Part shown: one piece after another, positions 1 through 37,896 of the stretch
How the letters are laid out: the number at the start of each line of letters is the position of its first letter
How positions within the stretch are numbered: the stretch's first letter is position 1
IMG/VR virus record: IMGVR_UViG_3300043772_002320
Span: 1 to 37,896 of that record
DNA from: a virus
DNA: 37,896 bases
Strand: one strand, 5' to 3'
Translations under genes and position numbers: made by a program
The notes under the pieces: generated by a model
The model's database searches: none
What the model was told of the DNA's origin: nothing
Seen by the model: the letters and a program-made list of their open reading frames with translations, nothing else

Positions 1-215
1 GCCGGCAGGTAGCCGAGGACTTCGGAGGGGCCTGTAGCGCCTGCGAAACGGCCCTGACGGGGGCGTGGCACATCGACCACGTCATCCCCCTGGCCCTCAG
101 CGGCCGGCATGAGCCGGGGAACTGGGTCCCGATCTGCATCGACTGCCACAAGGCGAAGACCAAGGGCGACGTGAAGGCCATCGCCAAGACCGAACGCATC
201 ATCCGCCGCGAGACG
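1..215. repeat. Terminal direct repeat, left copy (circular overlap)
   Basis: Bases 1-215 match 37682-37896 with a single difference (C at 128, T at 37809), a synonymous third-position change in a Val codon of the HNH gene. The overlap lies inside one gene whose reading frame is continuous across the join. The simplest reading is a circular or circularly permuted phage genome of 37,681 bp. A true direct terminal repeat of the packaged DNA is possible but less likely, since it would duplicate part of a gene. Confidence 0.9.
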
Positions 216-302
216 GAGGGGCCGAAACCGTCCCGCCTCAAGAGCCGCGGCTTCACCCATTCCCGCCGCTTTGACGGCACAGTCAGGAGGCTCACGCCGT
301 GA
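1..302 (+). CDS. HNH endonuclease, 3' part (gene continues from the window end)
   Basis: This is the C-terminal part of an HNH endonuclease whose start lies at 37579; the two pieces join across the circle junction into a protein of about 140 residues. Visible motifs are a CxxC zinc knuckle (CSAC), the catalytic HIDHVIPLALSG segment, NW, and a second CxxC (CIDC) followed by HKAKT, the standard zinc-binding ββα-metal HNH layout. HNH proteins of this size in phages act as homing-type or packaging-associated nucleases; which applies here is unknown. The stop TGA overlaps the GTG start of the next gene (GTGA). The coding frame starts at base 3 in the window. Confidence 0.85.
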   Translation, partial: RQVAEDFGGACSACETALTGAWHIDHVIPLALSGRHEPGNWVPICIDCHKAKTKGDVKAIAKTERIIRRETEGPKPSRLKSRGFTHSRRFDGTVRRLTP

Positions 303-610
303 CCCGCCGCGACGTCCACATCACCCTCACCCCCTATGCCCCCGGCTGCAGCGCCCTGCCGATCCGGGCCGAACGCCGGGTCCTGTCCCTCTACGCCGTG
401 GAGCCCGGCCAGGCCGTCCGCGCCTTGGTCGATAGGCTTGAGCGCCCGCCAACCGCCTTGGCCGTCGAGGTCGTCGGAGGCTGCGTCCAGATCATCGGAC
501 GGGTCGAGGGCATGAAGTCCGCCCAGCCGCTGGCATGGGTGGGCGACGGGCTCACCGAAGCGGAGATCCGCGCCGAGTTGGAAGCTGAACGTTTCAAGGG
601 GGCCGCATGA
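299..610 (+). CDS. Small conserved-looking hypothetical protein (103 aa)
   Basis: An unrecognised 103-residue protein. It starts with GTG inside the stop of the HNH gene (GTGA overlap) and its own stop overlaps the next ATG (ATGA), so it is translationally coupled on both sides in the early operon. It has a basic N-terminus, an Ala/Val-rich middle and a charged C-terminal helix (EAEIRAELEAERFK). There are no membrane segments, cysteine clusters or catalytic motifs. No function is assigned. Confidence 0.65.
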   Translation: MTRRDVHITLTPYAPGCSALPIRAERRVLSLYAVEPGQAVRALVDRLERPPTALAVEVVGGCVQIIGRVEGMKSAQPLAWVGDGLTEAEIRAELEAERFKGAA

Positions 611-813
611 CCTACCTCACCATTCCCACCCCCACCCGAGCCCTGGCCGACACGGTCGCGGCTGAGATGTCCACCGTCCGTCGAGCCCTTGGAGGCGACT
701 GGACGACACCGGAGGCCCTAGCGCGGGCCGAACAAGCCGCCGAGCGCCTGCGCGGGCAGATGGCGGCGCTGCGGCTCGAGATGAAGCGGATCGCCAAGGA
801 GACTGCACGATGA
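607..813 (+). CDS. Small helical hypothetical protein ending in KETAR (68 aa)
   Basis: An unrecognised 68-residue protein. The second half is strongly helical, with heptad-like Ala/Glu/Arg/Leu (ARAEQAAERLRGQMAALRLEMKR), suggesting a short coiled coil. It ends in IAKETAR, encoded by a sequence that also supplies the ribosome binding site (AAGGAG) for the next gene. The same ending, identical for 24 bases at DNA level, closes an unrelated gene on the other strand (28239-28571). Start and stop overlap both neighbours by 4 bases. Confidence 0.65.
   Translation: MTYLTIPTPTRALADTVAAEMSTVRRALGGDWTTPEALARAEQAAERLRGQMAALRLEMKRIAKETAR
798..813 (+). repeat. Gene-junction repeat, copy 1
   Basis: GGAGACTGCACGATGA spans the end of one gene and the start of the next: GGAG is the ribosome binding site, ACTGCACGA encodes the final residues TAR of the upstream protein, and ATGA is the overlapping start and stop. 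Further copies are at 1076-1091, 1321-1336, 1554-1569 and, on the opposite strand, 28239-28254. Confidence 0.85.
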
Positions 814-1091
814 GCCGCGACGACACCATAGCCAGCCTCGCCATCAACTCGTGGATCAACGGAGGCCGGGTTGACTGGCCCGGGGCCGACCTGCGTTGGG
901 CCGACCTGACCGAGTGCGACCTGACCGGAGCCGACTTGGGCTGGGCCAACTTGCGCGAGGCCGACCTACGCGGGGCTGACCTGACCGGGTGCGACCTGTT
1001 CGACGCCGACCTGACCGAGTGCGACATGCGCCGGGCCAAGGTCACTTTCGGTGGGCGCACGTTTACGCTGACAGAGGAGACTGCACGATGA
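810..1091 (+). CDS. Pentapeptide-repeat protein A (93 aa)
   Basis: A 93-residue protein. After an N-terminal segment (DDTIASLAINSWINGGRVDW) it has about nine A(D/N)Lxx pentapeptides (GADLRWADLTECDLTGADLG...), the signature of the right-handed quadrilateral β-helix. Some family members mimic DNA and bind gyrase, but most, especially short phage ones, have no known role. It ends in EETAR with the junction repeat. It is a clear paralogue of the gene at 1333-1569: same N-terminus and nearly identical last 50 bases, pointing to a recent duplication of this cassette. Confidence 0.85.
   Translation: MSRDDTIASLAINSWINGGRVDWPGADLRWADLTECDLTGADLGWANLREADLRGADLTGCDLFDADLTECDMRRAKVTFGGRTFTLTEETAR
1076..1091 (+). 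repeat. Gene-junction repeat, copy 2
   Basis: The same 16-base GGAGACTGCACGATGA as at 798-813, here joining pentapeptide gene A to the following gene. The preceding ~35 bases also match the end of pentapeptide gene B (before 1569). Confidence 0.85.
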
Positions 1092-1336
1092 CCAACGAGC
1101 ACCTGATCGACGCCGCCCACCTAGAGGGCATCCGTCTAGGGCTGGAGGCTGCAATGAAAATCGTCTGGAAAGACACCCGTTGGATGGGCTCTGACGGTCC
1201 CCGCATAGGGGAAAAACTTTGGCTAACTCTCCGCAACATCAACCCCGAAACCATCGCCCGCGAGGCTGTGATGGACCAGCTAACCCGCGAGGCACAGGAG
1301 CAAAACATGGGATACGACAAGGAGACTGCACGATGA
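1088..1336 (+). CDS. Small protein related to the C-terminal half of the 27.6-28.6 kb paralogue family (82 aa)
   Basis: An 82-residue protein of unknown function. The start ATG at 1088 was chosen because it overlaps the previous stop and has GGAG just upstream; an in-frame start further upstream lies inside gene A. Its segment NEHLIDAAHLEGIRLGLEAA and the later NPETIAREA recur in the four - strand paralogues at 27618-28571. It therefore appears to be a version lacking their N-terminal WIxxxGGP domain. It ends in DKETAR with the junction repeat. Confidence 0.7.
   Translation: MTNEHLIDAAHLEGIRLGLEAAMKIVWKDTRWMGSDGPRIGEKLWLTLRNINPETIAREAVMDQLTREAQEQNMGYDKETAR
1321..1336 (+). repeat. Gene-junction repeat, copy 3
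   Basis: GGAGACTGCACGATGA again, joining the 1088 gene to pentapeptide gene B and serving as its ribosome binding site and start. Confidence 0.85.
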
Positions 1337-1569
1337 CCCGCAACGACACCATAGCCAGCCTTGCTGTGAACGCTTGGATCAACGGAGGCCGGGTGGTCTG
1401 GCCGGAGGCCAACCTGCGCGGGGCCACCCTGTTCGAGTGCGACCTGCGCCGGGCCAACCTGTCCCGGGCCGACCCGTTCGGGGCCACCATGTCCGGGGCC
1501 GACATGCGCGGGGCCAAGGTCACTTTCGGCAACCGCACGTTTACGCCGAACGAGGAGACTGCACGATGA
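1333..1569 (+). CDS. Pentapeptide-repeat protein B (78 aa)
   Basis: A 78-residue paralogue of the 810 gene, starting at the ATG of the junction repeat. The N-terminal segment (NDTIASLAVNAWINGGRVVW) matches protein A, followed by about six A(N/D/T)Lxx units (EANLRGATLFECDLRRANLS...). It is shorter than A by three repeats and somewhat degenerate (PFGATM). It ends in NEETAR. The arrangement A - unrelated gene - B, with the same junction on every side, looks like cassette duplication. No function can be inferred beyond the β-helix fold. Confidence 0.8.
   Translation: MTRNDTIASLAVNAWINGGRVVWPEANLRGATLFECDLRRANLSRADPFGATMSGADMRGAKVTFGNRTFTPNEETAR
1554..1569 (+). repeat. Gene-junction repeat, copy 4
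   Basis: GGAGACTGCACGATGA joining pentapeptide gene B to the 1566 gene. Confidence 0.85.
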
Positions 1570-1943
1570 GCCCGACGAATGAACAGATCATAGCAGAGGC
1601 CAAGCGCCGCGCTGATTTCCGTAAATGGACTGGTGCGCCCATAGAATACTTCATCATCGAAGTGACCCGCGAAGGCTGGACCCCGCCTGAGCCTGTGGAC
1701 CCGGATTTGCTGGCGTTCAGGGAGTGGTATGCGGGCGAATGGCCGCTTCAGACTGGAGAAAGTATTCTGGCGGGGGCATGGGACCACGGCATTGCCGCCA
1801 CCGGCTACCTAGCCGGATCTCGCATGGCCCGTGAGCGGGCTAAGGTGCTGGAGGAGTATGTGAAGATTGATGAACACGGACCCCACCTTTGGACTCGGGA
1901 ACGTGCCCGTAAAGCCCTCGCCAAATACCGGGGAGAAGCGTGA
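1566..1943 (+). CDS. Hypothetical acidic protein (125 aa)
   Basis: An unrecognised 125-residue soluble protein, starting at the ATG inside the fourth junction repeat. It has an N-terminal helical piece (NEQIIAEAKRRADFRKW), a central tryptophan-rich part (REWYAGEW, GAWDHGI, GYLAGSRMARERAK) and a basic C-terminal helix. The central AxxxGYxAGxxxA pattern resembles small phage accessory proteins of unknown role. The codon mix is less GC-biased than the neighbours. The stop overlaps the ATG of the next gene (TGATG). Confidence 0.65.
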   Translation: MSPTNEQIIAEAKRRADFRKWTGAPIEYFIIEVTREGWTPPEPVDPDLLAFREWYAGEWPLQTGESILAGAWDHGIAATGYLAGSRMARERAKVLEEYVKIDEHGPHLWTRERARKALAKYRGEA

Positions 1944-2179
1944 TGACTGACAAGAAGGCTGGCGACCTGTTAGCTTGGCTGGAGCAACACCCGGAGCTTG
2001 AACTGTCTTGGGGGGATGTTGGTGATGTGAGCGAAGGCAGTTGGCGCGTTCACGCGCAGCACGGCGGGGTCAACGACCGTGAATGGCGACTCGTAGATGT
2101 AGGCCGAACCCCAACCGAAGCCCTGACCAATGCCCGCGCTCTGCTGAAGGAGGACGAGATCCTGCGGAGGGTCGGGTGA
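1943..2179 (+). CDS. Small hypothetical protein with ARALLKED tail (78 aa)
   Basis: An unrecognised 78-residue acidic protein. ATG 1943 is preferred over the in-frame GTG at 1940 because of GGAG spacing and the TGATG overlap. Its C-terminal stretch NARALLKEDE is encoded by a 26-base sequence (2132-2157) repeated exactly in the next gene (2377-2402). That repeat contains AAGGAGG; in the second copy it acts as the ribosome binding site of the following gene. Confidence 0.6.
   Translation: MTDKKAGDLLAWLEQHPELELSWGDVGDVSEGSWRVHAQHGGVNDREWRLVDVGRTPTEALTNARALLKEDEILRRVG
2132..2157 (+). repeat. 26-base direct repeat, copy 1 (encodes ARALLKED)
   Basis: Identical to 2377-2402. It lies at the 3' end of the 1943 gene; the AAGGAGG inside it could once have served the next start. 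A second gene-end sequence with an embedded ribosome binding site, like the ETAR junction. Confidence 0.8.
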
Positions 2180-2409
2180 TGGGGACTGCAAAGCAGGATC
2201 GCGCGGTGATTGAACGGGTCGTCTATTTTTGGACCCATGGCGTACACCCCTCTGGCAGGTCGCACACGCTCAGGGAGGTGTTCGCCTACGCGGTGCGCAT
2301 CGGCCAAGAACAGGAGCGCAAGCGGGCTGAGGCGCTGGAGGCCCGCGTGGCGGAACTGGAGGCGGTGGTGACGGTGGCCCGCGCTCTGCTGAAGGAGGAC
2401 GACCAATGA
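2179..2409 (+). CDS. Small helical hypothetical protein (76 aa)
   Basis: An unrecognised 76-residue protein. ATG 2179 overlaps the previous stop by one base and has GGAGG about 10 bases upstream. The C-terminal half is a long charged helix (QEQERKRAEALEARVAELEAVVTVARALLKEDD), probably a coiled coil. Its end duplicates the end of the previous gene at DNA level. The first half (VIERVVYFWTHGVHPSGRSHTLREVF) matches nothing I recognise. Confidence 0.6.
   Translation: MGTAKQDRAVIERVVYFWTHGVHPSGRSHTLREVFAYAVRIGQEQERKRAEALEARVAELEAVVTVARALLKEDDQ
2377..2402 (+). repeat. 26-base direct repeat, copy 2 (encodes ARALLKED)
   Basis: Exact copy of 2132-2157, sitting directly before the ATG at 2406; its AAGGAGG is the ribosome binding site of that gene. 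Confidence 0.8.
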
Positions 2410-2627
2410 CTGACCACCGCCCCGCCGCCCGGTCAGCCATACGCGGCCTGATCCAGTTGCTCACCGACCACCAGCCCCGCCGCCAGCCCCGCGACTTCAT
2501 CGCCGCCGCTTCGCCTCGTCCGCAGCCCTACAGCGCCAAGGGCGACTGCCCGGACTGGCTGGCCCTTGTGCTGGGCGCTCTCGCCGTGGCGTTCATCATC
2601 GGCGCGTTCGTGGCGGTGATACAGTAA
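2406..2627 (+). CDS. Small membrane protein (73 aa), last gene of the + operon
   Basis: A 73-residue protein with a basic, proline-rich N-terminal half and one clear C-terminal transmembrane segment (WLALVLGALAVAFIIGAFVAVI). It is coupled to the previous gene by ATGA and served by the AAGGAGG in the 26-base repeat. As the last gene before the terminator it could be a superinfection-exclusion or lysis-accessory peptide, but nothing in the sequence decides that. Confidence 0.6.
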   Translation: MTDHRPAARSAIRGLIQLLTDHQPRRQPRDFIAAASPRPQPYSAKGDCPDWLALVLGALAVAFIIGAFVAVIQ

Positions 2628-2693
2628 GGCGGTTGTGTTTGGTGGCGCGCCGGGTTAGAAGGGTTGCGGACACCGATCAGCAAATCAGTCCGG

Positions 2694-2722
2694 CCCCTCG
2701 CCCTTGTGCGGGGGGTTTTTTT
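2694..2722 (+). terminator. Rho-independent terminator ending the + strand early operon
   Basis: The stem CCCCTCGC (2694-2701) pairs with GCGGGGGG (2708-2715), 8 pairs with one T-G wobble, around a 6-base loop. Seven T residues follow (2716-2722). It lies between the last + gene and the stop of the convergent metallophosphoesterase gene, which overlaps the T run. Confidence 0.85.
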
Positions 2723-3662
2723 ATACGGCCTCGCCCCGGAAATAGGCTACGCCGTCGATGACCTCGCACAGTTCAGGCGGCAGGAGGCGACCGTCCTTGA
2801 ACGTCAGGACCGCGAACCCTGAACACCAGGGGGTCGCGTTGTTCTCCAGATACTCGAACTGCGGACCGAGCGGATCTGCGAGCGTTCCGGTGTCGACGCC
2901 CCACCGACGCCCGGTGTAATCCGCCCACGGGGTCACGGCGAGCCGGTGAAGGTGGCCCGTGACCATTGTCAGGCCGCCTTTCAGGGTGTTGTTGTAGGTA
3001 GCGTGAACCCCATTGGCCTGCCTGTGCTTCACCATCACCGAGCCGTTCAGGCGGATCGACCAGGCCATTTCCCATTCGGGGAACTTGTCCGCCAAGCGCT
3101 CCACGACGCCGTCATACTGCCCGGCGTTGATGGCGAGGGCTCGGTCAAACCGCTGGCAGTGGTTGCCGATATTCCAATCCAACGGCGTCCCCCGCCTGGC
3201 GGCGAGGGCGATCTCGTGCATCCGCTCAAGGCAGGCGTCCAGCTCTTCCTTCACCGAAGGAGGCTGGCCCCAGCCGTGCGGGTCGTGCCGGCTGATCCGG
3301 GCGCCGTCGAAGACGTCCCCGTTGGCGATGATCCGGGCGGGCTTCAGGGTCTTGATGACCTTGAGAAGCGCCTCGTTCGCCACCGTCCGACCACCGGGCC
3401 AGAAGTGGGCGTCGGAGAAGGTGACAACGTGGCCGTTCTCCACTGTCGCCTGACGCTCGCGCGTGTAGGACCATGCTTGAGTGTAGGTAGCCGTGTCGCG
3501 CACCGGGTTTGTCGCCAGCATCAGACCCCGCTGGCTCATGGCCCGCCGGCGGTCATAGACGCTACGCTCGGTGACCCCGAGGATGCGGGCGGCCGCGGCA
3601 ACAGATCCACGCGCGGTTTCCCACGCGGCGATGAACTCTTCGTCAGTCGAGCGGCGGGGCAT
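2721..3662 (-). CDS. HTH-metallophosphoesterase (calcineurin-like)
   Basis: A 313-residue protein. Residues ~10-40 form a helix-turn-helix of the kind used to read DNA (VAAAARILGVTERSVYDRRR). A calcineurin-like metallophosphoesterase follows, with its motifs in order: SDAH (83-86), NGDVFDG (114-120), GNH (166-168), a later KH, and GHLH (236-239), the ligands of a two-metal centre. Such enzymes hydrolyse phosphomono- or diesters. In phages the HTH plus phosphatase form is recurrent but its substrate is unknown. It is the last late gene on the - strand, after the lysis cassette. Confidence 0.88.
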   Translation of the reverse strand: MPRRSTDEEFIAAWETARGSVAAAARILGVTERSVYDRRRAMSQRGLMLATNPVRDTATYTQAWSYTRERQATVENGHVVTFSDAHFWPGGRTVANEALLKVIKTLKPARIIANGDVFDGARISRHDPHGWGQPPSVKEELDACLERMHEIALAARRGTPLDWNIGNHCQRFDRALAINAGQYDGVVERLADKFPEWEMAWSIRLNGSVMVKHRQANGVHATYNNTLKGGLTMVTGHLHRLAVTPWADYTGRRWGVDTGTLADPLGPQFEYLENNATPWCSGFAVLTFKDGRLLPPELCEVIDGVAYFRGEAV

Positions 3663-3680
3663 GTGCCCTCCGTTGGCTGT

Positions 3681-3959
3681 TTACGGGGAGGTCTTCCGGC
3701 AGGGCTCGATTGCGGCCTCCAGGGCCTTGAGCCGGGCGTCGCGCAGGGGCCAATTCCCCGCCAGAAGCCGGGTAAACTCGGTCTGGTCGGGGGCTTGGCG
3801 CAGGGCCTCGCGGGTGTCGGAATAGGTCGGAGGCTTGGGGAAATCCGCCGAGACGCACGGAACCGGGACCGGGACCTTGATCTCGATGGGCGGGGGCAGG
3901 TCAGGCGTAGCGCAGGCGACGAGGCTTCCTGCAGAAAGAATGGCAGCGTAAACTTTCAC
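3681..3959 (-). CDS. Outer-membrane spanin (Rz1-like lipoprotein)
   Basis: A 92-residue predicted lipoprotein. A short hydrophobic signal ends in the lipobox LVAC (Cys16), followed at once by a proline-rich stretch (PDLPPPIEIKVPVPVPC) typical of Rz1-like o-spanins. The C-terminal part is helical and charged. Its ATG overlaps the stop of the i-spanin-like gene (ATGA). Spanin pairs fuse the inner and outer membranes in the last step of lysis of Gram-negative hosts. It is longer than λ Rz1, but the context makes the call reasonable. Confidence 0.72.
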   Translation of the reverse strand: MKVYAAILSAGSLVACATPDLPPPIEIKVPVPVPCVSADFPKPPTYSDTREALRQAPDQTEFTRLLAGNWPLRDARLKALEAAIEPCRKTSP

Positions 3960-4351
3960 GGCACGGTCTCCTCGAAGCGCCGGCGCACGTCCTCGGCCCG
4001 CTCGCAGGCGTTCGCGCCGTTCAGCCGGGCGGTCAGGAGGGCGTCAGCCTGTTTGCGAGCGGAGGCGGCGACGGCGCGGGCATCGGCGGCGGCCTTGTCG
4101 GCTTGGGCGAGCTTCACGCGGCCCGCAGCCTCCAGCGCGTCCACGGCGGCTTTCTGGCGGCTCAGGGCGGCCTCGCACGTCCTTGCGCGGGCTTCCTGCC
4201 ATGCGAGGTCGGAACGGGCCTCAGCGGCCAGATTTTCGGCCCTGCCGAGATCAGCCTTGAGGCGACCGACCCGCACGGTCTGGAGGGAGGCGAAGGCCAG
4301 CAGGAGGGCGAGCGCCCCCGCTGCCCACAGTCGGGGGTTCATCCACCACAT
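3956..4351 (-). CDS. Inner-membrane spanin (Rz-like)
   Basis: A 131-residue protein from ATG 4351, which lies two bases beyond the endolysin stop; longer in-frame starts run inside the endolysin gene and are rejected. One N-terminal membrane anchor (LWAAGALALLLAFASL, ~8-23) is followed by a long periplasmic coiled coil rich in Ala, Glu, Lys and Arg (about residues 30-120), the standard i-spanin layout. A pair of cysteines (TCEAAL, NACERAE) lies in the coil. It sits between the endolysin and the Rz1-like lipoprotein. Confidence 0.75.
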   Translation of the reverse strand: MWWMNPRLWAAGALALLLAFASLQTVRVGRLKADLGRAENLAAEARSDLAWQEARARTCEAALSRQKAAVDALEAAGRVKLAQADKAAADARAVAASARKQADALLTARLNGANACERAEDVRRRFEETVP

Positions 4352-4352
4352 G

Positions 4353-4853
4353 TCAGGCCTCGTTCGTGCTGACGGTCTTGGGCTCCGGGAAGCCGACCAC
4401 GCGCACGGCCTTGGCCGGCAGGGGAACGCCGGGAGGCCAGCGGGTGGCGATGCAGCGGGTCTTGGCAATCCAGGCGTAGTTCACCGCATCGCCCTGGTTG
4501 CCCCCGAGGACGCGGAAGTTCGTCGAGGTCTCGCCCGCGTAGAAGCCGACATGGCCCCCGCCAGGCCGCTCGAAGACCAGCACCGCGCCAAGGGTCGGCT
4601 CCACCGGCTGGCCCCAGTCCGCCCAAGCCTTGGCGCGTATGGCGATCTGGGGCGGGGTGATGCCGGCGGCGGTCATGCAATAGGCGACGAACAGGCCGCA
4701 CCAGGGGGTCGCGTCGTCGGTGTAGGCAATGCCCAGCCGGCGCCCGACCTTGCCGGCCCAGTCGAGGATCTTGGGGCTGGACCTGGCCCCCGGAACCTCG
4801 CGGGTTCCGATCTGGGCCTTGGCGACTTGATGCCAGACGGGGGTGTCAGTCAT
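4353..4853 (-). CDS. Endolysin, NlpC/P60-like (TIGR02594-type) peptidase
   Basis: A 166-residue protein with the motifs of the small phage and bacterial TIGR02594/CHAP-like peptidase family: ATPWCG with the likely nucleophile Cys52, GGGHVGFYAG with His101, and LGGNQGDAVN with Asn119 as third residue. These enzymes cut peptidoglycan peptide bonds or otherwise degrade the wall. There is no signal peptide, so export would depend on a holin. It overlaps the start-proximal small membrane gene by 8 bases and is followed directly by the spanin pair. Confidence 0.85.
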   Translation of the reverse strand: MTDTPVWHQVAKAQIGTREVPGARSSPKILDWAGKVGRRLGIAYTDDATPWCGLFVAYCMTAAGITPPQIAIRAKAWADWGQPVEPTLGAVLVFERPGGGHVGFYAGETSTNFRVLGGNQGDAVNYAWIAKTRCIATRWPPGVPLPAKAVRVVGFPEPKTVSTNEA

Positions 4854-5079
4854 TGGCGGTCGTTCCTTTGGCTTTCTCCCATGCCCGGATGGCCGCGAAC
4901 GGAGCCGCTGCGGCGATGCAGGCGGCGAGGCCGGTAAGGTCGGGATAGGTGCGGGTGATGAGGGGGAGCGCGATGCCGTTGACGATCAGGCTTCCGCCGA
5001 TGCCGACCTGAACCGCCGGCCGCCACCACTTGCGGACGAAGCAGAGCGCCACGCCCTGCGTCTTAAGGACCCAGCTCAC
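4846..5079 (-). CDS. Small membrane protein, putative holin (77 aa)
   Basis: GTG 5079 overlaps the stop of the 5076 gene (GTGA) and gives a 77-residue protein; the longer frame runs inside that gene and is rejected. After a basic stretch (RKWWRP) come two hydrophobic segments (VGIGGSLIVNGIALPLI and LTGLAACIAAAAPFAAI) and a basic tail (RAWEKAKG). This resembles the short 3TM holins of alphaproteobacterial phages and gene transfer agents. Holin is inferred mainly from size, topology and position just before the endolysin. Confidence 0.6.
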   Translation of the reverse strand: MSWVLKTQGVALCFVRKWWRPAVQVGIGGSLIVNGIALPLITRTYPDLTGLAACIAAAAPFAAIRAWEKAKGTTAND

Positions 5080-5450
5080 TTGAGCAGCAGGGCCAGCCGG
5101 TCGCCGGTCAGCCACCACAGGGCCGGGCCGATGATGGCGAAGGCCACGCCCGCGCCGGTCAGCATCTTCACCCACCCGTCGAACTTTCCGAACCGATGCG
5201 CGACGTCATGCTCCAGCCGCATCAAGCGCCCGACGATGCCAGTGCCTACGGGCTGGCCGTATTCGTCCTGGCTTTCCGAGCCGATGGCCTTGGTGAGGCC
5301 GGTCAGCATTTCCTCAATCTTCGCCGTCGCCTGCCAAGCCTGTTCGGCCTTGGACGCGGACTGCTCGATAAGCTGATAAATCTCGTCGTGGGTCTTGCCC
5401 TCGGGCTGGTTGACAGCGCGAGTGCGCCGACGCGGCGGGGTTTCCGGCAT
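5076..5450 (-). CDS. Membrane protein with N-terminal coiled coil, lysis cassette (124 aa)
   Basis: A 124-residue protein. The soluble N-terminal part is helical and charged (EIYQLIEQSASKAEQAWQA..., RLMRLEHDVAHRFGKFD). A single transmembrane helix near the C-terminus (LTGAGVAFAIIGPALWWL) ends in a short basic/hydrophobic tail. This layout resembles haemolysin-XhlA-like or antiholin-like accessory proteins that sit beside holins. It is the first lysis gene on this strand. Its role in lysis is inferred from position only. Confidence 0.65.
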   Translation of the reverse strand: MPETPPRRRTRAVNQPEGKTHDEIYQLIEQSASKAEQAWQATAKIEEMLTGLTKAIGSESQDEYGQPVGTGIVGRLMRLEHDVAHRFGKFDGWVKMLTGAGVAFAIIGPALWWLTGDRLALLLK

Positions 5451-5476
5451 GGCGGGGTCCGTGGTAGGGTGGAGGG

Positions 5477-5674
5477 ATGGAAAAAGACGTTCCGCCGATC
5501 CTCGACGTTCACGCCGATGTCGTGCATGACCCGTCCGCCCAGCCCGCAGGCTCAGCGGATCAGTTCACCGAGATCCTGACCAACCTGGTTGGCAAGGGGA
5601 TCATGATTGCCATTCTGGTCGTGGCCGGCCTGGTCTGGAATTGGCTCTACAACCTCTGGTTCAAGATTTTCTAG
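5477..5674 (+). CDS. Small single-pass membrane protein on the opposite strand (65 aa)
   Basis: A 65-residue protein with an acidic N-terminal half and one strong C-terminal transmembrane segment (GIMIAILVVAGLVWNWLYNLWF). It is the only + strand gene inside the 22-kb - strand late block: divergent from the 5076 gene (26 bases between starts) and tail-to-tail with the ejection-protein gene, the stops overlapping by four bases. No - strand gene covers this interval, which supports it being real. The spacing of its GGAGG to ATG is tight. It may be an antiholin or regulator; unproven. Confidence 0.5.
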   Translation: MEKDVPPILDVHADVVHDPSAQPAGSADQFTEILTNLVGKGIMIAILVVAGLVWNWLYNLWFKIF

Positions 5675-7797
5675 AACCGGATTGTTGAGGCCAGCGGGAC
5701 AGCGGCGCGAGCCGCCTGCGACTGACGAATGGCGTTTTGTGCGCGGGTGGCCTGCAGCACGTTCAGGAGCCTCGTGATCTCGTCCGGGTTTATGGCCGTC
5801 TGACCGAGGATCGCGTTGGCTTCCTCGTCGTTCAGGACGCCCGTGCGCTTGGGGATGACCTTGGACAGACCGCGCGCCAGCCGACCGGGGACGCTCTGCG
5901 GGGACGAAAGTGCGTTGACGGCCTCGTCGACACCGGCCTCAATCGGGTCCTGCGGGTCGCTAAGGTCCTTCATCGCGGCGGTCTTGGGCGCCGTGCGCGA
6001 TTGGGCGGTGATGGCGTTGTTTCGCTCGGCCGCCTTCACCCGCGTGGCGGCGGACTTCACAAAGGCCGCGAAGCTGGCGTCGTCCGGGAAAGCCAAGGCG
6101 ATTTTCTCGCCAAGGTTCTGGTCCTCGGTGAGCCGGCGCATGACCGAGATGTCACCCTTTGCGCTCTTGACCTGCTTAAACAGCGCCTCGGCCACGCCCT
6201 TGCGGTAGTGAAGCATGGCCGCCGGGTCCATGGCCGCCAGTTCCTGCTGCACCTCCTCGGGCCAGACGCTGTTGTTGAGGACGTTCTTGCCCATTTCCAG
6301 AGCCGACTTGTTGTCGGCGTCGAGGCCGTATTGCTTCAGCCAGGCGTCGTAGTCGGCGAAGCCGCCGCGGTTGGGATCGCGGGCGTTGTCGCGGATGGCC
6401 CGGCCAAGGTCTTTCAGGGCAACGCCGGTGTCTCCGTCCCCGTTGCGGAACGCCCGATCCGCCCCCTTCAGCAGCTTCTCGGAAATGTTCTGCGCATCGC
6501 GGACCCGCAGGGTGACGCCCGAGGGCTTGTCCAGCACCTGATCCAGAACGCGCATGAGGTCGCCGGCCTGGTTGCGAATGGCCGGGTCTGTGTTGGCCCT
6601 CATGTTTTCGGCGGCGTCCTGAAGGGCGCTGCGGGCGCGGTCGGATCGCAGGGCGAGGATGGAGTTTTCGTCCAGAGTGACTAGATGCTCGCCCAGCTTC
6701 TCCATGCCGGAGCGCGCGTTGTCGCGCTGGGTGGTGATGAGGTTGTTCTGGTAGGAGAAGAAGTCACCCTTGGCCCCGAGGGCGCTTTGCACGTCCTGCG
6801 CCACGGCCTTGGCCGTTTGCGCCCTGTTGGCGTCCACCGCCCGACGCACCGCCGTCTGAGCGGCCCCAGGAGACGCTGCGGCGGCCTCGTAGACGCCGAA
6901 CAGGTTGTCCCCGCCTTGGTAGAGCGGGTTCTGGCCCGGCTTGAACTGGACCCCGGCGCGCACGTCCCGCTGAATGGCGCGATCAAGCGCACGGGCGACC
7001 TTCACTTCTGCGGGATTGGCGCGGGGTGGAGGTGGGGGCAGTCCGGTCCTCTCTGCTGCGCTGACGCCCATGGCGTTGACGCCCGCCGTCACGGCGTTCC
7101 GAATGTTCTCCGGAACCCGGTTCGCTACGGCCTGCACCATTGGCTGCACAGCCCCGGACACTGCCCTGAACGCGGGCGGCACTGCGGCGCCCACGCCGAA
7201 GCCAAAGGCTGCGCCGGGAAGAATGCCCTCGACGCCCTGGTCTCCGGCGCCGGCAAGACCCCCCGCCGCCGAGCCGGCCGTACCGGCCCGCAGCATCTGC
7301 GCGCCCATTCCGGCTCCGGGCTTGGCGATTGCCAGCGGCCCAAGAACCTTGTTCACCGGGGAAGCGATTGCGCCGACCACGGTTCCCGTTCCGGAGGCTA
7401 CCGGGTTGCTTCGTGCATAGCCTTGGCTGGCCTCGCGCTCCGCTTGAAGGACAGCCGCCTTCGCCTGCTGCGGGGTGTAGGACTTCTTGCCGAACAGGGC
7501 GCCGCCAAGGGCGTTGTTCACGGCGGTTTCAGCCATAGCGAGGTTGGCGTCGAGGTCGTCCGCGAAGTTGAAGCCGGCGCCTTGGCTAATGGAGCGGATG
7601 ATGCCCGGCGTAGAGGTGGCGCGGCGGCGAGCGTCGGCGAGGGCTTCCTGCTGCGGGTTTGCGGCTTTGGCCGGCTTTCCGCCAGCGTCGGGAAACTGCC
7701 GCAGGACCTCGGCTCGGATTTGCGCATCCGTTGCCCCCGCCGGGCCTTGGATGGTGTAGGTCCGGCCGTCCGGGGCCTTGATCGAGTAGGTGGGCAA
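5671..7797 (-). CDS. Large virion protein, probable DNA-ejection (internal) protein (708 aa)
   Basis: A 708-residue protein. The N-terminal ~40 residues (YSIKAPDGRTYTIQGPAGATDAQIRAEVLRQFPD) form a small domain common at the front of phage virion proteins. A Gly/Ala-rich amphipathic middle with membrane-like stretches follows (GTAGSAAGGLAGAGDQG, GAAFGFGVGAAVPPAF), then a long helical C-terminal region. This matches internal or ejection proteins of short-tailed phages that form a channel through the envelope. It is the largest gene here and lies between tail genes and lysis genes, as such proteins usually do. Confidence 0.7.
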   Translation of the reverse strand: MPTYSIKAPDGRTYTIQGPAGATDAQIRAEVLRQFPDAGGKPAKAANPQQEALADARRRATSTPGIIRSISQGAGFNFADDLDANLAMAETAVNNALGGALFGKKSYTPQQAKAAVLQAEREASQGYARSNPVASGTGTVVGAIASPVNKVLGPLAIAKPGAGMGAQMLRAGTAGSAAGGLAGAGDQGVEGILPGAAFGFGVGAAVPPAFRAVSGAVQPMVQAVANRVPENIRNAVTAGVNAMGVSAAERTGLPPPPPRANPAEVKVARALDRAIQRDVRAGVQFKPGQNPLYQGGDNLFGVYEAAAASPGAAQTAVRRAVDANRAQTAKAVAQDVQSALGAKGDFFSYQNNLITTQRDNARSGMEKLGEHLVTLDENSILALRSDRARSALQDAAENMRANTDPAIRNQAGDLMRVLDQVLDKPSGVTLRVRDAQNISEKLLKGADRAFRNGDGDTGVALKDLGRAIRDNARDPNRGGFADYDAWLKQYGLDADNKSALEMGKNVLNNSVWPEEVQQELAAMDPAAMLHYRKGVAEALFKQVKSAKGDISVMRRLTEDQNLGEKIALAFPDDASFAAFVKSAATRVKAAERNNAITAQSRTAPKTAAMKDLSDPQDPIEAGVDEAVNALSSPQSVPGRLARGLSKVIPKRTGVLNDEEANAILGQTAINPDEITRLLNVLQATRAQNAIRQSQAARAAVPLASTIRF

Positions 7798-7809
7798 TGG
7801 CCCCTCCTG

Positions 7810-8694
7810 TCAGTCGGTGCGGGTAGCCTTGCCCCAGCCACTGTTGGCGCGGGGCGGCGGAGGGACGGGCGGGGGCTTCTTCTGGCCGCCGCCGGAATAG
7901 CTGGACCACCACTGGTTGAACGCCGCGTCGGCCCCGTCAAGGTTCCCGCGCCGCTGATACCAGCGGTCGTTCCACGCCAGCTTGGCGTCCTTCCGGGACT
8001 TCTCCGGATCGTCGGAAGGCGTCCAGATAATCGCGTTCCCCGCATCGCCGCTGACGTTCTTCCGGGTCGCGCCGTCCGGGCTGCGGTAGAAGGCTCCGCG
8101 CGGGGCGGCGTCCCGGCTCTGGCCAGATGTCATGTCAAGGGGATTGGTCGGCGTCAGGCCCGGGGTCCGTTGAGCCATGATCTCGCGCACCACCCCGAGA
8201 TTTTCGCGCAGGTCTTCGGGCTGCATCCCCACATAGAGCGAGCCCAAGGCGCTTTCGAGCCGCCGCCCTTCGGCGTCGGACGCTGCGCCCAAGCCCGACG
8301 CGCCCGTGGGGGATTGCGCCTTGAGGGTCTCCATCTCGGTCCGGAAGACGTTGGACCTGAGCGGAAGGAGCTTGCGGTCGAGGGTGTATCCCGGCGTTCC
8401 GGGGCGACCATCCGGCGAGCGCCAGAGCGACATGATGCCGGGCGGCTTGATCTCGCCCGCGTCCATGGCGGCCCAATAGCCCGTCGCCTTTTCGGGGTTG
8501 GCGTCGAGGAAACTGCGGGCGGCGTCCACCTGACCCAGCCGCATCTGTGCGACCTTGAGTTGGTCGCCGGCGCGGGCCTTGCGCGCGACATATTCCTCGG
8601 TGGCGACGAAGTTCTTGCCGTCCCACACGCCGAGGTTTCCCCCGCCAAGGTCGTACTCGGCTCCGACAACGTAACGCTGCTGCGCTCGGGTCAT
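7810..8694 (-). CDS. Virion-associated hypothetical protein (294 aa)
   Basis: An unrecognised 294-residue protein in the ejection/tail block. It begins with a TRAQQRYVVGAEYDLGGGNLGVWDGKNFV β-like segment and has a charged helical middle (YVARKARAGDQLKVAQMRLG...). It ends in a proline-rich linker (PPPVPPPPR) after a W-rich portion (AWNDRWYQRR, NQWWSSYSGGG). There are no catalytic motifs. By neighbourhood it is probably an internal virion or tail component delivered with the DNA. Confidence 0.6.
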   Translation of the reverse strand: MTRAQQRYVVGAEYDLGGGNLGVWDGKNFVATEEYVARKARAGDQLKVAQMRLGQVDAARSFLDANPEKATGYWAAMDAGEIKPPGIMSLWRSPDGRPGTPGYTLDRKLLPLRSNVFRTEMETLKAQSPTGASGLGAASDAEGRRLESALGSLYVGMQPEDLRENLGVVREIMAQRTPGLTPTNPLDMTSGQSRDAAPRGAFYRSPDGATRKNVSGDAGNAIIWTPSDDPEKSRKDAKLAWNDRWYQRRGNLDGADAAFNQWWSSYSGGGQKKPPPVPPPPRANSGWGKATRTD

Positions 8695-8706
8695 GATATG
8701 TGCCTC

Positions 8707-9381
8707 CTAGAACCTGCGACCTGTGGCAACCGGGCCTGCCGGGGCCTCGCCCCCACCCCCACCAGACGCCGGCGGCCGGTTGGCGCGGATCATGCTGGCC
8801 TGCCCAGCGGCCCGCCGCTGTTCGGCCAGCGCGCCTTGAGCGTCGATCTGCCGTTCGGCCAGCGCCTCGGCGTAGGGGTCGGAGTAGAGTTCCTGCGTTT
8901 CGCCGGTCTGCGGGTTGATGCCCACGACGCCAGAGCGGGTGTTGAATAGGGACATGTTGGGCGCCGGGGGAGCCATGCGATCCGCCAGGGCGAAGGGCGC
9001 ATCGACGTTCCCACCCGCGCTGATGAACGACATAAGCGCCTCTCGCGTCCTCGGGTCCTGCAAGTCGAGGCCGGACGGACGAGGCGTCTGCCGCTGCATG
9101 GGGGCCATGCCGAACCGGGCGCCCGTCTCGTTCGCCGCGCCGATGAGCTGGTTGACCTGCGGGGTGTAGGTGTCCGGGGGCTGGATTTGGCCGATGAGGT
9201 CGTTGAAGGACGACAACATGGTCTGTTGCCGGGCGTCCTTTTCCTGACGCGCCTTGCGGCTTTGCACAAAACCGTAGGGGTCGCCGGGAACGAAGATGGA
9301 CAGGGTGGACAGCAGCGCCTGTCCGGCATCGCTATTGAGGAAGTTGCGGGCCGATTTGCCGGCCTTTCCAAGCATGGGCAT
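8707..9381 (-). CDS. Virion-associated hypothetical protein (224 aa)
   Basis: An unrecognised 224-residue protein. It has an amphipathic N-terminus (KSARNFLNSDAGQALLSTLSIFVPG), a central helical stretch rich in Gln and Arg, a likely flexible middle (RMAPPAPN), and a Gly/Pro-rich end (PPASGGGGGEAPAGP). It is encoded between two other Ala-rich virion proteins and is likely part of the same internal or ejection set. No function beyond that can be read. Confidence 0.6.
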   Translation of the reverse strand: MPMLGKAGKSARNFLNSDAGQALLSTLSIFVPGDPYGFVQSRKARQEKDARQQTMLSSFNDLIGQIQPPDTYTPQVNQLIGAANETGARFGMAPMQRQTPRPSGLDLQDPRTREALMSFISAGGNVDAPFALADRMAPPAPNMSLFNTRSGVVGINPQTGETQELYSDPYAEALAERQIDAQGALAEQRRAAGQASMIRANRPPASGGGGGEAPAGPVATGRRF

Positions 9382-9398
9382 GTGTGCTGGCCTTTCCC

Positions 9399-10523
9399 TT
9401 ACCTGCGCGCGCTGATCACGTTAGCGCCAGCGTTGATGAGATTGGTGATCGTCCCCCACGGGTCAAACTCCTTGGTTACGCCTTGAGCGGTGCCGCTTCC
9501 GGTGACAGTGCTGCCCGACAGGAGGTTCAGCGGAAGACCGCCGTAGGTCGAAGCGAGCTGCTGAAGAACAGTCAGCGGGGCCGCCGTTTGCGCTTGTTCA
9601 ATTGCTCGCTGATCCGCGCCCAACTGGCCCTGCAGGGTCAGGTTGGCCCGTTGCTCTGCGCCCATCGTCGTTCCGAGGCCCTGAAGGGCTCCACCGGCGG
9701 CTAGTTGGCGCGCGAGGGCGGTATCAGCCGCTGACGCATTGAACCGGCCCGCGTCGTTCATGGCGGTCATGTTGGCGAGGCCGAACTGGTTTTCCGCCGC
9801 CGCCCGGTCTGCCGCCGCCTGGTTCCTCGCCGCCGCATTGGCAAGGGCGGCCTGGTTCGCCGCTGCGGCCTGAAACTGCGCCGCCTGATTGCGGAACCCA
9901 GTGTCGGTAGCGGAGAGGCCCGTCGCCCGCGTGAACATCTGATCCCGCAGGTTGGCCGAGGTCGAGGCCCGGCCCCGCGCAAGGTCGCCTTCCGTCAGAG
10001 CGCGGGTAATCGCCGCGCCCGAGCCGCCAAAGGCCCCGCTCCGCGCTTCATCAAGCGCCTGATTGGCCCGCGTCGCCCCGGCCCCATAGTCAAAGTCGGC
10101 AAGAGCGGTGTTCACTACGTCCTGCTCATAGGGGCTCTTGTAGCGGTCGAGGCCTTCAAGCAGGGATGAGGCCGTATAGCCCTGCGAGCCAGCGTCAAAC
10201 GTGTCATAGCCCGTCGCCTCGCCCTGCGCAGCCTGATAGGTGTTCGCGCCACGTCCGGCGACACGCTTGAACACTCTCCCTGCGTTGCCATACAGGGATG
10301 ACAGCCCAAGGTTTCCCGCATCGTTAAACGCTTGGGTCTGCAACGCCGAAGGCCCGGAGACGAACGATTTGGGGTCGCGGGACAAAAGCCCCGTCAGCGC
10401 CCCACCAACACCCTCCAGCCCCTGCGTCACCCAAACGGGGTTGTTCGGGGTCGTAGTAGCGGTGTTGGTCGTCGTTGATGTCGAGGTTTTTTTCTTGCCG
10501 AAGATGCGGTCGAAAAATCCCAT
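9399..10523 (-). CDS. Ala/Gln-rich helical virion protein (374 aa), probable internal protein
   Basis: A 374-residue protein. It starts MGFFDRIFGKKK, with a short Thr/Asn-rich linker (STSTTTNTATTTPNN). It then has a very long Ala/Gln/Asn-rich helical region (residues ~200-290: FRNQAAQFQAAAANQAALANAAARNQAAADRAAAENQ in pieces), typical of rod-like internal or ejection proteins. It is in the same operon order as the two genes downstream and the tail gene upstream. The assignment rests on composition and context. Confidence 0.62.
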   Translation of the reverse strand: MGFFDRIFGKKKTSTSTTTNTATTTPNNPVWVTQGLEGVGGALTGLLSRDPKSFVSGPSALQTQAFNDAGNLGLSSLYGNAGRVFKRVAGRGANTYQAAQGEATGYDTFDAGSQGYTASSLLEGLDRYKSPYEQDVVNTALADFDYGAGATRANQALDEARSGAFGGSGAAITRALTEGDLARGRASTSANLRDQMFTRATGLSATDTGFRNQAAQFQAAAANQAALANAAARNQAAADRAAAENQFGLANMTAMNDAGRFNASAADTALARQLAAGGALQGLGTTMGAEQRANLTLQGQLGADQRAIEQAQTAAPLTVLQQLASTYGGLPLNLLSGSTVTGSGTAQGVTKEFDPWGTITNLINAGANVISARR

Positions 10524-10545
10524 TACCGGGCTCCGTTCTTGAAAG

Positions 10546-12345
10546 TCACCGCTGCCCCGCCGGGGTCACGTCGATGGTGGGGTTGCCCATGCGGACAAAG
10601 CTGGGCGAAGCCGAGCCGCTGAACCGCAGCTTGGCGAGGCGGCCCGTCGCGCGAAGGTCGGACTTGGACTGTCCTGGGGCCATGGTCTGCCCGGAGGTTG
10701 AGGTCTCCGAGGCCTGCGGATAGAACCGCGTCACCGCCGCCACCTCCACCGCGCCGACCTGGTCCTTGAAGTCGGGCCAGAGGGTTCGCAGCTGCATGGT
10801 CAGGGCGGGGTCGAGGTAGTTGTCCGCCGTCTCGATGAACCAGGAGAGGGCAGCGCCGTTCGCCGACTGGCCCTTCTCATGCCAGTAGAGGTTGCCTTGC
10901 GGATCCGCAGCGATCGGATAGCTGTTCGGGCTGGGCGGCGCGTCGGAATAGGCCGTCCGGGCCATGTTCCCGCGATACCAGGCGCTCTCCGGGGCGTTGA
11001 GCAGGGTCGGGATGTGCGCGGCGAGATAGCGCGAGCATTCCACCCCGTCCCGGGCGTCCGGATAGTCGATCCGGATTTCGTTGAAGAAGGCCGTCGAGCC
11101 CACCGTGATCTTGTCGGTCTGGGCCGGGGCCATGTTGTCGGCGAAGTCGTCTTGAATGGGGCAGGAGATGAGCGTCGGCTGCCCACCGAGCGTGTAGCCA
11201 TAGAACTGGAGGTTCGGGCCGACCCAGAAGGCCTGTTGACCCACCACCGTGAAGGCGTTCGGGCCGATGATCCCGCATTCCTCGCCCACCTGATCGAAGC
11301 GCCAGGGCTGGATGAGGGAGCCCACGAAAGTGCCGACGAACAGGCCCCCGGTCGTCCAGATCAGCAGGTTTTCGCCCATGACCGCGCCGCAAACAATGCG
11401 ACCGCCCCCCGGCAGGCGATACTCCCGCGCCGTCGTCGACGCCGCCGTGTTCCACACCGTGTTGTCGCCGACACTGGAATGGCGGATCACCAGCGGGTCA
11501 AAAGCGTAGGGCGAGGCCTCTTGATTGCAGCCTAGGGCAAACACCTGACGGGTAGGGGCCACCAGCGAGTACGTCACCTGAACCGGGGCATTGGCCACCA
11601 CCACCGCCCGGGATCCAGTGTTGTTCGTCCAGGCATAGATCGCCCCGTTGCGCGGGTTGGCGATCAGGTTCTGGCCCCAGGACGCCAGACTCCATGTCCG
11701 GGGGAAGAAGTCCGCCGTCGAGGGCGTTGACCACGTGCCGGTCCCGTAGGTTCCCGTTCCGTAGCCAGCCCCACCCGTGCCGTCGATGTTGCCCGCAGGA
11801 AGCGCCACCTGCGGGGTGACAATGACGCCGGTCCCGCCCCCGGTCGCGCCCGAGGTCGCGCTGGAGGTGAAGGTGTAGGTGTAGGAGTTGGCGTCCACCA
11901 CCGTGATGGTGAAGGTGCCGTTGGGGGTGATGCCGCCGACAGCCGCCGCGCCGGCCACGATGATGGACGTGCTGGACGTCAAACCGTGGTTGACATGGGC
12001 CACCGTCACCACCGCCGAGCCGTTCGTCACGGTCAGGGGGTTGGAGCCGAGCAGGGTCGGGGGTCCAAACGGCGTGATGTCGAAAACCGACCCGCCCTGA
12101 TAGACCTGAAGCGCCGAATGCGAGCCGGAGGCGATGTTGAGGACCGCCGCATTGTCCGTCCAGCCGAACAGCTTGCGGACCACGCCGGTGAAGGGTGAAT
12201 TGGTGATGGCTTCCCACCCGCCGATCACCTGCGCCCGGCCCCGCCAGAAGCGCACGTTGGAGCCGTCAGCCCACCGGCCAGCGGCGGAAAAGGTCGTGTC
12301 GTCGTTGTTCAGGCCCGGAGGCAGTTCGAGAACAACGCGGGCCAT
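10546..12345 (-). CDS. Large tail protein (599 aa), hub or stabilisation type
   Basis: A 599-residue protein beginning VLELPPGLNNDDTTFSAAGRWADGSNVRFWRG, a pattern I associate with short-tailed-phage tail hub/stabilisation (P22 gp10-like) proteins. The remainder is β-rich with repeated Trp/Gly strands. Residues ~102-176 form a self-contained β domain (NPLTVTNGSAVVTVAHVNHGL...) that also occurs in the 14010 gene; such segments are often labelled E1-FCCH-like in phage annotation. It is upstream of the internal proteins, as expected for the tail machine. Confidence 0.7.
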   Translation of the reverse strand: MARVVLELPPGLNNDDTTFSAAGRWADGSNVRFWRGRAQVIGGWEAITNSPFTGVVRKLFGWTDNAAVLNIASGSHSALQVYQGGSVFDITPFGPPTLLGSNPLTVTNGSAVVTVAHVNHGLTSSTSIIVAGAAAVGGITPNGTFTITVVDANSYTYTFTSSATSGATGGGTGVIVTPQVALPAGNIDGTGGAGYGTGTYGTGTWSTPSTADFFPRTWSLASWGQNLIANPRNGAIYAWTNNTGSRAVVVANAPVQVTYSLVAPTRQVFALGCNQEASPYAFDPLVIRHSSVGDNTVWNTAASTTAREYRLPGGGRIVCGAVMGENLLIWTTGGLFVGTFVGSLIQPWRFDQVGEECGIIGPNAFTVVGQQAFWVGPNLQFYGYTLGGQPTLISCPIQDDFADNMAPAQTDKITVGSTAFFNEIRIDYPDARDGVECSRYLAAHIPTLLNAPESAWYRGNMARTAYSDAPPSPNSYPIAADPQGNLYWHEKGQSANGAALSWFIETADNYLDPALTMQLRTLWPDFKDQVGAVEVAAVTRFYPQASETSTSGQTMAPGQSKSDLRATGRLAKLRFSGSASPSFVRMGNPTIDVTPAGQR

Positions 12346-12347
12346 GC

Positions 12348-12686
12348 TTAACTCCAGTCAGAGCGCGGGGGATAGACCCAACGCCGTTCATAGCGCTTTT
12401 CCTGCCCCGGAGGCGGGTCGTATTGGCCAGGCCTCTTGCCCTCGTCACGCTCGATGGCCTTTTCGCAATGGTCCGGGTCGATCCAGTCAAGGATTTTGCA
12501 CAGGACGCAGGCGAACTTGCGACCGCGCCGAACGTCCTTGGCGATGCGGGAGGACACGGTTTCATCCTCGTCCCCAGCGAAAATGACATTGACCAACTGA
12601 TCCACCGACACGAACAGCCGCCGGAAGTAGGTCAGGATCGGGCGTCCGGGGACGTAGGTTTCTTGCTGCGGAAATTCTTTCGTCAC
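12348..12686 (-). CDS. Conserved small phage protein with HCExAxxxD motif (112 aa)
   Basis: A 112-residue protein in the tail region. Key features are a hydrophobic N-terminal half (YFRRLFVSVDQLVNVIFAG), GDEDETVSSRIAKDV, a central CVLCKILDWIDPDHCEKAIERDEG block and a basic/proline-rich C-terminus. The DETxSSR ... HC..A.ERDEG pattern recurs in small proteins next to phage tail genes, often mislabelled. I know of no proven function. Its start overlaps the previous stop by four bases. Confidence 0.65.
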   Translation of the reverse strand: MTKEFPQQETYVPGRPILTYFRRLFVSVDQLVNVIFAGDEDETVSSRIAKDVRRGRKFACVLCKILDWIDPDHCEKAIERDEGKRPGQYDPPPGQEKRYERRWVYPPRSDWS

Positions 12687-13111
12687 GGACTTTCTCCAGA
12701 AAGGATTTGAGCCGCCCGCCCGGGTCCGATGAGGCCCGCGTCCTCAAGTTCCGGGATGCCCTCCTGAATGTCCGCGTCGGACAGGCGGATGATCGTCGCG
12801 GCGTCAAGCATGGCTTGATAGTCCTCGACTACCGGGTTCAGCTTCGCCGCCTGCCGGATGGCAATGCGCTCCGCCTGCGTAAACAGCCGCATGAAGTCGA
12901 CCTTGTGCAGTTCATCCACCGGGGGAGGCGGGGGCGGTTCAGGCGTGAAGGGGAAGAACCCCTGCCCGTCGAAGCCGAGTTCCTCGGCCGCCACGCCGAG
13001 AGCGGCGGTCAGGTCGGCAAGGCTGGCGTCCGCAAGGCCCACCAGAGCGGCAGGAAGCGGGGCCGGGTCGCCCATGTTGGTGCTGGGGAGGGTCTTGCGT
13101 TGGTAGAGCAT
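12683..13111 (-). CDS. Tail-fibre-adjacent hypothetical protein (142 aa)
   Basis: An unrecognised 142-residue protein. An Ala/Leu-rich N-terminal half is joined by a poly-proline linker (PEPPPPPPVDE) to a helical C-terminal domain (VDFMRLFTQAERIAIRQAAKLNPVVEDYQAMLDAATIIRLSD...). That C-terminal domain resembles short C-terminal or stand-alone modules beside phage tail fibres. It directly follows the Gly-rich adhesin-like gene (1-base overlap), so it could be a fibre assembly factor or a distal subunit. Confidence 0.6.
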   Translation of the reverse strand: MLYQRKTLPSTNMGDPAPLPAALVGLADASLADLTAALGVAAEELGFDGQGFFPFTPEPPPPPPVDELHKVDFMRLFTQAERIAIRQAAKLNPVVEDYQAMLDAATIIRLSDADIQEGIPELEDAGLIGPGRAAQILSGESP

Positions 13112-14010
13112 CAGGGGACCACCAGTGTGCCGCTAGTCGTGAAGGTGTGGACCCAGTAGCGGATGCCGCCACTGGTGTAGTTGGTGACAGTGCCGCCGGT
13201 GCAGAGTTGCGTCGGGCTGGCGTAGGACCAGATGAACGCGCCGTTCTTGCCATCACCGGCACCGTTTGAGCCGCCACCGCCTTGCCCGCCGTCGCCAAAA
13301 TTGACGCCGTTTGCGCCAAACACGCCATCTTGGCCGCCTTGGCCGCCTTGACCATAGGTAACGGCTGACCCGGTTATGCTGCTTGCGATCCCGGCTCCCC
13401 CGTTGGCAGGGCCGGACCCGCTGACGCGCTGCCCCGCTGCAAGTACGCCGCCGCCGCCGCAGGAGTCAGAGCCGGAGGACGAGGCCCCGTTAAATCCAAG
13501 GCCCGCAGTAGCCGCACCGCCAACCGTAGGCGCCCCGCTTACCGTGTTCCACGATCCACCGCCGCCAGAAGCGCCAGGGCGGCCCGCCGTAATCCCGCCG
13601 CCAAACTGGTTGCCCGCGCCGCCGCCGCCGCCGCCACCAGGCGCAGACAGGCCTAGCGCGGAACTTGCCTGTCCATCCGACCCGGCCAGTCCGCCACCCG
13701 AGCCACTTCCGCCGAGGCCGATGACAATGGCATATCTTCCCGACGCAAGGGAGGTTGAGCCGAGCCGCAGCGCGCCCGCACCACCACCACCGCCGTTGCC
13801 GCCAGGAGAGGATGTGAGGGGCTGACCGGAGCCACCACCACCGCCACCGCCAGCGAGGAGGTAAGAGCCCAAAAGCCCCGCCGCCTTCTTCCGCCCGTCC
13901 ATCCCCTGCGCCCGCAGGCCCATGCCGCCCATCGCCATGCTCTGAGAGCCAGCCGGGAGGGTCATGGATTGGGCTAGAAGGCCCGTAGGTCCGAGCGGCT
14001 GGGTGGGCAT
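13111..14010 (-). CDS. Glycine-rich fibre or adhesin-like protein (299 aa)
   Basis: A 299-residue protein. Residues ~53-260 are dominated by glycine runs (GGGGGGG, PGGNGGGGGAGA) separated by short variable stretches, with a C-terminal β segment (GGTVTNYTSGGIRYWVHTFTTSGTLVV). Poly-glycine rich domains of this kind form glycine-rich sandwiches at the tips of receptor-binding proteins (as in T-even-type gp38 adhesins) and are common in phage tail fibres. Its place in the fibre cluster supports a receptor-binding role. This is inference from composition and context. Confidence 0.65.
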   Translation of the reverse strand: MPTQPLGPTGLLAQSMTLPAGSQSMAMGGMGLRAQGMDGRKKAAGLLGSYLLAGGGGGGGSGQPLTSSPGGNGGGGGAGALRLGSTSLASGRYAIVIGLGGSGSGGGLAGSDGQASSALGLSAPGGGGGGGAGNQFGGGITAGRPGASGGGGSWNTVSGAPTVGGAATAGLGFNGASSSGSDSCGGGGVLAAGQRVSGSGPANGGAGIASSITGSAVTYGQGGQGGQDGVFGANGVNFGDGGQGGGGSNGAGDGKNGAFIWSYASPTQLCTGGTVTNYTSGGIRYWVHTFTTSGTLVVP

Positions 14011-14690
14011 CAGTAGCCGAAGCCCTGCGCGTCAAACACGATGCCGGTGTTGGTGACGCTGATGCCGACATACAGCGTCTCGTTGGGCGCCAGGATCAGG
14101 GGCGCGGAGTCCGTGTAGCCGAAGTCGCCGCCGGTCTGCGCCGTGGTCGCCGCGACCGTGTAGGCCGACAGGAGGGCGGACTTGATGAACCGCTTCGTCG
14201 TGCCGCCGTCCGGGCTGACGAACAGTTGCAGCTCGGTCGCCGTGTTGGTCGCCCGCGCAAGGGCCTTGATCGAGGTGATACGCGCCCCGTTCCGGCTTGT
14301 GCGGCTGTCCTGCACCGTCACCGCAGAGCCGCCGCCCGTCGCCGTCGAGGTGGCGTTCGAGCCGTGGGTGATGGTGTAGGTCGAGGAGGTCAGGACCGTC
14401 ACCTGATACGCCCCGGCAGGCGTAATCCCGCCGACCGCCGAAGCGCCCGCGATGGTGGTGGTGTCGCCCGTCGCAAAGCCGTGGGCGGCCTGCGTCACCG
14501 TCACGGTTGGCGAGCCGTTGGTCACGCTGAACGGGGCCGGGTTCAGGAGGTAGACCGGGGCCAGCAGGACCGTATTGGTCGGCGTGTCCGTGTAGGTGGT
14601 GTTCGCCGTGGTGGCGACCGCCGTCGCGCTCCAGATCTGCTGGGGCGTGACAATGCTATTCGGGGAGAGCGTCCCGTTCACAACAGGCAT
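14010..14690 (-). CDS. β-rich tail or fibre protein with shared FCCH-like domain (226 aa)
   Basis: A 226-residue β-rich protein. Residues ~51-126 (PAPFSVTNGSPTVTVTQAAHGFATGD...GGGSAVTV) match the domain at residues 102-176 of the 10546 tail protein in sequence and length. The C-terminal part (NTATELQLFVSPDGGTTKRF..., LILAPNETLYVGISVTN) looks like a jelly-roll-type virion β domain. It lies in the fibre cluster, with its stop next to the start of the Gly-rich gene. A role as fibre or decoration protein is likely. Confidence 0.6.
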   Translation of the reverse strand: MPVVNGTLSPNSIVTPQQIWSATAVATTANTTYTDTPTNTVLLAPVYLLNPAPFSVTNGSPTVTVTQAAHGFATGDTTTIAGASAVGGITPAGAYQVTVLTSSTYTITHGSNATSTATGGGSAVTVQDSRTSRNGARITSIKALARATNTATELQLFVSPDGGTTKRFIKSALLSAYTVAATTAQTGGDFGYTDSAPLILAPNETLYVGISVTNTGIVFDAQGFGY

Positions 14691-14702
14691 GGGCAGGAGT
14701 CC

Positions 14703-15377
14703 TTAGAGAGCCGCCGCGAAGGCGACGGAGAGGCGGGTGGCCGCTGCGGCCTTGGCGGCCTGGTCGGAGGAGTAGTCGGTGATCTGCGAGGTCGTGACGG
14801 TCACGTCGCCCCATGAGGCGGTTGTGCCGTTGGTGGTCAGGAACCGGCCCGCATTGCCCGGCTGTCCGGGAAGCGAGCCCGCCGCCATGGCGAAGGCCAC
14901 GCCGTCCACATAGCCCTTCGTGGCGCTGTCCGTGTTGGCCGTCGGCGAGCCCACGTTCTGGAGCCGCGCCCCGCCGAAGTCGGTCGGGGTCGAGGTCCGG
15001 TAGAAGTTCACCCCATCCGGCGAGTAGCAGAAGCCCACCTCGCCCGCGGCGAAGGATGCCGTGGCCCCTGCGCCAGTGGTGACGATGACAGCGCCAGAGG
15101 CGGCATTGCGGACGAAGTAGAGCTTCCTGACCCCGGGAACCGTGATCGTCCCGCCCGTCCCGCCGGTGATGTTCAGCGCCATGCAGCGGGCCTGATCGGT
15201 CGCCCCGTTGACGCTGGTGAGCGCCGTCGGACCAGACAGGCTCAGGCTCACCGCACCGGCCAGCGCGTCCTCGATGAGCTGGAAGACGCCTGCGTTGAGG
15301 TTTGTGCCCCAGGTGTTGAGGTTCTCGCCCGGAGCCTGAAGGTTGAGCCGGAACGAAACGGAGTAGGATGAGGGCAT
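14703..15377 (-). CDS. Tail fibre protein (224 aa)
   Basis: A 224-residue fibre-type protein. It begins YSVSFRLNLQAPGENLNTWGTNLNAGVFQLIEDA, an N-terminal segment common in fibre proteins (LNxWG). It contains a tail-fibre repeat signature RLQNVGSPTANTDSATKGYVD, the motif shared by many phage tail fibres. It ends in an Ala-rich helical stretch. It probably forms a trimeric shaft; receptor specificity may lie in the neighbouring Gly-rich or jelly-roll proteins. Confidence 0.78.
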   Translation of the reverse strand: MPSSYSVSFRLNLQAPGENLNTWGTNLNAGVFQLIEDALAGAVSLSLSGPTALTSVNGATDQARCMALNITGGTGGTITVPGVRKLYFVRNAASGAVIVTTGAGATASFAAGEVGFCYSPDGVNFYRTSTPTDFGGARLQNVGSPTANTDSATKGYVDGVAFAMAAGSLPGQPGNAGRFLTTNGTTASWGDVTVTTSQITDYSSDQAAKAAAATRLSVAFAAAL

Positions 15378-15625
15378 CAGAGAGCGCTCCCGTCAGCCCG
15401 AAGCCAGGTGTAGACCCCGGCCACGGGGGTGCTGATGGCGATGGAGTTCTTGTCGGAGACGTGGATCATGCAGCCGGGCCAGTCCGCCGCCGGCGGCAGG
15501 TCGGCATTGACGACCGAGGCAAGCTGAACCGGCTTGGTCGGGACCGCCTGTTCGTTGATGGCGTCCTGCATCTCCTGCAGGGTCGGGGCGAGCGGAAAGC
15601 CAAAGGTGGGAGAAACCGGCCTCAT
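15377..15625 (-). CDS. Small fibre-cluster protein (82 aa)
   Basis: An unrecognised 82-residue protein. ATG 15625 is preferred to an upstream GTG at 15631 because it gives an ATGA overlap with the repeat-protein gene. An N-terminal helix (TLQEMQDAINEQAV) is followed by β strands (GCMIHVSDKNSIAISTPVAGVYTWLRADG), like a small head-binding or cap domain of fibre proteins. Its stop abuts the fibre start. Likely virion or fibre-associated. Confidence 0.6.
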   Translation of the reverse strand: MRPVSPTFGFPLAPTLQEMQDAINEQAVPTKPVQLASVVNADLPPAADWPGCMIHVSDKNSIAISTPVAGVYTWLRADGSAL

Positions 15626-16323
15626 GTCCACACCTCCGAATTACCCGGAACCGGCGTCCAGATGCCCGGCGAGCCCGTTGGACTGGACCAAGACGCGCCC
15701 GCACCCGGAACCGGCGTCCACGTCGCGCCGCTGACAAGCGCCACGGCGGACAACGTATCCCGGGCCTCCGTGACCGCGAGAAAGCCCGTAATGTCCCCCC
15801 CAAACACCGCCCCCGAAGCCGAGAGGGTGTCCCGAGCCTCCGTGACATTGACCGTGCCGGTTATAGGCCCGCCAAAGACCGTTCCAGAGGCCGCAAGCGT
15901 ATCAGGCGCTTCCGTCCGGGCCAGCGAACCCGAGATCGCCACCCCGCCAGATGCGGAGAGCGTGTCCGGTGCTTCTGTGACCGCTACAGTGCCGGTTGCC
16001 GGTCCACCCGAGACAGTGCCAGAGGCCGATGCAGTATCCGCCGCCTCAGTGACGCCGACAGAGCCCGCAACGAGAACCGCACCCGAGATGGAAGCGGTGT
16101 CCGCTGCCTCCAGGATCGCCGCGTCACCTGTGATGCCGCCGCCCGAGACCGTGCCAGACGCCGAGACGGTGTCGGGCGCTTCGGTAATGCCAGCCGAGCC
16201 AGAGACAATGACCTGGCCGAGGGCGTCAAGGGCGTCGGGGGCCTCCGTGACCGCCAGAGAGCCGGTAATCGCCCCGCCAGGAGCCCCGGCGGACAAAGCC
16301 GGGACGCGAATCCGCAGGGCCAT
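15622..16323 (-). CDS. Tandem-repeat β protein (TEAxDTxSASG repeats, 233 aa)
   Basis: A 233-residue protein made of about eight tandem units of roughly 21-24 residues, each with the core (T/L)EAxDTxSASGxV (for example TEAPDTVSASG, TEAADTASASG, TEARDTLSASG). A Trp/Pro-rich tail repeats the block TWTPVPG. Such repeats should fold as a stacked β structure, consistent with a fibre shaft or spacer. It starts five bases after the stop of the jelly-roll gene. The DNA repeats make copy number prone to change. Confidence 0.7.
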   Translation of the reverse strand: MALRIRVPALSAGAPGGAITGSLAVTEAPDALDALGQVIVSGSAGITEAPDTVSASGTVSGGGITGDAAILEAADTASISGAVLVAGSVGVTEAADTASASGTVSGGPATGTVAVTEAPDTLSASGGVAISGSLARTEAPDTLAASGTVFGGPITGTVNVTEARDTLSASGAVFGGDITGFLAVTEARDTLSAVALVSGATWTPVPGAGASWSSPTGSPGIWTPVPGNSEVWT

Positions 16324-16327
16324 GAGT

Positions 16328-17110
16328 TTAGTCTCCGATCAGCGGAGGTCGGTTTGCAAATGGATGCGTGCCAATCAAGCGGCTCTGCGTACCATCATCC
16401 CAAGCAATAACGCCTTCCATCAACGCGGATTCAAAATCTGCCAATACTTGATTGCACGCGACGACATGGCGGAATCCACCGATCCATGCCTGTGGGGCGG
16501 TGTCGCCGCCACCCACCCGCGTGGCTTGCGAACGACCAAGGGCAGCGCGGCTTTGAATCACCGAAGCTGGCAGCGGCAGAACGGTTTGACTGGCTTCAAA
16601 ACCGTTTTTACTCGGGAACGGGTCGCCCGTGTTGTAGAACGTTCGACCAGTGATGAGAGCGCTCCATCCCGCCGTGGCGGGTATGCCTTGCAGGCGAAAT
16701 GCGCCGAAGCTGCCTGCGCCAGAAATCGCGTAGCTGTTTTGGTCAAAGGTGGTGTCAACACCATCTTTGTAGTAGCAGGACACAAAGTATTGAAAAACCG
16801 TGCGGGTAGCGGCATCCCCAAGGAACGCAAGCACAGAAGCGTTCGCCGTCATGCCGTAAGCTGGCCTGCCGCCGAACATTTGGTCTGACGGAAAATAAGT
16901 CAACCGGGCCCCTGGCGTACCCTGCGCCCCATTTCTGCCTTGTCCAGTCAGGTCGGTGGCGCCCTCGACCAAACCACTAGAGTCCAGCGTCAAGAAATCC
17001 GCAGACCACCAAAAATGCAACTTTGACCTCAGCCGTCGCGCCAGCAACTCAGGCGTCAGTAGCCGCCCCTGCAACCGCGCCTCATCGACGAGAGAGACAC
17101 CACGCGGCAT
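16328..17110 (-). CDS. Concanavalin/LamG-like tail protein (260 aa)
   Basis: A 260-residue protein. After a helical N-terminus (VDEARLQGRLLTPELLARRLRSKL) it reads LHFWWSADFLTLDSSGLVEGATDLTGQGRNGAQ, the typical opening of the phage LamG/concanavalin-like carbohydrate-binding fold (W-x-DAx...D.SG). Similar proteins lie in tail fibre clusters and may bind host surface sugars. Base composition is visibly less GC-rich than the flanking genes, suggesting a swapped receptor-binding module. Role inferred from fold pattern and context. Confidence 0.65.
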   Translation of the reverse strand: MPRGVSLVDEARLQGRLLTPELLARRLRSKLHFWWSADFLTLDSSGLVEGATDLTGQGRNGAQGTPGARLTYFPSDQMFGGRPAYGMTANASVLAFLGDAATRTVFQYFVSCYYKDGVDTTFDQNSYAISGAGSFGAFRLQGIPATAGWSALITGRTFYNTGDPFPSKNGFEASQTVLPLPASVIQSRAALGRSQATRVGGGDTAPQAWIGGFRHVVACNQVLADFESALMEGVIAWDDGTQSRLIGTHPFANRPPLIGD

Positions 17111-17524
17111 TTACGTCACGTCCTCGTTCCAAGGACGGACGTAGAGCTCATTTCCCGAGGCTGCCAAGGCCACCCCAGCGTTGTTCACAAGGGAGAACCG
17201 CATTGAATATGGGTAGAGGCGGACCATGTTGAGGACCGCCACCTTTGCGCTCGCGCCCGAGGTAAGAGGCACCACATACAAATCGCCGCCGACCCTGTCC
17301 GCTGTGTCCGTGCCGTCATTCAGCGTGACCCGGACGGCGACGGAGCCGCCCGGCGCCGGGGTGATGGAGCCGAGCTTGATTGTCACCAAGCCGTAAAGGT
17401 CCCGGTTCGCGCTGTTGTCGTAAGTGACGACCGAGGACTCCCCGGCGTTGGCCAGCGAGTTGAGCGTCGTGCCGGCGAAGTTTGAAGAGCGGGCACTTGG
17501 GGTTGCCCATTTCGCGACAGCCAT
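17111..17524 (-). CDS. β-rich virion protein (137 aa)
   Basis: An unrecognised 137-residue protein with repeated β strands (SSVVTYDNSANRDLYGLVTIKLGSITPAPGGSVAVRVTLND..., LVNNAGVALAASGNELYVRPW), resembling small jelly-roll decoration or tail-tip proteins. It sits immediately upstream of the LamG-like gene, with no gap. There is no signal peptide or catalytic motif. Confidence 0.62.
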   Translation of the reverse strand: MAVAKWATPSARSSNFAGTTLNSLANAGESSVVTYDNSANRDLYGLVTIKLGSITPAPGGSVAVRVTLNDGTDTADRVGGDLYVVPLTSGASAKVAVLNMVRLYPYSMRFSLVNNAGVALAASGNELYVRPWNEDVT

Positions 17525-17527
17525 GAT

Positions 17528-17968
17528 CTACCCCACTGCTCCCCGGGCCAGACCCACCGACCGGGCCGTCACTTCGATTTGGTTATGCTCCGCCCAAGAC
17601 GGGAACCTGCGCCGCTCGGCGCTGGCCTTCAGAATCTGCGCGTCGGTGGCGGTGATGACCGTCGCCGCCGCTAGGCCGTCGAGCCCTGCGCGGACAAAGG
17701 CGTGAGCCGTGTCGACCCCGCCGTCCGTCAGAATGTAGAAGACCCAGCGCAGCGTCGCGTCCTGCACCGCGCCCGCTTCGATGGCGTTCAGAACCCGCGC
17801 CCCGGCCTCGGGGCCGAGAGCGACCATAATGCCCGCCGGCCCCAGAAGGGTCTTCTCCAGGGTGACAACCTCCGGAAGGCTGGGGTCTGGGCTGTTCAGC
17901 AGCTCGGCGACCCGCCAGTCCGGAAGACCGGCGAGATCGGCGGCGGCGACACGTTCGGCCAGGCTCAT
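17528..17968 (-). CDS. Hypothetical structural-region protein (146 aa)
   Basis: An unrecognised, largely helical 146-residue protein (VAELLNSPDPSLPEVV..., LGPEAGARVLNAIEAGAVQDATLRWVFYILTDGGVDTAHAFVRAGLDGLAAATV). The central pattern resembles small proteins found beside tail genes in other phages. There is no membrane segment. The context between fibre and head-tail genes suggests a virion or assembly role. Confidence 0.6.
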   Translation of the reverse strand: MSLAERVAAADLAGLPDWRVAELLNSPDPSLPEVVTLEKTLLGPAGIMVALGPEAGARVLNAIEAGAVQDATLRWVFYILTDGGVDTAHAFVRAGLDGLAAATVITATDAQILKASAERRRFPSWAEHNQIEVTARSVGLARGAVG

Positions 17969-17990
17969 GGGGTCAACCCTTCAAAGGCGT

Positions 17991-18395
17991 TTAGGCGTTG
18001 CCTTCGGTCACGGTGAAGGACGTAACGCTCACCGTCTGACTGGTGGCGATGCTGGTGTTGTTCAGGTTCAGGTCCGAGCCCGACGTGCCCACGTCACCGT
18101 CCATGATCGCCGTGGTCCCGTTGGACTGGAACAGGCGGAACCAGGAGGCGGTTCCAGTGGCCGCCGCCGTGCCATTGCTGATCGCATTAGCCGTCAGGAC
18201 GCCGCCAGAAGCCGCCGGAGCAAAGGCCGTGGCGTTGCAGGTCAGCTCAACAAGCATGGTCTGCGTGGTAATCGCCGTGCCCGGGTTGGCGGGGCGCGTC
18301 CCGTTGTAAACCCGCAGTCGCGCCGAGGTGCCTACGCGGGTCGTTACCGCGTCCATTTCGGCATTACGGGTCGTGGTGTCGAATTTAATGGCCAT
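17991..18395 (-). CDS. β-rich virion protein (134 aa)
   Basis: An unrecognised 134-residue protein (KFDTTTRNAEMDAVTTRVGTSARLRVYNGTRPANPG..., then alternating β strands and Ser/Thr/Ala loops). The pattern is common in small phage structural proteins found near the head-tail junction. It lies just downstream of the adaptor gene. No more specific role is visible. Confidence 0.62.
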   Translation of the reverse strand: MAIKFDTTTRNAEMDAVTTRVGTSARLRVYNGTRPANPGTAITTQTMLVELTCNATAFAPAASGGVLTANAISNGTAAATGTASWFRLFQSNGTTAIMDGDVGTSGSDLNLNNTSIATSQTVSVTSFTVTEGNA

Positions 18396-18404
18396 TCAGG
18401 AGCC

Positions 18405-19055
18405 TCAGAAGTCGGAGTAAATGCTGTAGCGGCGCTGCAAGCCGCGCTGCGGGAACTCGGTGCGAAGGACGCCGACCACCGGCTTGTCGGCTACGCGGAT
18501 GGCCTCAATGGCCTCGTCGAACAGGGTCTTGAACGTCACCAGCGCTTCGCTGTCCCGCAGGAAGGGGCCGGCCGACATCAGGGAGCCGTAGAGGTAGACA
18601 TCCGGGGCGCTCGTCAGGAGCCAGTTGGTCGGAGCCGCGTCCGAAAGAGCCGGAACCTTCCGCACATAGGCCAGCGTTCCGACGTAGGACTGGCTGGGCG
18701 CGGGCCAGATTTGGAACTGGTCGCCGATGATGGTCACGAACTGCGGGGTGCTCGAAACGCTGCTCTCCGTCAGCGCCTCGCTGATCTGCTCCGGGGTTGC
18801 GAGCATCAGCTCAAAGGCGTTGCCAGTCGCATCGGTGATCCGGAAGGACTTGAACTCAAGGAAGTCGCCAGGAATGGCGAAAAAGGGCGTATCGACGTTG
18901 GCCGTCGCGATGACCTGCTGCTCGCGTGTGCGCAGGTCACGGTTGATGCGGGTTTCGGCCAGCGTGATGAAGTCGGGAATGCGGGCGGTCAGGTCCGAAC
19001 GGTTCAGCCAGTCGGCGACCGCCGACTGAAGCTCTGAGTAGGTCGTGATGGCCAT
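18405..19055 (-). CDS. Head-tail adaptor protein (216 aa)
   Basis: A 216-residue protein with the signature of the phage adaptor family found directly after coat genes in short-tailed phages: TYSELQSAVADWLNRSDLTARIPDFITLAETRINRDLRTRE, then an FxIPGDFLEFKSF β part, and a helical end. Adaptors dock under the portal ring and connect head to tail. Its position, after the coat gene and before tail proteins, fits. The terminator-like hairpin at 19066-19097 separates it from the coat gene. Confidence 0.78.
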   Translation of the reverse strand: MAITTYSELQSAVADWLNRSDLTARIPDFITLAETRINRDLRTREQQVIATANVDTPFFAIPGDFLEFKSFRITDATGNAFELMLATPEQISEALTESSVSSTPQFVTIIGDQFQIWPAPSQSYVGTLAYVRKVPALSDAAPTNWLLTSAPDVYLYGSLMSAGPFLRDSEALVTFKTLFDEAIEAIRVADKPVVGVLRTEFPQRGLQRRYSIYSDF

Positions 19056-19065
19056 GCGGTCCCCC

Positions 19066-19097
19066 AGAAGAAAGGGGAGAGGCCGAAGCCCCTCCCC
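19066..19097 (-). terminator. Rho-independent terminator after the coat gene
   Basis: Read on the - strand: stem GGGGAGGGGC, loop TTCG, stem GCCTCTCCCC (nine pairs, one mismatch), then TTTCTTCT. A TTCG tetraloop plus a T-rich tail is a classic intrinsic terminator. It lies between the major capsid stop (19116) and the adaptor start (19055), where phages often place a partial terminator to favour coat expression. Confidence 0.8.
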
Positions 19098-19115
19098 CCC
19101 TGTCGATCAGCTGGA

Positions 19116-20318
19116 TCAGCTGTTGTGGAGGCGCGCGGCCAGTTGGGGCCGGAGCGTCTTGTAGCCGTAGAGGACATCCAGACGAGTGGGGAACTTGTCG
19201 TTGTTGATGTCGTACTGGCGGACGACCCGCATCGAAATGCCGTCCATGACCTCGCGGGCGGCGAAGTCCACACCGCCCGGCATCACCAGGTCCGCCGTCG
19301 CAAAGGCGAAGGCTTCCTTCTGGTAGAGCAGGGAGATGCCCACAGCCGTGGAAGCCGTGCCGGCGAAGGTGATAGCCGCAGTCGCCGAGGTGGTCGGGAT
19401 GACCACGTTCTGACGGCCGCCAGCCAGCACAATGGCCGGGGAGAACGACACAGTGCCCGCGCCGCCGGCGTAAGCCGCCGCCACCACGAACTGCTGCAAG
19501 GTCCCGGTGCTGACCTTGGTCTCGGGGTGAACCGCGAACACGTTGCCGATGGTGAACACGTCGCCCACGTTCATCGCGCCGGCGCCGGTGGCCACGGTCA
19601 TGGTCGAGACCGGGTTTTCCGAGATCGGCAGGACGCCCACGAGGGTGGAGGTCGTGTAGGAGGCGTTGGCCGCACCGCGAGTGTGCCTGCCCCACATGGT
19701 GTTTTCGACAAAGTCGAAGCCGGCAGTGCGGCCCATGTAGCCTTCGCGATACTGCTTGGCGATGCCCGAGGTGTCGTTGAACAGGCCCTTGAGCGCGTCC
19801 ACGAACTTGGCGTTGTCCGTGGTGTTCAGGTTGGCCGTCCGGTCATTGAGCGGAGCCAGGGCGTTTTGAAGAAGCACGCGCCCATTCAGCACCCTTTCCA
19901 GCGTGATCGCCGAACCGCCGTTCCAGTCGCTCTGGGAAACGTCCCTATACATGCTCATGGCGTCGGCCTCGATGGAGGCCGCCAGCGTGGACATGGCGGG
20001 GTCCAGGATGCGCTTGGAGAAGTCGTCCAGCGACAGGGTCAGGTCCACCGAGGTGAAGTTCAGGTCAACACCCCTCTGGGTCTGGACCTTCAGCTCGACG
20101 CTGGCCTCGTTGGTGTCCTGGGCGGCCAGGGTGGCGCCGGTGCGGACCACGTACTGGTTCGGCAGGCGGACCTTGAGGGTGTCGCCGATCTTCGCGCCTT
20201 TTTGGGCGAACGAGTCGTCATATTCCCGGACGATAGAGCCGACGAAGTTCAGCTTCTGGTGGAGAACGCGGAGAGCCTCGCGGGTCACCGCTGTGGGGGT
20301 CAGGAGAGCGTTGGGCAC
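19116..20318 (-). CDS. Major capsid protein, P22 coat-like (400 aa)
   Basis: A 400-residue protein. The N-terminal sequence (TAVTREALRVLHQKLNFVGSIVREYDDSF) and GAKIGDTLKVRLPNQYVVRTG match the P22 gp5-like coat family (HK97 fold with an insertion domain). It starts at GTG 20318 with AAGGA seven bases upstream. It follows the scaffolding gene and precedes a terminator and the adaptor, the usual P22-type order. It forms the icosahedral shell. Confidence 0.88.
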   Translation of the reverse strand: MPNALLTPTAVTREALRVLHQKLNFVGSIVREYDDSFAQKGAKIGDTLKVRLPNQYVVRTGATLAAQDTNEASVELKVQTQRGVDLNFTSVDLTLSLDDFSKRILDPAMSTLAASIEADAMSMYRDVSQSDWNGGSAITLERVLNGRVLLQNALAPLNDRTANLNTTDNAKFVDALKGLFNDTSGIAKQYREGYMGRTAGFDFVENTMWGRHTRGAANASYTTSTLVGVLPISENPVSTMTVATGAGAMNVGDVFTIGNVFAVHPETKVSTGTLQQFVVAAAYAGGAGTVSFSPAIVLAGGRQNVVIPTTSATAAITFAGTASTAVGISLLYQKEAFAFATADLVMPGGVDFAAREVMDGISMRVVRQYDINNDKFPTRLDVLYGYKTLRPQLAARLHNS

Positions 20319-20374
20319 GGTGTGTGTCCTTCATGGGAAAGGCGCGTCATCTCGACGGGCCGTGATGTTGGGGG

Positions 20375-21304
20375 TCAGCGCGCTCCGGCCTTGGCCAGTT
20401 GCGCGTTACGACGGCGCAGCCATTCGTCCGCCGGCAGGCTGTCATCGAGGCCGGGCTTGTACCCGCCTGCCCGCTGGCCAACGGCCTTGGCGGGGGTGAC
20501 TGCTGCCTGTTTGGCCGCTTGTTGCGCCTTGGTGGTCTGGGCCTTCAGTTTCGCCAGCTCCGTCTCGGCCTTGTGCAGACGCGCCAGAACCTTGAAGGTC
20601 CGGGTGTCCGCCGTGCCGTCCGGATTGACCACACTGTCCCGAAGCTCCTGCGGGGTGATGCCGAAGTTTTCGGCAGCGTATCCCGCAAGCGTCGTGACCA
20701 GTTCCGAAGACCAGCCTTCGATCTCGCGCGAGAGGACCTTCTCGGCTTCAGCGATAGCGTTGGCGGTAGACCGCTCGCTGATCTGCTGCACTTCCGTCTC
20801 GGTCTTCGCTATGGCGCCTTCCAGTTCCGCCTTCGCGTCCCTGTATTGCTGCCAGGAGGCCATGGCCGAGGCCGTGGCGTCCGCACCGTAGTTGGCCGAG
20901 TAGGCCTGCCAGTCGGTGTTCTGGAACTGCTGGAGCTGCTGCTCCACAGCCCGCAGGTTCACCCGGTGCTCGAGGGTCGCCTGCTGGAGTTCGGCCCGCT
21001 GGTTCAGCGACGTGAAGTGCTGCTCAACAGTCCGCCTCTGGTCGGCGAGTTCCTGGGTCTTCCGGGTGTAGTCCGCCTGCCGCAGCAGAGCGTCCTTCAG
21101 CGGCTTGGGAACGCGGTATTTCGCGCCGTCCCAGTCCACCTCCTCGGTGTCGTCCTCCGGTTGGCCGTCTTCGGCTCCCTCGGTTTCCGCCTGGTCGGTG
21201 TCGTCGCTGTAGGACTCAGCGTCGACTTCCGGAGCGTCGAGGATGGCATCATCCTCAACGTCGACCGGATTGGTCGCGTCTTCTGTCATGGGGTAGGGGT
21301 CCAT
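20375..21304 (-). CDS. Scaffolding protein (309 aa)
   Basis: A 309-residue protein. It has a strongly acidic N-terminal third (EDATNPVDVEDDAILDAPEVDAESYSDD..., up to EEVDWDG). A YRVPKPLKDALLRQADYTRKTQEL motif, typical of scaffold-like proteins preceding coat genes, leads into a long coiled coil. The basic C-terminus would bind coat protein. Start choice is uncertain: ATG 21304 and ATG 21289 both lack an obvious ribosome binding site. Located between portal and coat, as in P22. Confidence 0.8.
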   Translation of the reverse strand: MDPYPMTEDATNPVDVEDDAILDAPEVDAESYSDDTDQAETEGAEDGQPEDDTEEVDWDGAKYRVPKPLKDALLRQADYTRKTQELADQRRTVEQHFTSLNQRAELQQATLEHRVNLRAVEQQLQQFQNTDWQAYSANYGADATASAMASWQQYRDAKAELEGAIAKTETEVQQISERSTANAIAEAEKVLSREIEGWSSELVTTLAGYAAENFGITPQELRDSVVNPDGTADTRTFKVLARLHKAETELAKLKAQTTKAQQAAKQAAVTPAKAVGQRAGGYKPGLDDSLPADEWLRRRNAQLAKAGAR

Positions 21305-21342
21305 CTAAGGGAAAGGCGCGCCTCACGGCGGGCCGGGCTCTG

Positions 21343-23274
21343 TCAGCCGTCCGTGTAGAGGCCGGCGGGCAGTCTGGTTTCGCGGGTCGTCGCGCTGATC
21401 CTCTTGGTCTCAGCTTCGTAGGCCGCGATGTCGAGTTTCCGGGCCTCAAGGCTCTTGTCAGCCTCAAGCGCCTGGTACCTGGCCTGCATCTCACGCAGGG
21501 CCGTGGCGTATTGCTGGACCGCCTGTTGAGCCTGAGCGTCCGGGGCCTGCCCTTCCGCCTCGCTCATGACCCGGCCGGCCATCGCCTTTTCCATCCGCTC
21601 GGCAATCTCGTCAGCGCCCGGCCAGTCCAGGTTCTTGACGAGGAGGTCACCAATGACCGGCGCCGCATCCGGGTAGGCGCGGATGAGCTCGATCATCTGG
21701 TTCGCCGCTTCCTGGCGCAGGCTGGCGAAGGACGGGCCCGCCGACACCGTCAGGTCGTAGCGGCCGGCGGTCAGGTCGTAGATCCGCGTGATCTCCCGAA
21801 CCTCGTCGGTCAGCGGATCGGCCTCCTCGACCTGCACCGGCTGATTGACGGCCTTCATCTCGCTTTCGCCGTCTTCGCCCAGGACGCGGATGACGCGGGG
21901 GACGGAGTAGACCTGCGGAATGAGGTCGATCAGCACCCGGCCCGCATGGCGAATGGCCCGCGACAGGTTGTCGATGAAGTGGAACGTCGCGTTGTCCGCC
22001 TCCATCTGCCGGGCGATGATGGCCTTGCCGCTCGTCTCGTTCGACCGCGCGCCGAGGCTGGCGTCAAACATCCCGATGACCGACTTGATGTCATCCGAAG
22101 CGTTCAGGGCCTCTTGCAGGGCACCCGCCGGCACACCGGAGAACGGCTGGCGCTGGGGAGCCTCGGGGCCGTCGAACTCAATGAACGCATGGCTCTGGAC
22201 GTTCGCCGTCGCCCACTTGGCCGCGTCGGTCTCGAACGCACCCTTGCGCCCGATGAACGGAGCCTTGGGGGCCAAGGCCACCAGTTCGGTCGAGGTGGTG
22301 CGCCAGTAGTTGAACATCCGCTGGGCGTCCTTCGCCCCGCGGATCAGGCTGCGGAAGTGCCGCTTGCCCTTGAAGTTCACCTCGGCGCCGTAGACCGGAA
22401 TGATCGGGATGTACTTCCCCGCCCAATCCACCGTCTCCAGCACTTCCGCGCCGCTCATCACGTACTGACGCACCCGGTGACTGTCGACGTCCCGCGAGCC
22501 CTGCACCTGAACGCCAATCACATCGAAGGCGGGCTTGTTGGCCTTGTAGTCCGCCTCCTCGACCACCATGCCGTCAGACAGGAGGAGGATGGTCCGCTTG
22601 ACCTTTTCACGGAGCCAGTATTCCGCCACCTGAACGAACTCGCCGTCACGCCACGGCGCACCGACACCGCTCCAGGCCTCGCCTTCCCAATCCACCTCTT
22701 CCGCGCCGGGATAGGCCTTCTTGAAGGCCGCCTTGGTCATGCTGTCGGTGACGAAGCAGTAGTTCCAGTCAGAGCTGTCCGCCGCAGTGGAATAGCAGTC
22801 AGGATAGACCGCCAGAGGGTTCGGGACCCGCTCGATCACCACGTCCTGGTCGAAGGTGTCGTCGGAGGTGTAGCGCGTGTTGATGCGGAAGTAGCCGAAG
22901 CCGCCGAACACCGCGTGTTCGAGGGCCGTGTCGTAAGCCACCTCGGCATTCGACGACTGCTCGATGTTGCGGATCAGGCCGTTGAGGACTTCCGCTGTCT
23001 CGGGGTCCGCCTCGCTGTCCACCGGCATGATGCGGATGCCGGGCTTGTTGCGGCGGGCGTCGTTGACGACCTGGCGGCCCATGCTGACGAGTTTGTTCAC
23101 CGTCAGGCAGGGCCGGCCTTCAAGCTCCCGATCCCGGCGCACCCGCTCGGGCCATTGGTTCTCCATCAGGGCGAAGTCGACGTCGTCTTCCCACGCCTTG
23201 CGGTTGTGGGCGTCGTGCTCGGCAGTCTTCTCAAACCCTTCGAGGGCTTCTTTCAGCAGGTCGGCCTTGTTCAC
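21343..23274 (-). CDS. Portal protein, P22-like (643 aa)
   Basis: A 643-residue protein with the conserved features of P22-type portals: an N-terminal helix, ENQWPERVRRDRELEGRPCLTVNKL, the VNDARRNKPGIRIMPVD segment, an ERVPNPLAVYPD strand, and a long Gln/Ala-rich C-terminal helix (barrel-like end). Twelve copies form the DNA entry and exit channel. Its ATG overlaps the large terminase stop (ATGA), consistent with coupled expression. Confidence 0.9.
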   Translation of the reverse strand: MNKADLLKEALEGFEKTAEHDAHNRKAWEDDVDFALMENQWPERVRRDRELEGRPCLTVNKLVSMGRQVVNDARRNKPGIRIMPVDSEADPETAEVLNGLIRNIEQSSNAEVAYDTALEHAVFGGFGYFRINTRYTSDDTFDQDVVIERVPNPLAVYPDCYSTAADSSDWNYCFVTDSMTKAAFKKAYPGAEEVDWEGEAWSGVGAPWRDGEFVQVAEYWLREKVKRTILLLSDGMVVEEADYKANKPAFDVIGVQVQGSRDVDSHRVRQYVMSGAEVLETVDWAGKYIPIIPVYGAEVNFKGKRHFRSLIRGAKDAQRMFNYWRTTSTELVALAPKAPFIGRKGAFETDAAKWATANVQSHAFIEFDGPEAPQRQPFSGVPAGALQEALNASDDIKSVIGMFDASLGARSNETSGKAIIARQMEADNATFHFIDNLSRAIRHAGRVLIDLIPQVYSVPRVIRVLGEDGESEMKAVNQPVQVEEADPLTDEVREITRIYDLTAGRYDLTVSAGPSFASLRQEAANQMIELIRAYPDAAPVIGDLLVKNLDWPGADEIAERMEKAMAGRVMSEAEGQAPDAQAQQAVQQYATALREMQARYQALEADKSLEARKLDIAAYEAETKRISATTRETRLPAGLYTDG

Positions 23275-24554
23275 GACATCCAGCCTCCCTGCACAACCGT
23301 TCGCGTTGTCTTGCGCTCCGGCTTCGGAGCTTCATAGGCCACGCACATCAGCCCGAAGGCGTCCGCCGCATGGCTTGACCAGTCGTGTTCCGGCCCGAGG
23401 CCAATGCCCCGCGCCTCGTCCCGCCTCTCGTGGTAGTGGCCGAGCGCATCCAAGCCGCCGGCGCACCGCGTGGCGTCGAACCAGATGGACGGGAACAATC
23501 GCCGCGCCGCCTCGACCCGAGCCGATGCCGCACCGCGTCCTTGGTTCGGAACCACCTCGACCGAGAACCCGGCTTCCCGAAGCGCGCTTTCGTAAGACAC
23601 CGCGAACACCTTGTCCCCCTGCGCCCCGTCGTGAGGCAGGACGCACAGGGCCTGGTCGTATCCCCTGCCCCGCAGCCAGCCCACGTGAGCGGCAAGCGGC
23701 TGGCCTTGGGCCTCGTAGTAGTCCAGCACCCGGACTTCCCGTCCGATGAACTGCGCCACCCAGATCGAGCAGGCGTCAGCCTTGGCCCCGGTTCCGCCAA
23801 TGTCCCAGAACGCCCGGTAGGTCATGAGCGGATCGGCCGCCACATGGCCCACGCGACCCTCAGAGCGGGCTTTCGTCAGAGGCTCGGCGAAATAGGCGCC
23901 CTCTGTCACTTGCTTAAAACCGCCTTCCCAGATGTGATCATACTGGTCGGGCCGCTCCGTCATGTCCCGCAGGCGCTTGCGGTTGAGGATCTCGGGGAAC
24001 CACGGATTATCCCGCCAGTTCATCTCGACGACTTTCATCGCCGGGTCCTGGCTCATCCGAAACCGCTTGTGGGTCGGGCTGTTCTTGCTCTCCGGGTTCC
24101 ACGTCACCCAGAGTTCAGAGTCATGCTCCCGAAGCGTCGGGTCCAGTTTTGTCCAGGCCTCGTCCGTGACGGGCTCGGCTTCATCCACCCAAGCCAGACG
24201 GATACGGCTTTTCGACTTCACAGAGTCGATGTTCCGGTCGAGGCCGGAGAAAGCGTAATCAATCAGCCCGCAGGCAGTCCGAATATACTTCTCGCCAATG
24301 TCAAAGTGCGGGGCCAACCAGGGCTCCTCGCGGATGGCGTGCTTGACCTCCTCCATCGAGGAGTCCGACAGCGAGTTCATGAACTGCCGGCCGCAAAGGA
24401 TGATGCCGCTCTCACCCGCCCTAGCCCACTTGTGGGCCTTGACCGCGGTCATCTTGGCAAAGGTCCGCGACTTGGCGGAACCCCGTCCACCGTATGCGCC
24501 TCGCGTATCCGCCTTGCCTGTGAAGACCGGAACCAGCTTGGCCGGGATCTTCAT
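23271..24554 (-). CDS. terL: Terminase large subunit
   Basis: A 427-residue DNA-packaging motor/nuclease of the PBSX-like type. The Walker A variant GGRGSAKSR is at residues 22-30, Walker B AWVDEAE at 121-127, and the coupling motif VTWNPES at ~150. The RNase-H-like nuclease starts at FWDIGG (Asp251), with later acidic residues. Its length is normal for the family. It starts 8 bases after the small-subunit gene and overlaps the portal. Confidence 0.93.
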   Translation of the reverse strand: MKIPAKLVPVFTGKADTRGAYGGRGSAKSRTFAKMTAVKAHKWARAGESGIILCGRQFMNSLSDSSMEEVKHAIREEPWLAPHFDIGEKYIRTACGLIDYAFSGLDRNIDSVKSKSRIRLAWVDEAEPVTDEAWTKLDPTLREHDSELWVTWNPESKNSPTHKRFRMSQDPAMKVVEMNWRDNPWFPEILNRKRLRDMTERPDQYDHIWEGGFKQVTEGAYFAEPLTKARSEGRVGHVAADPLMTYRAFWDIGGTGAKADACSIWVAQFIGREVRVLDYYEAQGQPLAAHVGWLRGRGYDQALCVLPHDGAQGDKVFAVSYESALREAGFSVEVVPNQGRGAASARVEAARRLFPSIWFDATRCAGGLDALGHYHERRDEARGIGLGPEHDWSSHAADAFGLMCVAYEAPKPERKTTRTVVQGGWMS

Positions 24555-24561
24555 TTGAACG

Positions 24562-24852
24562 CTAGTCAGGGCTGACGCCTATCAGTTCAATGACCGTGAA
24601 GTCGGACTTGACCTGGGCTTCAACGTCGAGCGCCTGCCGAGGCTTTCCGAACCCACGGTCCAGAATGGAGTTAGCAGCCGCGACCCTTGCCGCTTCGCTT
24701 TCCCCGGCCTTCATGATCTGGGCAAGCGTGGCCAAGGCGTCGTCGGTGTAGGCCTGAGCCGCGGCGCGAATGTCCGCCGTTACCTTGTTGACGGAGCCCT
24801 TCGGACGGCCCCTCTGACGATTATCCGGCATTTTTTTATTCGCCTCACTCAC
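24562..24852 (-). CDS. Probable terminase small subunit (96 aa)
   Basis: A 96-residue basic, helical protein (RGRPKGSVNKVTADIRAAAQAYTDDALATLAQIM..., RVAAANSILDRGFGKPRQAL). The RGRPKGSxNKxT opening and NxILDRGxGKP motif recur in small proteins directly before phage large terminases, hence the call. GTG 24852 has AGGAGG 12 bases upstream; ATG 24831 is an alternative start. It is the first late gene downstream of the IS insertion. Confidence 0.75.
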   Translation of the reverse strand: MSEANKKMPDNRQRGRPKGSVNKVTADIRAAAQAYTDDALATLAQIMKAGESEAARVAAANSILDRGFGKPRQALDVEAQVKSDFTVIELIGVSPD

Positions 24853-24955
24853 CAGACCCGAGGGCCTCCTGGCGTCGATGCGGATGGGATCGGCCCGCGA
24901 CTATCGCTTACGGGTCAGGGTTGCTTTGCGTGTGTGGCGATGTCGGGGCCGAAGG

Positions 24956-24963
24956 TGTGAGGG
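24956..24963. repeat. 8-bp target site duplication, left
   Basis: TGTGAGGG directly before the left inverted repeat of the IS, identical to 27328-27335. IS1595-family elements are known to make 8-bp duplications. Confidence 0.92.
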
Positions 24964-24988
24964 GGGAATTATATACGTGACAAAGCAG
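24964..24988 (+). repeat. IS terminal inverted repeat, left
   Basis: 25 bp, matching the reverse complement of 27303-27327 except at positions 4 (A/G) and 13 (C/T). A GTGACA hexamer inside it, 17 bases before TAGGGT (25000-25005), could act as a weak promoter for the transposase; this is speculative. Confidence 0.92.
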
Positions 24989-25030
24989 CGTTGATTTTGT
25001 AGGGTTTCCTTACTGCCAAGGAACGCCCCG

Positions 25031-25966
25031 ATGAACCTGACCGCTCCAATCTTCCAAGACGCCGACAAGGCCCGCGAGCATCTGGAAAAGACCCGCTGGC
25101 CGCACGGACCTGTGTGCCCGCATTGCGGCGTCATCGACCAAGCAACGAGCCTCAAGGGTACGCATCACCGTCCCGGCCTCTACCAGTGCAACGCCTGCCG
25201 CGAGCAGTTCACCGTGACCGTGGGCACCGTGTTCGAGCGCTCCAAGGTCCCGCTGAACAAGTGGCTTTTGGCCACCTACCTCATGTCGTCCAGCAAGAAG
25301 GGCGTCTCAGCCCACCAGCTGCACCGCACGCTCGGCGTCACCTACAAGACCGCCTGGTTCATGTGCCATCGGATCCGCGAAGCCATGACCGACAACGGCG
25401 CCCCGATGGGTGGCGACGGTAAGATCGTCGAAGCCGACGAAACCTACGTCGGCGGGAAGGAAACCAACAAGCACGTGTCCAAGCGCAAGCCGGGCCAGAT
25501 CGGCGGCGTCGGCAAGCAAGTCGTTTTCGCCTTGGTCGAACGCGGCGGACGCGCCCGCTCGTTCCACGTCGCCAATGTCACCGGCAAGACGCTGGCCCCG
25601 ATCCTACGCACTCAGGTGCGCCGCGAGACCGCGCTCATGACCGATGAGGCGGGCCAGTACCGCAACGTCGGAACCGAGTTCGCCAGCCATGGGAAGGTCA
25701 ACCACGGAAAGGACGAGTATGTCCGCGGTCACATTCACTCGAACACCGTGGAAGGCTTTTTCGCCATCCTGAAGCGCGGCGTGACCGGAACGTTCCACCA
25801 CGTCTCCGAAGCCCACCTCGCCCGCTATCTCGCCGAGTTCGACTTCCGGTATTCCCACCGCTCGGCGCTCGGCATCAACGACACCATGCGCACGGACGAG
25901 TTGTTGCGCGGCATCGCGGGCAAGCGCCTGACCTATCGGCGGACTGGTGAAGCCGCGTACGCGTAA
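25031..25966 (+). CDS. IS1595-family transposase (311 aa)
   Basis: A 311-residue DDE transposase. An N-terminal zinc ribbon has two CxxC pairs (CPHC 29-32, CNAC 53-56). A helical DNA-binding part follows (GVSAHQLHRTLGVTYKTAWFMCHRIREAM). The ISXO2-like catalytic core has EADETYVGG (Asp136), MTDEAGQY (Asp205) and HIHSNTVEGFFAILKRG (Asn238/Glu241), as in the IS1595 family. AAGGAA precedes the ATG. Complete with no visible damage, so probably active. Confidence 0.93.
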   Translation: MNLTAPIFQDADKAREHLEKTRWPHGPVCPHCGVIDQATSLKGTHHRPGLYQCNACREQFTVTVGTVFERSKVPLNKWLLATYLMSSSKKGVSAHQLHRTLGVTYKTAWFMCHRIREAMTDNGAPMGGDGKIVEADETYVGGKETNKHVSKRKPGQIGGVGKQVVFALVERGGRARSFHVANVTGKTLAPILRTQVRRETALMTDEAGQYRNVGTEFASHGKVNHGKDEYVRGHIHSNTVEGFFAILKRGVTGTFHHVSEAHLARYLAEFDFRYSHRSALGINDTMRTDELLRGIAGKRLTYRRTGEAAYA

Positions 25967-26189
25967 GCAGAAGGTGCGACGCCTCCTTGCTCTCCACAAG
26001 AAAATTCAAATATTTGGCTTAACCGTCTTGGCGCCGTTCAGCGAATCGGTCGCCATTACTGATCGAGCCCGGCGGCGTTTGCACCGCCAGCCGGTCTCTT
26101 TCCGTGAAACCGCCGGGAAGGGCGATCTCTTACTGCACTTTCGGATAGAATCCGAGACTCACAAGATCGTCAACCCGGCATCCGCATAA
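25947..26189 (+). CDS. Possible small IS passenger ORF (80 aa)
   Basis: An 80-codon frame starting with GTG inside the transposase 3' end and stopping 12 bases before the GIY-YIG gene. The N-terminus is basic (KPRTRKQKVRRLLALHKKIQIFGL). It resembles no family I know. The interval also contains an inverted pair CCGGCGG/CCGCCGG, so it may instead be untranslated spacer. Listed because it otherwise leaves a 235-base gap within the IS. Confidence 0.25.
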   Translation: MKPRTRKQKVRRLLALHKKIQIFGLTVLAPFSESVAITDRARRRLHRQPVSFRETAGKGDLLLHFRIESETHKIVNPASA

Positions 26190-26201
26190 GGATGCGTTTA
26201 T

Positions 26202-26564
26202 ATGTTCAGATATGAACTAGTTCGTGCCGTTGGTGCGAGCGGTGCCACCTACGAGTTCCAAATGTACCCGCTTGGCACCCGCTTTAAGGAACTCCCCGGG
26301 CTTTACGTTTTTGGGCGCCCAGTTCCCAATGGCCAGTGGGAGGTCCTTTACGTCGGGCAGACGCACAACCTGCAATCTCGTGTTGGAACGGGTCTCAGCA
26401 CTCATCACAAGATCCTTGATGCTCGAAATCTAGGCGCTACCCATATTGGGGTGAGTATCTTTATTGGCCGCGAATACGACAGGCTACAGGCAGAAAGCGA
26501 CCTGATCGCCTCGGTCAACCCAAGGCTGAATACCGCGCTTCCTCCCAAGCGGCGCTGGATCTAG
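26202..26564 (+). CDS. GIY-YIG nuclease-domain protein, IS passenger (120 aa)
   Basis: A 120-residue protein that is little more than one GIY-YIG domain. GLYVF (33-37) stands for GIY and LYVGQT (49-54) for YIG. An Arg follows at 60, with the catalytic Glu at 98 (QAESDLI) and Asn in NPRLN (106-110). Such domains cut DNA in homing enzymes, restriction enzymes and repair nucleases. AAGGA lies upstream of the ATG. Base composition is distinctly lower in GC than the phage. Its stop overlaps the stop of a possible - strand ORF. Confidence 0.82.
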   Translation: MFRYELVRAVGASGATYEFQMYPLGTRFKELPGLYVFGRPVPNGQWEVLYVGQTHNLQSRVGTGLSTHHKILDARNLGATHIGVSIFIGREYDRLQAESDLIASVNPRLNTALPPKRRWI

Positions 26565-26713
26565 GGTTGTTTCGGCGCGGGCTCCAATCCGCGCCGACTT
26601 CCTTCATGCGGCTTGTGCGGCGTGTTCACCAGGCGCTCAAGAGTCTCCTGAAAGCGCTGTTCTGCTTCCTTCTCCGAGGAGTCCCGGTCTTTGTCCGCGC
26701 TGGAAACCGACAA
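26561..26713 (-). CDS. Possible small passenger protein ending in a VNTPHKPH motif (50 aa)
   Basis: On the - strand, TTG 26713 with GGAGGG just upstream gives a 50-residue protein containing EAEQRFQETLERLVNTPHKPHE and a basic, proline-rich tail. The ERFxxTLxxxxxTPxKPH pattern is familiar from very small alphaproteobacterial proteins of unknown function, which makes this frame more believable than a random shadow. It is convergent with the GIY-YIG gene (overlapping stops) and its 5' end overlaps the divergent 26691 gene. A longer in-frame GTG start exists at 26782. Confidence 0.42.
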   Translation of the reverse strand: MSVSSADKDRDSSEKEAEQRFQETLERLVNTPHKPHEGSRRGLEPAPKQP

Positions 26714-27215
26714 CGGTCCCTCCGATAGGTTTCTACAAGCTGTTGGCGGGCTCACGCTCTCATGGGGCACAATTGAAACCACTTTGGATTTCTGTCACGC
26801 AATCATTACTCATCATTTTGATGGGCGAGAGATCGAACCGGAAATCCAGCGTTCCCTAGAGCGGAAGCTGAAGTTCATCAAACGGGGTTTGAGCCACCCC
26901 AGGTTGAAGAGCGTCCAGAAACGGGGCGTGAAGCTGGTGGACGCTCTGCTAGTTGAGCGATTAGACCGTCACCGTATCGTTCACGGAGGACTTGGGCCAC
27001 GCGGAACCCCTGATAATGTGGAGTTCATAAGGGTGGAGTACACCCCGAAATTCCACAATACATCAACGGTATACGTCACAACTGAAGACGCATTACAGGT
27101 GGCGAAAACCGCAAGCAAACGGGCGGATCAAGTTGCCGCCTTATCGATTGCATTGTGGGGCATCGCACAGCCGCACGACCCCATTCACTACCCGGCGAGC
27201 AAAGTCGCTTGGTAG
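26691..27215 (+). CDS. IS passenger protein with HEPN-like R-x4-H motif (174 aa)
   Basis: A 174-residue mostly helical protein starting at TTG, with GAGGAG about ten bases upstream. Helical blocks (AVGGLTLSWGTIETTLDFCHAII, RSLERKLKFIKRGL) lead to DALLVERLDRHRIVHGG. There R93 and H98 form R-x4-H followed by Gly, the arrangement seen in HEPN-type RNases and some non-catalytic HEPN proteins. A β stretch and a final helix follow. HEPN is my inference from one motif plus helical content. Low GC and location inside the IS mark it as foreign cargo. Confidence 0.68.
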   Translation: MSALETDNGPSDRFLQAVGGLTLSWGTIETTLDFCHAIITHHFDGREIEPEIQRSLERKLKFIKRGLSHPRLKSVQKRGVKLVDALLVERLDRHRIVHGGLGPRGTPDNVEFIRVEYTPKFHNTSTVYVTTEDALQVAKTASKRADQVAALSIALWGIAQPHDPIHYPASKVAW

Positions 27216-27302
27216 CTCGTCGCTAGCTTCCCACTCCCACAGCTCTTTTCGAACCCAATCAACGCACGCCTGGAACGCGCCCGAATCAATCCCGGCTTCC
27301 AT

Positions 27303-27327
27303 CTGCTTTGTCACATATATAATCCCC
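27303..27327 (-). repeat. IS terminal inverted repeat, right
   Basis: 25 bp, the inverted partner of 24964-24988 (23 of 25 identical). It ends at CCCC and is followed at once by the target duplication. Confidence 0.92.
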
Positions 27328-27335
27328 TGTGAGGG
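27328..27335. repeat. 8-bp target site duplication, right
   Basis: TGTGAGGG, identical to 24956-24963. Confidence 0.92.
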
Positions 27336-27617
27336 CCGGGCCTTTCGCGCACCCGACCCTCTCCGGCCGTTGCACCAGTCGCCAGCCGGCTTCCCGCGCG
27401 GGGGAGCTGAAATGGCAAGGGCCGAGGTTTCCCCCGGCCCTGCGCCGCACCCCCGAAGCGGTGCGGGTTGATGTGCAGCAGGATCGGACACCCGCTGTTG
27501 GCGCACACCTTCCCTTGCGGGAACCTGTGAATAAGATATGTGCCCGCCTACGGGCGTCGGATCGTCGGCGCAATTCGCGCCTCTAAGGATGGAACGTGCT
27601 TCGCGCCCGGTGATTTG
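27336..27617. other. Former leader upstream of the terminase genes, split by the IS
   Basis: There is no convincing gene. Two perfect 7-bp hairpins are present: 27418-27424 with 27435-27441, and 27445-27451 with 27460-27466. Neither has a T run. With the IS removed, this stretch joins 24853-24955 to give a ~393-base gap between the 27618 gene and the small terminase. All three - strand frames are partly open there: a GTG at 27508 would give ~73 residues starting VCANSGC, and a frame from 27506 would give ~77 Arg-rich residues. I cannot choose between an interrupted small gene and a non-coding leader. Confidence 0.5.
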
Positions 27618-27622
27618 TCAAG
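27586..27622 (-). promoter_or_regulatory. Candidate promoter for the terminase/late genes
   Basis: On the - strand CTTGACA overlaps the stop codon of the 27618 gene, an exact -35 hexamer. The -10 position ~17 bases on (CACGTT) is poor, so this is a weak candidate. If real, the IS now lies between it and the terminase genes. Confidence 0.25.
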
Positions 27623-27950
27623 CGGTCGGTTTGGCCTCGCGGGCGATGGTCTCGGGGTCTAGGCGGCGGATGGGGCTATTCGGGTCGGGCCAATCGTGGT
27701 CGGCAACCTCCGCCGCAGCCTCCAGCCCTAGTTCAATGCCCCGTTTCAGGGCGGCGTCGATCAGGGGCTGGTTGAGGATGCGGTAGCTAATGATGTCATT
27801 ATTTGCTTTTTCCGGCCTGTGCTTCCAATTGCGAAAGCGGGCCGGGCCAACCTGTTTGCAGGGACTCTCCATCCGCCGGTATAAAACCTCAACTTCGACA
27901 TCACCCGCGACCGGCTGCGGTCCGCCGTCGTGTTCGATCCAGTCAGTCAT
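27618..27950 (-). CDS. Paralogue family member D (WIEHDGGPQPV protein, 110 aa)
   Basis: A 110-residue protein starting at ATG 27950, which overlaps the previous stop by eight bases. It has two parts. The N-terminal domain DWIEHDGGPQPVAGDVEVEV...SYRIL resembles the small phage WIxWxGGxxPV domain found in repeated accessory genes. The C-terminal helix is NQPLIDAALKRGIELGLEAAAEV, then LDPETIAREA. It is the last of four tandem relatives on this strand and the most diverged. Function unknown. Confidence 0.75.
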   Translation of the reverse strand: MTDWIEHDGGPQPVAGDVEVEVLYRRMESPCKQVGPARFRNWKHRPEKANNDIISYRILNQPLIDAALKRGIELGLEAAAEVADHDWPDPNSPIRRLDPETIAREAKPTA

Positions 27951-28242
27951 GTTGCGCCTCCTTGGCGATGGTCTTGGGGTTGAGGGCCTGAAGGATGTCG
28001 TCGGCCTGCGGTTCATAAAGCGGCTCAATGGCTCGCTTTGCAGCCTCCAGCCCTAGGCGGATGCCTTCGCGGCGGGCGGCGTCGATCAGGTGCTGGTTGA
28101 GGATGCGGTAGCGGAGCTTGTAGTCCCAGGCAATCCATCTGGCTAAATCACGATCATCTGCCTGATAAAGCTGGCTGACCTCCACCCAAACGTCATCTGC
28201 GACCGGCTGGGGTCCGCCGTTGTGTTCGATCCAGTCAGTCAT
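27943..28242 (-). CDS. Paralogue family member C (99 aa)
   Basis: A 99-residue relative of D and B: DWIEHNGGPQPVADDVWVEV, a W-rich middle (ARWIAWDYKLRYRIL), then NQHLIDAARREGIRLGLEAAKRAIE and ALNPKTIAKEA. Its start lies in the fifth copy of the junction repeat (28239-28254), so it takes its ribosome binding site from the ETAR tail of member B. Unknown function; probably an early accessory protein. Confidence 0.78.
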   Translation of the reverse strand: MTDWIEHNGGPQPVADDVWVEVSQLYQADDRDLARWIAWDYKLRYRILNQHLIDAARREGIRLGLEAAKRAIEPLYEPQADDILQALNPKTIAKEAQHD

Positions 28243-28254
28243 CGTGCAGTCTCC
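28239..28254 (-). repeat. Gene-junction repeat, copy 5 (opposite strand)
   Basis: On the - strand this reads GGAGACTGCACGATGA, joining members B and C. With the preceding bases it is identical over 24 bases to + strand 790-813, although the genes it joins there are unrelated. Confidence 0.85.
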
Positions 28255-28571
28255 TTGGCGATGGCTTCGGAGTTGAGGGTGCAGATAGCTATGCTGGCTT
28301 CTTCGAGGGCCATTTCCTCTTCAATATGAAGATCGCCGGTGCTGACAAGCGCTTCAATGGCCTTGTTCGCAGCCTCCAGCCCTAGCCGGATGCCTTCAAT
28401 ACGGGCGGCGTCGATCAGGTGCTGGTTGAGGATGCGGTAGGAGGTTGACTTGCTCCAGTTCCATGAAGGCATAAAGCCTGCAAGCCCAAAGCCTCCATCA
28501 AGCCTGCCCACCCAAACGTCATCCGCGACCGGCTGGGGTCCGCCGTCGTGCTTGATCCAGTCATTGCTCAT
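28239..28571 (-). CDS. Paralogue family member B (110 aa)
   Basis: A 110-residue relative: NDWIKHDGGPQPVADDVWVGRL, SYRILNQHLIDAARIEGIRLGLEAANKAIEAL, then an acidic insert (EEEMALEEASIAI) and LNSEAIAKETAR. ATG 28571 is preferred over a TTG at 28574. It overlaps the upstream gene by 11 bases. The ETAR end is the same junction sequence as in the + operon near 0.8-1.6 kb. Confidence 0.78.
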   Translation of the reverse strand: MSNDWIKHDGGPQPVADDVWVGRLDGGFGLAGFMPSWNWSKSTSYRILNQHLIDAARIEGIRLGLEAANKAIEALVSTGDLHIEEEMALEEASIAICTLNSEAIAKETAR

Positions 28572-28923
28572 CAAAAATCCCCCTCAGCGCATTGAAGTGA
28601 TCGGCGAGAATAGCGAGTTGCTTATCAAGCCGCCTGACCTCCGCCATTATGGCCGGGACCTCCGCCAGCTTGGTGTCGCGCTCACACTGGAGGCGAGCAT
28701 GATGCTGCACCAGTACGTCCCACGCGGCCTTGGCCGCCTCTTGCGGCGTTGATGTCGTTTCGCGGGCTGTGGGTCGCCACCACTTGATCTGGTCCGTCGC
28801 TCTCCAGTCCCACCAGGAGGCCAGGCCCGTAGCAAACGGCTTGCCGATGCCGAACGAGACATCAACAATCGCCGAGGCGTCCACAGGGCGCTCACCGCCG
28901 CTCCATTCGATCCAGTCAGTCAT
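28561..28923 (-). CDS. Paralogue family member A (WIEWSGGERPV protein, 120 aa)
   Basis: A 120-residue protein sharing only the N-terminal domain with B-D: DWIEWSGGERPVDASAIVDVSFGIG...SWWDWRATDQIKWWRPT, the fullest version of this W-rich fold. The C-terminal part is different: a long charged helix (DVLVQHHARLQCERDTKLAEVPAIMAEVRRLDKQLAILADHF), likely a coiled coil. So the family is modular. Function unknown. Confidence 0.75.
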   Translation of the reverse strand: MTDWIEWSGGERPVDASAIVDVSFGIGKPFATGLASWWDWRATDQIKWWRPTARETTSTPQEAAKAAWDVLVQHHARLQCERDTKLAEVPAIMAEVRRLDKQLAILADHFNALRGIFDEQ

Positions 28924-29474
28924 GCTACCTCCCTCGCCCTCACAGGGGCCTCATAAACCCGGCGCAGGTTCTCCAGCGCGGCCCGCACAATTGCTGGCTG
29001 GGCATCCCTGCCCGTCACGCCTGATACCCGCTCCACGATGCCTCGATACACCATAGGCCGGTCTTCCTCGACTGTTGCGACCGCAAACGCCTTCAGCAGC
29101 TCACGGTCCATGGGGCCGACTTGCGCCAGCACCCGCTCCACCTCCCGGCCCGCAATAATCATCCGGTCCGTCACCAGTTCCGCTGCGCCCGTCCCGCCGT
29201 CGACGGCTTCCATCCGTCCGGCTGATCCCGCCAGCCCCTTCCAGACAGCCCAGGCCTCACAGAAGCGCATGGCGGCGGCGTGGTGGTTCGGCGTGATCGA
29301 ACCCGACCGCAGGAGGACGGTGAAGACGTTGGAGCGCCAGGCGCTGCGGATCTTGCCGTCCGGGCCGATGTTCACTTCGGCGCCCATGCCGGTCAGGCGC
29401 TCAACCTCGGCCTTGTTGGCGGCGCGCTCGCGTTCAGCGGCGGCGGGGTCGTGGGGCTTGCGGCGTCGGCTCAC
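28920..29474 (-). CDS. Hypothetical protein in replication block (184 aa)
   Basis: An unrecognised 184-residue protein. It has a very basic/charged N-terminus (SRRRKPHDPAAAERERAANKAEVERL), a middle with FTVLLRSGSITPNHHAAAMRFCEAWAVWKG, and a C-terminal helical part (GPMDRELLKAFAVATVEEDRPMVYRGIVERVSG). The C-terminal pattern could be a winged-helix-like DNA-binding unit. It is coupled to both neighbours by 4-base overlaps and follows the replication-type genes. Confidence 0.65.
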   Translation of the reverse strand: MSRRRKPHDPAAAERERAANKAEVERLTGMGAEVNIGPDGKIRSAWRSNVFTVLLRSGSITPNHHAAAMRFCEAWAVWKGLAGSAGRMEAVDGGTGAAELVTDRMIIAGREVERVLAQVGPMDRELLKAFAVATVEEDRPMVYRGIVERVSGVTGRDAQPAIVRAALENLRRVYEAPVRAREVA

Positions 29475-29977
29475 TTCACCACCTCCAGCGCGCTCCGCGC
29501 CGCTGTCCGGGCGATCTGCTCCAACCTCGCGGCCTCGGCCTCAAGGCTGTCCGCCTGCTCCCGGCGCCGGAACCAGATGTCGGGCATCTCGCTAGGCTCG
29601 CGCGTCTGCGGTCCTGCGGCCTTCCGCTGCTCCATGGCCTCGATCCGCAGGTGACGGGCCTTCTCGCGCAGGGTCAGGCCGTCGAACTCGCCTTGCGTCA
29701 GGGGTCTCCAGGGCTCATAGGCCAAGGCGTCTCCCCGGACCTCCGGCTTGACCGCATCCCGCACCAACGGCTCCAGTTGGCCGGGCGTCGGGAACCTCCG
29801 GTCCTGCCCCAGCCGCCAGCGGCGGCAGGCCGTCAGGATGGCCTCAATCGGGTACTCCCGCAGGTCCTCGACCCATCCGGCCACCCACATGGCCCGCTCA
29901 TCCGGGCTCATCGCCGCCGGGCGGCAATGCACGGCCAAAGCCGCCAGCGCCTCACTGATCTCGTTCGCCTTAGCCAT
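29471..29977 (-). CDS. Hypothetical protein, possible replication/loader accessory (168 aa)
   Basis: A 168-residue protein from ATG 29977, which overlaps the DUF1376 gene end by eight bases; longer frames run inside that gene. The pattern ALAVHCRPAAMSPDERAMWVAGWVEDLREYPIEAILTACRRWRLGQDRRFPTPGQLEPLV is like phage proteins that follow replication initiators and resemble helicase-loader or λ-P-like accessory factors (the Y-P-x3-I...C..W.....FPTPGQL motif). A C-terminal coiled coil follows. A loader role is inference. Confidence 0.65.
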   Translation of the reverse strand: MAKANEISEALAALAVHCRPAAMSPDERAMWVAGWVEDLREYPIEAILTACRRWRLGQDRRFPTPGQLEPLVRDAVKPEVRGDALAYEPWRPLTQGEFDGLTLREKARHLRIEAMEQRKAAGPQTREPSEMPDIWFRRREQADSLEAEAARLEQIARTAARSALEVVK

Positions 29978-30887
29978 CCCAGGCAATCCCCATCCGTTCG
30001 AGCTTTTGCTTGGCCAGGTCGTTCGCCCTGGCGTGTTCCTCGGCGATCCGGTCGCCCAGCGAGACCACCACGCCCCGGCCCGCGATGGCCTCGCCGACCT
30101 CCAGCGGTCGGGACCGCGCCGAAACGCTGCGGGCAATCGCGCCGTCGAAGTAAGCCCAGCTCTTGATCGGCTCGGTCGCTGCGGCGGTCAGCACCTGCAG
30201 GGCCGGGATGACATCCTCCCGCCAGCTGGCCCCCGCCCGCTTCCATGCCGCCATGCGCGCGGCAGTCGTCACCAGGCCTGGCGTTCGCGCCGGGTCAAGC
30301 ATGGCGCTGTTGACCTCACGGGCGGCAAGCACCGCGAGGTTCTCGCCGACGGCAGGCCAGTCGGTCGGAGGTTCAAGGGCTTCATTTCGAGGGGAAACAT
30401 CTTCGCGCCCCCGCGCGCCTAAACCTTCACCACCTATATCTTTATCTTTCTGGTTCTGGTTCTGGTTCTGGTTCCGGAGCAAATGCTCCGTTTTCGCTAT
30501 AGCGAGATTGGGTGTATTTTCGTTGTTTTCGTTGATGTTTTCGCCCGCACTCGCTTTCATGGCCTTTTTTGCCCCGCTCTGGGCCGCACGTTTCCGTTGC
30601 TCAACCCGGTCGGTGTAGCGCTTCAGTTCGACGGCCACCCGCTTGTGGGTCAGGACGCCGCCGCGCCGGGTGAAGAACTCGAGGACGACCGGCTTGACCT
30701 TCGCCCATTCGTCGGCAGACAGCAGCGTTAGGCGGGACAGGCGCTCATCGTCGGCGGGCAGCTTGCCGTTGGCCCGCCACATGGCCATGAGCAGCAGGAG
30801 GTAGGCGCCATGCTCCACCGTGCCGAGGTGGCCGGTGTCGGCGCGGTATTCCGCGACATAGAGGGGCATGAACGGCGGCGCGCTCAT
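29970..30887 (-). CDS. DUF1376 (YdaU-like) replication-initiation-type protein (305 aa)
   Basis: A 305-residue protein. Residues ~5-70 (PFMPLYVAEYRADTGHLGTVEHGAYLLLLMAMWRANGKLP...) are a DUF1376/YdaU domain, known from phage replication loci. A basic linker follows, with an NQNQNQNQ run encoded by a hexanucleotide repeat (30451-30477). A C-terminal helical domain then reads TPGLVTTAARMAAWKRAGASWREDVIPAL. Likely involved in starting phage replication, in line with the neighbouring DnaA-like and HTH genes. Confidence 0.78.
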   Translation of the reverse strand: MSAPPFMPLYVAEYRADTGHLGTVEHGAYLLLLMAMWRANGKLPADDERLSRLTLLSADEWAKVKPVVLEFFTRRGGVLTHKRVAVELKRYTDRVEQRKRAAQSGAKKAMKASAGENINENNENTPNLAIAKTEHLLRNQNQNQNQKDKDIGGEGLGARGREDVSPRNEALEPPTDWPAVGENLAVLAAREVNSAMLDPARTPGLVTTAARMAAWKRAGASWREDVIPALQVLTAAATEPIKSWAYFDGAIARSVSARSRPLEVGEAIAGRGVVVSLGDRIAEEHARANDLAKQKLERMGIAWDG

Positions 30888-31177
30888 GGGTTGCCCCCCA
30901 TGCGCTTCTCATGCGCCCGGACGGCGTGAAGGATCGTGGTGTGATGCCGACCGCCCAGCCATGCGCCGATCTGGGGCAGGGAAAACTTCCGCTTTCCGCA
31001 GGGGTGGCGCATTTCGTACAGGGTTGCGGCCACCATATGGCGCGGGCGGACCAGTCGACGCGAAGGCCCGCCGGTCACGATCTCGGCAGGCTTCACGCCA
31101 TGCGCCTGCGCAGCCTCGCGGATGACGCGGCGGACGACATCCGGGGCCGTCAGGTGAAAGGAGGGCTCGCCGCTCAT
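30884..31177 (-). CDS. Stand-alone DnaA domain IV-like DNA-binding protein (97 aa)
   Basis: A 97-residue protein from ATG 31177. It corresponds to the C-terminal DNA-binding domain of DnaA: VKPAEIVTGGPSRRLVRPRHMVAATLYEMRH then SLPQIGAWLGGRHHTTILHAVRAHEKR, with GGRHHTT (75-81) as the DnaA-box-reading signature. The ATPase domains are absent. It could bind DnaA boxes in the phage or host origin and either mark a phage origin or block the host's. It sits between two replication-type genes. Confidence 0.85.
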   Translation of the reverse strand: MSGEPSFHLTAPDVVRRVIREAAQAHGVKPAEIVTGGPSRRLVRPRHMVAATLYEMRHPCGKRKFSLPQIGAWLGGRHHTTILHAVRAHEKRMGGNP

Positions 31178-31674
31178 GCCGCCTCCTTCATCGGATAGAA
31201 GGCCGGCGCGCACGGAGCGACACCGCGCACACCGACGCGCTTCTCCGACCAGGCCATGAACCCGTTGGGGTTGGCGGCGAGGATGGCCTGCAGATGCTTC
31301 TCGCAGGCCTCGGCGGTGTTCTCGGCCTTCACGTCACGGGGAATCCGCTCGCGGGTGCTGACCGGCGAGCGACGCCCCGGGTACACGGCCGTACCCATCA
31401 GCGAAGCCCAATTGTTGCTGACGGCGTTCGGAGTGCGGACCAGCTCTCTGGCGATCTCGGCGAAGCTGGCGCCCTCGGCGGCGCGCCGCATCAGGGTCAT
31501 TTCGTCTGGCAGGGTCCACGGGCGCAGATGCATATCGATGCGGGCAAGCCGCCTCGCCACCGACTTCTGCGAAACGCCCAGGGTAAAGGCGATCTGCCAG
31601 CGGGGCTTTCCGGCGTCGCGCAGGGCGCGAAGCTCGGCGTCCTGTTCGTCAGTCCACTTCCGTGCTGCGGGCAT
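31174..31674 (-). CDS. Two-HTH DNA-binding protein (166 aa)
   Basis: A 166-residue protein. Two helix-turn-helix units appear in tandem: WTDEQDAELRALRDAGKPRWQIAFTLGVSQKSVARRLARI and WTLPDEMTLMRRAAEGASFAEIARELVRTPNAVSNNWASL, both of the GcrA/SANT-like W-T-x-E style common in alphaproteobacterial phages. The C-terminal part is basic and helical. It may regulate phage transcription. It overlaps the RusA gene by 26 bases. Confidence 0.7.
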   Translation of the reverse strand: MPAARKWTDEQDAELRALRDAGKPRWQIAFTLGVSQKSVARRLARIDMHLRPWTLPDEMTLMRRAAEGASFAEIARELVRTPNAVSNNWASLMGTAVYPGRRSPVSTRERIPRDVKAENTAEACEKHLQAILAANPNGFMAWSEKRVGVRGVAPCAPAFYPMKEAA

Positions 31675-32020
31675 TGTAGATCCTCACTCTCAGATGGCCG
31701 GGTTTGACCGGCGGTTCGACGGCCCACATGGCGACGATGGCTCTCGCCTTGCTGTCGTCCTGGATGACCCCGGCCCGCTTCAACAGGTCGGAGGTCGGCT
31801 TGATCAGGTTGTCCAAGTCGCGGGCCCGCCGGTCGGGCGGCGTGGCGTCGATCCAGAGGCGGTAATCTTGGATCGGGGCCTGCGTCGGCAGTTGCGCCGC
31901 GACGGCGCGGCCGGCGGCGAGGATCCAGTCCCGATACCGCTTGGACAGGATCACCCGGCCATTGACGGCCCGATGGGTGGCGTTCACCGATGGGGGATAT
32001 GGGAGGGTCAGGGAGATCAT
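31649..32020 (-). CDS. rusA: RusA-family Holliday junction resolvase
   Basis: A 123-residue protein starting at ATG 32020. LPYPPSVNATHR at the N-terminus, RDLDNLIKPTSDLLKRAGVIQDDSK in the middle (Asp68, Asp70, Asn71, Lys74, Asp88/Asp89) and VRIY at the end are the standard RusA pattern; the acidic residues bind metal. RusA homodimers cut four-way DNA junctions, here probably resolving replication or recombination intermediates before packaging. Length matches the family. Confidence 0.88.
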   Translation of the reverse strand: MISLTLPYPPSVNATHRAVNGRVILSKRYRDWILAAGRAVAAQLPTQAPIQDYRLWIDATPPDRRARDLDNLIKPTSDLLKRAGVIQDDSKARAIVAMWAVEPPVKPGHLRVRIYNARSTEVD

Positions 32021-32229
32021 CCGCCGACCGCCATCGCCACGCAGAAAACGGCGGTGACCGCCATCGTCACGCAGAGAACGGCGCCCGCACTCAAGATGAG
32101 GCGTTTTCCGGTCGACCAACCGTAGACGATGCAATGAGCAGTAAACCTGCCAAGCGTTCCGGATAACCGGAAAAGGACGACTACGTTAACGGCGGCCAAA
32201 CCCACCCAAATCACTTCCCGAACAGTCAT
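32017..32229 (-). CDS. Small two-helix membrane protein (70 aa)
   Basis: A 70-residue protein. ATG 32229 is chosen because it overlaps the stop of the next upstream gene (ATGA); an in-frame ATG at 32247 is possible. Two hydrophobic segments (EVIWVGLAAVNVVVLF and ILSAGAVLCVTMAVTAVFCVAMAV). The end is built from a 30-base tandem repeat (units 32026-32053 and 32056-32083, two differences), duplicating ten residues CV(T/A)MAV... Role unknown. Confidence 0.55.
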   Translation of the reverse strand: MTVREVIWVGLAAVNVVVLFRLSGTLGRFTAHCIVYGWSTGKRLILSAGAVLCVTMAVTAVFCVAMAVGG

Positions 32230-32396
32230 GCGCGCCCCCGCAGGCATCCGTGGACGAACTCCCGACGTTCAGCCTCGATGTGGCGGACGGCCTGGTGCCG
32301 TCCGCGAGCAGCGGCGATCCGGCGGTCGAACTCGGCCAGCTTGGCGTCAAAGGCCGAGGGCTGGCGGCGCAGGCGAGACAGGAGGGAACGGATCAT
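32226..32396 (-). CDS. Small RHIEAERR-motif protein (56 aa)
   Basis: A 56-residue gene: ATG 32396 overlaps the methyltransferase stop, and TGA overlaps the next ATG at 32229. A basic N-terminus (IRSLLSRLRRQP) is followed by AEFDRRIAAARGRHQAVRHIEAERREFVHGCL. The same EFDRRxxxARxxHxxxRHIEAERRxFxHxxL pattern closes the gene on the other side of the methyltransferase (33391-33738), so the two are paralogues. Function unknown. Confidence 0.7.
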   Translation of the reverse strand: MIRSLLSRLRRQPSAFDAKLAEFDRRIAAARGRHQAVRHIEAERREFVHGCLRGRA

Positions 32397-33394
32397 GCTG
32401 CACACTCGACGCGGCCAAACAGCGCCCCGTCTTCCGCAATCCTGGCGGCCGCCATCTCGGCATAGGCCGGGTTCAGCTCGCAGAGGATGGCGTCTCGACC
32501 GTGGCGGTCGGCCACCAGTCCGGTCGTGCCTGACCCACCGAAGGGGTCCAGCACAACGCCCCCTCGCGGGCTCCCGGCCAGGATGCAGGGCTCTATGAGG
32601 TCGGGCGGGAATGTGGCGAAGTGGGCGCCTTTAAAGGGCTTGGTCGCCACGGTCCAGACGCTGCGGCGGTTGCGGGTGTCCCGGATCGCTCTAAAGGCTT
32701 CCCGCCCCGGCACCGCATTTGTCTTGCCATTGAACTCGCCGCGGACTTTAGACTGGCGAGGGCCCGCGCTAGACCGCCCCATCTGATGGGCACCGGTCTT
32801 GCCGGTATGGAACTCCGAACCGCGCGCGCCATAAATGGCGTCTTCCTGCATCGCCTCGTTGTCGAAGTAGTAGCGAGGCCCCTTCGACAGCAGGAAGATA
32901 TACTCATGCGCCTTGGTGCAGCGGTCCTTCACGCTCTCCGGCATGGGGTTGGGCTTGTGCCAGATGATGTCCTGCCGCAGCGTCCAGCCGTCCGCCTGTA
33001 GGGCGAAAGCGACGCGCCACGGGATGCCGATAAGCTGTTTGTCCGCCAGCCCGGTTTGCGCGGTGCAAGACGCTCTGCCGTTTCCCGTGTCGTAAATGTA
33101 AGCCTGCTTTCCCGAATCTCCGGGTTTGTGTTGGCCCTTAGCAGGGTTGCGGGCATAACTGTCGCCCAAGTTCAGCCAGAGGGTGCCGTCATCCCGCAGG
33201 ACGCGGCGGACCTCGCGGAACACCGCGACCAGTTTGGCGACGAACTCGTCAGGCGTGGCCTCCAGCCCAATCTGTCCGTCATGCCCGTAATCGCGCAGGC
33301 CGAAATAAGGCGGCGAGGTGACGCAGGTGTTGACGCTTTCACTCGGAAGGGAGCGTAGGGTCTGGAGGCAGTCACCGACACGAAGCGAGATCAC
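32393..33394 (-). CDS. Orphan DNA methyltransferase, beta class (N6-A or N4-C)
   Basis: A 333-residue enzyme starting at GTG 33394. Catalytic motif IV, TSPPYFGLRDYG (26-30 for TSPPY), comes first. The AdoMet-binding motif I, DPFGGSGTTG (283-292), is near the C-terminus; this order defines the beta class. The TSPPY form is seen in both N4-cytosine and N6-adenine enzymes. No restriction partner lies nearby, so it probably protects phage DNA or affects gene control. It is flanked by the two RHIEAERR paralogues. Confidence 0.9.
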   Translation of the reverse strand: MISLRVGDCLQTLRSLPSESVNTCVTSPPYFGLRDYGHDGQIGLEATPDEFVAKLVAVFREVRRVLRDDGTLWLNLGDSYARNPAKGQHKPGDSGKQAYIYDTGNGRASCTAQTGLADKQLIGIPWRVAFALQADGWTLRQDIIWHKPNPMPESVKDRCTKAHEYIFLLSKGPRYYFDNEAMQEDAIYGARGSEFHTGKTGAHQMGRSSAGPRQSKVRGEFNGKTNAVPGREAFRAIRDTRNRRSVWTVATKPFKGAHFATFPPDLIEPCILAGSPRGGVVLDPFGGSGTTGLVADRHGRDAILCELNPAYAEMAAARIAEDGALFGRVECAA

Positions 33395-33738
33395 CGGCCC
33401 ACCTGCGCCTTTAGCGCGGCATGGGTGAACGCCCGGCGTTCGGCCTCGATGTGCCGGGTGGGCTTGTGCTGTCGGCGGGCCTCGAACACGCGCCGGTCAA
33501 ACTCGGTCATGGCGCGCTGGAAGGCCCACTTGGCGCGGATGCGGCGAATTGCCGCAGCAAAGGGGTTGAGGGCGAGCGGGGGAGCGCCCGCCCTCTGCCG
33601 GGGTTGCGGCGCATTGCTGGCAAATGCTCCCCGACCGGGGACCAGCTTTGACCGCTCGGGCTGCGCCACCTTTTGGAAGGCCCCCGGCTGTCCATCCGGA
33701 GGAGACCCCGGTCGGAACTGAATTGGAAGGAAGGTCAC
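33391..33738 (-). CDS. RHIEAERR-motif protein with proline-rich N-terminus (115 aa)
   Basis: A 115-residue protein from GTG 33738 (GTGA overlap with the HTH gene stop); a GTG at 33756 is the alternative. The first 60 residues are low-complexity and proline-rich (GSPPDGQPG, PQPRQRAGAPPL). The last ~45 (FQRAMTEFDRRVFEARRQHKPTRHIEAERRAFTHAAL) are the paralogue of the 56-residue gene at 32226. It seems to be a fusion or extended copy. Function unknown. Confidence 0.6.
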   Translation of the reverse strand: MTFLPIQFRPGSPPDGQPGAFQKVAQPERSKLVPGRGAFASNAPQPRQRAGAPPLALNPFAAAIRRIRAKWAFQRAMTEFDRRVFEARRQHKPTRHIEAERRAFTHAALKAQVGR

Positions 33739-33914
33739 TGCGCCGGCTCCAGCCACGCGCGGGGCGGAATGCCGTAGGTCCGTTCAATCTCAACCGCGAC
33801 CGGCAGCGATGGCCGGCAGAGGCGATTGCGAAGACGGCTGATAAAGCTGTGAGACAGCCCCAGGGCGCGGAGGTCAGCGACGGTGAGGTCGGAAATGGTG
33901 CGACGGCGTTTCAT
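33735..33914 (-). CDS. Small Cro-like HTH protein, first gene of the - strand early operon (59 aa)
   Basis: A 59-residue protein: KRRRTISDLTVADLRALGLSHSFISRLRNRLCRPSLPVAVEIERTYGIPPRAWL. The SHSFISRLRNRL segment looks like a recognition helix and EIERTYGIPPRAWLEP is typical of the end of small XRE/YdaS/Cro-type DNA-binding proteins. As first gene next to the divergent promoter region it probably controls early transcription. It is shorter than a full cI-like repressor. Confidence 0.72.
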   Translation of the reverse strand: MKRRRTISDLTVADLRALGLSHSFISRLRNRLCRPSLPVAVEIERTYGIPPRAWLEPAQ

Positions 33915-34028
33915 AATGCCTGTTTCGCACGGCTCATTTTTTTTTGCAAGCGCTGAAAACAATCGTTGCGGCCGCTTTCGTGTTGTGCAATAAAGGGTCG
34001 TCGAAATCACGCGACATGGAGAAAACAG
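33915..34028. promoter_or_regulatory. Divergent control region between the two early operons
   Basis: The 114 bases between divergent starts are much more AT-rich than the genome, with a run of nine T residues (~33933-33942). On the + strand TTGCGG is followed 17 bases later by AATAAA, a weak promoter fit. On the - strand no clear hexamers stand out, but the A-tract could serve as an UP-type element. Small palindromes (AGCGCT, GCGGCCGC) are present. Operator sites for the HTH protein would be expected here. Confidence 0.5.
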
Positions 34029-34502
34029 ATGACGACGCCCGCCCACAACCTGACCGGCATCGACGCCGAGCGCTACGCCCGGTTCGTCGATTTGGAGAGC
34101 CGGCAGGATCAGGCTTTCAAGGCGCACTATGATGCTCGCATGGCCCGTCGTGAGGGCGCCTGCCTGTCGGGCTTCGACCCCGACCCCGTCCGCGTTCGCA
34201 CTGAAGACGAGATCCACGCCTGCGCGTTGAGGCTGGTTCGGAAGTATCGCCGGATCGACGACCTCCAGCCCTACCAAACGATCCTCAACAGCATCGCCAT
34301 CCGGCTCGCCCGGACCGCCGCCGACTGCGCCGATCTGGCCAAGAGGCTGCTCCGCGCCAGCGAGGACGCCAATCATCACCTTATCGCGCTGGCCGCTCGC
34401 CTCGACGCCGCCGCCGAACGTCACCCCGCCCTGCTCCGCGACGTCGCCGACGCCAAACACTGCCTTGACGCCATGGTGATGCTGTTCCCGGAGGCCGCGT
34501 GA
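34029..34502 (+). CDS. Helical hypothetical protein, first gene of the + early operon (157 aa)
   Basis: An unrecognised 157-residue protein. ATG 34029 follows GGAG with a seven-base gap. It is mostly helical: charged N-terminal segment (DAERYARFVDLESRQDQAFKAHYDARMARREG), a middle with LRLVRKYRRIDDLQPYQ, and a long Ala/Leu/Asp-rich C-terminal helix (LAKRLLRASEDANHHLIALAARLDAAAERHPALLRDVADAKHCLD). No motifs of known enzymes. The first early gene often counters host functions, but nothing here shows that. Confidence 0.65.
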   Translation: MTTPAHNLTGIDAERYARFVDLESRQDQAFKAHYDARMARREGACLSGFDPDPVRVRTEDEIHACALRLVRKYRRIDDLQPYQTILNSIAIRLARTAADCADLAKRLLRASEDANHHLIALAARLDAAAERHPALLRDVADAKHCLDAMVMLFPEAA

Positions 34503-34669
34503 TGGACCTCCGCCTCACCCCTCACCTCGACGGCTACGCCCTCCGCTTCTGGTCCCCGGAAGCCGACGAGGTCATCGCCACCTTTCCCACCATCGACGAG
34601 GCGTGGCTGGCCCTGAAAGCCGCCCGCCGCGCCGCGTTCAAGCTGAAGGAGCTGCTGCACCATGTTTGA
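34502..34669 (+). CDS. Very small hypothetical protein (55 aa)
   Basis: ATG 34502 shares one base with the previous stop and the frame ends at 34669, overlapping the ERF start by eight bases. It encodes DLRLTPHLDGYALRFWSPEADEVIATF..., a β-hairpin-like start, and a basic helix (EAWLALKAARRAAFKLKELLHH). The AAGGAG near its end serves the ERF gene. No family recognised. Confidence 0.6.
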   Translation: MDLRLTPHLDGYALRFWSPEADEVIATFPTIDEAWLALKAARRAAFKLKELLHHV

Positions 34670-35351
34670 CACCTCCCCCACCATTGCCGCGCTCGCCAAG
34701 GCCCTTTCCGCCGCCCAGGGCGAGGTGGAGGGCGCCGTGAAGGGCAAGGCCAACCCCGCCTTCCGCAGCAAGTATGCCGACCTCGCCGCCGTCTGGGATG
34801 CCTGCCGGGAAGCCCTCACCAAGCACGGCCTCGCCATCGTCCAGAGCCCCGGCCCCTGCGCTGACGGGCGCATGGAGATGACGACGATGTTGGCCCACGC
34901 TTCCGGCGAATGGATGCGCGGCACGCTGACCATCCCGCTCGCGAAAGTGGACGCTCAGGCCTACGGGTCGGCCACCACCTACGCCCGGCGATATGCCCTC
35001 GCCGCCTTTGTCGGTGTCGCCCCCGAGGATGACGACGGCAACGCCGCTGCGGCGGCTGCGCCCCGGCGCGAGGCCCCGGCCCCGGCCCCGATGGGTGGCC
35101 GCAAGAACGCGGCTCAGGCCAAGCGCGACGGCGACCACGAACGCATCATGGCCGAGGTTGACCGGCTGACGAAGGACGGGCTTGCCGACTGGCTGGCCAA
35201 CTTCGACCGCTACACCTCGGACCTGCCCCTGTCATGGCTCGACCCGATCCGCGACCGGCTCCACCTGCGCAGGGATGAGCTGTTCGGCAAGGCCCAGCCC
35301 GAGGACGAGATGGACGCCGCGTTCGCGGGTGCTGTCGGGAGGGCTGCGTGA
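34662..35351 (+). CDS. erf: ERF-family single-strand annealing recombinase (229 aa)
   Basis: A 229-residue protein. Residues ~5-125 carry the ERF signature: AALAKALSAAQGEVEGAVKGKANPAFRSKYADLAAVWDACREALTKHGLAIVQ, then MLAHASGEWMRGTLTIPL and DAQAYGSATTYARRYALAAFVGVAPEDDDGN. An Ala/Pro-rich linker and a charged C-terminal domain follow, as in other ERF proteins (P22 Erf). It anneals complementary single strands and, in P22, circularises terminally redundant DNA. Confidence 0.92.
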   Translation: MFDTSPTIAALAKALSAAQGEVEGAVKGKANPAFRSKYADLAAVWDACREALTKHGLAIVQSPGPCADGRMEMTTMLAHASGEWMRGTLTIPLAKVDAQAYGSATTYARRYALAAFVGVAPEDDDGNAAAAAAPRREAPAPAPMGGRKNAAQAKRDGDHERIMAEVDRLTKDGLADWLANFDRYTSDLPLSWLDPIRDRLHLRRDELFGKAQPEDEMDAAFAGAVGRAA

Positions 35352-35746
35352 GCCGCGCCCTCGTCATCCTCAACCGCGCCTCCGACCGCGAGCGCGTTCA
35401 GGCATGGGCCGCTAAGGCCCCCTGGGGAACCCGCGTCACCTTTCAGGAGGCCAAGCGGACCACGGACCAGAACGCCCGCATGTGGGCCATGCTGACCGAG
35501 GTGGCGCGTCAGGTGAAGTGGCACGGCCAGCAGCTTTCAGCCGACGACTGGAAACTGATCTTCATGGCCGCGCTGCCCGAAGAGACGCGCATCGTCCCGA
35601 ACCTTTCCGGCAATGGCTTTGTCAACCTCGGGAGGTCCTCGTCCAAGCTGTCGGTTGGTGAGATGGCCGACCTGATGGACCTCATCGCGGCTTTCGGAGC
35701 CCGCGAGGGCGTCACCTTCAACACCATAGAACAGGAAGCAGCATGA
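35348..35746 (+). CDS. ninB: NinB-like recombination protein (132 aa)
   Basis: A 132-residue protein: a TTDQNARMWAMLTEVARQVKWHGQQLSADDWKLIFMAAL block and FNTIEQEA end match the NinB/Orf family of λ-like phages, which bind single-stranded DNA and can replace RecFOR functions in recombination. It is coupled to the ERF gene by overlap (start 35348, ERF stop 35351). Together they form a compact recombination module. Confidence 0.85.
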   Translation: MSRALVILNRASDRERVQAWAAKAPWGTRVTFQEAKRTTDQNARMWAMLTEVARQVKWHGQQLSADDWKLIFMAALPEETRIVPNLSGNGFVNLGRSSSKLSVGEMADLMDLIAAFGAREGVTFNTIEQEAA

Positions 35747-36216
35747 CCACCACCTTTGAGCCTGGGCACACGCTGAAGCGGCCCGAGAACCCAGATCCCG
35801 CCGCCGTTGTGGTGGCGCTGGAAAAGCTGGCCCGCAAGTCGGGCGGCGTCCTGACCCCAGACGGGGTTCTGCGGGCGGCATCCTCGCCCCGTAGCCCGCT
35901 GCACGGATACTTCACATGGGCCGACAACGAAGCGGCCCGCGCATGGCGGCTGCATCAGGCCCGCAATCTGATCGCCTCCGTTCGGGTCCAGATGGTCGGC
36001 CCCGTTGAGCCTCAAGAGCCTGTCCGCGCATGGGTCAGCGTCTTGACGGACACAGGCCGAGGCTATCGGGCGCTGGAGTCGGCTCTGGCCGATCCGGTGA
36101 CGCGCGAGGACGTTTTGGCCTCGGCCCGCCGGGAACTGGACCGGCTGCGGAAGCAATACGGCCAACTGGAGGAACTGGCCGCCGTTTGGGCGGCTCTGGA
36201 TCAGGCGGCGGCCTGA
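35743..36216 (+). CDS. Hypothetical protein downstream of ninB (157 aa)
   Basis: A 157-residue protein. The N-terminal half looks like a small helical domain with VVVALEKLARKSGGVLTPDGVLRAASSPRSPLHGYFTWADNEAARAWRLHQARNLI, a pattern common in phage proteins of unknown function near recombination genes (PLHxxFxWdDxxAAxxYRxxQAR). The C-terminus is a coiled-coil-like helix (ARRELDRLRKQYGQLEELAAVWAALD). Function not known. Confidence 0.72.
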   Translation: MTTTFEPGHTLKRPENPDPAAVVVALEKLARKSGGVLTPDGVLRAASSPRSPLHGYFTWADNEAARAWRLHQARNLIASVRVQMVGPVEPQEPVRAWVSVLTDTGRGYRALESALADPVTREDVLASARRELDRLRKQYGQLEELAAVWAALDQAAA

Positions 36217-36524
36217 TGAGGCAGGCACGGCAGGGCATGGCAAGGCTGGGCGCGGTTTGGCAGGCCCGGCAAGGCATGGCAGGGCGCCGGCGCGGCAGGG
36301 CACGGCCTGGCAGGCAAGGCGTGGCCTGGCTTGGCGTGGCGAGGCGGGGTCTGGCGAGGCTGTCCTGGCTGGGCGTGGCAGGCACGGCAGGGCGAGGCCC
36401 GGCGCGGCGGGGCGAGGCGCGGCTCGGCATGGCAGGCAAGCCAAGGCGGGGCAGGCGTGGCCAGGCGAGGCATGGCGAGGCGGGGCGGGGCGCGGCAGGG
36501 CATGGCATGGCAGGCGTGAAGTAA
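36216..36524 (+). repeat. GGCNN pentanucleotide repeat array, also an open frame
   Basis: For about 300 bases the sequence is a degenerate tandem array of five-base units GGCNN (ggcag ggcat ggcaa ggctg ggcgc...), with occasional slips of phase. The + strand is rich in G and poor in T, so several frames on both strands stay open. The frame starting at ATG 36216 (overlapping the previous stop) would give ~102 residues of repeated (Q/R)GMAR-type units. I think the DNA repeat, not the protein, is the feature, though translation cannot be excluded. Confidence 0.8.
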
Positions 36525-36583
36525 CGCCGGAATTTAGTGCAGTAGCGTAAGCGTAAACATCAACACACACAAAGAGGGACAAC

Positions 36584-37255
36584 ATGTCCAAAGTTACCGA
36601 AACGATCATCAACCTTCCCCGCATGGCGCGGGAAAAGATCAACATCACGCTCATTGGGGAAACCCCTCTGATCGTCCACCGTTTTGCCGAGAAGGCGAAG
36701 CGCGAGATGCTGGAGAAGCAAACCAAGTCCGCACAGAAGGGCAAGGCTGCAAAGAACCCCGAGGCCGACTTCGAGGCGTCAATCTACCGTATGGCAGACG
36801 GCTCGCACGGCTTCCCGGCTGTTGCCTTCAAGGCCGCCGCCGTGACCGCCTGCACCAGTCTCGCGGGCATCACCAAGGTTGCCGCCCGGCAGGCCTTCCA
36901 CGTCTCCGGTCAGCAGTCGATCCGCCAAGGCGCTTTCTCTGCCGCCATCACGACGGAGGAACTGGTCGAGGTCCATTGCCCCGCGCCCACCATGCGAGAA
37001 GACATGGTCCGCGTCGGCATGGGCACTTCCGACATTCGCTATCGAGCGCAGTATTGGCCCTGGGCGGTTGACCTCATTGTCGAGTTCAACCCCCTCGCAA
37101 TGTCTGCCGAGCAGGTGCTGAACCTGTTCAACACGGCGGGCTTTGCCTGCGGGGTCGGTGAGTGGCGGCCAGAGCGTGACGGGTCCAATGGCCGGTTCCG
37201 CGTGGCCGAGGCCAGCGACGACGCGCTTCTGATCGAAATTCAGAAGGGCGCCTGA
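36584..37255 (+). CDS. Conserved phage protein with C-terminal Gly-rich loop, recombination locus (223 aa)
   Basis: A 223-residue protein with a RBS (GAGGGA) upstream. It has ITLIGETPLIVHRFAEKAKREMLEKQ at the start, FPAVAFKAAAVTACTSLAG, a DIRYRAQYWPWAVDLIVEF strand pair, and near the end LFNTAGFACGVGEWRPERDGSNGRFRV. The last block recalls the Gly-rich loop of RAMP/Cas7-like ferredoxin folds, but this is only a resemblance. The family recurs near phage annealing genes; its function is not known to me. Confidence 0.72.
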   Translation: MSKVTETIINLPRMAREKINITLIGETPLIVHRFAEKAKREMLEKQTKSAQKGKAAKNPEADFEASIYRMADGSHGFPAVAFKAAAVTACTSLAGITKVAARQAFHVSGQQSIRQGAFSAAITTEELVEVHCPAPTMREDMVRVGMGTSDIRYRAQYWPWAVDLIVEFNPLAMSAEQVLNLFNTAGFACGVGEWRPERDGSNGRFRVAEASDDALLIEIQKGA

Positions 37256-37258
37256 TCT

Positions 37259-37582
37259 ATGACCTTCTCCCCCCAAGGTCGCGGCCACCAGGTCTTGCAG
37301 GCCCTCCGTCATGACGGCTGGTCCCACGACGACCTGATCCGGCTGATTGTGCGAGGCCAGAACTGGTCGCACCACCGCGCGGCTCACTTCCTGATCCTCG
37401 CCCTGATCGACGCCGGGCTGGTCCGCAACCGGGGGGCCTTCAACGCCATCACCGAGGCGGGCCGGGACGCCCTCGCCGATCTCGACGCGGGGTTCAGCGT
37501 CGGCGGGGTCGGAACGCCTCGGGTTCAGTTCACCGGCAGGGTCGGGGAGGTGGCTAAGAACCCCTCCCCGGTGGCCGGATGA
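37259..37582 (+). CDS. Winged-helix-like hypothetical protein (107 aa)
   Basis: A 107-residue protein. GHQVLQALRHDGWSHDDLIRLIVRGQNWSHHRAAHFLILALIDAGLVRNRGAFNAITEAGRDAL looks like a winged helix: three helices, then a short β wing and AITEAGRDAL, as in many small transcription factors. The remaining C-terminus is Gly/Val-rich. It starts two bases after the previous stop and overlaps the HNH gene by four bases. DNA binding is inferred. Confidence 0.65.
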   Translation: MTFSPQGRGHQVLQALRHDGWSHDDLIRLIVRGQNWSHHRAAHFLILALIDAGLVRNRGAFNAITEAGRDALADLDAGFSVGGVGTPRVQFTGRVGEVAKNPSPVAG

Positions 37583-37896
37583 CCCCCGAGGAAAAGCGCG
37601 CCACCCTTGCCAGCCTCCGCGCCGCCATCGGCCAGATCAGGCCCGAGAAAACGCCGCGCAAGGGCTTCACCGCTGCCCAACGCCGGCAGGTAGCCGAGGA
37701 CTTCGGAGGGGCCTGTAGCGCCTGCGAAACGGCCCTGACGGGGGCGTGGCACATCGACCACGTCATCCCCCTGGCCCTCAGCGGCCGGCATGAGCCGGGG
37801 AACTGGGTTCCGATCTGCATCGACTGCCACAAGGCGAAGACCAAGGGCGACGTGAAGGCCATCGCCAAGACCGAACGCATCATCCGCCGCGAGACG
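37579..37896 (+). CDS. HNH endonuclease, 5' part (continues at window start)
   Basis: ATG 37579 overlaps the previous stop (ATGA). A short basic N-terminus (PEEKRATLASLRAAIGQIRPEKTPRKGF) precedes the zinc-binding HNH core already described at the window start. The frame is open to the last base and rejoins the copy at 1-302 after the 215-base overlap, giving ~140 residues in total. Confidence 0.85.
   Translation, partial: MTPEEKRATLASLRAAIGQIRPEKTPRKGFTAAQRRQVAEDFGGACSACETALTGAWHIDHVIPLALSGRHEPGNWVPICIDCHKAKTKGDVKAIAKTERIIRRET
37682..37896. repeat. Terminal direct repeat, right copy
   Basis: The same 215 bases as 1-215 with one difference (T at 37809 against C at 128). See the left copy for interpretation. 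Confidence 0.9.

Follow-up and report, generated by a model that had tools for sequence, protein, structure and literature searches.

The window analysed here, a 37,896-base virus record from IMG/VR, raises the question of how an insertion sequence with passenger genes came to lie in a phage genome and what these genes may do. Positions 24964-27327 are confirmed as an intact IS1595-family element of about 2.4 kb. Its left (24964-24988, GGGAATTATATACGTGACAAAGCAG) and right (27303-27327) terminal inverted repeats are identical at 23 of 25 positions, as the initial annotation had described, and the same ends are found in relatives; in 100 shuffles of the region the best inverted 25-mer reached 20 matches, with a mean of 17.2. 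The element is flanked by an exact 8-bp target duplication, TGTGAGGG, at 24956-24963 on the left and 27328-27335 on the right, which is the length expected for the IS1595 family. Read inwards, the right inverted repeat of this element and its relatives gives TTGACA in many copies; read outwards, it gives TATATAAT. A promoter scan of the element gave nothing exceeding chance.

The empty site that had been proposed as a check, one TGTGAGGG joining the two flanks, was found in four near-identical IMG/VR phage contigs (L098, L099, L100 and L101), where the joined sequence reads ...gccgaaggTGTGAGGGccgggcc... The large terminase of these sister phages is 100% identical in protein sequence to that of the window phage, and their left flanks are 94-99.8% identical to the window; the alignments stop exactly at 24963 and restart at 27328, the overlap being the 8-bp target. 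Since both flanks match the empty sites directly, the element went in cleanly, and did so after the window phage had separated from its sister phages, which supports the earlier view of a recent, intact, passenger-carrying IS1595-family insertion. As the element was found in a single metagenomic contig, an assembly chimera of a host insertion sequence and a phage contig had to be considered, but given the exact duplication and the four independent empty-site contigs breaking exactly at the element ends this explanation is extremely improbable, and it was rejected. An exact search of IMG/VR for the element ends found none, and a DNA search of deposited phages gave no match.

The element lies between genes, some 110 bp upstream of the gene of a probable small terminase subunit (24562-24852, minus strand), which precedes the large terminase gene and has a weak match to the PHROG small terminase (E 4e-4). 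The large subunit, TerL (23271-24554, minus strand; PF04466, E 2e-22), is 65% identical to those of Sulfitobacter and Rhizobium phages, and a P22-like portal is encoded nearby. The closest TerL sequences among deposited phages include those of Sulfitobacter phages pCB2047-A/C and NYA-2014a, Rhizobium phage RHph_Y1_10 and Paracoccus phage KLEP18-1, which are 60-65% identical and come from genomes of 39-43 kb. The window also encodes small phage proteins in a tandem array (27618-28923, minus strand, with another copy near 1094-1152); they are diverged paralogues that start with MTDWIEHxGGPQPVA, and their copy content differs among the four sister phages. A DNA methyltransferase of the host phage is encoded at 32393-33394 (minus strand; PHROG 67, E 3e-83).

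A second phage contig (IMGVR_UViG_3300037312_001002, L083/L165), with TerL 67% and portal 55% identical to those of the window phage, carries at 4930-7540 a member of the clade of the window element, in the same orientation and with a transposase of 71% identity. This copy, too, lies immediately upstream of the terminase genes, between the small terminase and antiterminator genes, and has its own duplication, CTTCGGCC, unlike that of the window. Judging by these sequences, the two elements are independent insertions in the same functional interval. The insertion site of L083 could be a hot spot at the early/late boundary.

The transposase (25031-25966, plus strand, 311 aa) combines a zinc ribbon (PF12760, E 2e-14, 53.7 bits against a cut-off of 25.4) with the DDE_Tnp_IS1595 domain (PF12762, E 6e-42) and matches the IS1595 transposase model NF033547 (E 9e-61), all above the cut-offs, so that the complete zinc-ribbon DDE transposase read from the sequence earlier is borne out. 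Of the seven IS1595 subgroups, all except IS1016 have an N-terminal zinc ribbon (PMC8101967). The enzyme is 84% identical to that of a copy in a Caulobacter sp. MAG (L002), and the closest transposases are those of Caulobacter and Brevundimonas MAGs. Among deposited phages, 4 of 50,697 records encode any related transposase, all with less than 35% identity, which fits the remark that insertion sequences are rare in phage genomes; yet 16 IMG/VR contigs carry closer relatives than the deposited records do. A partial transposase of this lineage was also seen in a MAG contig labelled Klebsiella pneumoniae (L080), which is possibly mis-binned.

The transposase scans returned 80 bacterial and 16 viral loci, and 60 elements, including that of the window, were delimited by their ends. 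They are mostly alphaproteobacterial, 1.9-4.2 kb long, and all have cargo length beyond the transposase; a duplication of 7-8 out of 8 bp flanks 42 of them, while in the other 18 no duplication was recognised, partly owing to off-register end calls. The elements follow a common plan: left end, transposase, slot A, a small protein in antisense, slot B with its start adjoining that of the small protein, and right end. Often there is also a short ORF that takes its start codon from within the right end. In the window this ORF (27141-27314, minus strand, MTKQ...) begins with a GTG inside the right inverted repeat and has homologues at the same place in three elements (L012, L017 and L094; CL11), and analogous right-end ORFs occur in 13 others (CL1). 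In several elements the right inverted repeat supplies the start (GTG/TTG ACA AAG CA, MTKQ) of a short ORF that points inwards and is conserved.

Relatives back four ORFs in the cargo region, at 26202-26564 (plus strand), about 26561-26710 (minus), 26691-27215 (plus) and 27141-27314 (minus). The initial annotation was therefore right about the presence of passengers but not about their number, given as three, since there are four candidates, and the small antisense protein among them is lineage-wide rather than free cargo. An ORF of 80 aa at 25947-26189 was rejected as a passenger, as it has no homologue in any relative.

The window element and its close relatives are alike in DNA sequence up to 25972-25987, a short way beyond the stop codon of the transposase gene (25966); past that point only scattered matches to the small-protein gene remain. 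No cargo protein is shared in any of 36 element pairs with 75-90% identical transposases, and sharing was found in 36 of 1,591 pairs with transposases less than 65% identical; the cargo shared among distant elements includes the GIY-YIG-like protein of the window, L014 and L019 and the slot B family of L002/L015. By these comparisons, elements swap cargo faster than their transposases diverge. The extra genes lie inside a single pair of ends and are wholly different among close relatives, as would be expected of the presumably dispensable passengers of a transporter IS.

The slot A gene of the window (26202-26564, plus strand) encodes a GIY-YIG nuclease-like protein of 120 aa, in which the catalytic residues Y35, Y50, R60, E98 and N110 are invariant among the three sequences compared (window, L014 and L019). 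The best seven PDB matches of its AF2 model are all GIY-YIG domains of UvrC (probability 0.96-0.99), and NCBIfam matches are to UvrC and related GIY-YIG-containing models, with a Pfam match under the cut-off. Based on the motif and on a model of pLDDT 70 with fold E-values of about 0.1, the protein is predicted to be a GIY-YIG endonuclease. Slot A of three other elements (L004 1413-1691, L008 6153-6425 and L032 6138-6503) holds a protein family (MALYLISYDLHK...), about 90-120 aa in length, which looks Cas2/VapD-like by eye; the L004 protein had no significant match in Pfam.

Slot B (26691-27215, plus strand) encodes a protein of 174 aa with the motif R93-HRIV-H98. In 20 slot B proteins, which are 14-28% identical to that of the window, no residue apart from the start and R93 is invariant, while H98 is found in 19 of them. 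In the structural model (pLDDT 87) the motif lies at the end of the third main helix (residues 70-97) and is followed by beta-hairpins. The protein thus has an Rx4-6H motif with a polar residue after the arginine at the end of helix 3, and an invariant Rx4H in which N or H follows the arginine, at this place, is the RNase signature of the HEPN superfamily (PMC3710099); beta-hairpins after the motif are also present in the HEPN protein Csx1. Over all elements, 29 of 39 slot B proteins have Rx4H, where 6.0 would be expected, and 24 have its strict form (0.95 expected), against 1 of 34 proteins with the motif in the slot A control; the remaining 10 slot B proteins are without it. One slot B protein (L075) exceeds the Pfam cut-off for MtlR, a family placed in the HEPN superfamily (PMC3710099).

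The window protein differs from known HEPN families in having no significant sequence, profile or fold match to them. Foldseek searches of PDB and BFVD gave no significant HEPN match, and neither did a PDB profile search or hhalign. Comparison with HepT, DUF4145 and HEPN profiles likewise gave no significant match, in a small-alignment test in which known HEPN families equally fail to match each other, and a search of IMG/VR for slot B relatives confirmed none. With the motif and its place in the model set against these results, the slot B protein is probably a HEPN RNase.

Between the two slots lies the small antisense protein (26561-26710, minus strand; core VNTPHKPH), the ORF of which is open to 26782, its start codon being uncertain. 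Homologues are present in 52 of 60 elements; they are 40-80 aa long, run opposite to the transposase and have the core (V/T)L(R/K/E)R(M/L)(L/V)xTPPKPHK, in summary VLRRMLxTPPKPHK. Identities of.47/.53/.35 at the three codon positions indicate conservation at the protein level on the minus strand. A model of the protein gave 21 matches in 19 of 199 Caulobacteraceae genomes; 15 have an IS1595 transposase no further than about 2.5 kb away, two lie at contig ends with a matching right end, one adjoins a transposase remnant and three are without sign of a nearby transposase. Thus, the small protein is mainly a component of the element lineage. It had no match in Pfam or PHROGs, a single-sequence search of plasmids found none, and it appears to be undescribed.

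The adjacent, divergent genes of slot B and the small protein, with abutting starts, might also be read as a toxin-antitoxin addiction module, the phage copy of which would stabilise the lysogen or exclude rivals, and HEPN proteins are indeed common toxins (PMC3710099). This is rather unlikely, as the small protein is kept beside the 10 of 39 slot B proteins without Rx4H and beside unrelated cargo, such as DUF1828 in L018. Moreover, classical toxin-antitoxin pairs are co-directional operons. Because it persists beside unrelated slot B genes, an element-specific accessory role of the small protein is favoured over that of an antitoxin to one particular toxin. The TPPKPHK protein may also serve as a marker for finding such elements and their cargo in alphaproteobacteria, including many unannotated candidate toxins.

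The cargo of other relatives includes SocA/Panacea (L028), DUF3800 (L030), PIN-like (L044) and GmrSD (L057) proteins, a PemK-like match and a single-chain restriction-modification enzyme (L089), and most of the rest has no recognised domain. The element of L089 (IMGVR_UViG_3300037312_000760, 4947-9193) is a 4.25-kb member of the lineage in a viral contig, and its enzyme, with HSDR_N, N6 methylase and specificity domains, is accompanied by an Rx4H protein. With so many cargo ORFs lacking a recognised domain, and with relatives rarely sharing cargo, another explanation could be that the cargo is neutral, being flanking DNA picked up accidentally on transposition without use to element or phage. 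However, 52 of 60 elements keep the fixed plan, one motif is 5- to 25-fold enriched in slot B but not in slot A, and the recognised domains are mostly those of nucleases, toxins, antitoxins and restriction enzymes, all of which makes neutral cargo unlikely.

The explanation preferred here, and considered probable, is that of a transporter IS of a mainly alphaproteobacterial lineage, with a fixed plan and slots swapping nuclease-, toxin- and defence-like genes, a host copy of which jumped into the phage. A single DDE transposase would act on the 25-bp ends and insert with an 8-bp stagger, as the structure and the empty site suggest. The nearest transposases, those of Caulobacter and Brevundimonas MAGs, point to a Caulobacterales host as the probable donor, and the transfer might have occurred while the phage was a prophage or during infection; the particular donor copy was not found. 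The place upstream of the packaging operon would be tolerated because no gene is cut. The slots may exchange small, mostly nuclease-, toxin- or defence-like genes, and in the window the putative HEPN RNase and GIY-YIG endonuclease might act on the host or on competing elements, with the small protein possibly regulating either transposition or the slot B gene divergent from it. The domain types suggest a benefit of the cargo to element, phage or host, and the phage may move the cargo between hosts. It is conceivable, though tentative, that these tiny transposons form a widespread lineage dedicated to shuttling toxin and defence genes, in which a transposase and its companion serve two swap sites, slot B being for HEPN RNases, and which loads phages as well as chromosomes; at least two related phages would have been loaded independently near the terminase genes. 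The recent insertion and the sister phages with the empty site make the loading of cargo from insertion sequence to phage directly testable.

IS1595 elements carrying passengers were named transporter IS (tIS) in 2009, with ISNha5, whose passengers are transcription regulators, as an example (Siguier et al. 2009, as cited in PMC11891212 and PMC8101967). Thus, by every feature tested, the window element belongs to a known kind. As far as these citing papers describe them, elements such as ISNha5 share with it the zinc-ribbon and DDE_Tnp_IS1595 transposase, the 8-bp duplication and passengers in a single IS-like unit, and they differ from the window element in its nuclease- and HEPN-like cargo, lineage-wide small antisense protein and two-slot plan. 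In the open-licence literature no description was found of the plan with small companion protein, two slots and HEPN-motif bias, which may be described in ISfinder or subscription papers, and no paper linking IS1595 with HEPN cargo was found there, two papers mentioning both terms. Defence and toxin genes are known to travel on large elements. If the proposed reading is true, a 2-4-kb unit with a single transposase and a built-in cargo bay of fast turnover would come close to the smallest vehicle for such genes. Tn7-like transposons similarly have cargo bays with interchangeable defence and toxin-like genes but are larger, multi-gene systems (PMC8649781), whereas the lineage of the window manages with 2-4 kb and one transposase. 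Transposase genes have also been noted in the genomes of phages VHML and Ma-LMM01 (cited in PMC2784084); in comparison with these cases, as they are cited there, the window element is intact, carries cargo and has its empty site preserved in sister phages.
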